From the NCBI GenBank assembly GCA_004124475.1, contig SCKK01000026.1:1-46881 (forward strand): a DNA stretch of 46,881 nt. Reading direction: 5' to 3'. Source of the DNA: Fidelibacterota bacterium. GTDB taxonomy: Bacteria; Fidelibacterota; Marinisomatia; Marinisomatales; SCKK01. The translations under genes were made by a program, and so were the position numbers. This document shows positions 1-46,881 of this stretch, one piece after another; the stretch's first letter is position 1, and each line of letters opens with the position of its first letter. The notes beneath the pieces were generated by a model. That model did no database searches. It was given only the letters and a program-made list of their open reading frames with translations, and was not told the origin of the DNA.

Positions 1-101
1 TCTCAAGGCGTTTGACTTTTTTCTCCGACAAGACTCCGTGCCATGGTGGAGTAACATCAAATGTTAACTGATTTCGACTTTTTATGTACTGCATTTTAAA
101 A

Positions 102-150
102 TTCTGTATCTCCCTGTATTATAATAACTTAAGTTAACCATAATACAGAA
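102..150. promoter_or_regulatory. Inverted repeat upstream of the DUF262 gene
   Basis: CTGTATTAT at 114-122 and ATAATACAG at 140-148 are perfect inverted repeats around an exact 10-base palindrome, AACTTAAGTT (126-135). The site lies about 100 bases before the DUF262 gene, in AT-rich sequence. It could be an operator or a transcript hairpin; no regulator is known. Bases 1-101 hold nothing I recognise. Confidence 0.25.
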
Positions 151-248
151 ATAATCCAAGAAAAATATCACTCATATACAATATTATCAGCTAATTATCA
201 TAATTAAACTTTTTGCGAGGTCATCAACCATGATAAGGAATATTAACG

Positions 249-1931
249 ATGAAGATTATTGGTATTAGCGAGCAGAAAAAAACAACTATCGCTGAGCTTC
301 TTGATAAAAATGTTTACTATGGAGTTCCTGTATTTCAGAGAGAATTTTCTTGGAAGAAAGATGAATGGAGCGATCTATACGAAGATGTCGAGAGAGCTAT
401 CAAGAATGATTCTCAACACTTTTTTGGATTTATGATGCTTAAGCCAGAAGGAGACCACAATGTAAGTATCATCGAAGGACAGCAGAGGTTAGCCACTGTT
501 ACCATTATTGTTTGTGTTATAATAGACTTACTTTTTGAAATGGAATATGAAGGATACGTAGATTTTGAAAAGCAATATGTTAAGACTATAAATCTGTTTT
601 CACCAGAATCACCTCCTAGCCATAAAGTTTCTCTCTCAAGAGTCAATAGTGAGTTCTTCAGAAGGCATATTCAAACAATTGGAAGGCCAAAAGAAAAACT
701 TGAAGTAATGAAACAATTGAAGAAACTGCATCCTTCAAATAAGTTAATCATGAACTGCTACAAATATTTCTACGAAATGCTAGATAGCAAAATAGAAGGC
801 TTAAGAGATATCGAGAAGTTGAAGCAGCTTCTTAAGTTCTTGGAAACCACGCTGACTAATTTCTTGGTAATTACCACAGAAGTTACAGACAACAAGACAG
901 CATATAACATATTCCAGACATTGAATGATAGAGGACTGGACTTAGCCCTGGCTGATTTATTGAAAGTCCATTTATTCGAGCTCGCTGGTGATGATGTTTC
1001 GACAGCAAAGGATAGATGGGATGAGATCACAAACATTCTTGGAAATATAAACCTAAATCTGTTCCTTCGGCATTTCTGGGTATCCAAGTATGAGGTTGTC
1101 AGTCAGAAGTACCTAATGGATGAATTCGAGAAGAAGATCTCCACAAAGAGAGATGTGTTCGAATTCCTAGATGAATTAAAACTAGAGGCTGAATTTTATG
1201 AGGCAATATTTAACAAGAGCAGGGACTTTTGGAAACCCGAGATAGTGGAATTGATTGAAGAGCTATTTATACTTTCCAAGAATATGGTACTGCCGCTATT
1301 GCTTGCTGCAATGCTAAACTTGAATGAGAAGTACTATAAAGCTTTCTTGAAAACATGCATTGCATTTATCTTCCGCTACATAACAATTGCCGAACGTGAG
1401 AACAAAGAAATCGAAAGTCGTTTTAGCAAAATGGCAATTGACATGAGAAATGGTAAACTGAGGAATATGGATGATATCAAAAAGAGATTACAGAGGATAT
1501 ATGTTGATGATTCTACGTTCAAATCCATCTTTTTGAACAAAGAAATAAAAACCGCCAAAGTTGCCAAATACATATTACGAAAGATAGAAGTGAGCTTAGA
1601 TCCACTTAAGGAAAAATTTTCTAAAAAGATTACCTTAGAGCACATACTACCCAAAAATCCGAATCAAGAATGGCTGGAATATTTGAAGAAAAACGGTCTA
1701 GAAAAGGACGATATTGTTGATAAGATTGGTAATATGACACTGATATTGGGTGGGCCAAACAAGAAAGCCCAAAACAAGTTTTTCACAGAAAAACGGGATG
1801 AAATTTATGGCAAAATGACGGAATTAAAGATTAATGAAAAATTAGCCAGCATTACTTCTTGGACAGAAAAAGATATTCTGAAAAGACAGGCTTTTTTTGC
1901 ACGTAAAGCTGAAAGGATTTGGAGTTTATGA
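249..1931 (+). CDS. DUF262/DUF1524 protein, GmrSD-like restriction or defence nuclease
   Basis: This 560-residue protein has the two-part build of the GmrSD/DUF262 family. The N-terminal DUF262 (ParB/Srx-like, NTP-binding) domain shows VPVFQREFSW at residues 26-35 and IIEGQQRLAT at 74-83, and a TLNDRG segment near residue 226. The C-terminal DUF1524 HNH-type nuclease domain shows LEHILPKN near residue 462 and IGNMTLILGG near 495, followed by a conserved Asn/Lys-rich tail. Known GmrSD enzymes are type IV restriction systems that cut modified phage DNA; many DUF262 relatives are uncharacterised defence genes. A weak AAGGA lies before the ATG. It stands alone, with a gene desert after it, in an accessory region. 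The domain call is firm; the substrate is unknown. Confidence 0.85.
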   Translation: MKIIGISEQKKTTIAELLDKNVYYGVPVFQREFSWKKDEWSDLYEDVERAIKNDSQHFFGFMMLKPEGDHNVSIIEGQQRLATVTIIVCVIIDLLFEMEYEGYVDFEKQYVKTINLFSPESPPSHKVSLSRVNSEFFRRHIQTIGRPKEKLEVMKQLKKLHPSNKLIMNCYKYFYEMLDSKIEGLRDIEKLKQLLKFLETTLTNFLVITTEVTDNKTAYNIFQTLNDRGLDLALADLLKVHLFELAGDDVSTAKDRWDEITNILGNINLNLFLRHFWVSKYEVVSQKYLMDEFEKKISTKRDVFEFLDELKLEAEFYEAIFNKSRDFWKPEIVELIEELFILSKNMVLPLLLAAMLNLNEKYYKAFLKTCIAFIFRYITIAERENKEIESRFSKMAIDMRNGKLRNMDDIKKRLQRIYVDDSTFKSIFLNKEIKTAKVAKYILRKIEVSLDPLKEKFSKKITLEHILPKNPNQEWLEYLKKNGLEKDDIVDKIGNMTLILGGPNKKAQNKFFTEKRDEIYGKMTELKINEKLASITSWTEKDILKRQAFFARKAERIWSL

Positions 1932-2136
1932 TTCACAATAGATCTCTAGTTATAATTTAATAAGATTTCACGAGTCGATATTCTTATGATTGTGCTTTCC
2001 AACCGCTGCTTGAGCTGACGTGAAAAGCTTTGCCCTAATTTTCATGATTTAGGATTTTACAGACGTGAATTTGAAAAAGTAGCGTTAAGTGGTAATAATT
2101 TTCACGCACCTCAACTTTTCCTAGTTGCTATGAATA

Positions 2137-2221
2137 CAAGGAAAAAATAAAAGGTTTTTAAGGTATTCAAAATAAATTCCTCAAAAAGAGCCTAATTCGG
2201 GTTCATTATTAATATTTTTTT
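2137..2221. repeat. Direct repeat, copy 1 (left)
   Basis: About 85 bases beginning CAAGGAAAAAATAAAAGG match 5101-5184 in the same orientation, with four substitutions and one single-base indel by hand alignment. Copy 2 contains the last codons of the oxidoreductase gene, so copy 1 resembles a detached gene 3' end. The two copies bracket the RHH, VapBC and oxidoreductase genes. Confidence 0.8.
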
Positions 2222-2467
2222 ACCTGTTTCAGGCACAATTCTCCCACATAAGTTCATCAAAGTTTTGCAGGAAAATATCTTACTAATTCCGGACTTCCGG
2301 AATGTGACCTCTCAAGCTATTCTTACTTTCGTCGATTTCTTTATCGAACTAATATTCCCCCATAGGGCTGATACAGACGTTCTTCGTTAGTTAATGATAT
2401 GATTAATTGTAATACCTGGGGATGTACAGGCTATAGTATTCTTCAGGTAATTACGTCGCTTCAATTG

Positions 2468-2483
2468 TCCGCCAGCTGGCGGA
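2468..2483. repeat. Perfect GC-rich palindrome
   Basis: TCCGCCAGCTGGCGGA is its own reverse complement over 16 bases and stands out from the AT-rich surroundings. It resembles the short intergenic palindromes seen elsewhere in this window. Confidence 0.6.
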
Positions 2484-2781
2484 TATTTAATCCTTACCTC
2501 AGGGACATACTTCGCTGTTTCTTTGGCCATTATAAACAATGCCCATCGTAACCTGCCCTTAACTCATCTATTTCGACTTCTCTGGCTGTTGCCCCGCTCC
2601 CTACCAGACAGAAGAGATATATATTCCTCCGTCCTCTGATGAACTTTACTTCGAGGAGGGTGCAGCCATCATGGAATATGACCTTGGGATTTCCCGAGCA
2701 TAGGGTGAAAGGAAAGCAAGCAGTCCTTCACAGACCTAAAATTTACTTGCTAAATGTTTAACAACGTTATACATTACAACC

Positions 2782-2946
2782 ATGGAAACCAAAGATGAAT
2801 TTATCGCTCTTCGTGTATCCCCATCTCTCAAGAAGTCCTTAGAAGTGCTTGCTGAAGCCGATCGCCGCAGCTTATCGGATTACCTCCGCATTGTGTTAGA
2901 AGACCACATATCACACAAGGGCAAGAAAAAAAGACGGAGGAAGTAA
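2782..2946 (+). CDS. Small ribbon-helix-helix (Arc/CopG-like) protein
   Basis: A 54-residue reading frame runs from ATG 2782 to TAA 2946. It has a beta-strand FIALRVS (residues 7-13), a helix SLKKSLEVLAEAD and a second helix SLSDYLRIVLEDHI, the order of a ribbon-helix-helix DNA-binding fold. It ends in a basic tail, KGKKKRRRK. Such proteins are usually toxin-antitoxin antitoxins or plasmid/transposon regulators. No toxin gene follows directly, so it is an orphan or a remnant, and the VapBC-type pair downstream has its own antitoxin. No clear Shine-Dalgarno sequence precedes the ATG. The fold assignment is by pattern only. Confidence 0.65.
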   Translation: METKDEFIALRVSPSLKKSLEVLAEADRRSLSDYLRIVLEDHISHKGKKKRRRK

Positions 2947-3173
2947 GATTGTACACATATTCTCAAAGAGGCCTCCTATCCTCCTGAGGTATTAAGGCAG
3001 GGAGTGCTGAAAAATCGGGTGCAGTTGTGCCCAACTGGATTCTGATCGGTGCTTCGCGCCGCCCATCCCCCATTCGAGCTGGCAGAACCGACGCATATAA
3101 ACCATCCGGTGATTATACGTAGAACCCGTAGTTCAACTTCGCAATTATCTTCAAAACGTAGCAAGAATAATAC

Positions 3174-3210
3174 TTGACCAATATGCATAAAAGCGCATAA
3201 TTATGCATAT
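3174..3210 (+). promoter_or_regulatory. vapBC promoter with palindromic operator
   Basis: ATATGCATAA (3181-3190) and TTATGCATAT (3201-3210) are perfect 10-base inverted repeats with a 10-base spacer that itself contains another GCATAA. TTGACC (3174-3179) and CATAAT (3196-3201), 16 bases apart, make a plausible sigma-70-type promoter lying on the palindrome. This is the arrangement expected when an antitoxin represses its own operon. Binding is inferred. Confidence 0.6.
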
Positions 3211-3237
3211 AAAAAGACATATAATGGAGAATAGATC

Positions 3238-3435
3238 ATGAGAACAACACTGAATATTGAGGATAAACTTATTAAGAAAGCATCCCAGTTGACCGGTATT
3301 AAAGAGAAGACATCCTTAGTCAGACTTGGTCTAGAGACATTGATAGCCCTGGAGGCCAGCAAACGCCTGGCTAAATTGGGTGGAACAGAGAAAAAGCTTC
3401 GTATAATTGCACGCAGACGAACAGGAGACCACTAG
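3238..3435 (+). CDS. vapB: VapB-family antitoxin
   Basis: This 65-residue protein begins MRTTLNIEDKLIKKASQLTG, which matches the type II VapB (DUF2191-like) antitoxins. The N-terminal strand-helix-helix binds DNA, and the basic C-terminus normally wraps around the toxin. A GGAGA sits seven bases before the ATG. The stop is one base before the start of the PIN toxin gene, so the two are cotranslated. A promoter-operator with a perfect palindrome lies just upstream, consistent with autoregulation. The pairing and motif are clear; the cognate target is unknown. Confidence 0.88.
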   Translation: MRTTLNIEDKLIKKASQLTGIKEKTSLVRLGLETLIALEASKRLAKLGGTEKKLRIIARRRTGDH

Positions 3436-3436
3436 T

Positions 3437-3799
3437 ATGGTTCTTGTTGATACGTCTGTTTGGGTTTCTCATCTTCGCGATGGCAATGCTCAGCTAGAGA
3501 CTTTGTTGAATAAAGGTATCGATGTCTGCCATCCTTTCGTTATTGGTGAACTTGCATGCGGTAATTTGAGAAACAGGATTGATATCCTCTCTTTGTTACA
3601 ATATCTTCCAGTGGCTGAAAAAGCAGAGCAGGATGAAGTCTTACAGTTCATCGAGAGCTATCGATTGATGGGAAAAGGTCTAGGCTTCATTGATATGCAT
3701 CTACTTGCCTCAGCATTATTGACAGGTATCCCTCTATGGACTCTTGACAAAAGGTTAAACCAGATATCAGCCAAATTGAGAGTGGGGTATGAGCTCTAG
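3437..3799 (+). CDS. vapC: VapC-like PIN-domain ribonuclease toxin
   Basis: This 120-residue PIN-domain protein starts MVLVDTSVWVSHLR, giving the first catalytic Asp (residue 4). A conserved Glu lies in FVIGELACG, and further acidic residues lie in GFIDMHLLASAL and LWTLDKRL. All four acidic positions of a VapC Mg-dependent RNase appear present, so it looks intact. VapC toxins cleave tRNA or rRNA when freed from VapB. I chose ATG 3437 over an upstream in-frame ATG at 3407, because 3407 lies inside vapB and the family begins at the VLVDTSVW strand. Confidence 0.9.
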   Translation: MVLVDTSVWVSHLRDGNAQLETLLNKGIDVCHPFVIGELACGNLRNRIDILSLLQYLPVAEKAEQDEVLQFIESYRLMGKGLGFIDMHLLASALLTGIPLWTLDKRLNQISAKLRVGYEL

Positions 3800-3978
3800 A
3801 AGATAACCCACCGCTGCACCAGACGGGAGACAGTGGCGAGTTTAAACCGATTTCTTGTTATTTAACGAAAGTTTTCAGTTATTCTAACGTTCGTCTTTAA
3901 AAGTGTTTCCCACAGGTTAGCTTCAACTAGAAAGCGGCAATATCAGTATTGATTTCTTGCATTGATACAAAGAAAACC

Positions 3979-5124
3979 ATGAAAAAATATAAAATGGGAT
4001 TAATCGGATACGGTGGCTTCGGTCAATTCCTCCATGCAGCTTGGGTCCAAAATAAAGCGGTGGAATTCACCGCAATCGCCGATGTTCAGCCTAAACAAAA
4101 AATTCCAAATGGAATCACTTTTTATCATAACTGGGAAAAACTTATTAATAACCCTTCCATTGAAATCGTTTCTATTGCTACTCCGCCTGTGACTCATGCC
4201 GAGATCGCCTGTGTAGCTCTTGAAATGGGAAAGCACGTATTGCTTGAGAAACCAATGGCAACGTCACTATCCGATGCACAGAAAATAATCGACGTAACTA
4301 AAAATTCAAATCGCGTCCTGATGATAGACTATATGCTCAGATTTCATCCGCTGATTGAAATCCTTAAGGACTGGACGCAATCTGCCTCCTTCGGGCGACT
4401 GCGGAGGATCAGTGTAGAAAATTATGCTCAAGATGAATCATTACCGAAAAACCACTGGTTTTGGGATCAAACCCAATCCGGAGGAATCATAGTGGAACAT
4501 GCCGTGCATTTTATCGATCTTGTTAATTATATTTCCGGATCCAACCCGAAACATGTAAGCGGAACCAGTCACTGGCGCAATGAAAAACAAGAAGACCAAG
4601 CGCTGGTGACTGTACGATATGAAAACGGTCTCATTGCAACCCACTACCATGATTTTTCACGCCCGGGATTTTTCGAACAGACTTCCCTGCTGTTTGTCTT
4701 TGATCTCGCTCAGATAACACTTAACGGATGGATTCCACTATCCGGCCATTTCACTGCTCTTGTTAACCAACAGACGAAGAAAGAACTGGACTGTTTACCG
4801 CAATTAGAAATCAATCAAAATGTACCCATCAACGAGGTTGATAATCTCTCAAGACCCGCGGGTTGGGGTGGCATTACCAGCTTAACGCCAAATAGCTCCG
4901 GTGAAGTTCATTCAGGTGGTAAGTATTATCAGGTAGATAAATTGGTTTCAGGCCGGTTCGCTCTGAGTAAAACAAAGGGGGAAATTTATGGGGGGATTTT
5001 AAATTCTCTATTGACAGATTTTATAACCGCCATTGAAAATCCAGGGTATCAACCGCGCATTACTCCTTTGGATGGATATAACAGCCTCCGTATAGCACTG
5101 CAAGGAAAAAATAAAAGGTTTTAA
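3979..5124 (+). CDS. Gfo/Idh/MocA-family NAD(P)-dependent oxidoreductase
   Basis: The N-terminal Rossmann fold opens with GLIGYGGFGQFLH, and the conserved HVLLEKPMATS carries the family Lys. The C-terminal half is the Gfo/Idh alpha/beta domain, with GGIIVEHAVHFIDLVNYI giving the typical Asp/His region. Substrates in this family are sugars, inositols or sugar nucleotides; this one cannot be assigned. ATG 3979 is preferred over a TTG ten codons upstream. The last seven codons (QGKNKRF) fall inside a direct repeat that also occurs at 2137, so the natural C-terminus may have been replaced. It has no metabolic partner nearby and sits within an accessory segment. Confidence 0.85.
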   Translation: MKKYKMGLIGYGGFGQFLHAAWVQNKAVEFTAIADVQPKQKIPNGITFYHNWEKLINNPSIEIVSIATPPVTHAEIACVALEMGKHVLLEKPMATSLSDAQKIIDVTKNSNRVLMIDYMLRFHPLIEILKDWTQSASFGRLRRISVENYAQDESLPKNHWFWDQTQSGGIIVEHAVHFIDLVNYISGSNPKHVSGTSHWRNEKQEDQALVTVRYENGLIATHYHDFSRPGFFEQTSLLFVFDLAQITLNGWIPLSGHFTALVNQQTKKELDCLPQLEINQNVPINEVDNLSRPAGWGGITSLTPNSSGEVHSGGKYYQVDKLVSGRFALSKTKGEIYGGILNSLLTDFITAIENPGYQPRITPLDGYNSLRIALQGKNKRF

Positions 5125-5184
5125 GGTGTTCAAGATAAATTCATCAAAAAGAGCCTAATTCGGGTTCATTATTACTATTTTTTA
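5101..5184. repeat. Direct repeat, copy 2 (right)
   Basis: This copy matches 2137-2221 with about 94% identity by eye. It starts inside the last codons of the oxidoreductase gene and continues past its stop at 5122-5124. Together the copies enclose about 3 kb. Confidence 0.8.
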
Positions 5185-5186
5185 GC

Positions 5187-5218
5187 CTTTTGAAAGAGGG
5201 CTTCCTTTTTCTGAAAAG
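5187..5218 (+). terminator. Hairpin after the oxidoreductase gene, possible terminator
   Basis: GAAAGAGG (5192-5199) pairs with CCTTTTTC (5204-5211) through one G-U pair, and the outer CTTTT and AAAAG extend the stem. It lies about 60 bases after the gene. No long T tract follows, so terminator function is uncertain. Confidence 0.4.
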
Positions 5219-5255
5219 TTTCCATTCGACATTAATCCAACTTGCCTGCCTGTCG

Positions 5256-5330
5256 CCTGCCTGCCCGCCCTCCGGCGGACGGGCCGTCAGGCAGGGCAGA
5301 CAGGACGTTTCCCCCGACAAGTCGGGACGA
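5256..5330. repeat. GC-rich palindromic cluster
   Basis: CCTGCCTG (5256-5263) pairs with CAGGCAGG (5288-5295) around smaller inner repeats. CCCGAC-AA-GTCGGG follows at 5313-5326. The GC-rich patch contrasts with neighbouring AT-rich DNA, and the second motif recurs near 14905. Short open frames here are artefacts of composition. Confidence 0.6.
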
Positions 5331-5539
5331 TTCTCCCGATGGGTTGGGATGCCGTCCTGCCCATATGTTCAGCTATATTATTCTTTCATTCGTTGAATAC
5401 AGCGAAATTATGTTTATTTTAAAAATTCAAACTGTCAACATCCTGACATTTTGTTCTTTCCTGTTTTGATGAATCAAATTCTCAACTTATATTTTTACAC
5501 TTGTTTTAAATAAATTAAAGACTATTGGGAGGTTTTATA

Positions 5540-5872
5540 GTGAAAAATACAATTGAATTTAATGACAGTAATTTCGATAAAGAAGTAATAGAGTCGGATA
5601 TTCCCGTACTTGTTGATTTTTGGGCTGAATGGTGTGGTCCTTGTAAGATTATTGGACCTGTTGTCGAAGAAATTGCTGGAGAATATTCGGGAAAGGTGAA
5701 AGTAGGGAAGGTGGATGTAGATCACAACCCAAATACAGCCATGAAATTTGGAATCAGGAGTATTCCAAGTTTGTTGGTATTTGATAGAGGTTCTGTTGCG
5801 GAACAAGTAGTTGGTGCAGTTCCTAAAAAGAATATCACAGATGTTTTGGACAGAGTATTAAACAGTAAGTGA
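5540..5872 (+). CDS. trxA: Thioredoxin
   Basis: This 110-residue single-domain thioredoxin has the active site WCGPC at residues 31-35, the buried Asp in VLVDFWAEW, and the cis-proline loop IRSIPSLLVF. It reduces protein disulfides in the cytoplasm. The GTG at 5540 is the likely start: GGGAGG at 5527-5532 is well placed and the family length is about 105-110 residues. An in-frame TTG at 5525 would put the ribosome site inside the gene. It overlaps the thioredoxin reductase gene by four bases (GTGA), giving a complete coupled reducing system. Confidence 0.96.
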   Translation: MKNTIEFNDSNFDKEVIESDIPVLVDFWAEWCGPCKIIGPVVEEIAGEYSGKVKVGKVDVDHNPNTAMKFGIRSIPSLLVFDRGSVAEQVVGAVPKKNITDVLDRVLNSK

Positions 5873-6789
5873 TTAGCAAGGTTATTATCATCGGTTCGGG
5901 ACCCGCAGGTTTAACGGCCGCACTATATGCAGGTCGTGCAAATCTGAATCCAATTGTTTTTGAAGGAGATCAACCAGGAGGTCAGTTGACCATTACTACG
6001 GATGTTGAGAATTATCCTGGATTTCCTGAAGGGGTTCTTGGACCGGAATTAATGGATCTATTTAGAAAACAAGCTGTACGATTTGGTGCGGAATGTTACT
6101 TCAAATATGTATCCAAAGTTGAAATACACGAAAAACCTTTTAAGGTTTGGGTGGGTGACAAACAGTATGAAACTGATACAATCATCATTTCAACTGGAGC
6201 GTCAGCCCGTCTGCTTGGATTGGAATCTGAAAATAAATTGATGGGACATGGTGTATCTACCTGTGCCACCTGTGACGGTTTTTTCTACAAAGAGAAACAT
6301 GTTATCATCGTTGGAGGTGGTGATTCTGCCATGGAAGAGGCAATTTTTCTGACAAAATTTGCCAAAAGAGTGTCCGTTATCCATAGACGTGATGAACTGA
6401 GAGCGTCTAAAATTATGCAGGAACGGGTATTTAATAATCCAAAGATTGATATTGTCTGGAATGCCGTAATGGTAGACATTGAAGGGACACAGGTAGATGG
6501 TGTAAAAGCCGTTATTTTGCGAGATACACTTTCTTTGGAAACACGTAAATTCGCTTGCGATGGTGTGTTTCTTGCTATTGGTCATAACCCCAACACATCT
6601 GTTTTTCGTGGAATGCTTGAAATGGATAAACAGGGATATATCATCATAAAGAATGGTTCGACAAAAACCTCAGTTGAAGGAGTATTCGCTGCAGGTGATG
6701 TCGCTGACCACGTGTACCGTCAGGCAATTACGGCAGCTGGCTCCGGATGTATGGCTGCCATTGACGTCGAGCACTATCTCCAATCCTAA
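5869..6789 (+). CDS. trxB: Thioredoxin reductase
   Basis: This 306-residue flavoprotein has the usual low-molecular-weight TrxR layout. The FAD-binding GSGPAGLTAALYAGR is at the N-terminus, the redox pair CATC has cysteines at 132 and 135, NADPH-binding VGGGDSAMEEA follows, and the C-terminal FAD motif is GVFAAGDVADHVYRQAITAAGSG. It transfers electrons from NADPH to thioredoxin. The start is GTG, overlapping the thioredoxin stop codon. The length is normal and all catalytic motifs are present. Confidence 0.97.
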   Translation: MISKVIIIGSGPAGLTAALYAGRANLNPIVFEGDQPGGQLTITTDVENYPGFPEGVLGPELMDLFRKQAVRFGAECYFKYVSKVEIHEKPFKVWVGDKQYETDTIIISTGASARLLGLESENKLMGHGVSTCATCDGFFYKEKHVIIVGGGDSAMEEAIFLTKFAKRVSVIHRRDELRASKIMQERVFNNPKIDIVWNAVMVDIEGTQVDGVKAVILRDTLSLETRKFACDGVFLAIGHNPNTSVFRGMLEMDKQGYIIIKNGSTKTSVEGVFAAGDVADHVYRQAITAAGSGCMAAIDVEHYLQS

Positions 6790-6886
6790 AAGTAAACAAC
6801 CTATAATCCCAACCGATGAATCCTTGCTAAGTGATGTGGGATAAGTCCATCGTTTATTAATCATTTTATCGGGAGGATTACGAATT

Positions 6887-7558
6887 ATGAATAGAATACA
6901 AGTACCAATTTATGAACTTGAAAATATTCGAGTTGAAAGAGACGGAAGAAATAATCTTAAAATTGGGAAGTTTCAATTTCACCGCGGAACTATTTATGGA
7001 ATTGTCGGACCTATCGGGTCGGGGAAGACAACCCTGTTGGAAATATTAGCGGGTAGGCTTTCTCCTACTTCAGGGACATTGTTGTTTGAAAGTGAGGAAT
7101 TCAGGAAAACTTGGACGGGAAAAATTAAAACACCCGAAGATATCAGGTTCATAAACGGTTCTCTGGACGAATACAAAGGAACAGTGGCGGAATTCACAAG
7201 AAAGGTTACACCTGAGGCACAAGACAGGATTAAACAGCGCTATTTTTCTTCCCAGAAGGATGTAACTTTTTGGGATATGTCCGTTGAGAAATTATCGAGG
7301 GGACAACGAGCTCGCCTTAATTTAATTGCAGGTTTAGAAGCAGATCCCAAAGTCCTGATTATTGACGATTATGGCGTCAATTTAGATGGATATAGTCGTA
7401 GGGACTTCAGTCAGAAAATCAAATCGAATACTCGCTTTAGAGGAACGACCATCATTTTATCAACGACAGAATTGAGCGTGATTAGAAGTCTGGCATCCGT
7501 GACACTATTTCTGGATAACGGACATATCGCTAAGGTAAGATCAGCGAAAAAGGTATAA
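6887..7558 (+). CDS. Single ABC-type ATPase with altered Walker B and H-loop
   Basis: This 223-residue ABC nucleotide-binding domain has Walker A GPIGSGKTT (41-49) and the signature LSRGQ (136-140). The Walker B reads VLIIDDYG (156-163), so the catalytic Glu is an Asp (161). The H-loop reads LSTTELS, so the switch His is Thr (194). Both changes normally slow or abolish hydrolysis, suggesting a binding or sensing role. No permease or second ATPase lies nearby; its neighbours are trxB and an HDAC-family gene. GGGAGG (6871-6876) precedes the ATG. Function is unknown; a divergent transporter subunit whose permease is elsewhere remains possible. Confidence 0.8.
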   Translation: MNRIQVPIYELENIRVERDGRNNLKIGKFQFHRGTIYGIVGPIGSGKTTLLEILAGRLSPTSGTLLFESEEFRKTWTGKIKTPEDIRFINGSLDEYKGTVAEFTRKVTPEAQDRIKQRYFSSQKDVTFWDMSVEKLSRGQRARLNLIAGLEADPKVLIIDDYGVNLDGYSRRDFSQKIKSNTRFRGTTIILSTTELSVIRSLASVTLFLDNGHIAKVRSAKKV

Positions 7559-7571
7559 TACTTTTTCCCTG

Positions 7572-8522
7572 TTGGATATTCCGGTGACCGGTTTTGTGTA
7601 CAGTGAGAGCTATTTGAATCATATAACCGGTACAGGTCACCCGGAATCGCCGGATCGACTAAAAGCTATCGCCGATCATGTTAGGAATTCTGAATATTGG
7701 AATTCCCTGAAAAGTATCAAACCTAACGTTATAAGCACGAATATCATCCAGTTAATACATTCCGGCTCTTATATTAACTCTGTATCTGAAGCGTGTGAAA
7801 ATGGTTTTCCATTTCTTGACTTCGGAGATACGGCTATTTGCCGGGAATCCTATTCGGTGGCTAAATTAGCTGTGGGTGGTGTCGTTCAAGCTGTTGATGA
7901 GATATTTAATGGGAATTTGGATAATGCTTTTTGTGCCGTAAGACCTCCGGGTCACCATGCTGAAGCAGAATCTGCTATGGGCTTTTGCCTGTTTAATAAT
8001 GTTGCAATCGCAGCGAAATATGCTCAAAAAAAATATAATATTGAAAAGGTGCTTATCTTGGATTGGGATGTTCATCATGGTAACGGAACTCAACATATTT
8101 TTGATTCCGACCCTACAGTATTTTATCTAAGTTTGCATCAATATCCTTTTTATCCCGGGACAGGTTCCAAAAATGAAACGGGTACGGGAGATGGATTGGG
8201 TGCAACGAAGAATTTTCCCCTTAGTGCGGGAAGTGGAGATAAAGAATACATGGATATATTTGAGAATATTCTACCTGAAATCGTGATTCAATATTCTCCA
8301 TCCCTGATAATCCTATCTGCAGGATTTGATGCCCATTATCGGGACCCCATTGCAAATATGAATGTATCCGAAGAAAGTTTTTCACGAATGACAAAAATTG
8401 TGGTTAAACTCTCCCGTGAAGTTTGTGAAGGTAAACTGATCTCCGTGTTAGAAGGTGGATATGATTTGAACGCTCTGGTGAGTAGCGTTGAACACCACCT
8501 TAAAGCATTACAAGGAAATTAA
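7572..8522 (+). CDS. Histone-deacetylase-family (AcuC/HDAC) amidohydrolase
   Basis: This 316-residue class II HDAC-like protein carries GTGHPESPDR near the N-terminus, the catalytic His pair RPPGHH (128-129), and the zinc-site motif DWDVHHG, giving Asp166 and His168. SAGFDAH supplies the third zinc Asp, and LEGGYDL the transition-state Tyr. All active-site residues are present. Bacterial members deacetylate acetyl-CoA synthetase, acetylpolyamines or other acetyl-lysine substrates; which applies here cannot be told. The start is a TTG 13 bases after the ABC gene with no strong ribosome site, so coupling is likely. A GTG four codons in is an alternative. Confidence 0.93.
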   Translation: MDIPVTGFVYSESYLNHITGTGHPESPDRLKAIADHVRNSEYWNSLKSIKPNVISTNIIQLIHSGSYINSVSEACENGFPFLDFGDTAICRESYSVAKLAVGGVVQAVDEIFNGNLDNAFCAVRPPGHHAEAESAMGFCLFNNVAIAAKYAQKKYNIEKVLILDWDVHHGNGTQHIFDSDPTVFYLSLHQYPFYPGTGSKNETGTGDGLGATKNFPLSAGSGDKEYMDIFENILPEIVIQYSPSLIILSAGFDAHYRDPIANMNVSEESFSRMTKIVVKLSREVCEGKLISVLEGGYDLNALVSSVEHHLKALQGN

Positions 8523-8529
8523 CGTAGTC

Positions 8530-9138
8530 ATGATACGATTGTACAAATCCAGGGAAGATAAAGTTTTGGCAGGTATATGCGGAGGAGTAGCCGAATATTT
8601 TCAAGTTGATCCTACGCTTATTCGGATTATCTGGCTTTTTTTTACACTATTCGGGGGATCGGGAGTCCTGGCGTATGTCATTGGAATGATCATCATTCCC
8701 CAATTACCCGATCATTTGGTGACACGGACTAAGAAAGAAACCAGCCAGGTTCATTGGGGAATAGCGCTTGTCATAGTTGGCGTAATTCTTTTCGCTGCAA
8801 ATCTCCCCATTCTGCATACTGTATGGAACAGATTTTGGGGATCCCTTGGAAATGGTTTTTTGGCGATTGTACTTCTTATTTTAATTGTATGGTTTTTTAA
8901 CTCGAGAAAGAGTGACATTTTTCGTAAAAAGAGTAGTACTGACTTTTCATCCTTGCATTTATCGTTAATTGATCGAAAAGTGGCAGGAGTTTGTGGCGGG
9001 ATCGGTGAAGCTCTTGATATAGATTCGACTCTAGTTCGTTTTTTTTGGATATTCGGAACTATCATGACCTCCGGATTGGGTATTTTACTGTATGGAATTC
9101 TTGCTTTGATATTGCCAACATTTACCACGGAAGAGTAG
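8530..9138 (+). CDS. Membrane protein with two PspC domains
   Basis: A first PspC domain, with VLAGICGGVAEYF and a following hydrophobic segment, spans roughly residues 8-60. Two more membrane segments lie in the middle, and a second PspC domain with VAGVCGGIGEALDID sits at the C-terminus. PspC proteins are inner-membrane envelope-stress factors; duplicated PspC domains occur in several phyla. The ATG at 8530 gives 202 residues and follows the HDAC stop by seven bases. No PspA or PspF homologue is near, so a link to a phage-shock response is only by family. Confidence 0.9.
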   Translation: MIRLYKSREDKVLAGICGGVAEYFQVDPTLIRIIWLFFTLFGGSGVLAYVIGMIIIPQLPDHLVTRTKKETSQVHWGIALVIVGVILFAANLPILHTVWNRFWGSLGNGFLAIVLLILIVWFFNSRKSDIFRKKSSTDFSSLHLSLIDRKVAGVCGGIGEALDIDSTLVRFFWIFGTIMTSGLGILLYGILALILPTFTTEE

Positions 9139-9147
9139 AACACGACT

Positions 9148-10674
9148 TTGAAGTTTATTTTAATCATTTTGGATGGATTTGGTCTTCGGGATGAAACCGA
9201 TTCAAATGCTTTCTATCTTGCAAAAACACCCGTATTGGATGAGTTGTTCAATTCCAATCCCTGGGCTACACTGAGAGCTTCCGGCATTGCAGTGGGTTTA
9301 CCTGAAAATGTTATCGGAAATTCGGAAGTGGGTCATATGACTATCGGAACGGGAAGAATCGCTGAACAGGATTTGGTGAGAATTAACCATGCAATTCACA
9401 AGGGTAAGTTGAAAGAAAATGAAGTTCTTACTCAATTATTCCACCATGTTCGCAAGAAAAATTGTAGTTTACATCTTATTGGTTTGGTATCCGATGGCGG
9501 AGTACATAGCCATATAAACCACATTGAATCACTGCTCGAAATTGCAAAGAAAAGGGACATCAAAAACTTGTACCTCCACGCTATTACAGATGGCAGGGAT
9601 ACATCACCTAAATCCGGAATAAAGTTCATTCAACAAATTAATGAAAGGATGGCTGAACTGAGAGTCGGACGTATTGCCACAGTCATGGGAAGATATTATG
9701 CCATGGATCGTGACAAGCGGTGGGAACGAACTGAAATAGCATACAGAGCGATAACTTTGGGTGAAGGTATAAAAATTGACAATCCGGTGGATGCTGTAAA
9801 ATCTTCTTATGACGATGGGATTACCGATGAATTTATAAGACCAATAATTATTACTGAAAATGGTGGGAAAGAATGTTTAATCGGTGAAAATGACGCACTT
9901 CTGTTTTTTAATTTTCGTTCGGATAGAATGAGGCAAATTTGTCGTGCCCTTGGTAAAAAAGATTTTAAGGAATTTCCAAGAAACAAAGGTCCATTTCTTA
10001 TTACAACCATGACGTCATATAATGAGACGTTTACCTACCCATTCTTATTTAAGCGAAAACCAGTTGAAAATACTTTCGCAGAAATCCTTGAAAAAAACGG
10101 ATACTCTCAATATCGTCTTGCAGAAACAGAAAAATACGCACATGTCACCTACTTTTTTAACGGAGGTGAGGAAAAACCTTTTCCACATGAATACAGAAAG
10201 ATGATTCCGTCACCTAAAATTGCCACCTATGATTTACAGCCGGAAATGAGTGCGTATACCATCAAAGAAGTGGCGATGGATATAATCGATACCGATAAAT
10301 ATGATTGCCTGATTATGAACCTGGCAAATATGGATATGGTGGGTCATACGGGAGACATAAACGCAACCATTTCCGCAGTCGAAACGGTCGATAATGTGAT
10401 AGGAGATATCATAACTTCCGCAAAGGATAAAAGAATACCCGTGTTTATCACTTCAGATCATGGTAATCAGGAAATGATGAAGGATAACAAAACCGGTGAA
10501 ATACACACTGCCCACACAACAAATCCTGTTCCTTTTTTTCTGGTAAATCCAAACGGAAATTTTCGTCTTAAATCCGAAGGGGGACTATCCGATATAGCTC
10601 CTACAATCCTTGACTATCTTGGGATAAAAATTCCAGAAGAGATGACAGGTAGAAGTCTGTTAATACGAGAATGA
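9148..10674 (+). CDS. gpmI: 2,3-bisphosphoglycerate-independent phosphoglycerate mutase
   Basis: This 508-residue enzyme interconverts 3- and 2-phosphoglycerate in glycolysis and gluconeogenesis using Mn2+. It shows ILDGFG at the metal-binding start, the phosphorylated Ser in NVIGNSEVGHMTIGTGR, DGRDTSP, and the C-terminal TSDHGNQE and HTAHTTNPVPF metal motifs. Length is normal for GpmI. The start is TTG 9148, ten bases after the PspC gene, with a GGAAGAG patch upstream. The stop overlaps the heptose kinase start (ATGA). Confidence 0.97.
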   Translation: MKFILIILDGFGLRDETDSNAFYLAKTPVLDELFNSNPWATLRASGIAVGLPENVIGNSEVGHMTIGTGRIAEQDLVRINHAIHKGKLKENEVLTQLFHHVRKKNCSLHLIGLVSDGGVHSHINHIESLLEIAKKRDIKNLYLHAITDGRDTSPKSGIKFIQQINERMAELRVGRIATVMGRYYAMDRDKRWERTEIAYRAITLGEGIKIDNPVDAVKSSYDDGITDEFIRPIIITENGGKECLIGENDALLFFNFRSDRMRQICRALGKKDFKEFPRNKGPFLITTMTSYNETFTYPFLFKRKPVENTFAEILEKNGYSQYRLAETEKYAHVTYFFNGGEEKPFPHEYRKMIPSPKIATYDLQPEMSAYTIKEVAMDIIDTDKYDCLIMNLANMDMVGHTGDINATISAVETVDNVIGDIITSAKDKRIPVFITSDHGNQEMMKDNKTGEIHTAHTTNPVPFFLVNPNGNFRLKSEGGLSDIAPTILDYLGIKIPEEMTGRSLLIRE

Positions 10675-11654
10675 ATATCAATCGATATAAAGAATTAGAG
10701 TCAAAATATTCTGACAATACCGTCATGGTCATTGGTGATCTCATGCTGGATAATTATTTGTGGGGACAAGCCACCAGGATTTCGCCGGAAGCGCCGGTTC
10801 CGATAATAAAAGTGGAGTCAACCAGCAGTAATCCGGGAGGCGCCGCAAATGTTGTCAATAATTTAGCAGCTTTGGGAAGCCACGTGATTGCTTGTGGTGT
10901 AGTAGGGGATGATCAAAATGGAGCGCTGCTGAAATCAATCATTGAGGGTTTCGGCTCGGATGTGACTGAGATTATTGTCGATCCTAATCGACCTACTACC
11001 GTAAAAACACGAGTGATTGCTCATAATCAACAGGTCATCAGAACCGATTGGGAAGATACATCGCAATTGAATAAAGACATCAGTGATACATTATTACAGA
11101 AAATTTTAGATAGAATGGATGATTGTAATGCAGTTATCCTGGAGGATTATAACAAAGGATTATTTTATAAAGATTTTATTCAGACCATTGTATCAGAATG
11201 CAAACAAAGATCAATTCCAGTATATGCTGATCCCAAAATTGACCATTTTTTTGATTACAGGGGAGTATCCCTATTTAAACCAAATTTGGAAGAAGCTTTC
11301 GCCGCCTTAGACAAAATAATAACGACAGAAAATGATATTTTTGAAGCTGGTAGGGGAATAATGGATAAGTTGGGTTGCGAAATGGTGCTTTTGACACGAG
11401 GAGAAAAAGGAATGGTTTTATTCGATAACGATGGTCATCATAATATTTCTACAAAAGCGAGGAATGTGCACGATGTATCGGGTGCGGGAGATACTGTGAT
11501 TTCTGTATTTTGTTTGACCCATATTTCAGGAGCAACCCCTATAGAATCTGCGACAGTTGCGAATTATGCAGCGGGCAGGGTTTGCGAGGATGTAGGTGTC
11601 GTCCCTATCACTAAGGAGAATCTTTACGAGATTATTACACACCACAATTCATAA
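10671..11654 (+). CDS. rfaE1: D-glycero-beta-D-manno-heptose-7-phosphate kinase (RfaE1/HldE-N type)
   Basis: This 327-residue PfkB/ribokinase-family protein has VIGDLMLDNYLWG and ISPEAPVPIIKVE, typical of RfaE domain I, then PGGAANVVNNLAALG. The ATP-site signature VSGAGDTVISVF contains the catalytic Asp. It phosphorylates heptose-7-phosphate on the way to ADP-heptose for LPS. The adenylyltransferase domain found fused in E. coli HldE is absent, so that step must be encoded elsewhere. It starts at the ATGA overlap with gpmI. The presence of this gene supports an LPS-bearing envelope. Confidence 0.92.
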   Translation: MNINRYKELESKYSDNTVMVIGDLMLDNYLWGQATRISPEAPVPIIKVESTSSNPGGAANVVNNLAALGSHVIACGVVGDDQNGALLKSIIEGFGSDVTEIIVDPNRPTTVKTRVIAHNQQVIRTDWEDTSQLNKDISDTLLQKILDRMDDCNAVILEDYNKGLFYKDFIQTIVSECKQRSIPVYADPKIDHFFDYRGVSLFKPNLEEAFAALDKIITTENDIFEAGRGIMDKLGCEMVLLTRGEKGMVLFDNDGHHNISTKARNVHDVSGAGDTVISVFCLTHISGATPIESATVANYAAGRVCEDVGVVPITKENLYEIITHHNS

Positions 11655-11656
11655 CC

Positions 11657-11798
11657 AGTGTCTGTCCGAAAAATGGATCCTGTATGGTCTCCTGACCGTG
11701 CAGTTAGTTCCATGATTGTCGAGGTCCGTCCAAAGGATACTGCGGAAAGACCCCGACTGATCTTCTTCCAAAAATTCACTAATTTTCGGACATACACT
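11657..11798. mobile_element. MITE-like element with terminal inverted repeats
   Basis: AGTGTCTGTCCGAAAAAT at 11657-11674 is the near-exact inverse of ATTTTCGGACATACACT at 11782-11798. This gives a 142-base unit with about 17-base imperfect terminal repeats (one mismatch, one extra A). It lies between the heptose kinase stop (11654) and the signal sequence of the propeller gene, and it holds no gene of its own. Target-site duplication is unclear. A non-autonomous transposon is the simplest reading. Confidence 0.55.
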
Positions 11799-13514
11799 AA
11801 CTATTCTTTATACTGGTTTTCCTATAAATATTCGTTTGCATTGCTCTTGAGTACTCTCGTAATCCATGGGTTAATTTTTTCTCAAACCGATATCCGGTAT
11901 GATCCATGGGATTGGATAACCTATAAAAATGTCAGCCAGGTTTACTCAATCACCGAGGGTAGGGAATATATCTATTTTGCGACAAATGGGGGAATCATTC
12001 GGTATCATCTTTATGGCAAGTATTGGGGTGATCCCATCACTCGATCTCAAGGATTACCCAGTGATGATGTGAGATCCATTTATTTTGATTTTAATACCAA
12101 CATTTTGTGGGCTGCTGATAAGAATCATCTAAGTTATTCAACGAACGATGGTGGAAGTTGGGATACGGTCGATCCGGTTGTTTTAGGATTGAGACCCTTA
12201 GAATATATTGTTAGAATTGGGTCAACTCCTGGAAACCTGTGGTGTATAACCACCAGTCAGGTACTTCAATTGAATTCCATGTCAGGATTTGTTATCAATC
12301 CTTATGCAACGATTCCTGAGGATAATGTAAACTGGGGAAGTAGTTTGATTACATATCCCAATTCCAAAGAATCTACGGAAATATTAGTTAAATTTACTTT
12401 AACCAATGGATGGATTAAATCGTCTAATATTTTGTTAGGACCTCATTTTGAAGAAGTTACGTTATCCACTATATTTCTTGATCGCTTTGGTGATGTATGG
12501 GTTGGAACATGGGGTGGTCCTGTTTTTTACGGGAGTTATCAGATGCGTATTTTAGAGCCACTTTACTTTGGGCCTGCCCAGACCAGTGCTGAAGTTGTTT
12601 TGCCAGGTGGTGGATATTTGTGGATTGGCGGAATTACTCATGAAAGCCAATTTTCAGGACTTACAAGATTGGATATAGTCAGAGGTTATTGGGATAAGTT
12701 CAGGTCAGGATATGAAATATTTTTTGGGGGAGACAATATTTTTTGTGGTGTTCAACTAAGTGGGGAATGGTGGTTCGGAACCCCTGAAGGTATACAGATA
12801 TATGATGAAAAGCAGGACTCATGGTTTTTGTTAACTGAAGCAAAAGGATTTCCAGATCAAAGAGTAACTTCCATGGCGAGTGATGGAGAATATTTATATG
12901 CAGGTACTCCTTTTGGGATTATCCGATTTTCGGCAAAAGATAAAATTCGAGTTCCCTGGGATCTTTCTGATCAATTACTGGGTCAGATGATCTACGATAT
13001 GCATTGGGATGGGAAAGACCTCTGGATTTCCACCGAACTGGGATTGTGGCTATGGGAATCAATTTCTGATTCTTATCGATATTATTCTTGGGTTGTACAA
13101 AAAGGTTCGGAGGATTTTAAAAACAAAGATAATAGCTCTGTCGGGTTAATATCACCTTTGAAGGCTATTGCTTCTACTGATCAAAAGGTTTATTTTGGCG
13201 ATAAATTTGGTATCCTAATATTCAATAAAAAAGATGAAAATTGGGAAAGAATTACAGGAGCATCTCAATTAATTGGTTTGCAGATTCTTGACCTTCATAT
13301 ATCTAATGACCTAGAGGAGAAAAATAAAATTCTTTGGGTTGGTAGCACACAGGGTGTGATAAAAATAAATTTAGAAAGTGGAATAGTTCGTAAATTCACC
13401 AGAAGGGATGGTCTGCCCAGCAATTTTATTCAAAAGATATTTGTGGATATGGAAAATGCGTGGTTTGGAACACCTGAAGGGCTTGTGTGGTTTAATTGGA
13501 CAAAATATGAGTGA
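11658..13514 (+). CDS. Secreted two-component-type beta-propeller protein
   Basis: The body consists of repeated blades of the Reg_prop kind, such as ITRSQGLPSDDVRSIYFD, FPDQRVTSMASDGEYLYAGTPFGI and RRDGLPSNFIQKIFVD, in which a GLPS-type turn precedes a WxGT/FGT-like strand. No kinase domain follows, so it is a stand-alone propeller, probably exported. A hydrophobic segment ending LLLSTLVIHGLIFSQ (residues 62-76) looks like the signal peptide. The first ~47 codons lie within a MITE-like insertion, so the native start is uncertain: GTG 11658, ATG 11673, ATG 11712 or TTG 11841 are all possible. It is coupled to the following GWxTD gene by TGATG. Confidence 0.75.
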   Translation: MSVRKMDPVWSPDRAVSSMIVEVRPKDTAERPRLIFFQKFTNFRTYTNYSLYWFSYKYSFALLLSTLVIHGLIFSQTDIRYDPWDWITYKNVSQVYSITEGREYIYFATNGGIIRYHLYGKYWGDPITRSQGLPSDDVRSIYFDFNTNILWAADKNHLSYSTNDGGSWDTVDPVVLGLRPLEYIVRIGSTPGNLWCITTSQVLQLNSMSGFVINPYATIPEDNVNWGSSLITYPNSKESTEILVKFTLTNGWIKSSNILLGPHFEEVTLSTIFLDRFGDVWVGTWGGPVFYGSYQMRILEPLYFGPAQTSAEVVLPGGGYLWIGGITHESQFSGLTRLDIVRGYWDKFRSGYEIFFGGDNIFCGVQLSGEWWFGTPEGIQIYDEKQDSWFLLTEAKGFPDQRVTSMASDGEYLYAGTPFGIIRFSAKDKIRVPWDLSDQLLGQMIYDMHWDGKDLWISTELGLWLWESISDSYRYYSWVVQKGSEDFKNKDNSSVGLISPLKAIASTDQKVYFGDKFGILIFNKKDENWERITGASQLIGLQILDLHISNDLEEKNKILWVGSTQGVIKINLESGIVRKFTRRDGLPSNFIQKIFVDMENAWFGTPEGLVWFNWTKYE

Positions 13515-14782
13515 TGAGTAAAATTTTTAACAATTTTATTATTTTTATTTTTCTAATCAATATTTCGGAAGCTCAATGGTTTCAGCGTTCTAAAATTGAT
13601 ATAGGTTTTCCTTTCTTTTACTTAGCTACCCCAGCCTATTTTTCTGAAAATACCGATCAGGTAAAATTGGAGATGTATGTGAAGATATCCCACGATGCCA
13701 TTCAGTTTCTGAAATATGGTAGTGGATTTAAAGCTGAGTATGAAATGACAGTGAGTATTTTAGATTCTGCAGATTCCCAAATATTGGAAGACATTTTTAA
13801 AGGGACAGTAATTGCAGAGAAATATAGTGAAACAACGTCAAAAAAGTTGCATATCATGGAGACACGGACATTTTATCTTGACCCTGGAAAATATAAAATA
13901 AATGTAAAGTTGATGGATTTGGACACTCGGAAAACAGGAAGAAAGACTCACAATATAGATCTGAATCGCTTTAAAAAAGACGTCGTCATTAGTGACTTAT
14001 TAATGATAAATCCACACAAAAAAGATGGTGAAGGTTTTCCTGATGGATATCCCATTCTTCCTCCTGTACTGACAGATAGAGATTCGATTGTTTATTTGTA
14101 TAGTGAGTTGAAAGTTTCTGAGGGACCCTATACTTTAAAAACGAAGGTGACTTCATCTAAGCAAAAAGTAATTTCCGAAGAAATTGTAAAAGAAGAATCA
14201 CATGGAGAAATCATACAACGCATTATCGAATATAAGCCCCTCGATATTGGTACGAAGAGTTTTAAAGTGGAAATCGAATTGGAGCAGGGTGGGGATATTT
14301 CTAAAACAGATATATTGGTTAAAGTGCGCTGGCGGGGTTTGACTTCACAAATTTCTAATTTGGACGAGGCTGTCCGTCAACTTCGTTATATTGCCCCTTC
14401 TAAGGAAATTAGAGCTATGAAAAAAGCAATCATCTCAAAAAAGAAGGAACAATTATTTAAGGAGTTTTGGAAAAAACGAGATCCAACACCCAAAACAACT
14501 GAGAATGAACTCATGGATGAATATTACCGGCGTGTGAACTTTGCGAATGAGCGATATGGATCTTTCAGAAAAGGGTGGGAAACAGCGAGGGGTATGATAT
14601 TTATTCTATTTGGACCTCCGGATGATATTGAAACAAATCTTTTTTCTCCCGATGGAAAAGCTTATCTGAAGTGGAGTTATTACGTCATTAACCGGACATT
14701 TATTTTTGTGGATAGGAACGGATTTGGGGATTATGAATTAACAAAACCCTATTACCCGACCATAGGCTCAGGAATTAATTAA
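13514..14782 (+). CDS. GWxTD-domain secreted protein
   Basis: A signal peptide (hydrophobic IIFIFLINISEA then QWF) opens this 422-residue protein. The C-terminal GWxTD domain shows YYRRVNFANERYG and GWETARGMIFILFGPPDDIE. The family's GWxTD signature reads GWETA here, so the Asp is replaced by Ala. The domain is typical of Marinimicrobia, KSB1, Gemmatimonadota and related phyla; its function is unknown. ATG 13514 overlaps the propeller stop and is preferred to GTG 13511. The frequent pairing of such proteins with propellers suggests a shared envelope role, which is inference. Confidence 0.85.
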   Translation: MSKIFNNFIIFIFLINISEAQWFQRSKIDIGFPFFYLATPAYFSENTDQVKLEMYVKISHDAIQFLKYGSGFKAEYEMTVSILDSADSQILEDIFKGTVIAEKYSETTSKKLHIMETRTFYLDPGKYKINVKLMDLDTRKTGRKTHNIDLNRFKKDVVISDLLMINPHKKDGEGFPDGYPILPPVLTDRDSIVYLYSELKVSEGPYTLKTKVTSSKQKVISEEIVKEESHGEIIQRIIEYKPLDIGTKSFKVEIELEQGGDISKTDILVKVRWRGLTSQISNLDEAVRQLRYIAPSKEIRAMKKAIISKKKEQLFKEFWKKRDPTPKTTENELMDEYYRRVNFANERYGSFRKGWETARGMIFILFGPPDDIETNLFSPDGKAYLKWSYYVINRTFIFVDRNGFGDYELTKPYYPTIGSGIN

Positions 14783-15063
14783 AAAGGCTCTGCTCTGATA
14801 ATTGGTTGATTTATGCCAGATTTCTATATCGCACCTTTTTCAAGAACTCATCTCCTGACTCTTTCTCATAATAAGGAAAAGGGATAACTCCTCCTTTCCC
14901 CCGACCCCGACTTGTCGGGGGGGTCGGGATAAGAGAGGGGGCTGCCCGCCTGAATGACAAAGTCGGGCAGGGAGAGTGAGTTACATAATAGGCTTGAAAT
15001 ACCTGTATTATTCCAGCACTATAGTAGAACATAACCATTAAAAACTAAACTCACGAAATTTCA
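14783..15063. repeat. Intergenic region with nested GC-rich hairpins
   Basis: CCCGACC-CCGAC-TT-GTCGG-GG-GGTCGGG (about 14898-14928) forms a long nested hairpin. A second hairpin pairs CTGCCCG (14942-14948) with CGGGCAG (14964-14970). The CCGACTTGTCGG core matches the inverse of the element at 5313-5326. I see no gene here. The hairpins may end transcription after the GWxTD gene or be dispersed repeats. Confidence 0.6.
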
Positions 15064-15873
15064 TTGCCTTCCTATAGTCTATCTCGTCCATTTTCTTACT
15101 CCAGCCTGACAGTATTCGAACAATGTCCAGCTAAGTATAAATTTTACTATTTAGACGGAATTTTGAAACCACAAGAAAGTATTGAGGCTTTTTTAGGCAG
15201 AAGAGTACATGAAACGATGGAGTTTCTTTACAAACAAGTGAACACCAACGGTCCCCCACTGTTTGATACCGTGTTAGAAGATTTTCATTATCGATGGGAA
15301 AATGAGTGGCATAGTGATCTTATCTTTGTCAACCAATTTCTCTCTGTGCGGGACTATTACGATTTAGGAATAAAATGTTTAGCCTGGTACTACAGAAAAT
15401 ACCATCCGTTTAACGAACCGGTCGTTGAATTGGAAGCTGAGATGTTATTTACTATCGGGAATGATGATAAATATAAATTTAAAGGAATTGCAGACCGACT
15501 TGAGGATCACGGCGATGGAGTTTGGGAGATTCATGATTATAAAACGTCCAAAAGAGCATTGACTCAAAGAGCAGCAGATAAAGACAGACAATTATCTCTA
15601 TACCACATGGGACTGTTACAAAATAAAGAAAATGTAAAAGAAGTTCGATTAGTATGGCATTTTATGAGAGTGGGAATCACCGTTCGATCGAGGCGCGATA
15701 ATGATCAATTACATTACATGACAATTTCCATTCAGAAAAAGATCAACAAGATTACGGAAACTATAAAAAATGGGGGTCCATTTCCAGCGGTGCAAACCCC
15801 ACTTTGTAATTGGTGTTATTATTGGGTTGAATGCCCTGCTAAAACAAGGAACAATCCCTTTGTGAAAAGCTGA
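15064..15873 (+). CDS. RecB/Cas4-like PD-(D/E)XK nuclease with 4-cysteine Fe-S site
   Basis: This 269-residue protein has FLGRRVHETMEF (active His), GIADRLED (metal Asp) and EIHDYKTSKR (D-x-K core), which together define the PD-(D/E)XK exonuclease fold of AddB and Cas4. Cys21 in FEQCPAKY and Cys248, Cys251, Cys257 in CNWCYYWVECP match the split 4Fe-4S cluster of those families. It is short and has no helicase domain. The start is TTG; no better ATG exists. The next gene is an RNase HI-like protein. DNA end processing or repair is likely; no cas genes are nearby. Confidence 0.88.
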   Translation: MPSYSLSRPFSYSSLTVFEQCPAKYKFYYLDGILKPQESIEAFLGRRVHETMEFLYKQVNTNGPPLFDTVLEDFHYRWENEWHSDLIFVNQFLSVRDYYDLGIKCLAWYYRKYHPFNEPVVELEAEMLFTIGNDDKYKFKGIADRLEDHGDGVWEIHDYKTSKRALTQRAADKDRQLSLYHMGLLQNKENVKEVRLVWHFMRVGITVRSRRDNDQLHYMTISIQKKINKITETIKNGGPFPAVQTPLCNWCYYWVECPAKTRNNPFVKS

Positions 15874-15897
15874 CAGAGAGTTAATTTCGCTCTCGTT

Positions 15898-16506
15898 ATG
15901 TACGGATTTTCTGAGAAAGAGAGAGAATTGCTTCACCAACTATTTTCTCCCAAAACGATAAATAAACTGCTCCAACTTTTTCCCCAATCATCGGAATCCC
16001 AGTGGTTATCCATATACAGGAAAATATTGAAAATTCAATCTTCGGAACTTCCATCCCGAACCTTCGAGACTGTGCAGAAGTCAGAGAGTGACGTGAATTT
16101 GATATTATATGTGGACGGTGCATCAGATTTAGAAAATGGTAGGGCGGGAATTGGGGGTATATTCTATCTATCTGAAAAATCAAATTATGATAAAAAGGAA
16201 CTATATTCGTTTTCGGAATACATTGGAAAAGCCACAAACAATGAAGCTGAATACCGTGCTTTTATCAGAGGTTTGGAATATGGGAAGCAGCTAAATGGTC
16301 GAGATATATCCATTTTTAGCGATAGTGAATTATTAGTTAAGCAGATGAATTTGGAATATAAAGTAAAAAATAAGCGGCTTCAGAAACTATATAGAGAAGC
16401 GAAAGAACTTCTAACAATGTTTCACTCCTGGAAGATAAACTATATTCCCAGAGAGCAAAATAAAATCGCGGATAATTTAAGTAAGCAAGGATTAAATAAT
16501 ATTTGA
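15898..16506 (+). CDS. RNase HI-family protein with N-terminal extension
   Basis: The C-terminal ~130 residues are an RNase H fold with LILYVDGASD, NNEAEYRAFIRGL, FSDSELLVKQM and EQNKIADNLSKQG. These supply the four acidic residues D, E, D, D needed for cleavage of RNA in RNA-DNA hybrids. The first ~65 residues are an extra region without a domain I recognise. This is the reverse-transcriptase-like RNase HI family rather than classic RnhA. The stop overlaps the rmlA start by one base. It follows the Fe-S nuclease gene by 24 bases. Confidence 0.88.
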   Translation: MYGFSEKERELLHQLFSPKTINKLLQLFPQSSESQWLSIYRKILKIQSSELPSRTFETVQKSESDVNLILYVDGASDLENGRAGIGGIFYLSEKSNYDKKELYSFSEYIGKATNNEAEYRAFIRGLEYGKQLNGRDISIFSDSELLVKQMNLEYKVKNKRLQKLYREAKELLTMFHSWKINYIPREQNKIADNLSKQGLNNI

Positions 16507-17570
16507 TGAAAGCACTCATTACTGCAGGGGGGCATGGGACACGATTAAGACCCATTACGCATACAAAAAATAAACATCTTATCCCGATTGCAAATAAACC
16601 TATGCTTAATTATGCACTGGAATATGTGCGTGATGCAGGAATCAGTGAAGTTGGAATTGTTGTGAATGTAGCTGACACGGAAATTGAAAAAGTTTTTGGG
16701 AACGGGGCTGACTTTGATCTGAACATTTCATATATCCCTCAGGAAGGTCCATTGGGATTGGCGCATGTAGTAAAGATAGCGGAATCATTTATTGGTGATG
16801 AGACATTCATTTTTTACCTGGGTGACAATATTCTTGTGGGAGGCATAAAAAAATTCATTGACAAATTTGAAAAGGATGGATCAAACTGTCATTTGGTTTT
16901 AAGTCGAGTAACAGATCCTCAGAGATTTGGTGTACCGGAAATTGTTAATGGGAGAATTGTAAGTGTTGAAGAAAAACCTCAAAATCCCAAAAGTCAGTTT
17001 GCCGTCACCGGAATTTATATATACGACAACAGTATTTTCGAGGCTGTTAACAATATACAACCTTCCGCAAGAGGAGAATTGGAAATATCGGATGCCCACC
17101 AATATTTATTGGAAAAAAGGTATCAAATTTCTTTTTCTGAAATTACGGGGTGGTGGAAAGATACGGGGAAAGTCATCGATCTGCTTGAGGCGAATAGACT
17201 AATTCTGGAAAACTTAAAAGCTACTGTTTCGGGTGATGTTGATAATCAGTCCACGGTCACAGGGAATGTTACCATTGGAAAGGGAAGTACCATTACAAAT
17301 TCAGTTCTCAGGGGTCCTATAATAGTGGGGAATAATGTAAAAATATATGATGCTTATATTGGTCCTAATACATCCATTGCGGACGGCTGCCGGATAATCG
17401 CTTCGGAAGTGGAATATTCAATACTTATGGATAATTCAAAGATCGAGGATCTTCATGTCCGTATGGAATCGTCCTTATTGGGTCATGGCGTTGAAATTAT
17501 TCAATCAAGTACCAGACCAAAAACTCACCGTTTTATGATCGGGGATCAGAGTCGGATTAGATTATCCTGA
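16506..17570 (+). CDS. rmlA: Glucose-1-phosphate thymidylyltransferase, long form
   Basis: The nucleotidyltransferase domain opens MKALITAGGHGTRLRPITHT with the GGxGTRLRP loop, then has YIPQEGPLGLAHVV, FYLGDNIL (metal Asp) and GWWKDTGK. A C-terminal left-handed beta-helix of hexapeptide repeats (from about residue 240) marks the long RmlA subfamily. It makes dTDP-glucose for deoxysugars of LPS or other polysaccharides. ATG 16506 overlaps the preceding stop and is preferred over TTG 16503. The other rml genes are not in the window. Confidence 0.92.
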   Translation: MKALITAGGHGTRLRPITHTKNKHLIPIANKPMLNYALEYVRDAGISEVGIVVNVADTEIEKVFGNGADFDLNISYIPQEGPLGLAHVVKIAESFIGDETFIFYLGDNILVGGIKKFIDKFEKDGSNCHLVLSRVTDPQRFGVPEIVNGRIVSVEEKPQNPKSQFAVTGIYIYDNSIFEAVNNIQPSARGELEISDAHQYLLEKRYQISFSEITGWWKDTGKVIDLLEANRLILENLKATVSGDVDNQSTVTGNVTIGKGSTITNSVLRGPIIVGNNVKIYDAYIGPNTSIADGCRIIASEVEYSILMDNSKIEDLHVRMESSLLGHGVEIIQSSTRPKTHRFMIGDQSRIRLS

Positions 17571-17588
17571 CGTATCAAATAAATATAG

Positions 17589-18539
17589 ATGTTACTTAAT
17601 GTACGGGATTTGAAAACGTACTTTCCGGGGAGGAAGCAGTATCTTTTCTCTAAACCTGAACAGATCAAAGCAATTGATGGTGTAACCATCTCCATTGAAG
17701 AGGGGGAAACACTTGGGCTGGTCGGTGAGTCCGGTAGCGGAAAATCCACCTTAGGAAAAGCAATCGTAAATCTGGTTACAAAAACAGGTGGAACAGTGAC
17801 GTTTAAAGATTTTACTGATGAAAAACGCTGGTCAAATTCTGGAAAAATTCAGATGATCTTTCAAGATCCCTTGGCATCCTTAAATCCCAGAATGACGGTA
17901 GGGAATGCAATTTCTGAAGTTCTCAAGTATCATCGAATTGTGCCAAAGTATAAGATAATGCTGAGAGTTAAAGCGCTTTTCAGGATGGTTGAGTTATCCC
18001 CTGATTTGATTTTTAATTATCCTCACCAGTTTTCAGGGGGTCAGCGGCAAAGGATTGGCATCGCCCGTGCATTAGCCGTAAATCCGGAACTTATCATTTG
18101 TGATGAAGTTGTTTCAGCTCTCGATGTATCGGTTCAGGCACAGATCATCAACCTGTTAAAAAGGCTTCAGGTTGATCAGGGGATTGCCTACCTGTTCATC
18201 TCTCACGATCTGGCTGTCGTAAGACAGATTGCTCACCGGATTGCTGTCTTGTACTGTGGCAGGATTGTAGAAATTGGAAGAACGGATGAAATAATATCAT
18301 CGCCAATGCATCCCTATACACAAGCTCTGTTTTCTGTTGCATCGGAATCAAATTCAGGAAGTATGTCAATGATCTCCACCGAAGTAGCCAACCCTGCAAA
18401 TCCTCCCGACGGTTGCCATTTTCATCCTCGATGCCCTATCGCAAATAATAGTGGGAATTTTATTGAGGCGTGTGCATCCATTGACCCTGATTTGAATGAG
18501 AAATCCGGTGGTCGAATGGTTGCTTGCCATCAAATATGA
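17589..18539 (+). CDS. Oligopeptide/dipeptide ABC transporter ATP-binding protein (OppF/DppF type)
   Basis: This 316-residue ATPase has Walker A GESGSGKST, signature FSGGQRQRIGIARAL and Walker B LIICDEVVSALDVS with the catalytic Glu. The C-terminal oligo_HPY region includes PYTQALF and HFHPRCP, where family members can hold an Fe-S or metal site. It would energise import of peptides or related solutes. No permease, solute-binding protein or partner OppD lies in the window, which is unusual. Its stop overlaps the mtaB start (ATGA). Confidence 0.92.
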   Translation: MLLNVRDLKTYFPGRKQYLFSKPEQIKAIDGVTISIEEGETLGLVGESGSGKSTLGKAIVNLVTKTGGTVTFKDFTDEKRWSNSGKIQMIFQDPLASLNPRMTVGNAISEVLKYHRIVPKYKIMLRVKALFRMVELSPDLIFNYPHQFSGGQRQRIGIARALAVNPELIICDEVVSALDVSVQAQIINLLKRLQVDQGIAYLFISHDLAVVRQIAHRIAVLYCGRIVEIGRTDEIISSPMHPYTQALFSVASESNSGSMSMISTEVANPANPPDGCHFHPRCPIANNSGNFIEACASIDPDLNEKSGGRMVACHQI

Positions 18540-19840
18540 CTCTGAAATCGCATGATAAAAAAGTTGCGTTCTACACATTGGGATGCAAACTAAATTTTGC
18601 AGAAACCTCTACCATAGCCAGAGACCTGTACAACAATGGCTTTAAAAGAGTTGATTTCTCAGAACCTGCAGATCTTTATGTTATTAACACATGTTCAGTT
18701 ACTGGACAGGCTGACAGTAAATGCAGGAAAATAATTCGCCAGGCTATCGGTTTTTCACCCGGTGCATTTATTGCAGTTATTGGATGTTACGCCCAATTAA
18801 AACCAGGTGAGATTGCCCAGATTCCTGGTGTGGATCTTGTGCTGGGGGCTGGAGAAAAATTCAATCTAACCAATTATTTTAACTCCCCAAAAAAAAGAGT
18901 AAAAAGTGTTATTTACAGCTGTGAAATAGAAAGCCTGAATACTTTTATTCCCTCGTACTCAATAGATGAACGCACCCGAACATTTTTAAAAATACAGGAT
19001 GGATGTAATTATACCTGTTCATTTTGTACTATTCCTTTGGCAAGGGGAAAAAGTAGAAGTGATTCAATTTCTCATATTCTGAATACTGCAATGGAAATAG
19101 CAACCAATGGAACCAAGGAAATTGTCCTTACCGGAGTGAATATCGGTGACTTTGGAGCAGGAAGGAGTGAAAGTTTTTTCGATTTAATTCAAGAATTGGA
19201 TCGAATAGAAGGGATTAGGCGATTTAGAATATCCTCAATTGAACCTAATTTACTCTCTGAGGAGATCATCACATTCGTAGCAAATTCTCAGAAATTTGTT
19301 CCTCATTTTCATATCCCACTGCAATCAGGCTCAAACAAAATATTAAAGTTGATGCGGCGACGATATCAAAAAGAGCTCTTTGCTAAAAGGGTAAATAAAA
19401 TCAATTCACTTATTCCCAACTGTTGCATTGGAGTGGATGTTATTGTAGGATTCCCCAGCGAAACAGATGAAGATTTTATGGAGACCTATAATTTTATTGA
19501 GGGATTGGATATATCATACCTCCATGTTTTCACATATTCAGAGCGTCCCAATACCATTGCTTTAGAGATTCCTGGTATGGTTCCAAACATAGAAAAAAAT
19601 AAACGAAGTAGAATTCTTCATATCCTTTCTGATAATAAGAGAAGGCTTTTCTACGATAATTATATTGGCAATACATTGTCAGTTTTATTTGAATCAAGTG
19701 AAGAGGGCTTGTTAAACGGTTTCACGAAGAATTACATTAAAGTACGTGTACCCGGTCCGGAATCTCTACTCAATGAAATCAGGGATGTAAAATTATTGGA
19801 AAACCAGAGAATTTATATCATAGGAGAATTGTCAAATTGA
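18536..19840 (+). CDS. mtaB: tRNA t6A37 methylthiotransferase MtaB
   Basis: This 434-residue radical-SAM methylthiotransferase carries the N-terminal UPF0004 domain, with TLGCKLNFAET, INTCSVT and VIGCYAQ supplying three Fe-S cysteines. The radical-SAM triad is CNYTCSFC. A C-terminal TRAM-like segment follows. It converts t6A to ms2t6A at position 37 of ANN-decoding tRNAs. The GCKLN form identifies MtaB rather than MiaB or RimO. ATG 18536 at the ATGA overlap is chosen over the upstream TTG. Confidence 0.95.
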   Translation: MTLKSHDKKVAFYTLGCKLNFAETSTIARDLYNNGFKRVDFSEPADLYVINTCSVTGQADSKCRKIIRQAIGFSPGAFIAVIGCYAQLKPGEIAQIPGVDLVLGAGEKFNLTNYFNSPKKRVKSVIYSCEIESLNTFIPSYSIDERTRTFLKIQDGCNYTCSFCTIPLARGKSRSDSISHILNTAMEIATNGTKEIVLTGVNIGDFGAGRSESFFDLIQELDRIEGIRRFRISSIEPNLLSEEIITFVANSQKFVPHFHIPLQSGSNKILKLMRRRYQKELFAKRVNKINSLIPNCCIGVDVIVGFPSETDEDFMETYNFIEGLDISYLHVFTYSERPNTIALEIPGMVPNIEKNKRSRILHILSDNKRRLFYDNYIGNTLSVLFESSEEGLLNGFTKNYIKVRVPGPESLLNEIRDVKLLENQRIYIIGELSN

Positions 19841-19951
19841 GACAGATGAATTTACCAGCGGATATATTCAATATTAGAATTTTGGGACTTTTCTAATGTT
19901 TGACTTAGAATTTGAAGTGTTGTACTTTTCCTCACGCGCGAGTAGGTAACT

Positions 19952-20701
19952 ATGTACCATATTGCAATAACGGTCTTAATTATTATTAATCTAATCATTT
20001 TACATGCTCATGGTAATTTTCAAACAAAAGCATTTTTTTCCGAAACATCACTGACATTAGAGCAGGATGGAACTGTCTATCTAATCATAGATTCTCCGGA
20101 GCAAATCGGGGGAATTCAATTTTCGTTGGAATATGACACTAATAAGTTGTCTCTTGGGAAACCAGTGATATCTAAAAGCAATCAACATTTTACTATCTAT
20201 TCAGGAATGGATTCTAATTTGGTAAATGTCGTTGCTTTTTCGTTAGAAGGAGGGGAATTGGACTTAAGTTCGCCAGTATTGATGATTCCCCTTTCAGCTA
20301 AGGGTGAATATTTGGGATCAACGGAATTAATGGTGAAGGATTTTATATTGTCCTCTCCCGGAGGGAATAAAATAAACCTGAAAATAACTGCCGGGAAGAT
20401 ATTTATTTTACCGGAACTTCCGAAAAAATTTAAGTTAATTCAAAACTATCCGAATCCGTTTAATTCGGGCACGGTCATCAGGTACGATCTACCTGAAGAT
20501 GCAATCATAAAATTATCCATATATAATGTTTTAGGTCAGAAAATACGTGTCTTAGAAAATGGTATTATGTCAGCTGGTTTTCATGCCGCAGTATGGGATG
20601 GAAAAGATGAAAACGGCAAACCGATTTCGTCCGGAGAGTATATCCTCTCTCTTAAAGTGGGTGTAAATGCACACTCTATGAAAATGTTGCTTCTCAGGTG
20701 A
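19952..20701 (+). CDS. Cohesin-like secreted protein with type IX sorting domain
   Basis: The 249-residue product has a signal peptide (IAITVLIIINLIILHAHG). A middle domain, with VYLIIDSPEQIGGIQFSLEYD and alternating strands, resembles cohesin-type carbohydrate- or protein-binding modules. The last ~85 residues are a Por/T9SS C-terminal sorting domain, with NYPNPFNSGTVIRYDLP, LSIYNVLGQKIRVL and SSGEYILSLK. It would cross the outer membrane by the type IX system and be anchored or released. The 111-base gap before it holds ATTAGAA/TTCTAAT, a weak hairpin. Cohesin assignment is tentative; the sorting domain is clear. Confidence 0.88.
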   Translation: MYHIAITVLIIINLIILHAHGNFQTKAFFSETSLTLEQDGTVYLIIDSPEQIGGIQFSLEYDTNKLSLGKPVISKSNQHFTIYSGMDSNLVNVVAFSLEGGELDLSSPVLMIPLSAKGEYLGSTELMVKDFILSSPGGNKINLKITAGKIFILPELPKKFKLIQNYPNPFNSGTVIRYDLPEDAIIKLSIYNVLGQKIRVLENGIMSAGFHAAVWDGKDENGKPISSGEYILSLKVGVNAHSMKMLLLR

Positions 20702-20785
20702 CCATCATTACCTTCTTTTGATTATCATTACCATTAAAATATTCACTAATAATCCAGTCCTTTTAAAATGGAGAAAACATAACCC

Positions 20786-22126
20786 ATGAAAGTTGTAATC
20801 ATCGGCGCCGGTGAGGTTGGGTTTCACTTAGCTAAAGGGTTGAGTGAAGAGAATTTTGATATCACCTGTATTGATATCTCAGCAGCAAAGTGTAAAAGAG
20901 CATCCGAAAACCTGGATGTTATCGTTGTACAGGGAGATGGAGCCAGTCCGCAGGTTTTAAAAGAGGCGCTGGTTCAGGATGCGGATATCACTATTGCGGT
21001 TACCCGCGTGGATGAAGTAAACCTTATTGCTTCTCAAATTGCTCATGAATTGGGTGCAAGAAAGATCGTTGCCCGCCTGAGAAATACGGAGTATTCACGG
21101 AAAGACACGATCATTCATCCGGAGAAATTTGGTATTGATAAGATCATCCATCCTGAAATGGCGGCGAGACGTGAAATAATTCGTCTGGTGATGCGAACGG
21201 CTGCTTCGAGCGTAGTGGATTTTGAAGGGGGGAGACTTCAACTGATTGGTGTACGTATCGAAAATGGATGTTCTTTGATTGGGATGAATTTGATAGAGGT
21301 TCGCCAGACCAAAGCCAGTTTTGCCTTTAGCGGCGTCGCCATTCTTAGGGGACAAAATACCGTCATTCCGCACGGTGATTTTATTTTTGAGCAGGGGGAT
21401 ATCTGCTATTTTCTTGTAAGAAGAGAACGAGTGAATGATTTATTTAAAATGATGGGAAAGCGGGTATTGGCTACAAAAAATATTATGATATTGGGTGGCG
21501 GTAAGATAGGACGGGATGTTGCACGGTCATTAGAAAATGAGATTGACGTCAGGCTTGTAGAACAGGATAAGGAAAAGGCTCAATATTTAGCGGTACAATT
21601 AGAAAAAACATTGATCTTGAATGGTGACGGCACTGACATAGAGTTTTTGAAATCCGAAAGAGTTGATGAGGTAGACAGTTTTGTTGCTGTCACGGAAAAT
21701 GAACAAACCAATTTACTTTCAGCTTTACTTGCCAAACATCTTGGCGCCAGACAGACAATAATTCATGTATCAAAAACAGAATATATCCGTGTGATGAAGG
21801 TTATCGGACTTGACGCCGTTGTCAGTAAAAATATGTCTACAGTGAATGCGATTCTCGAGTACATGAAAAGCGGTCAACGGCTTTCCATCATCAATTTTGA
21901 GGATATTGCTGTTGAAGCTTTGGAGTTAAGTCCTGCTCCAAATAGCAAAATCACTAAACATGAATTGAAAGATATCAAGTTCCCGGGGGCGTCTGTTGTT
22001 GGTGCGGTAAATCATCATGGTCATATTTCAATTCCATCCGGCGATACTCAAATCACAGAGGAAGACACTGTTTTGGTCTTCGCTTTTCCTCGATTTATAC
22101 ACAAAGTGGAAAAATTATTTAACTGA
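20786..22126 (+). CDS. trkA: Trk K+ uptake regulator TrkA
   Basis: This 446-residue protein consists of two RCK units. Each begins with a Rossmann NAD(H)/nucleotide site, MKVVIIGAGEVGFHLA and then IMILGGGKIGRDVA, followed by an RCK_C ligand domain. This duplicated form is the classic TrkA that gates TrkH in the cytoplasm. The trkH gene follows after 65 bases, so the two form a complete potassium uptake system. A GGAGAA patch precedes the ATG. Confidence 0.96.
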   Translation: MKVVIIGAGEVGFHLAKGLSEENFDITCIDISAAKCKRASENLDVIVVQGDGASPQVLKEALVQDADITIAVTRVDEVNLIASQIAHELGARKIVARLRNTEYSRKDTIIHPEKFGIDKIIHPEMAARREIIRLVMRTAASSVVDFEGGRLQLIGVRIENGCSLIGMNLIEVRQTKASFAFSGVAILRGQNTVIPHGDFIFEQGDICYFLVRRERVNDLFKMMGKRVLATKNIMILGGGKIGRDVARSLENEIDVRLVEQDKEKAQYLAVQLEKTLILNGDGTDIEFLKSERVDEVDSFVAVTENEQTNLLSALLAKHLGARQTIIHVSKTEYIRVMKVIGLDAVVSKNMSTVNAILEYMKSGQRLSIINFEDIAVEALELSPAPNSKITKHELKDIKFPGASVVGAVNHHGHISIPSGDTQITEEDTVLVFAFPRFIHKVEKLFN

Positions 22127-22191
22127 CTGTTGGAATTACACTAATAGAAAACTATAAGCATCCCCTTCAATAATTATTAAAAAATATAGTA

Positions 22192-23664
22192 ATGCACGTC
22201 CGTAGTATTCTCAATGTTTTAAGTGCAATTGTTACCCTTTTAGGGCTAAGCATGCTTTTAGCAGCGGCTTGGTCTTTTTATTACCAGGATAACGACTTGG
22301 AAGGAATTCTGATTTCCACTCTCGTTTGTGTCACTCTTGGATTACCTGTTTGGTTTCTAACCCGAGGAAGGGTGAGATTGAATATCAAAGACGGATTTGC
22401 ACTGGTCACATTTGTATGGCTTGCTGTTGCAGCCTTTGGATCACTACCTTTTATGATCACAGGAGTTATCCCGAATCTTACGGATGCTTTTTTTGAATCT
22501 ATGTCAGGTGTTACAACCACGGGCGCAACCATCATTGGTAATCCGTTGACTCTCCCACATCTGACCAATGGGATAGAAAGTCTTCCACATGGTATTCTTT
22601 TTTGGAGAAGCTTTATCCAATGGATTGGAGGGATGGGTATCATTGTTTTCAGTATAGCTATACTTCCTCTTTTGGGTGTGGGAGGTGTTCAACTTTTTAG
22701 GGCCGAAGTTCCAGGTCTGGTGCCTGATAAAATAAAACCAAGAGTCCAGGAAACAGCAAAAGTGTTGTGGCTTGTCTATTTTGGAATCAGTTTAGTAGAG
22801 ATGCTTCTACTTTATTTTGGTGGGTTGTCGTTTTTTGATTCAATGTGTCACACATTCACAACCATGGCGACCGGAGGATTCTCTACCAAAAATGCAAGTA
22901 TTGGCGCTTTTTCCAGCGCGTATATTGAATATATTATCATTATTTTTATGTTTCTTGCAGGCGTCAATTTCAGTCTTCACTGGAGAGCCATTAGCGGAAA
23001 TATGAAAGGATATTTCAAGAATGGCGAATTTAAATTTTATGGGGGCGCTGTCATTTTTTTTACTATCCTGATTTGGAGTAGTATTTTGCTAAATGGTGAT
23101 GGATTCAACCATAAATCATTCCGGGATTCTCTTTTCCAAACAGTTTCAATTCTTACCACGACGGGATTTGGAACCGCAGATTATGCATTGTGGGTTCCTT
23201 TTGCACAGTTACTGCTCTTAATTATGATGTTTTTTGGAGGAAGTGCCGGTTCAACAAGTGGGGGAATGAAAATTGCGAGAGTCATGGTCATAATCAAATA
23301 TAGTATTTCCGAAACAAAACGATTGCTACATCCGAGAGCCATTATTCCCATGCGAATTGGTAAGCAGTTAATTAATGATGATGTGATTCGAAACACTCTC
23401 GGCTTTGTTTTATTCTACATTTCTATTTTTGTGACGGTATCGATCATATTGACGGCTATGGGTCTGGATCTTGTTTCAGCTTTTGGAGCAACGGCTGCTT
23501 CCATCGGGAATATTGGACCTGGGTTGGGTTCCGTAGGTCCCATGGAAAATTATGCTCATCTTCCTGCCCTGGCGAAATGGTTACTCAGTTTCTGTATGCT
23601 GCTTGGACGACTTGAAATTTTTACTGTGATTGTATTATTAAGTCGCACATTTTGGAAAAAGTGA
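22192..23664 (+). CDS. trkH: Trk potassium channel subunit TrkH
   Basis: This 490-residue inner-membrane protein has many transmembrane segments and the four TrkH pore loops, for example SGVTTTGATI, TTMATGGFSTKN, ILTTTGFGTAD and ASIGNIGPGLG, each centred on the selectivity Gly. It forms the K+ pathway controlled by TrkA, encoded just upstream. Length and pore motifs are normal. Confidence 0.95.
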   Translation: MHVRSILNVLSAIVTLLGLSMLLAAAWSFYYQDNDLEGILISTLVCVTLGLPVWFLTRGRVRLNIKDGFALVTFVWLAVAAFGSLPFMITGVIPNLTDAFFESMSGVTTTGATIIGNPLTLPHLTNGIESLPHGILFWRSFIQWIGGMGIIVFSIAILPLLGVGGVQLFRAEVPGLVPDKIKPRVQETAKVLWLVYFGISLVEMLLLYFGGLSFFDSMCHTFTTMATGGFSTKNASIGAFSSAYIEYIIIIFMFLAGVNFSLHWRAISGNMKGYFKNGEFKFYGGAVIFFTILIWSSILLNGDGFNHKSFRDSLFQTVSILTTTGFGTADYALWVPFAQLLLLIMMFFGGSAGSTSGGMKIARVMVIIKYSISETKRLLHPRAIIPMRIGKQLINDDVIRNTLGFVLFYISIFVTVSIILTAMGLDLVSAFGATAASIGNIGPGLGSVGPMENYAHLPALAKWLLSFCMLLGRLEIFTVIVLLSRTFWKK

Positions 23665-23953
23665 CACAATTGAATTTTGAAAAGTGTGTTACATATAACT
23701 TAATCTCCTAACTTATTTAAAGAACATAGCTACGTCCCTATGCATCGGGAATTGAAAAAGAAGTGCATGCAAAGTCCGCAAAGCAAACGCAGAGTCCGTA
23801 GAGAAAGAGAAACCCTCTGCGTGCTTTGCGTTATTCTTGGTCCCGAATTTTTCGGGATAAAATTGATGGTCGACAAACATTGTTCCGTAGGAACCCCCAC
23901 GGAGAAATTCCAGTAAGAATAAATAGACCGATGTCCAAAATATTGCTTCTGTA
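23665..23953. repeat. Intergenic region with three palindromic elements
   Basis: CGCAAAGCAAACGCAGAG (23777-23794) is the near-inverse of CTCTGCGTGCTTTGCG (23815-23830). CCCGAATTTTTCGGG (23842-23856) and GTTCCGTAGGAAC (23882-23894) are further perfect hairpins. CGCAAAG/CTTTGCG motifs of this style are common dispersed repeats in this part of the bacterial tree. No gene is seen. They may end the trk transcript. Confidence 0.6.
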
Positions 23954-24994
23954 ATGCCTCGATACTCTATTTTAGCAGATAAAAAATTCGACTATATCCT
24001 GTCCAAAACAGGGAATGCCATTCTTCGATACCGTCCGGAGGAAGCTGTCTGTGTTATCGATTCCGTTACGGCAGGGAAGACGGCTCAAGAAGTTCTCGGA
24101 TACGGTGGAAATGTGCCTGTTGTGGATTCATTGGAGGCGTCTTTAAAGTATTCTCCCGACACCCTTCTGATTGCCATCGCACCCCCTGGAGGCCGGCTTC
24201 CGGATTCATTGCGGGATATTATATGCTGCTCCATGTCTGAGGGGCTGAATATTATTTCGGGTCTTCACACATTTCTATCCGACGATGAAGAATTCTCATG
24301 TCTGGCAAAAAAAAATCAAGTTACTATTACAGATTTACGACGACCTCCCAGTCCATTACCGTTTTCAAAAGGATCATGGCGGTGGCGGAAGACTCCGGTT
24401 TTATTAACGGTTGGATCAGATTGTGACACAGGAAAAATGACAACTGCATGGGAGATTAAACAATCGTTAGAAGAGAAGGGGAAAAAAGTTGCATTTATCG
24501 GGACAGGTCAGACAGGAATACTCCTCGGGGGACGAGGTGTAGCAGTAGATGCTGTGGTAAGTGACTTTGTAGCAGGGTGCATCGAATATGAAATCGACAA
24601 GGTCGGAAATGAGTTTGATCTGATTATCGTTGAGGGACAGGGAAGTCTTAATCACATGGCATATTCCGGTGTAACACTTGGACTTATTCATGGAACTATG
24701 CCTGATATGTTAATTATGTGCCATGAACCTGATAGAGAATTGGATACCATCGACCATCCTATACCGTCGCTTGGTGAAATCTTGGATATTCACCTAAAAT
24801 TGCTTGCTCCCTTCAAAAAAACCGTCTATGCAGGAATCAGCCTTCTGACAGGTCAAGTGAATGCTCAAGAAGCTCAACTTTCGGTTGAGAGAATTGAAAA
24901 AAACGAAGGAATTCCAACCACAGATGTTATAAGGTTTGGGGGAGATAAAATTGTAAGCCAGGTTTTCTCGTATTTAAAGAGTCACGAGATATAA
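23954..24994 (+). CDS. DUF1611 (DgcN-like) family protein
   Basis: This 346-residue protein has a C-terminal P-loop domain, with VGSDCDTGKMTTAWEI as its Walker A and IIVEGQGSL as its acidic strand, behind an N-terminal Rossmann-like domain. The DUF1611 family includes DgcN, linked to D-glutamate metabolism. It is followed by a dipeptide epimerase gene 42 bases on, a known conserved neighbour pair. An amino-acid or peptidoglycan-recycling function is inferred from family and neighbour. Confidence 0.88.
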   Translation: MPRYSILADKKFDYILSKTGNAILRYRPEEAVCVIDSVTAGKTAQEVLGYGGNVPVVDSLEASLKYSPDTLLIAIAPPGGRLPDSLRDIICCSMSEGLNIISGLHTFLSDDEEFSCLAKKNQVTITDLRRPPSPLPFSKGSWRWRKTPVLLTVGSDCDTGKMTTAWEIKQSLEEKGKKVAFIGTGQTGILLGGRGVAVDAVVSDFVAGCIEYEIDKVGNEFDLIIVEGQGSLNHMAYSGVTLGLIHGTMPDMLIMCHEPDRELDTIDHPIPSLGEILDIHLKLLAPFKKTVYAGISLLTGQVNAQEAQLSVERIEKNEGIPTTDVIRFGGDKIVSQVFSYLKSHEI

Positions 24995-25036
24995 GCACAC
25001 TGGACTTTTAATAAGTACATTCATTACATTCGATCT

Positions 25037-26065
25037 ATGGATTTCCAATATTCCACATATAGGATAAAGCTACGTCATCCTTTCACAATTTCACGTAGTT
25101 CGAAGAATTTTTATGACATTATTTTTGTCTATTTAACTGATAAAGGTGTTACAGGAGTTGGAGAAGCCACACCTTCAGACCGGTACAACGAGAAATTTAA
25201 TCAAATTTTGCGCACACTTCAGTCCATATCTATGGACGACATTGATGATTCTTACCCATTAGAGAAGCAATTAGATAGAATATTTGAAAGATGTCAAGGA
25301 TACCGCTCCCTTATGGCGGCATTTGATATGGCACTTCACGACTTGCGGGGAAAACAAGATTCTACACCATTATATGATTACTTTGGAACCAGTCCAGATC
25401 AGACACCTGTGACTTCATTTACGATTGGTATCGACAAATTAGAAGTAATTCAAGAAAAGGTCGAAGAAGCCGCCGAATTTCCCATTCTGAAAATTAAGTT
25501 GGGGACTCAGGATGACAAAGCCATCATTAATACGATTCGAAACGTTACGGATAAGAAAATTCGTGTAGATGCAAACGAGGGGTGGAATTTGGATGATGCT
25601 TTAAGAATGTGTGAATGGTTGGAAAAGAAAAACGTGGAATTTGTGGAACAACCATTACCTGCCAGTAATATAGAAGACTCGGAAAAGTTAAAAGAACAAT
25701 CTCCCTTAAAACTCATCGCTGATGAAAATTGTATGGATTCAACCGATATTCCTAAGATCAGAAATGCTTTTGATGGGATAAATATAAAATTGATGAAATG
25801 CGGGGGTCTTTTTGAGGCGTTAAATATGATCAGATTGGCAAGGGAGAATGATCTCGAGATCATGCTTGGATGCATGGTTGAATCTTCTGTAGCAATTACT
25901 GCAGCCGCTCACCTGTCGCCACTCGTTGATTATGCTGATTTGGATGGTAATGTATTAATTAAAAATGATCCATATATAGGCGTGAGACTAAAAGAAGGGA
26001 AATTGTTATTACCAATAGAACCGGGACTCGGAGTACAAATTCGAACAAAAAATAAGGAGTTATAG
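25037..26065 (+). CDS. Dipeptide epimerase (L-Ala-D/L-Glu epimerase type), enolase superfamily
   Basis: This 342-residue member of the muconate-lactonizing/enolase superfamily has ILKIKLG, giving the KxK acid-base pair. Metal ligands lie in IRVDANEGW (Asp), EFVEQPL (Glu) and LIADENC (Asp), and the opposite catalytic Lys is in INIKLMKCGG. Members epimerise L-Ala-D-Glu from murein to L-Ala-L-Glu. Pairing with a DUF1611 gene supports cell-wall peptide recycling. Exact dipeptide specificity cannot be read. Confidence 0.92.
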   Translation: MDFQYSTYRIKLRHPFTISRSSKNFYDIIFVYLTDKGVTGVGEATPSDRYNEKFNQILRTLQSISMDDIDDSYPLEKQLDRIFERCQGYRSLMAAFDMALHDLRGKQDSTPLYDYFGTSPDQTPVTSFTIGIDKLEVIQEKVEEAAEFPILKIKLGTQDDKAIINTIRNVTDKKIRVDANEGWNLDDALRMCEWLEKKNVEFVEQPLPASNIEDSEKLKEQSPLKLIADENCMDSTDIPKIRNAFDGINIKLMKCGGLFEALNMIRLARENDLEIMLGCMVESSVAITAAAHLSPLVDYADLDGNVLIKNDPYIGVRLKEGKLLLPIEPGLGVQIRTKNKEL

Positions 26066-26074
26066 AGTTTATCA

Positions 26075-26491
26075 ATGAAAATTTTAGGAATAGAACACAT
26101 CGCCATTGCAACAAAAGACTTGGAACAAGATTCTTCATTCTGGAGTGATATTTTGGGCATTAACTATTTAGGAAAGGAGATTGTGGAAAATGAGGGGGTG
26201 GTAACGGATATATACAACACAGATCAGGGTAAAGTGGAATTGTTAGCAGAATATGGAGAAGAATCACCTATCACAAAATTCTTAGAAAAACGTGGTTCAG
26301 GGCTTCATCATGTCTGTTTAGAAGTTGAGGATATACACAAAGCAGTAAAAGAATTAAAATCGAAGGGCATACAACTCATCTCAGATAAACCAACTATAGG
26401 GGCTGAAGGTTATCAAATTGTATTTATTCATCCAAAAAGTGCAGGAGGGGTTCTGGTTGAATTATGTCAGAAACAGAAACAAAATAAGTGA
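26075..26491 (+). CDS. mce: Methylmalonyl-CoA epimerase
   Basis: This 138-residue vicinal-oxygen-chelate protein has metal ligands in IEHIAIAT (His) and GSGLHHVCLEV (His), plus the C-terminal Glu in GVLVELCQ. It interconverts (R)- and (S)-methylmalonyl-CoA in propionate or branched-chain metabolism. Methylmalonyl-CoA mutase is not in the window. The gene lies nine bases after the epimerase gene, and its stop overlaps the uvrC start (TGATG). Confidence 0.93.
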   Translation: MKILGIEHIAIATKDLEQDSSFWSDILGINYLGKEIVENEGVVTDIYNTDQGKVELLAEYGEESPITKFLEKRGSGLHHVCLEVEDIHKAVKELKSKGIQLISDKPTIGAEGYQIVFIHPKSAGGVLVELCQKQKQNK

Positions 26492-28362
26492 TGATAACTA
26501 TTTCTAAGAATCTTACAACCAAACTCAAGGGTATACCTGATTTACCAGGCGTTTACCTATTTTTAGATAAAGCGGGAAAGATCCTTTATATAGGGAAATC
26601 AAAAAATTTGAGGAATCGTGTAAAGTCCTATTTCCATAAAAGCAGTCAACAGTCTGCCAAAATTATTTCTTTAATGACAAAGGTTACTGACTTTGATTGG
26701 ATTGTTTCAGAATCCGAAGTAGAAGCACTACTAACAGAAGCCAACCTGATAAAAGAACACAAGCCTAAATACAATGTTGATCTAAAGGATGATAAGTCAT
26801 TTCCGTATATTCAAATCACAAAGGAACCTTACCCACAAGTTCTGTTGACCAGAAATGTCACAAAAGATGGATCAAAATATTTTGGTCCGTACACAGATAT
26901 CAAATCACTCAGAGAAACACTTAAAGTTATACACAAGGTGTTCCCAGTAAGAAGTTGCAGTTACTATTTAGATGAGAAAAAAATAACTAATAATGTTATT
27001 TCAATTTGCCTCGATTACCACATCAATAAATGTGAAGGTCCCTGCGAAGGACGGATATCAGAAGATAATTACAACCTGATGATTCGTGGGATTATTCGGT
27101 TTCTACATGGCAGAACCAGTCAAGTCATTAAAGATCTCAAAAAGAAAATGATTCAGGCTTCTCAAGAAATGCGGTATGAGGAGGCTACTGCATTTCGAGA
27201 TCAAATGAAAGCAGTAGAGAATTTTACTCGACGGCAGAGAAAAGTAACTGCATCTTTTGAAGATAAAGATATCATTGCGTTTGCCATCGATGGCAATAAT
27301 TCGTGTGTGGTGATATTGAGACTTAGAAATGGGAAATTAATCGGTCGTGAAAAAGTATTTTTATCAGGAGCAGATATTGAAAATATGGGATCAACAATAT
27401 CAGAATTCATACAACAATTTTATCTTGAAACCGATTTTATTCCCGATGAAATAATCGTGCAGGAAGACCCTGATCCAATAGAACCACTCATTTTATGGCT
27501 GAGTGAGAAAAGAAACAAAAAAGTCAGGATCAATGTTCCTCAAAAAGGGGAAAAAGTCAGACTGTTGAGGATAAGTCAAAAAAATGCAGAATTGCTGTTG
27601 GGGGAATACCTGCGAAAGAAAGTGAGAATGAGAGAGTTAATCCCTGCATCGGTTGAAAGACTCAAATCAGATTTGGGATTGTCTGTTCCGCCAAGAAGAA
27701 TTGAAGCATTTGATATTTCCAACATACAGGGGTCAAATCCGGTAGGTTCGATGGTCTGTTTTGTTGATGGAAAACCTAAAAAAAGAGGGTATAGAAAGTT
27801 TAAGATAAAATCAGTTAAAGGCATTGATGATTTTGCCATGATGCGTGAAGTCGTATACCGAAGATATAATCGATTAAAAAGTGAAAATGCGCAGTTCCCT
27901 GATTTAATTCTTGTCGATGGGGGCAAAGGTCAGTTGGGAATGGGCGTATCGGCATTACAATCATTGGGATTATCCTATATCCCTGTGGTAGGTCTTGCCA
28001 AAAGACTTGAGGAGGTATTTCTACAGGGATTTCCTGAACCACAATCTATTCCCAAAGGATCGCCAGGGCTTCTACTTCTCCGTCGGATCAGAGACGAAGC
28101 TCACAGGTTTGCAATTTCATTTCACCGAAACATGCGAAGCAAGGAAATGACTTCATCAATTTTTATTGAAATTGACGGTGTGGGACCTGTAATACATAGA
28201 AAGTTGTTTGATAGATATAAAACTATCGACGAAATTGCAAGCTGTTTACCACCAATTTTATCAATCCAAGTACATATTAATGAAAAGCTAGCAAAGAAAA
28301 TTATTATTAAGGCAAAAGAATACCAGTCTTCCATCAAACCGGCAAGTCGAATGGGTGTTTAA
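26491..28362 (+). CDS. uvrC: UvrABC system protein C
   Basis: This 623-residue nucleotide-excision-repair nuclease has an N-terminal GIY-YIG domain (GVYLFLDKAGKILYIGKSKN) for the 3' cut. A UVR motif (IKDLKKKMIQASQEMRYEEA) contacts UvrB. The RNase-H-like domain, with IEAFDISNIQG and LILVDGGKGQL, makes the 5' cut, and the C-terminus has helix-hairpin-helix sequence (DGVGPVIHRKLFDRY). All parts are present. ATG 26491 is chosen over GTG 26488. No obvious SOS box lies before the run. Confidence 0.97.
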   Translation: MITISKNLTTKLKGIPDLPGVYLFLDKAGKILYIGKSKNLRNRVKSYFHKSSQQSAKIISLMTKVTDFDWIVSESEVEALLTEANLIKEHKPKYNVDLKDDKSFPYIQITKEPYPQVLLTRNVTKDGSKYFGPYTDIKSLRETLKVIHKVFPVRSCSYYLDEKKITNNVISICLDYHINKCEGPCEGRISEDNYNLMIRGIIRFLHGRTSQVIKDLKKKMIQASQEMRYEEATAFRDQMKAVENFTRRQRKVTASFEDKDIIAFAIDGNNSCVVILRLRNGKLIGREKVFLSGADIENMGSTISEFIQQFYLETDFIPDEIIVQEDPDPIEPLILWLSEKRNKKVRINVPQKGEKVRLLRISQKNAELLLGEYLRKKVRMRELIPASVERLKSDLGLSVPPRRIEAFDISNIQGSNPVGSMVCFVDGKPKKRGYRKFKIKSVKGIDDFAMMREVVYRRYNRLKSENAQFPDLILVDGGKGQLGMGVSALQSLGLSYIPVVGLAKRLEEVFLQGFPEPQSIPKGSPGLLLLRRIRDEAHRFAISFHRNMRSKEMTSSIFIEIDGVGPVIHRKLFDRYKTIDEIASCLPPILSIQVHINEKLAKKIIIKAKEYQSSIKPASRMGV

Positions 28363-28431
28363 AGTTCTATTACGATTACCTGGTTAAATTTAATAATATA
28401 ATCAACATCACTTAATGGATAAGAAAACCAC

Positions 28432-30519
28432 ATGATACAGCAGAAGACAAAAAAAGACCTCCTGTTTACCGGTGACCAGAAACATCAAATCGTACGTGAA
28501 CTTGGGAGAAATCCTAATAAGTTGGAATGGGTGATATTGTCAAGCTATTGGAATCATAAGTTTGTTAGAGACATTACAAAACGGCTCATTGATAATCTTC
28601 CTAAAGTGAGTCATGCGGGTAATAAATCTACTTCTTCTGAGGAATCCCCATTTTATTATATCTCTGGAAATATCAGTGTTGGATTTGAATTATTCACTTG
28701 TTCGGGATTTAATAAAGAAGAAGTTAATCAAAAAGTCTTTGAGAGAATTTATCATCTGAATAACAAATTATCTTCGAAGGGAGCTGTGTTAGCGGGAGCC
28801 TATTGCTGGATGGGTCTCGGTAAAAAAAATAAGGTGAAAAATCGCTTAATTAAACAGCTGGTTACAAACATACAAAATCTTTTTAAAGGGTTGAAATTAA
28901 AGAAATCTAAGTTTGATTTTTCATATGATCGGATATTTAATGACCAGTCGATTATATCGATGATGACAATTGGTATTAGACAGGATGGAGAAGATAAAAA
29001 TGAATCAAATTGGCCTGAGGGGAATCTCGTATTTTTAATTTCTCCGAATGGTGGATTTACTAATTGGGAAAATAACTTTAACATGGGGATCTTAGCTAGG
29101 TGTATGGTAGACAGGCAATATGTTGTGAATTTTGCAACGGTTGATGAATCGGGATTGATTGAGACTGTAATTCATGCAGCTTTAAAAGGGAAGACGGGAA
29201 TTTCTGTAGACACCGATCAAATTCCATCTTTTGACCGTAGAAAAAGAATTGAACATATTGTCTCTTTACAACATTCCGGGGGATTGCTTGTAATTGTTAG
29301 TAAGGGATTTCAGAAAGAGATAAAAATCCTCTGTAAGGACAACGGTGTATATTGCCATGAAATTGGTTATACAGATGGCAGTGAGAATTTCCATCTTGTT
29401 AACAACGAAAAGAAGCTTGTCTCTATACCGTTATCCTTATTTGAGTCGAAAATGGAGCATCAACCAGTAAATTTTGCTGCAAAAAAGAGAGATGTAGTAC
29501 AAAATTTGGATTTATCATCGTTGCTGATTCCAAAAGATTTGAGCTCGGTATTGCTGGAAATGTTGAAGTCTGAGAATGTTGTAAAACAGGAGAATGACTT
29601 TATATCAGTGAATGATATCACAGAGTTAATTTCTGGAAGTCATTCATTAGGGGAATTGATTGTAGTAATAGAGAATCATACCAGGTATATGAAACTTGAT
29701 CCGAGAGTAGGCACTTCAAGCACTATTTTAGGAGCAATAAGGCGAATAGTGTCACGAGGTGCTAACCCAATTGGGATAATTTTTACCATGATGATTCAAG
29801 ATTTATCCGATAAAAATAATTATTATTTATTCAAGGAATCTATGTATGGAGTAACAGATGTTTGTAATTCTATGGGTATCCCATATTTCAATAGTGATAT
29901 AAGTTTCAGTAATTCCTCATTTAACAGTTTTGTATTTACAGGTGGAGCAGTAGGGTTATTAGAAAATTCAGAATTTGATATTACATCAGATTTTAAATCG
30001 GTGGGTGATTTTATTTTGATGCTTGGAAGTCACAGAGGGGAATTAGGGGGAACGGAATATTTAGAGCAAGTTCATAGTCGAATTGACGGAACACCACCTA
30101 CTATTGATTTTGCGGGGGAAAAGAGAGTTATTGAGATCCTTTCTGTAGCCAATCGGGGTAGACTAATAAAATCAGCTTCACCGGTGGCTGCAGGTGGTCT
30201 GGCAGTAGTTCTAGGAAAATCTGTCATCCGTTCGGACCGGGAATTAGGTGTAAGAGTTCATATGAGCAGTAAAATCAGGGATGATGAACTTCTTTTTGGC
30301 GAAACGCAGGGACTTTTTATCATTTCTGTTGATGAAGACGCATTAATCGAAATTGAGAGACTCTGTATGAGATTCGGAGTCTCATGTACTGCAATTGGTC
30401 GGGTAACCGATTCAGGTTTATTTACCATTAACAAATTGATTTCACTAGAAGTGAAAACGATGAAAAAAGCTTATCTTTCTTCAAAAAAGAAAATCTTTGG
30501 ATCTTTACCCTGGGTTTAG
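28432..30519 (+). CDS. Full-length PurL-like (FGAM synthase II fold) paralogue lacking signature motifs
   Basis: The 695 residues follow the PurL large-subunit plan of two AIRS-like halves. LGRNPNKLEWVILSSYWNHK near residue 18 parallels the PurL N-terminus. Later segments such as YLFKESMYGVTDVCNSMGIP, ELGGTEYLEQVHSRI, PVAAGGLAVVLGK and DELLFGETQGLFIISVD fall in PurL order. The canonical EHCSYKSS and ESHNHPS nucleotide-site motifs are missing; the corresponding stretches read NHKFVRDI and no HNHPS-like run exists. It is therefore unlikely to be the working purine enzyme, yet it is uninterrupted, suggesting a kept but changed function. It stands between uvrC and a tRNA gene. Confidence 0.75.
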   Translation: MIQQKTKKDLLFTGDQKHQIVRELGRNPNKLEWVILSSYWNHKFVRDITKRLIDNLPKVSHAGNKSTSSEESPFYYISGNISVGFELFTCSGFNKEEVNQKVFERIYHLNNKLSSKGAVLAGAYCWMGLGKKNKVKNRLIKQLVTNIQNLFKGLKLKKSKFDFSYDRIFNDQSIISMMTIGIRQDGEDKNESNWPEGNLVFLISPNGGFTNWENNFNMGILARCMVDRQYVVNFATVDESGLIETVIHAALKGKTGISVDTDQIPSFDRRKRIEHIVSLQHSGGLLVIVSKGFQKEIKILCKDNGVYCHEIGYTDGSENFHLVNNEKKLVSIPLSLFESKMEHQPVNFAAKKRDVVQNLDLSSLLIPKDLSSVLLEMLKSENVVKQENDFISVNDITELISGSHSLGELIVVIENHTRYMKLDPRVGTSSTILGAIRRIVSRGANPIGIIFTMMIQDLSDKNNYYLFKESMYGVTDVCNSMGIPYFNSDISFSNSSFNSFVFTGGAVGLLENSEFDITSDFKSVGDFILMLGSHRGELGGTEYLEQVHSRIDGTPPTIDFAGEKRVIEILSVANRGRLIKSASPVAAGGLAVVLGKSVIRSDRELGVRVHMSSKIRDDELLFGETQGLFIISVDEDALIEIERLCMRFGVSCTAIGRVTDSGLFTINKLISLEVKTMKKAYLSSKKKIFGSLPWV

Positions 30520-30673
30520 TTTGATTCGATGCTTGTTTTCGATTTTTCATTTAATGTTGTTGCCCATTGAGAGGTGCATAAATTCTATCCTTTGAACAAT
30601 CCTTCTCTCAACTATAAATTATTACAATGGTTAATTGGTTTTTGTGTATCTTAAGGCATCATTTATTATCAAT

Positions 30674-30746
<73 letters not shown>

Positions 30747-30880
30747 CGAACTGGAGTGGAAAATTGGAGAAATAGAGTGCTGGAGTAATGAGAAGTGATT
30801 AAACAATACTCCGCCGTACAGTCCCCGACATTCTCCCCGATACTGTCCTTGAAGCGTCGGGACAGGCTCTACCTCCTTAC

Positions 30881-30910
30881 AGGACAGGCATTTCTTCATT
30901 ACTATATAAT
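30881..30910 (+). promoter_or_regulatory. Probable promoter of the SRP RNA
   Basis: TATAAT (30905-30910) is a perfect -10 box, with AGGACA (30881-30886) as a weaker -35 box 18 bases upstream. Transcription would start near 30917, just before the conserved GTGCTAAG of the SRP RNA. Confidence 0.5.
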
Positions 30911-30916
30911 GATTTT

Positions 30917-31150
30917 GGTCGTGCTAAGTGGGGAGCCAGCGGTGCCCTGTAACCTGCAATCCGCTACAGCAGGGCTGATTCTACAGAGCGGATTTTTCGA
31001 ATTGGTCGACTGAATGTAAGCGGTGTTGAATTTTCAGACCATCGCAATAGCTGATTGTTGAACCCCGTCAGGCCCGGAAGGGAGCAGCGGCAGGCAATTT
31101 GGTCTATGTGCCGGTGGAGCACTGAAGAGGAGCTGGCTGCAGTAAAGTTA
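30917..31150 (+). ncRNA. ffs: Signal recognition particle RNA, large bacterial type with Alu domain
   Basis: The 5' part, with GTGCTAAGTGGGGAGC, GGTGCCCTGTAACC and AGCAGGGCTGATT, matches the Alu-domain end of Bacillus-type SRP RNA. The S-domain apex GTCAGGCCCGGAAGGGAGCA (31067-31086) carries the GGAA tetraloop and the Ffh-binding helix 8. AGCCAGC near 30934 can pair with GCTGGCT near 31133, closing the molecule. Its place directly before dnaX is a conserved arrangement. Ends are approximate by about 15 bases. A minus-strand reading frame across it is spurious. Confidence 0.9.
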
Positions 31151-31225
31151 ATCATTTCAGAATGTTCAATCTGTAGTGCACGGCCAATATTTATTTCATG
31201 ACTTAAAATCTTTGTATTCAATATT

Positions 31226-31257
31226 GTTATCTGTGAAAATCTGTATTAATCTGTAGG
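31226..31257. repeat. Triple ATCTGT repeat before dnaX
   Basis: ATCTGT occurs at 31229, 31239 and 31249 at an exact ten-base period, one helical turn. It ends eleven bases before the dnaX ATG. It resembles ATCTGTG-type dispersed repeats known from related phyla. It may be a binding site or simply repeat debris. Confidence 0.45.
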
Positions 31258-31267
31258 GCGGAAAAAG

Positions 31268-32905
31268 ATGAGTTATCAAGTATTAGCACGAAAATATCGC
31301 CCCGAAACTTTTCAAGATGTAGTGGGTCAGGAGCATGTGACTCAGACCCTACTTAATGCATTCGCAATTGATCGTATTGCACATGCCTATCTATTTGCCG
31401 GTCCCAGAGGTGTGGGGAAAACAACCACTGCCCGGATTCTTGCCAAAGCTTTGAATTGCCTTAAAAATGATAAGGGTAATCCTTGTAATTCCTGCCAGAA
31501 TTGTGTGGAAATTAGTGCTTCGAGAAGTATGGATGTATTGGAAATCGACGGTGCATCGAACAGGGGAATTGATGAGATCCGAAATCTTCGTGACCAGGTA
31601 AAGTATACACCTATAAACTCCAAATTCAGGGTATTCATTATAGATGAAGTTCACATGCTGACTACCCAGGCTTTTAATGCTTTACTTAAAACATTAGAAG
31701 AACCTCCCCCACATGTGAAATTCATATTTGCCACGACGGAACCTAATAAAGTTCTGCCAACCATCATATCCCGATGCCAACGGTACGATTTCCATAGAAT
31801 GTCTGAAGAAGATATTAGCACAGGGATGGAAGTAGTATTAAAAGAGGAGAAGATCGATATTGATGACCAGACAAAGAAATTCATCATCGGGTTGGCAGAT
31901 GGCAGCATGCGGGATGCATTAAGTATTTTGGATCAGGTTATTGCATTTTGTGGTGAAATTATTGAATTTGGTAAAGCTTCTACTTTATTGGGTATTATAC
32001 CTGAAGAACTATATTTTGATATCACAGATGCTATAAAATCAAAGAATCGTATTGAGTTAATTCGGACGCTACAAGATGTTTATTCCAGGGGATTTTCACT
32101 TCCTGAGTTTGTATCTGGCTTGAATAAACATATGATTAATATACTCACCTGTTCAATAGAATCGGGGGAAGAATTACTTGAGGTCTCTACAGAAATGACG
32201 GAAAGATACAAAGAAGAAGGTCAAAAATGGGATCCTAAGGATATTTTGCGGTATAGCGATATTTTAACAGAATTAGAAATGAAGCTTAAGATTGTTCAGC
32301 AACCCAGACTCTATACGGAAACGACGTTTTTAAAGTTATTAGAAATGGATTCTACTATTTCTATAACTGATCTTGTTAAAAAACTATCATACCAAATGCA
32401 AGATAAGATAGACATCCAGCCAGCTCTTTTCTCTAATCTTGAAGAGAAGGATTCAACTGTGTATGGTTCTGTTCCATCGGTTAAAGAAGCTAAACCTTCG
32501 CAAAGAACGGAATTTAAGCATAAGACAGAAAAACCTATCAGAATTTCAGATGCAGCGACGGGAACTCTATTTTCAAAGATAAAAAATAATTGGGACGATA
32601 TTGTATCAAAAGTTTCTGAAAACGGTACTTCATTATCGACTTTTTTAAGTCATGGGTCGCCCAAAACTATTAATGGAAAAAGATTGACTATATCACTACC
32701 AAGAAAGTATAAATTTCAGATAGACTTTTTAAAGAAAAAAGCGAGTTTGATAGAGTCTACCTTTGAAAAAGAATTAAAGGAAAAAGTAAAAATAGACTTT
32801 GTATTACAACATGATAAGGAGGAGGAAATAATTAATAACATGAAAGAAATAAATCCAGTAACTCAGCGTATGTTGGAGTTATTTGGTGGGAAGGAAATAA
32901 CATAG
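31268..32905 (+). CDS. dnaX: DNA polymerase III subunit gamma/tau
   Basis: This 545-residue clamp-loader ATPase begins MSYQVLARKYRPETFQDVVGQ. It has Walker A GPRGVGKTTTARILAKALNC, the four-Cys zinc module (ALNC, NPCNSCQNC), Walker B VFIIDEVHML, and sensor 1 FATTEPNKV. The C-terminal ~170 residues are the tau-like polymerase-contact region. AAAAAAT at 32581-32587 could allow a -1 shift at codon 439 into an immediate TAA, giving a 440-residue gamma-like form. It heads dnaX-ybaB-recR, a conserved order. Confidence 0.97.
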   Translation: MSYQVLARKYRPETFQDVVGQEHVTQTLLNAFAIDRIAHAYLFAGPRGVGKTTTARILAKALNCLKNDKGNPCNSCQNCVEISASRSMDVLEIDGASNRGIDEIRNLRDQVKYTPINSKFRVFIIDEVHMLTTQAFNALLKTLEEPPPHVKFIFATTEPNKVLPTIISRCQRYDFHRMSEEDISTGMEVVLKEEKIDIDDQTKKFIIGLADGSMRDALSILDQVIAFCGEIIEFGKASTLLGIIPEELYFDITDAIKSKNRIELIRTLQDVYSRGFSLPEFVSGLNKHMINILTCSIESGEELLEVSTEMTERYKEEGQKWDPKDILRYSDILTELEMKLKIVQQPRLYTETTFLKLLEMDSTISITDLVKKLSYQMQDKIDIQPALFSNLEEKDSTVYGSVPSVKEAKPSQRTEFKHKTEKPIRISDAATGTLFSKIKNNWDDIVSKVSENGTSLSTFLSHGSPKTINGKRLTISLPRKYKFQIDFLKKKASLIESTFEKELKEKVKIDFVLQHDKEEEIINNMKEINPVTQRMLELFGGKEIT

Positions 32906-33054
32906 GTTCGTCCCGAAGTTTTAGGACTCTCCGTGGGAGTCTCCAGGAGAGTACATTGTGACCTTCGTGACCTAAGAAGAAATTCCCTACCTGAAAGCAG
33001 GCAGGCGATACAAGAACATATTTATCGAATGAAAGAAATAATAGAGGAGAAATA
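32906..33054. repeat. dnaX-ybaB spacer with inverted repeat
   Basis: ACTCTCC (32926-32932) is the exact inverse of GGAGAGT (32946-32952), and GACTC/GAGTC gives an alternative stem. No T tract follows, so this is more likely a dispersed repeat than a terminator. AGGAGA at 33045-33050 is the ribosome site of ybaB. No gene is seen. Confidence 0.4.
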
Positions 33055-33390
33055 ATGTTTACAAAAGGGAACTTATCCAATGTGTTAAAGCAGGCGAAAA
33101 AGGTACAGGAAAGATTAGAGTCTGCCCAGGCTGAATTAGAGAAACTGGAATTAGAAGGACAGGCGGGTGGTGGAATGGTAATTGCAAAAGTAAACGGAAA
33201 ACAAGAGTTGTTGAGCATTAAAATTGAACCTGAGATTCTTCAAGAAGATGTGGAATTGGTAGAAGACTTAATTGTTGCAGCAGTGAATCAAGCGATGAAA
33301 GAGGCAGGTGAAGAGTCCCAAAGACGTTTGGGAGCCATTTCAGGGAGTTTATTAGGTCCAGGGGGTGCACTGAACATTCCTGGACTTTAG
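33055..33390 (+). CDS. ybaB: YbaB/EbfC nucleoid-associated protein
   Basis: This 111-residue protein has the YbaB build: a long N-terminal coiled helix (VLKQAKKVQERLESAQAELEKLE), a central sheet (VIAKVNGKQELLSIKIEPE), and a C-terminal helix (LIVAAVNQAMKEAGEESQRRL) with a Gly-rich tail. It binds DNA as a dimer and helps organise the nucleoid. A strong AGGAGA precedes the ATG. It lies between dnaX and recR as in most bacteria. Confidence 0.95.
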   Translation: MFTKGNLSNVLKQAKKVQERLESAQAELEKLELEGQAGGGMVIAKVNGKQELLSIKIEPEILQEDVELVEDLIVAAVNQAMKEAGEESQRRLGAISGSLLGPGGALNIPGL

Positions 33391-33398
33391 TCTAAATT

Positions 33399-33992
33399 AT
33401 GAAAGCATTACCCGATTCATTAAACAGGTTAATTGAAGGATTATCTGCATTCCCGGGTATAGGGAAAAAAACTGCGCAAAGAATGGCGTTTTTCCTTCTT
33501 AAATCTGAGCGTGAGATGGCTGTTAACCTCGCGAAGTCTATTTTAGAGGTAAAGGACCAAATTCATGAATGTTCAATTTGCCACGCCATTTCAGAGACTT
33601 CCCTGTGTGGTATTTGCACGGATCAGAAACGTGATGACAGTCTCCTCTGTGTGGTTGAAGACTCAATCGATTTGCTTGTATTTGAGAAAACAAATGAGTA
33701 TAATGGCAAATACCATGTGCTTGGAGGTGTGATATCTCCATTAGATGGAATTGGCCCGGATGAACTACACATCGATTCGCTGTTGGAAAGGCTTAATGGA
33801 ACGGAAGAGGTAATCATTGCAACCAATCCAAATGCGGAAGGGGATACAACGGCTCTCTATCTTGCAAAAATACTCAAATCTCGTGACGTAAAAGTCTCAC
33901 GTATTGCAAAAGGAATCCCCGTGGGTGGGGACCTTGAATATGCAGATGAAGCTACAATCGTTAGTGCGTTAGAAGGGAGGACTACGTTGTAA
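33399..33992 (+). CDS. recR: Recombination mediator protein RecR
   Basis: This 197-residue protein has the N-terminal helix-hairpin-helix (LSAFPGIGKKTAQRMAFFLL), the four-Cys zinc finger (CSICHAISETSLCGIC), and a Toprim domain with VVEDSIDLLVFE and NPNAEGDTTALYLAK. With RecO and RecF it loads RecA on SSB-coated gaps. Length matches the family. It starts eight bases after ybaB, and pgsA starts one base after its stop. Confidence 0.97.
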   Translation: MKALPDSLNRLIEGLSAFPGIGKKTAQRMAFFLLKSEREMAVNLAKSILEVKDQIHECSICHAISETSLCGICTDQKRDDSLLCVVEDSIDLLVFEKTNEYNGKYHVLGGVISPLDGIGPDELHIDSLLERLNGTEEVIIATNPNAEGDTTALYLAKILKSRDVKVSRIAKGIPVGGDLEYADEATIVSALEGRTTL

Positions 33993-33993
33993 T

Positions 33994-34581
33994 ATGCTTC
34001 CAAATATTTTAACAATCGGACGAATTGTACTCACACCTGTCTTTATTCTTTGTCTATTCTATGAAGCACCCTGGGCGAAACCGATTGCTCTTTTTGTTTT
34101 TATTATTGCTGCAATTACCGATGCCGTCGATGGACATTTAGCCAGAAAACACGGACTTGTAACCAAAACAGGCGCTTTTCTTGATCCACTTGCAGATAAA
34201 ATTCTTGTTTCCTCTGCTTTTATCTCCTTTGCTATCATGGGAAAAATCCCATTTTGGATGGCTGGATTGATAATTTTCAGAGATTTATTTATAACAGGGC
34301 TAAGGATGGTCTTCATGAATCGTGGGCTGACCTTGGTTACAAGTAGTATTTCGAAATTAAAAACAGGTATTCAGATCGGGGCAATCATTTTCATCCTTTT
34401 ATATTTAAGTCTCAAAACCGTGATGGTCGTTGGTGCGGTAATAATTCAGATGGTAGAATCGTTTGATCTAATCTATTATGCTACCTTTATAACCACACTT
34501 TTTACAGTTTATACAGCTATTAATTATATCTATAAAAACCGGGTGGTTATTACTGAGTTTATCATGACTGATCGCTCGTGA
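33994..34581 (+). CDS. pgsA: CDP-diacylglycerol-glycerol-3-phosphate 3-phosphatidyltransferase
   Basis: This 195-residue membrane enzyme has the CDP-alcohol phosphatidyltransferase motif DAVDGHLARKHG followed by TGAFLDPLADKIL, with all conserved Asp residues. It has four or more hydrophobic segments. It makes phosphatidylglycerophosphate. The stop overlaps the pgpA start (GTGA), joining it to the enzyme for the next step. Confidence 0.95.
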   Translation: MLPNILTIGRIVLTPVFILCLFYEAPWAKPIALFVFIIAAITDAVDGHLARKHGLVTKTGAFLDPLADKILVSSAFISFAIMGKIPFWMAGLIIFRDLFITGLRMVFMNRGLTLVTSSISKLKTGIQIGAIIFILLYLSLKTVMVVGAVIIQMVESFDLIYYATFITTLFTVYTAINYIYKNRVVITEFIMTDRS

Positions 34582-35033
34582 AATTACCCGTCCAAGTATA
34601 TTACTGGATAGCAACTGTATTTTTTATTGGTCATTTACCCCTGGCGCCAGGTACGTGGGGGTCTGCTGCATCACTTTTAACATGGTACTTTATCCCGGAA
34701 ATGAATGTGATTGTTTTTTCCTCTATTATTATTATTTTATTCATTTTAGGACTTAATAGTGCTAAAAAAGTTGCAGAACATGAAAATAACCCTGATCCCT
34801 CAAAAGTTGTCATAGATGAATGGGTGGGCATGTGGATTGCCCTTCTCATTGTACCCAAAACCTTGTTATGGATGGCAGGAAGCTTTCTGCTCTTCCGTTT
34901 TTTTGATATTTCAAAATTGTTTCCCATGAGACAAATCGAGAAATTGAAAAAGGGTTGGGGAATTATGTTAGACGATGTTGTCGCGGGGATTTATTCGTTA
35001 CTCATTCTTTTGATAATACGAAACATCAGATGA
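34578..35033 (+). CDS. pgpA: Phosphatidylglycerophosphatase A
   Basis: This 151-residue membrane protein has PGTWGSAASLL, VIDEWVGMWIALL and LDDVVAGIYS, the three PgpA signature stretches with catalytic acidic residues. It dephosphorylates phosphatidylglycerophosphate to phosphatidylglycerol, completing the pathway begun by PgsA. The start is GTG at the overlap with pgsA, and its stop overlaps the cinA ATG. Confidence 0.95.
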   Translation: MKLPVQVYYWIATVFFIGHLPLAPGTWGSAASLLTWYFIPEMNVIVFSSIIIILFILGLNSAKKVAEHENNPDPSKVVIDEWVGMWIALLIVPKTLLWMAGSFLLFRFFDISKLFPMRQIEKLKKGWGIMLDDVVAGIYSLLILLIIRNIR

Positions 35034-36241
35034 ATGCAGCATTAATTATTATTGGTAATGAGCTCTTAAGTGGATTTACACTCGACTCAAATTCTACCTG
35101 GATGGGACGGAAACTCCTCGATATTGGTATCAAAACAATGATAAAACTGACGGTAGGAGATTCGGGAAATGCCATCATAGATTCCTTAAGAAGTGTTGAT
35201 GAAAAGTATGACATTGTAATTTTATCAGGTGGGCTTGGACCTACTCATGATGATGTTACCAAAAAAGCTTTCTGTGAGTTTATCGGAGCTGAACTTGTAT
35301 TTGATGAAAGTTATTTTTTAAAATTAAGTGAATCTTTTAAACGGAGGGGTATTGACATTCCGGAATCTAATCGTGATCAGGCATACATTCCCACGAAAGG
35401 AGAAATTATCCCAAATTCAAGGGGTTCAGCATTGGGGCTGAAATTTGTTAAGGACAAAACCAGATTTTACGTAGTTCCTGGCGTACCTTCAGAAATGATG
35501 ACAATGATGGATGAATACATATTACCTGAGTTAAGTGAAATAGCTCCTCATGATCTCATTATCACTACAATTCGCACTACCGGCTTAATGGAATCTGCAT
35601 TATTTGATACGCTAAAAGATATTATGAAATCAACAGAGGTTGATGTCTCTTTCTTACCCGGTTTTATGGGAGTAGATATTCGGCTCTCATCCAGAAACGA
35701 GAAGGTGGTGATGGAATTGTCCTCAAACATCTACGATTTGATAGGGAATTTTATATATTCGGAGGATTGGGAAACGCTGGAAGAAACTGTGGGGAGATTA
35801 CTAAGGGAACAAGGTCTGACCATCGCTGTGGCAGAATCGTGCACGGGAGGACTTCTATCGGATAGGATTACTAATATTCCAGGGAGTTCAGACTATTTTT
35901 TAGGTGGGATGGTCACGTATGATAATCAGGCAAAACAAGATTTGTTAGGCGTTCAAACATATACTTTAGAGGAATTCGGAGCAGTAAGTGAGCAGACAGC
36001 AAAGGAAATGGCGCAGGGTGTTAGAAGGGTGTTTCAAGGGAATATTGGGGTGTCCATAACGGGAATTGCAGGTCCAGATGGAGGTACAGATGAAAAACCG
36101 GTTGGATTGGTGTTTATCGGTTTGGATTTCGAAGGAGATACAGAGGTGAGGTCTTTTACTTTCACAAAAGAAAGACGGTTTAATAAGGAATTGTCGGCCC
36201 AGGCGGCACTGAATATGCTAAGGCTTTCAATTGGGGGATAG
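35030..36241 (+). CDS. cinA: CinA-family nicotinamide-nucleotide amidohydrolase
   Basis: The N-terminal MoCF/COG1058 domain shows ALIIIGNELLSGFTLDSNS and LSGGLGPTHDDVTKKA. The C-terminal CinA domain shows VAESCTGGLLSDRIT and ITGIAGPDGGTDEKP, including the catalytic Ser and Thr region. The enzyme deamidates NMN for NAD recycling and has ADP-ribose pyrophosphatase activity in some members. ATG 35030 at the ATGA overlap gives 403 residues; an upstream in-frame start would lie deep inside pgpA. It is often found near recA, as here. Confidence 0.95.
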   Translation: MNAALIIIGNELLSGFTLDSNSTWMGRKLLDIGIKTMIKLTVGDSGNAIIDSLRSVDEKYDIVILSGGLGPTHDDVTKKAFCEFIGAELVFDESYFLKLSESFKRRGIDIPESNRDQAYIPTKGEIIPNSRGSALGLKFVKDKTRFYVVPGVPSEMMTMMDEYILPELSEIAPHDLIITTIRTTGLMESALFDTLKDIMKSTEVDVSFLPGFMGVDIRLSSRNEKVVMELSSNIYDLIGNFIYSEDWETLEETVGRLLREQGLTIAVAESCTGGLLSDRITNIPGSSDYFLGGMVTYDNQAKQDLLGVQTYTLEEFGAVSEQTAKEMAQGVRRVFQGNIGVSITGIAGPDGGTDEKPVGLVFIGLDFEGDTEVRSFTFTKERRFNKELSAQAALNMLRLSIGG

Positions 36242-36388
36242 ATAACTTGGAAGTTAAAATAGTTCATTAAACAAAAAGATGATTACTACTTTGAATTCAG
36301 GTCTTCCTACAAAGATAAATTTTCAATTTACATAATTTATTTGCCAACTATACACAACCAATGAGCATTTCAGTATTTTAGTTTTTAC

Positions 36389-36970
36389 ATGACTTCCACA
36401 AAATTAATGCGAACCTTCATCGCAGTTGAATTACCCAATGCTGTAAAACAAATGGTGTTGAATCTACAAACAACAGTAACAGCCAAACCCAAAGCAGTCA
36501 AGTGGCTTAAAATGTCAAATATCCATCTAACTCTGAGATTCATTGGACCGACGCCTGAGGAAGAGATTCCCCGAATTAATGAGGCAATAAAGAAAGCGGT
36601 AGAGGGTCATAATGACCACATTTTAAAAGTGACAAAAACAGGTGTCTTTCCCAAAAAGGAACGTCCAAGAATCTTGTGGCTTGGGGTGGAAGGAGAAATT
36701 GATAAAATTCAAAATCTTGTTAGTGACTTAAACAGAGAATTGAAACAATTGGGTTATCCACCCGAAGAAAGAAAATATCACCCACATATCACCGTTGGAC
36801 GGATTCGTTACCCACAAAAGATTACCCCTAATGTCTCTAATTTCTTAAATTCAGAGTACGAACCCATAGAGATAGAGGTTCAGAAAGTAAAATTTTTTCA
36901 AAGTGATCTTGTACCGGGTGGGCCTGTTTATTCCATTTTAGGTATTCACGAACTCACCCCGAATAGTTAG
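36389..36970 (+). CDS. thpR: RNA 2',3'-cyclic phosphodiesterase (2H family)
   Basis: This 193-residue protein has the two HxT motifs of the 2H phosphoesterases, HLT at residues 46-48 and HIT at 133-135, each preceded by a hydrophobic strand. It opens RTFIAVELP, typical of ThpR/LigT. It hydrolyses 2',3'-cyclic ends of RNA. ATG 36407 is an alternative start. The recA gene follows after 11 bases. The 147 bases before it are AT-rich without clear sites. Confidence 0.93.
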
Positions 36971-36981
36971 GAGAAAATTTC

Positions 36982-38025
36982 ATGACAAAGACAAAAAATG
37001 CAACAACTGAAAGTAAAAAATCAAAAGCTTTGGAACTTGCGGTCACACAGATTGACCGTCAGTTTGGTAAAGGGTCTATCATGCGGTTGGGTGATAAAGA
37101 TAAAATCGGAGGAATTGATGTTATCTCTACAGGGTCCATTTCGCTGGATGCTGCTCTTGGTATCGGGGGGATTCCCAGAGGAAGAATTACAGAAATCTAT
37201 GGACCTGAAGGGTCGGGTAAAACAACTCTTGGTCTTCATTTATTGGCAGAGGCTCAAAAAAAGGACGGCTATGGTGTCTTTATTGATGCGGAACATGCCC
37301 TCGACCCAAACTATGCTCAGAGACTGGGAGTTAATACAGATGAATTGCTGGTTTCACAACCCGATACAGGCGAACAGGCACTTGAAATTTGCGATACACT
37401 GGTCAGGAGTGGCGCTGTTGATATAATTATTATTGATTCAGTGGCTGCTTTGGTGCCTCGAGTAGAATTAGAAGGTGAAATGGGCGATATTCATGTTGGA
37501 CTTCAGGCAAGGTTGATGTCACAAGCACTACGGAAATTGACAGGGACTGTTTCCAAGTCAAATACATGTGTTATCTTCATCAACCAAATCCGCGAAAAAA
37601 TTGGAGTCATGTTTGGGAATCCGGAGACAACACCTGGTGGAAGAGCGTTGAAATTTTATACCTCCATTCGTATGGAAATCAGACGCATCTCCATTATTCA
37701 AGAAGGAGATATAAAAATCGGAAGCAGGGTTCGTGTCAAAGTGGTGAAAAACAAATGCGCGCCTCCTTTCAGACAGACAGAATTTGATATCATTTTCGGA
37801 GAGGGGATATCCTATGAAGGTGATCTATTGGACATTGGTGTTACCGCTGGAATCGTGGAAAAGTCAGGGGCATGGTATTCTTATGGAGATGAAAAACTTG
37901 GTCATGGACGGGAAAACTCAAAAAAATTTCTGATGGAATATGATGATGTAAAATCATCAATCGAAAAGCAAGTGAAAGCTTTTCTCGGAATGGAAGTGGA
38001 AGAAAACGGTGATGCTGTAGTGTAA
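36982..38025 (+). CDS. recA: Recombinase RecA
   Basis: This 347-residue protein has Walker [11 protein letters not shown], the catalytic Glu in DAEHALDP, Walker [11 protein letters not shown], the L1 and L2 DNA loops ([19 protein letters not shown] and [21 protein letters not shown]), and an acidic C-terminal tail. It carries out strand exchange and triggers LexA cleavage. TAGGAG precedes the ATG. I see no SOS operator in the short gap, so control may lie before thpR. The recX gene follows by one base. Confidence 0.98.
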
Positions 38026-38026
38026 G

Positions 38027-38665
38027 GTGGACAAAAAGAATGAGATTACTGCTATCAAGGTCCCACTGAAACGCCCGGACAGGCGTTCGCTATACCTTGA
38101 CGGGAAATTTGCCTTCAGTGTGTCTGAAGGCATTTTTTTTCTACATAATCTCAATGTGGGTGATTGCATTACTCAAAGACAAATGATTACTCTAAAAGCA
38201 GATGATGATCGGTATAAAATAAGTGAAGCAGCTTACCGGCTATTGGGATATCGCCAGAGAAGTGTCAGTGAACTTCGAACCCGTTTACTCCAAAAAGGAT
38301 GGGAAAGTGATGAAATCGAACCCGTTATCAAGGAACTTTATGACAAGGGATATTTGGATGATCTCGAGTTTGCAAGAATGTATACCAGAGATAAAATAAA
38401 ACTTAAATACCTGGGTCCTGTAGCCTTGAGAAATGAATTATTCAGAACAGGGGTAGATAAGGAAATCATCGAAAAGGTTATTGATGAAGCCTATTCTTCC
38501 AAGTCACCCCGAGAATTAATGTTAGAACTCCTCCTGAAAAAACGGATTTCATTGGATAAACCGATGGAGAATAAAGAAAAAATCCGTCTTGTTAATTTGT
38601 TAAAAAGGAAAGGCTACAGGTGGGAGGATATTGAACCGGTCATTTCCGTCATAAAAACCCGTTGA
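38027..38665 (+). CDS. recX: Regulatory protein RecX
   Basis: This 212-residue protein consists of three-helix repeats, with AAYRLLGYRQRSVSELRTRLLQKGW and LYDKGYLDDLEFARMYTRD matching the core RecX signature. The first ~55 residues are a beta-rich extension common in this part of the tree. RecX caps RecA filaments and limits their growth. The start is GTG, one base after the recA stop. Confidence 0.93.
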   Translation: MDKKNEITAIKVPLKRPDRRSLYLDGKFAFSVSEGIFFLHNLNVGDCITQRQMITLKADDDRYKISEAAYRLLGYRQRSVSELRTRLLQKGWESDEIEPVIKELYDKGYLDDLEFARMYTRDKIKLKYLGPVALRNELFRTGVDKEIIEKVIDEAYSSKSPRELMLELLLKKRISLDKPMENKEKIRLVNLLKRKGYRWEDIEPVISVIKTR

Positions 38666-38714
38666 ATATCCCTCGACCCGACGGTAAATTCGTTTCCATT
38701 TTAAACGAACCGCT

Positions 38715-40307
38715 ATGAAAAAACAAATCCTCGGAATATTAGCGCTCATATTATTATCTTACTCTGTCTATGCACAGGAAGGCGGATCACAAACGACTCA
38801 AGGGAGTGTAGGAGCGGTGACCATTGATGGAAAGTTATGGAATCAGATCGCATTGAGACCCGTCATCCCATTCGGAAAATTCGGTGTTGCCCTTGATCTG
38901 GTCGTCTACATCGATGGTGAAGGGAATATTCATAAAGATGAGTGGGACTTTTCTTCGCTTGGGGCAACAAAGAACACGATCATAGATAAAATCTACTATA
39001 TCAGGTATGGCTTACCTGGTGATCCTTTATATTTCAGGGTTGGCGCACTCGATTATGTATCTTTGGGATATGGTATTCTTGTGTCCGGTTATTCCAATAC
39101 CATACAATATCCTCAGGTGAGAAAAGTGGGACTTTATTTGAGGCTGAAAAAGTGGAACCATTCGTTTGAGGGATTTATAAACGATTTCAAAGAAAATATA
39201 GGACTATTTGGGATGAGTGTGAGTCGTCCACTTCCTGGTGGATTCAAGGGAGGAATAACAGTAGTGACCGACCGGAATCAATATCTCGGTTTAAAAGATA
39301 GAGATGATGATGGTGTCCCTGATGTGTTGGATGATTTCCCTCGAAATGCCGGTATTTGGGCTGATACGGATGGGGATGGAATTGAAGACAGTGTCGACCC
39401 GGATGCTGATGGAGATAATATTATAGACGGAGGTCAAGATCGCGATGGAGATGGAATTATAGATGGAACTGAAACCGTAGATCTGGAAGGGGATGGAAAC
39501 CTAGGGATACCCTATGATGACGAAATTGTCTTAAAAAAAGACTCACGACTTAAAAATGGGGATCCCATTGCAGGGGTGGCTTTCGATGTGAGTTATCCTT
39601 TGCTGAATCAAAAAAAACTGAGAGTGGATATTTATGTTCAAGCCGCTCAACTAATCGGCAAAACTGTGAATCCTGAAACAGATGAAAAAATTGCAACGGG
39701 TATGGGGCTTGTTCCGTTGGGAGTCGCATCCAAATTCGGACCGATGAGATTAAGCCTTGAGTACAGAATCATTCCAAGAGAGGGGAGATTTGATTTTGGT
39801 TACTGGGATCGATCCTATGATATGGAACGAGCAATCTTTCGTGAGGATGTTGATGGAAATATTCAGGTGAAGACCAAAGAAAGCCTCCTGGGTAGATACG
39901 GAAAACAGAAAGGTTTCTACGGAACGTTTGGAGTGGATTTAGGCTCTCTACTTGTATTGAAAACAGAATATCAAAATCTGAGAGGGAAAATTTGGAATGA
40001 CGAAATCGACAAATTCGAAGACCAGCAAAATCGTAGTTTTAAGACCAGTTTAGCGCTTAGAAAAAAGGTTTTCCGGATTAAATATGCTACTTTCTTTTAT
40101 CAACAGAGAAATGTCCAAAATCCTTTTGAATTTGAATTTACAGAAAGTACTGTGATGGGATATGGGGTTGGGTATGAGATATCTGCCGGCATTACATTAA
40201 ATTATATTTTTCGTCGAACTTTTCGTGATTTGAACGGGGATGGGGACGTAAAAGACGATGGAGAAACCATTAATATCACAACTGTCGAAACAACATTCAA
40301 CCTATGA
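38715..40307 (+). CDS. Outer-membrane beta-barrel protein with calcium-binding DxDxDG repeats
   Basis: A signal peptide (ILGILALILLSYSVYAQ) opens this 530-residue protein. Many alternating amphipathic strands ending in aromatic residues suggest a barrel. Residues about 194-265 form thrombospondin-type-3-like Ca-binding repeats, including DRDDDGVPD, DTDGDGIED and DRDGDGIID, set within the barrel rather than at an end. Ligand and role are unknown. The stop overlaps the alaS start, so an envelope protein and a tRNA synthetase share a transcript. The DNA repeats in this stretch are in frame and intact. Confidence 0.8.
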   Translation: MKKQILGILALILLSYSVYAQEGGSQTTQGSVGAVTIDGKLWNQIALRPVIPFGKFGVALDLVVYIDGEGNIHKDEWDFSSLGATKNTIIDKIYYIRYGLPGDPLYFRVGALDYVSLGYGILVSGYSNTIQYPQVRKVGLYLRLKKWNHSFEGFINDFKENIGLFGMSVSRPLPGGFKGGITVVTDRNQYLGLKDRDDDGVPDVLDDFPRNAGIWADTDGDGIEDSVDPDADGDNIIDGGQDRDGDGIIDGTETVDLEGDGNLGIPYDDEIVLKKDSRLKNGDPIAGVAFDVSYPLLNQKKLRVDIYVQAAQLIGKTVNPETDEKIATGMGLVPLGVASKFGPMRLSLEYRIIPREGRFDFGYWDRSYDMERAIFREDVDGNIQVKTKESLLGRYGKQKGFYGTFGVDLGSLLVLKTEYQNLRGKIWNDEIDKFEDQQNRSFKTSLALRKKVFRIKYATFFYQQRNVQNPFEFEFTESTVMGYGVGYEISAGITLNYIFRRTFRDLNGDGDVKDDGETINITTVETTFNL

Positions 40308-42922
40308 TGGATTCAAAAAATATCAGACAACAGTTCATCGACTTTTTTAAGGCAAAAGATCATTCCATTGTCCGGAGTGCATCCCTGGTTCCAAGAGACG
40401 ATCCTACCCTCTTGTTTACCAATGCGGGGATGAACCAATTTAAAAATATTTTTCTTGGGAAGGAGATTGCAAAATCATCCCGTGTTGTGAATTCACAAAA
40501 GTGTATTCGAGTAAGTGGCAAGCATAATGATTTGGATGAAGTAGGTTATGATGCATTTCACCATACGTTTTTTGAAATGTTGGGAAATTGGTCCTTTGGC
40601 GACTACTACAAAGCAGAAGCGATCCAATGGGCGTGGGAATTAGTGACTGAAGTATGGGGAATGTCGAAAGACAGATTGTGGGCAACCGTTTATGAGGAGG
40701 ATATTGAGGCGGAAACATTGTGGAAAGAGGTCACGGATATCGACCCTTCCCGGGTGCTTAAATTTGGTAAAAAAGATAATTTCTGGGAAATGGGGGAGAC
40801 GGGTCCCTGCGGTCCTTGTTCTGAAATTCACTATTTTATCGGAGATGATCTATCAAAACAGAACAGGGAAGGAGTCAATGCTTCTCCACAGGCTCCTGCG
40901 GACAACAAGTTCTGGGAATTGTGGAATCTGGTTTTTATACAGAATAATCGTAATCCCGATGGTTCCATAGATGAATTACCGCAGAAACATGTAGATACAG
41001 GCGCCGGATTGGAACGGATTGTGGCTGTGTTACAAAACAAAACCAGCAACTATGATACCGACCTGTTTCAGCCCATTATCCGAACATTAGAGGAGGTAAC
41101 AAAAACGAGATACCGGGATCATAAAATTGCTCATCGTGTGATTTCTGATCATGTGCGGATGCTCGTTTTCGCCATTTCAGACGGGGTTCTTCCCTCAAAT
41201 GAAGGGAGAGGGTATGTCGCCAGACGGATTCTAAGGAGGGCTGCCAGGTTCGGTGGAGAATTGGGTTACCATGAACCATTCATTCACCGGTTGGTAAAGA
41301 CGGTTGTAGACGAAATGGGAGATATCTATCCCGAACTTGTGGAGAAACAGAGGCATGTGGAGAAGATAATCGAGGCGGAAGAGATAAGTTTTAATGAAAC
41401 TCTGGATCGGGGAATGGGACAATTTCATAAAATAGTAGCTGATCTTTCCGGAACAGTTATCCCAGGATTGGCGGCATTCCGTCTATATGATACCTTTGGC
41501 TTTCCCATAGATCTCACAGAGCAGATGGCTCGTGAACAGAATTTGACAGTTGATGTGGTGGGTTTTAAAGTTGAGATGGATGAACAACGTCAAAGAACTC
41601 GTGCCATGGCAAAGTTCAAGTTTGATACTGCAGATTCTGAGTGGATACACTTAACAAAAGGAGAGGACTCCAAATTTCTTGGCTATACGAAAGTATCGGC
41701 AGAGGGTACTATTCGGCGATACCAACAGAAAAACGGCAGTGTCCTGATAGTACTTGATCAAACTCCCTTTTATGCCGAACAGGGAGGACAGATTGGTGAC
41801 ACGGGATTTATCACAGGTGACGGTTTCAAAATTCGGATAACAAATACAGTGAAAGAGGGTACCAGTCATATACACGTCGGTGAATTTATATCGGGTGAAA
41901 AAATCATAACGAAAAACATTACTGCTGAAGTGGAAAGTGTGCGAAGGCAGAACATCCGGAAAAACCATACGGCTACTCATCTTCTTCACGAAGCGCTAAA
42001 AATGATACTTGGCGAACACGTGCACCAGGCGGGGTCCTTGGTTACACCGGATTATTTACGGTTTGACCTGACCCATTATCAGAAAATTACGGGGGAAGAA
42101 ATTCAAAAAATAGAAAAAATTGTCAATGAGGAAATTCTGAAGAATACATTGGTGGATATTGCAGTAAAGGATTTTGATACAGCGAGAGAAGAGGGAGCAG
42201 TCGCCATCTTTGAAGAAAAATATGGTGATGAAGTGAGGGTAATATCCATTGGTAACTTCTCAAAAGAGTTATGTGGGGGAATTCATGTAGAAAGAACGGG
42301 AGACATAGGTTTCTTTAAAATCACTGAGGAATCTTCACTTGCAACAGGCGTGCGGAGATTGGTGGCGGTCACAGGACCCGGTGCTGTGGACTATGTCATT
42401 AAGGGATTAACGACGTTATCAGAGATCCAGGACTTGCTCAATTGCTCCTATGATGAGGTAACTCAAAGAGTGGGAAAGCTGACAGAACGGAAAAGGGAGT
42501 TAGAGAAAGAGTTAAAAAAGCGGCGAACGTCCGATGACGGCTTGGAGTTTGCCAAACTGATGAGTGATAGCATTCAAGTTGGTGAATCAAAGGTTGTTGC
42601 TTGTGTTGTGGAGGCTGATGACATGGACCATCTCAAAACTATCGGTGACCGTGTACTGAAACTTATGAAAAGTGGAATCGGTGTTCTGGGTTCTGAAATC
42701 AATTCAAAAGTGAGTATTGTTTGTGTTGTTTCAAAAGATTTGATCACAAAGGGAATTAAAGCCGGGGACATTGCAAAGGAAATCGGGAATAATTTAGGAG
42801 GGGGAGGGGGAGGAAAATCTCATCTTGCCACGGCAGGTGGAAAGGATCCATCAAACATGAAAATTGCCATAGATAGTTTTAAACAGGATTTGGTTAATAA
42901 GTTGAAAAACGTCAATGAGTGA
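40304..42922 (+). CDS. alaS: Alanyl-tRNA synthetase
   Basis: This 872-residue class II synthetase has the N-terminal catalytic core, including LVPRDDPTLLFTNAGMNQFK (motif 2 area). The editing domain follows, with HTATHLLHEAL and CGGIHVERTG giving the zinc-binding His/Cys set, and the C-terminal C-Ala domain ends in a Gly-rich GGGGGGKSHLATAGG. Length is normal. ATG 40304 overlaps the preceding stop; ATG 40307 is equally possible. The recA-recX-alaS order is widespread, but an outer-membrane gene is inserted here. Confidence 0.98.
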   Translation: MMDSKNIRQQFIDFFKAKDHSIVRSASLVPRDDPTLLFTNAGMNQFKNIFLGKEIAKSSRVVNSQKCIRVSGKHNDLDEVGYDAFHHTFFEMLGNWSFGDYYKAEAIQWAWELVTEVWGMSKDRLWATVYEEDIEAETLWKEVTDIDPSRVLKFGKKDNFWEMGETGPCGPCSEIHYFIGDDLSKQNREGVNASPQAPADNKFWELWNLVFIQNNRNPDGSIDELPQKHVDTGAGLERIVAVLQNKTSNYDTDLFQPIIRTLEEVTKTRYRDHKIAHRVISDHVRMLVFAISDGVLPSNEGRGYVARRILRRAARFGGELGYHEPFIHRLVKTVVDEMGDIYPELVEKQRHVEKIIEAEEISFNETLDRGMGQFHKIVADLSGTVIPGLAAFRLYDTFGFPIDLTEQMAREQNLTVDVVGFKVEMDEQRQRTRAMAKFKFDTADSEWIHLTKGEDSKFLGYTKVSAEGTIRRYQQKNGSVLIVLDQTPFYAEQGGQIGDTGFITGDGFKIRITNTVKEGTSHIHVGEFISGEKIITKNITAEVESVRRQNIRKNHTATHLLHEALKMILGEHVHQAGSLVTPDYLRFDLTHYQKITGEEIQKIEKIVNEEILKNTLVDIAVKDFDTAREEGAVAIFEEKYGDEVRVISIGNFSKELCGGIHVERTGDIGFFKITEESSLATGVRRLVAVTGPGAVDYVIKGLTTLSEIQDLLNCSYDEVTQRVGKLTERKRELEKELKKRRTSDDGLEFAKLMSDSIQVGESKVVACVVEADDMDHLKTIGDRVLKLMKSGIGVLGSEINSKVSIVCVVSKDLITKGIKAGDIAKEIGNNLGGGGGGKSHLATAGGKDPSNMKIAIDSFKQDLVNKLKNVNE

Positions 42923-44372
42923 CCACCTGATTTTTCATAAGAGTCACCCAGGCAAAATCGGTTACTCATTGCCCTCATTGGATGTGCCGGAAGTCTCTCC
43001 TTCAGACGTTGTTGGATCCGAATTTCTTCGAAAAAAGGAACTGCACTTGCCGGAAGTAACTGAGCCGGAAGTAGTCCGGCACTACACCAATCTTTCCACC
43101 AAAAACCACCACGTGGATAAGGATGTATATCCACTTGGGTCTTGCACGATGAAATACAATCCTAAAGTGAATGATGCCATGGCAAACCTGACAGGATTTT
43201 CCCTGGTACACCCTAACCAGTTAATGAAAACCGTTCAGGGGGCGTTGGCTGTGATCTCAGGACTGGAGGAACAATTGAAAGCCATCACAGGTATGTCTCG
43301 TTTTACGTTGCAGCCCAGCGCCGGATCGCAGGGAGAGTTGGTGGGCATTCTCATCATGCACAAATATCATGAATTGCAGGGCAACCAGAAAAAAACTATT
43401 CTGATTCCTGATACTGCCCACGGAACTAACCCTGCCAGTGTAACCATGGCGGGGTACGAGGCAGTTCAGGTTCGTTCCAATAAAAAAGGACGAGTGGATA
43501 TTGAGGACTTGAAAAATAAACTTACTGACAACGTGGCTGGAATGATGTTAACTCAGCCTAACACCCTCGGACTTTTTGAGAATGACATCCTGGAGATTAC
43601 TCGAATGGTTCATGAAGCCGGTGGACTCATGTACATGGATGGTGCTAACCTGAATGCCATTTTGGGGTTGGTCCGGCCGATGGATATGGGATTTGATATT
43701 GTCCACATCAATCTGCACAAAACATTTTCTACTCCCCATGGCGGAGGCGGACCGGGTTCGGGACCCATCGGGGTTGTGGAGAATCTTGTGAAATTCCTCC
43801 CCATACCCCTGATTGATGAGAAGGATGGACAGTACTATATAAATGATGATCTCCCGAACTCCATTGGAAGAGTACACACATACTTTGGGAACTTCGGTAT
43901 TCTCGTCCGGGCGTATACCTACATTTTGCTTTTGGGGATTGAGGGAATCCGTACTATTTCGAGACAGGCGATATTGAATGCCAACTATCTGAAGGCTCGT
44001 GTCAAAAATGCTTACGACTTATTTCAAGACGATCACTGCATGCATGAGTTTGTTCTGACTGCTGTGAAACAGAAAAAGGCTGGAGTAAAAGCCCTCGATA
44101 TTGGGAAAAGATTATTAGATTATGGATTCCATGCCCCTACAGTTTATTTCCCCATAAATGTTCCCGAAGCGATGATGGTAGAACCGACAGAATCTGAATC
44201 CGTAGAAAGTCTTGACAGGTTTGCCGATGCCCTCATCAAAATCGATGATGAGGCAAAGAACAATCCCGATTTATTGAAAAATGCCCCCTATTCCACTCCG
44301 GTGAGGCGCTTGGATGAAGTCACGGCAAACCGTTCCCTGACACTCCGCTGGACACCTGATCTTGAAGGTTGA
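42915..44372 (+). CDS. gcvPB: Glycine dehydrogenase (decarboxylating), subunit 2
   Basis: This 485-residue PLP enzyme is the C-terminal half of glycine cleavage P-protein. It shows YPLGSCTMKYNPK, LQPSAGSQGELVGI, DTAHGTNPASV and HINLHKTFSTPHGGGGPG, where the Lys (about residue 268) binds PLP. It decarboxylates glycine and loads the aminomethyl group on H-protein. The split form needs GcvPA, which is not next to it. It overlaps alaS by eight bases. Confidence 0.95.
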   Translation: MSDHLIFHKSHPGKIGYSLPSLDVPEVSPSDVVGSEFLRKKELHLPEVTEPEVVRHYTNLSTKNHHVDKDVYPLGSCTMKYNPKVNDAMANLTGFSLVHPNQLMKTVQGALAVISGLEEQLKAITGMSRFTLQPSAGSQGELVGILIMHKYHELQGNQKKTILIPDTAHGTNPASVTMAGYEAVQVRSNKKGRVDIEDLKNKLTDNVAGMMLTQPNTLGLFENDILEITRMVHEAGGLMYMDGANLNAILGLVRPMDMGFDIVHINLHKTFSTPHGGGGPGSGPIGVVENLVKFLPIPLIDEKDGQYYINDDLPNSIGRVHTYFGNFGILVRAYTYILLLGIEGIRTISRQAILNANYLKARVKNAYDLFQDDHCMHEFVLTAVKQKKAGVKALDIGKRLLDYGFHAPTVYFPINVPEAMMVEPTESESVESLDRFADALIKIDDEAKNNPDLLKNAPYSTPVRRLDEVTANRSLTLRWTPDLEG

Positions 44373-44378
44373 TGGCCC

Positions 44379-44831
44379 GTGGAATACGTGACGAGTGATT
44401 CTGAGATAATTCTATATCTTCAACAGGGCGATTCACTGATCGAGAGTCTTACCCAATTAGCAGAGGAGAAAGGGTTGTCATCAGCTTTTTTTCAAGGAAT
44501 TGGCGCCGTAACCGATGTAACTCTGGGATATTACAATCTTCAGGAAAAGCAGTATGAGACTAAAGAATTTAACGAGAATTATGAACTGATTTCATGTCTG
44601 GGTAATATCGCTCAGAAAGAGGGTGCTCTCTTTGTTCACGCCCATGTCACTATCGGCGACAGGAATTACAACGTTTTTGGGGGACATTTATTCCAAGCTA
44701 CCATTTCTGTTGTAGGAGAGTTCATAGTGAATTCTATAAATATTAAAATTGAGAGGACGATGAACGAGAATGTAGGACTGGCGGTATGGGATTTGAAGAG
44801 GTGCAAATATGACCAAAAGAACAACCATTAA
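44379..44831 (+). CDS. PPC (DUF296) domain protein
   Basis: This 150-residue single-domain protein has the PPC/DUF296 core: LSSAFFQGIGAVTDVTLGYYN, ALFVHAHVTIGD and GGHLFQATISVVGEFIV, the last with the conserved GGH metal or ligand site. PPC domains occur in plant AT-hook proteins and as stand-alone bacterial proteins of uncertain role. The start is GTG, six bases after gcvPB, and it overlaps ridA by 23 bases. Function cannot be assigned. Confidence 0.9.
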   Translation: MEYVTSDSEIILYLQQGDSLIESLTQLAEEKGLSSAFFQGIGAVTDVTLGYYNLQEKQYETKEFNENYELISCLGNIAQKEGALFVHAHVTIGDRNYNVFGGHLFQATISVVGEFIVNSINIKIERTMNENVGLAVWDLKRCKYDQKNNH

Positions 44832-45198
44832 AACAGACAAAGCTCCCAAAGCAGTGGGACCCTACAGTCAGGCGATTGTTGTGGGGGATTTGATATTCAC
44901 AGCAGGGCAGATTCCCCTCGATCCTGAAACTGGAAAGCTGATTGGAGGGACATTTCAGGACAGGGTAAAACGTGTATTGGACAACCTGGATGCAATCCTG
45001 ATAGAAGCGGGGTGTAGTCTGAGTCAGGCGGTAAAGGTGACCGTATTCCTCACTGATCTGTCCCGGTTTGAGGAGTTGAATGACGTTTATGTTGAATATT
45101 TTTCCGATGAACCGCCTGCCAGGTCAACCCTGCAGGTATCTCAACTCCCGTTGGGTACAGATGTGGAGATTGAATGTGTGGCTCTCAGATCAAAATAA
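44809..45198 (+). CDS. ridA: RidA-family reactive imine/enamine deaminase
   Basis: This 129-residue YjgF/YER057c/UK114-family protein has AVGPYSQAIVVGDLIFTAGQIPLDP at the start, the conserved Arg in PARSTLQVSQLPLG, and VEIECVAL near the end. The active Arg and surrounding residues are those of RidA, which hydrolyses reactive enamines made by PLP enzymes. Being coupled to gcvPB and a PPC gene fits a detoxifying role beside a PLP enzyme. It is the last intact core gene before the degraded right end. Confidence 0.96.
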   Translation: MTKRTTIKTDKAPKAVGPYSQAIVVGDLIFTAGQIPLDPETGKLIGGTFQDRVKRVLDNLDAILIEAGCSLSQAVKVTVFLTDLSRFEELNDVYVEYFSDEPPARSTLQVSQLPLGTDVEIECVALRSK

Positions 45199-45277
45199 TG
45201 CGAGTTATAATCATGATCCACTCATTTCCTGATCGGTAATAAAAACTGTCTCAAATGCTGAGGGACTTAACTACTGA

Positions 45278-45892
45278 ATGAAACACTCATCTCGTAGTTT
45301 CGGGACAAAGAATGGTTCAAATATTTTGCACTACTTAAAAGAGGACCGGCAACTATTGGTAAAAAAGAGTGTTGAAAAGAAAAACGGGAAGCGAGCATAG
45401 TATATTCTGTTTCGAGCAAGAGATAAAAATCTATTTCAAATCCCAAAACTGTTATTTAGGCAAACAGGCAATTCAATTATTACTTGGCTTGATGAAGAAG
45501 TTAACTACTATGGGATTGATTCTGTTAACATCGCAATATTAAAGGATTCATTTATTGAACAGAGAAGTTTTTTTCTCGGTGTTCTAAATTCAAAATTAAT
45601 TAACTTCATCTATAGAGATATTTCACAAGAAGGAGGTAGGGTGCTTGCGCAGGTGAAGCCACAAAGAATACGTGCCTTGCCCATTGCAATGACAGGGATT
45701 GAAAAACGGAAGCCAGTAGAAGAAATTGTTGACCATATTCTTTACATCACCAAAGATGAAGATTAACTGCAAAATTCAAATAAACAAGCCAAAGTAAAGG
45801 CCTTTGAAGCCGAAATCGACCAGCTTGTTTACAAACTCTACGATCTCACCCCGGAAGAAATACGGATTGTTCAGGGGTTGGATAAGGATTAA
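45278..45892 (+). pseudogene. Remnant of a type IIG restriction-modification protein (specificity end)
   Basis: One reading frame continues through two stops, TAG at 45398-45400 and TAA at 45764-45766, and ends at TAA 45890-45892. Its translation resembles the C-terminal, target-recognition end of Eco57I-like enzymes: LLFRQTGNSIITWLDEE, FFLGVLNSKLINFIYRDI, VKPQRIRALPI and EIDQLVYKLYDLTPEEI. The TAG falls where this family often has Trp and the TAA where a Tyr codon is expected. The methyltransferase and nuclease parts are missing. 45199-45277 holds nothing clear. Confidence 0.75.
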
Positions 45893-45944
45893 TATCCAAG
45901 AATACACAAATTAAAATGCTTTTAATAAAGTAAAAGGTGAAAAT

Positions 45945-46607
45945 ATGTATTTAAAGAATTTTTGTATTAAAAACTTCAGAGCTATAAAAGAGACTTCTTT
46001 CACATTTGATAAAGGACTGAATATTATTATTGGTGAAAATAATTCAGGGAAAACTGCAATAATTGACGCACTGAGAATATGCTTTTCTTATGGTAACCAG
46101 TGGAGAGATATTTATATCAGCAAAGAAGACTTTTACATAGACGCAGAAAACGCTGAATCTGAGAATACACCGATTGAATTTGATCTTATTTTTGAAATTG
46201 AAAAAGAAGAAGAAGTCGGAATATTCTATGATTTACTTGTACAAAATGATGATAAGCAAGAATTACAAATGCACTTTTACTATTATTTACAAGAAATAAA
46301 AGGCACTGAAAAAGTGAAATATAAAATATGGGGTGGCGAGAATGAAGGACAACAGATAACACCTGATGTTCTCGATTTGATAAATTTTGTTTATCTAAGT
46401 CCTTTAAGAGATGCTGTGGATGCTCTAAGACCAGTCAGATGGAACCGTCTCGGAGAGTTATTTGCTAATATTGTTGTTGACAAAAAAGGAAAAACGATAG
46501 ATAAAAAATATAGAGAGGAGTTGGCAGATAAAGTCACATCTTTTTATAAAGATTTTAAGGATATTGAAATTAAGGGAGATTTAAAAAAACTTGAATTCAA
46601 CTATTAA
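45945..46607 (+). CDS. Truncated OLD-like AAA ATPase (defence nuclease N-terminal part)
   Basis: The 220 residues contain an SMC/RecF/OLD-type ATPase start: MYLKNFCIKNFRAIKETSFTF, Walker A GENNSGKTAIIDALRI, and FVYLSPLRDAVDALRP. Full OLD-family proteins run to about 550-650 residues with a later signature motif, Walker B and a Toprim nuclease domain; none of these is present. The frame stops just where an IS30-type element seems to begin, so truncation by insertion is likely. OLD-like proteins take part in phage defence. It is probably non-functional. Confidence 0.75.
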   Translation: MYLKNFCIKNFRAIKETSFTFDKGLNIIIGENNSGKTAIIDALRICFSYGNQWRDIYISKEDFYIDAENAESENTPIEFDLIFEIEKEEEVGIFYDLLVQNDDKQELQMHFYYYLQEIKGTEKVKYKIWGGENEGQQITPDVLDLINFVYLSPLRDAVDALRPVRWNRLGELFANIVVDKKGKTIDKKYREELADKVTSFYKDFKDIEIKGDLKKLEFNY

Positions 46608-46628
46608 GTGCAACTCAAACACTGTTTG

Positions 46629-46668
46629 TAAAGAAAGCGGAGCTGCTGTAGGCTCTCCTCTTTTCTTT
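46629..46668 (+). terminator. Hairpin between IS end and transposase gene
   Basis: AAAGAAA and GGAGC (from 46630) pair with GCTC-CC and TTTTCTTT (to 46668) in one long stem. Such a hairpin near an IS end can stop outside transcription from reaching the transposase. The stem is clear; the role is inferred. Confidence 0.5.
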
Positions 46669-46690
46669 AAGACAAAAATGAGGAGCACAA

Positions 46691-46881
46691 ATGAGACACT
46701 ACAGCCAGGTCACGCTGGAACAAAGATACGGAATATATTCTTTGCTTAAAACAGGTCATAATCAATCAGAAATTGCTGAAGTGATTGGCGTCCATAAATC
46801 GACAATTAGCCGAGAAGTGAAGCGGAACCGTGGTCAACGCGGCTATCGACATAAACAGGCTCATGCCAAGGCGCTAGATCA
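46691..46881 (+). CDS. IS30-family transposase, N-terminal part (runs off the window)
   Basis: The readable 63 codons begin MRHYSQVTLEQRYGIYSLLK. They contain the IS30 helix-turn-helix, HNQSEIAEVIGVHKSTISREVKRN, which binds the element ends. The DDE catalytic domain would lie beyond the window. TGAGGAG precedes the ATG at about seven bases. The frame is open to the last base. The family assignment rests on this N-terminal motif, which is highly typical. Confidence 0.9.
   Translation, partial: MRHYSQVTLEQRYGIYSLLKTGHNQSEIAEVIGVHKSTISREVKRNRGQRGYRHKQAHAKALD

Follow-up and report, generated by a model that had tools for sequence, protein, structure and literature searches.

Gene order and phylogeny showed that an uninterrupted frame of 695 codons plus stop at 28432-30519 (+) is the native purL orthologue of its phylum as placed by synteny and tree, and alignment showed that it has lost nearly all catalytic and ligand residues of PurL. 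The frame lies in the window, which is the whole analysed stretch of 46,881 nucleotides, and the label PurL2 is used for this gene and for other catalytically dead native PurL homologues. On balance, it is fairly probable that the native purL was displaced by a foreign purL, was freed from catalysis and was kept as a non-catalytic pseudoenzyme; the functional half of this explanation is what we infer. The case would be a natural one of a core metabolic enzyme swapped for a foreign version, with the original protein retained in a different role. Active native ancestors, intermediates and a minimal single-domain form are all extant in one phylum, and this makes it testable whether housekeeping enzymes have hidden non-catalytic duties.

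Sequence features and predicted structure of PurL2

The genome that holds the window is that of a marine bacterium of Fidelibacterota (SAR406) and has a size of 3.15 Mb in 77 contigs, with 95% completeness. Among named relatives, a Candidatus Neomarinimicrobiota MAG comes closest, at 91% identity. Against the NCBIfam PurL profile NF002290 the window PurL2 scored 187 bits (E 4e-55; cut-off 648 bits), and against TIGR01736 it scored 163 bits (cut-off 525.75 bits), both below the cut-off. Pfam detected AIRS_C (E 4.6e-21) and AIRS (E 1.7e-6), with two AIRS_C stretches and one AIRS. The full-length AF2 model, for which an alignment of 35 homologues was the input, had a mean pLDDT of 82.8 and a pTM of 0.87, and its top PDB match on Foldseek was 3viu, the T. 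thermophilus PurL (TM 0.83, E 8.9e-46). As modelled, PurL2 of the window is a complete PurL fold with two AIRS/AIRS-C halves. The frame, profiles, fold and 3viu match bore out the earlier sequence-only reading of an intact PurL look-alike spanning both halves.

The sequence likeness to PurL sits mostly in residues 405-690; what marks the first half is chiefly its fold, along with the LGRxPxxxE helix near the N-terminus. All features in this paragraph are on the + strand. The N-terminal helical segment (residues 15-53, 28474..28590) carries the PurL signature LGRxPxxxE in the alignment. It is followed by a degenerate first AIRS half (residues 74-333, 28651..29430), from which ESHNHPS and the Mg and substrate residues are missing according to the AF2 model and alignment. 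The second half contains an AIRS N-terminal domain (residues 409-509, 29656..29958) that keeps R437 (Pfam, alignment) and an AIRS_C domain (residues 524-663, 30001..30420; Pfam), which showed the strongest constraint in dN/dS and is the sole part left in genus g27. Comparison of homologues gave the family motifs GSHRGEL (residues 532-538, 30025..30045) and LFGE (residues 621-624, 30292..30303), together with ERLCM (residues 642-646, 30355..30369) and IGRV (residues 655-658, 30394..30405), the last being common to phylum-native PurL.

Loss of catalytic and ligand residues

The alignment contained 98 sequences: 26 motif-bearing PurLs of the phylum, working PurLs of two foreign types (6 and 9 sequences), 39 same-order homologues and 12 homologues from other lineages, with outgroups. 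Nineteen positions, which we take from UniProt/HAMAP annotation to be the catalytic, Mg, ATP and substrate positions of PurL, were conserved in the 26 phylum-native PurLs with one Asn/Asp variant. Only one of the 19 residues (Ser491) is left in the window PurL2, and at any of these columns the native residue was found in no more than about a third of the 39 PurL2 homologues. Lys43 occupies the position of the active-site His of EHCSYK, and the ESHNHPS columns read F-T-C-S-G. A large proportion (168 of 198) of the columns near-invariant in native and outgroup PurLs are lost in PurL2, while the 30 retained are largely structural Gly and Pro. The absence of PurL motifs noticed in the window sequence was thus confirmed, and it extends to the homologues in relatives.

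The two halves of native PurL align to each other (hhalign probability 99.8), and the pseudo-symmetric second-site metal ligands (equivalents of D466, N490, D639 and E174) are also gone in PurL2. ATP-dependent chemistry by PurL2 appears unlikely from the alignment because metal ligands are lost at both the catalytic and the pseudo-symmetric sites. The same double loss weakened the earlier suggestion of an enzyme for a different amidine, and the idea of an auxiliary ADP site kept as a sensor was rejected on the loss of the pseudo-symmetric ligands.

The PurM/PurL superfamily is chemically versatile and includes PurM, ThiL, SelD and HypE. This versatility, the intact fold and the retention of R437, E563, E624 and G588-589 in the second-half site are consistent with PurL2 as an ATP-dependent ligase or kinase acting on another substrate. 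Such new chemistry is nevertheless quite unlikely: besides the missing Mg and ATP ligands at both sites, the PurL2 homologues showed no invariant cluster of acidic residues that had newly arisen, and the single-domain form in g27 is unable to build a PurM-type two-domain site. PurM, ThiL, SelD, HypE and the sll0787 family have AIRS and AIRS-C domains in common with PurL2. They differ in having a single AIRS pair with a functional dimeric ATP site; in PurL2 there are two such pairs, and none of the metal ligands is recognisable.

C645 and M646 were invariant in all PurL2 of the window's order (36/36) and were not so in native PurL. Relative to the phylum natives, the derived residues of PurL2 are C645, M646, G627 and a few others. 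Most of the motifs once considered new inventions of PurL2 (E635, R643, IGRV) proved common to phylum-native PurL after natives were added, and that view was dropped.

Gene order and phylogenetic analysis

The ancestral gene order identified for native purL was mce-uvrC-purL-FAH-suhB-agcS. In the window, PurL2 is preceded by methylmalonyl-CoA epimerase (mce, 26075..26491, +; profile and synteny) and by uvrC (26488..28362, +; Pfam/NCBIfam profiles and synteny), the ancestral upstream neighbour of phylum-native purL. Within the same order, PurL2 was located 3' of uvrC or of dnaX-ybaB-recR-pgsA-pgpA-cinA-thpR-recA-recX, and was followed by FAH and/or convergent suhB-agcS. The sole full-length PurL found at these loci in sister orders has intact EHCSYK and ESHNH, and it directly adjoins suhB-agcS in several genomes (L117-L121). 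Motif-bearing PurL of other classes was found in the order mce-uvrC-x-purL, purL-FAH or purL-...-suhB-agcS (L165-L170). The mce-uvrC pair before the window PurL2 matches L169 and L170, and suhB-agcS lies 3' in relatives; since the order is that of motif-bearing PurL in other classes, the window's mce-uvrC-PurL2 is assigned as the native purL locus. The uvrC neighbourhood pointed out in the sequence-only reading is present in relatives and ancestral to the phylum, but many relatives have PurL2 3' of recX instead, and a neighbourhood that is ancestral therefore gives no functional hint for PurL2. A DNA-repair role, considered from the recX and uvrC neighbours, was dropped because the locus is the ancestral purL position.

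A maximum likelihood tree was generated from the conserved half only (77 rows, 284 columns, LG+C20+F+G4). PurL2 of the window's order, whose rows are long branches, came out as a single clade (99/95), and this clade fell inside that of the phylum-native PurLs (100/99). Sequences of the working purL type formed a separate clade (100/99) outside even the Enterococcus, Sinorhizobium and Nonomuraea PurLs, and from its placement in the tree it appears to be of foreign type. Forcing PurL2 and the working purL into one clade was rejected (AU p = 0.0001). This test and the synteny ruled out an origin of PurL2 by duplication of the working gene. The window gene had earlier been called a paralogue of the genome's purL, a description that gives way to that of a native orthologue beside a foreign working gene.

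Working purL and purine gene cluster

The true PurL that the earlier reading presumed was found: a profile search of the genome detected a canonical purL at C77:78348-80591 (672.6 bits, above the cut-off). It is clustered with the adenylosuccinate synthetase gene, purM, purQ, purC, purE, purB and purF. Free-standing PurS was absent from all 61 genomes of the window's order, and 17 of the 18 sister-order genomes had it. From this distribution of PurS, together with the tree and the placement of the loci, the entire PurL-PurQ-PurS system appears to have been replaced in the window's order.

The working PurQ (L072, G000:C77, 5950-7203) is 418 aa long; its C-terminus is extended by about 190 residues, which gave a very weak match to the short PurS-like family PRK06423 (E 0.033). 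A PurQ-PurS fusion in the window's order is possible on this match, and PurS may be missing because the working PurQ ends in this weakly PurS-like C-terminus. In the sister-order genome G148 (L150, L151) the native purL is intact and a foreign purL adjoining its own purS is present as well, possibly an intermediate state preceding displacement.

Distribution, selection and loss of PurL2

PurL2 was present in 56 of 130 same-order genomes. The ORFs read were 547-709 aa long and were open except for contig-end fragments and a frameshift in G088; about 40 were intact, with a mutual identity of 15-45% across about a dozen families. The dN/dS of the window PurL2 against its sister G001 was 0.215 (C-half 0.163, N-half 0.241), and other PurL2 pairs with estimable dS gave 0.12-0.27. 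The neighbouring genes uvrC and dnaX gave 0.19 and 0.15, respectively. A 4-nt overlap of PurL2 with recX, uvrC or FAH was often seen. As judged from the nearly all intact ORFs and the dN/dS of about 0.12-0.27, PurL2 is under purifying selection and is not decaying, in agreement with what had been argued from the uninterrupted window frame.

PurL2 is dispensable, given its clean absence in several lineages and the frameshift in G088. The junctions recX-FAH, recX-ACS and recX-agcS were found where it is cleanly missing, and in one f15 genome recA adjoins suhB and PurL2 is gone. In G088 (L209, 1280-2921) the frameshift splits PurL2 into ORFs of 298 and 267 aa; the stretch contains 19 N, and an assembly error is possible.

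Between uvrC and suhB, genomes of genus g27 contained only an ORF of 164 aa (G052) or 183 aa (G060, with many ambiguous bases in the sequence) that matches the C-terminal domain of PurL2. The G052 ORF begins 2 nt past the uvrC frame. With an alignment guided by PurL2 rows, the mini-protein was predicted to have an AIRS-C fold (pLDDT 84.7), and its top matches were PurL. Its dN/dS was 0.39 on 135 codons, a weak constraint. The domain that survives is the most constrained one of full-length PurL2, and g27 retains a full working purL beside it.

The repeated clean losses, the G088 frameshift, the g27 truncation and the high divergence of the N-half would suit a slowly eroding, functionless relic left over from a recent displacement. 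This is very unlikely in view of the many intact ORFs at such low identity, the dN/dS near that of the neighbouring housekeeping genes, the newly invariant C645 and M646, and the close spacing of PurL2 to FAH and to recX or uvrC, with its common overlap.

PurL2 in a genome lacking purL and in other lineages

In G008 (96% complete, 10 contigs), purL-purM-purQ and neighbouring genes are deleted inside a gapless contig (L133, G008:C4, 13363-17300). The genome also has a truncated purF, and these losses suggest purine auxotrophy; purH and PurL2 are intact. A broader statement that PurL2 occurs without PurL in many genomes was withdrawn, as a clean internal deletion was seen in G008 alone. G026 and G057 contained small purH fragments, suggesting that their assemblies just lack the pur contig, and partial purL was present in G047 and G028.

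Two lineages outside the class, f23 and f31, have motif-less PurL2 in the order uvrC-PurL2-FAH or PurL2-FAH, and the working PurL in both is a foreign one. The working PurL of f31 is of the same foreign type as in the window's order. That of f23 (L182-L191) is about 1000 aa long and Bacteroidota-like, and groups with Saprospira, the nearest named row; it has an N-terminal PurS-like region (PRK05974, E 5e-4). None of the native-PurL genomes examined had PurL2 alongside native PurL. PurL2 of f23 clusters with native PurL of f22 (87/98), which suggests a separate loss of catalysis in f23, while a single origin of PurL2 across the phylum was not rejected (AU p = 0.147). A tentative and rather doubtful extension is that native PurL has a second, non-catalytic job in its AIRS-C domain, for which it would have been kept at each foreign takeover (window's order, f23, f31), independently shedding catalysis, with one genus having reduced it to a single domain.

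PurL2 could also belong to the working FGAM synthase complex as a subunit or regulator, tuning flux by binding to the foreign PurL, to PurQ or to intermediates of the purine pathway. The PurL-like fold and the presence of the foreign purL in most PurL2-bearing genomes fit such a role, and viral FGARAT pseudoenzymes that recruit the host enzyme (PMC6213852) give a precedent. It is unlikely, however, given the intact PurL2 of G008 (a single case), the coexistence of PurL2 in f23 with an unrelated PurL, and the single domain left in g27 beside a full working purL. The earlier proposal of a partner regulating the true PurL was weakened accordingly by the G008 deletion and by the occurrence of PurL2 beside two unrelated PurL types.

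Proposed function and comparison with known systems

Under the favoured explanation of displacement and retention, the foreign purL, located in a complete purine cluster elsewhere, would have taken the enzymatic role from the native purL. The native protein, released from FGAM synthesis, would then have lost both Mg-nucleotide sites, and PurL2 would probably act as a binding or scaffold protein. The AIRS-C domain at its C-terminus is the putative working surface, with GSHRGEL, R437, E624, E635, R643-xCM and IGRV, while the fast-evolving N-terminal half may be dispensable.

PurL2 shares its origin, fold, segment order and ancestral locus with the small PurL subunit of FGAM synthase (TIGR01736/PRK01213; 3viu, 1vk3, 3d54), but differs in lacking the catalytic His, ESHNHPS and the Mg, ATP and substrate residues, in lying outside the pur cluster and in the missing free-standing PurS of its order. 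Annotation of PurL2 genes as PurL by similarity would be wrong, and the working gene is not the one found at the ancestral locus.

Searches of an open-access library turned up no bacterial case that has been described, and in particular no PurL pseudoenzyme from this phylum. The closest precedent, by analogy, would be the herpesvirus FGARAT pseudoenzymes. The ORF75 pseudoenzymes of gammaherpesviruses lack the PFAS catalytic triad and recruit the cellular enzyme (PMC6213852). The nearest viral structures to PurL2 on Foldseek were vFGARAT/ORF75, and the window PurL2 scored 54 bits against TIGR01739 (vFGARAT), below the cut-off of 716 bits. These tegument proteins are PurL-derived, lack the enzyme activity and serve another function in cells with a working PurL/PFAS, as is proposed for PurL2. 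They are, however, viral, carry a glutaminase-like domain within their about 1300 aa and recruit host PFAS, whereas PurL2 is bacterial and chromosomal, apparently kept in place after displacement, and shrinking.

Other features of the window

Between recX and alaS, an ORF of 530 aa (38715-40307) gave no Pfam match. DgcN-like and DgcA-like genes (23954-26065; N-acetyl-D-Glu metabolism by NCBIfam, under the cut-off) were found, and the pair is kept beside mce-uvrC-PurL2 in several relatives. The left end (249-1931) contained a GmrSD-type restriction endonuclease with both Pfam domains.
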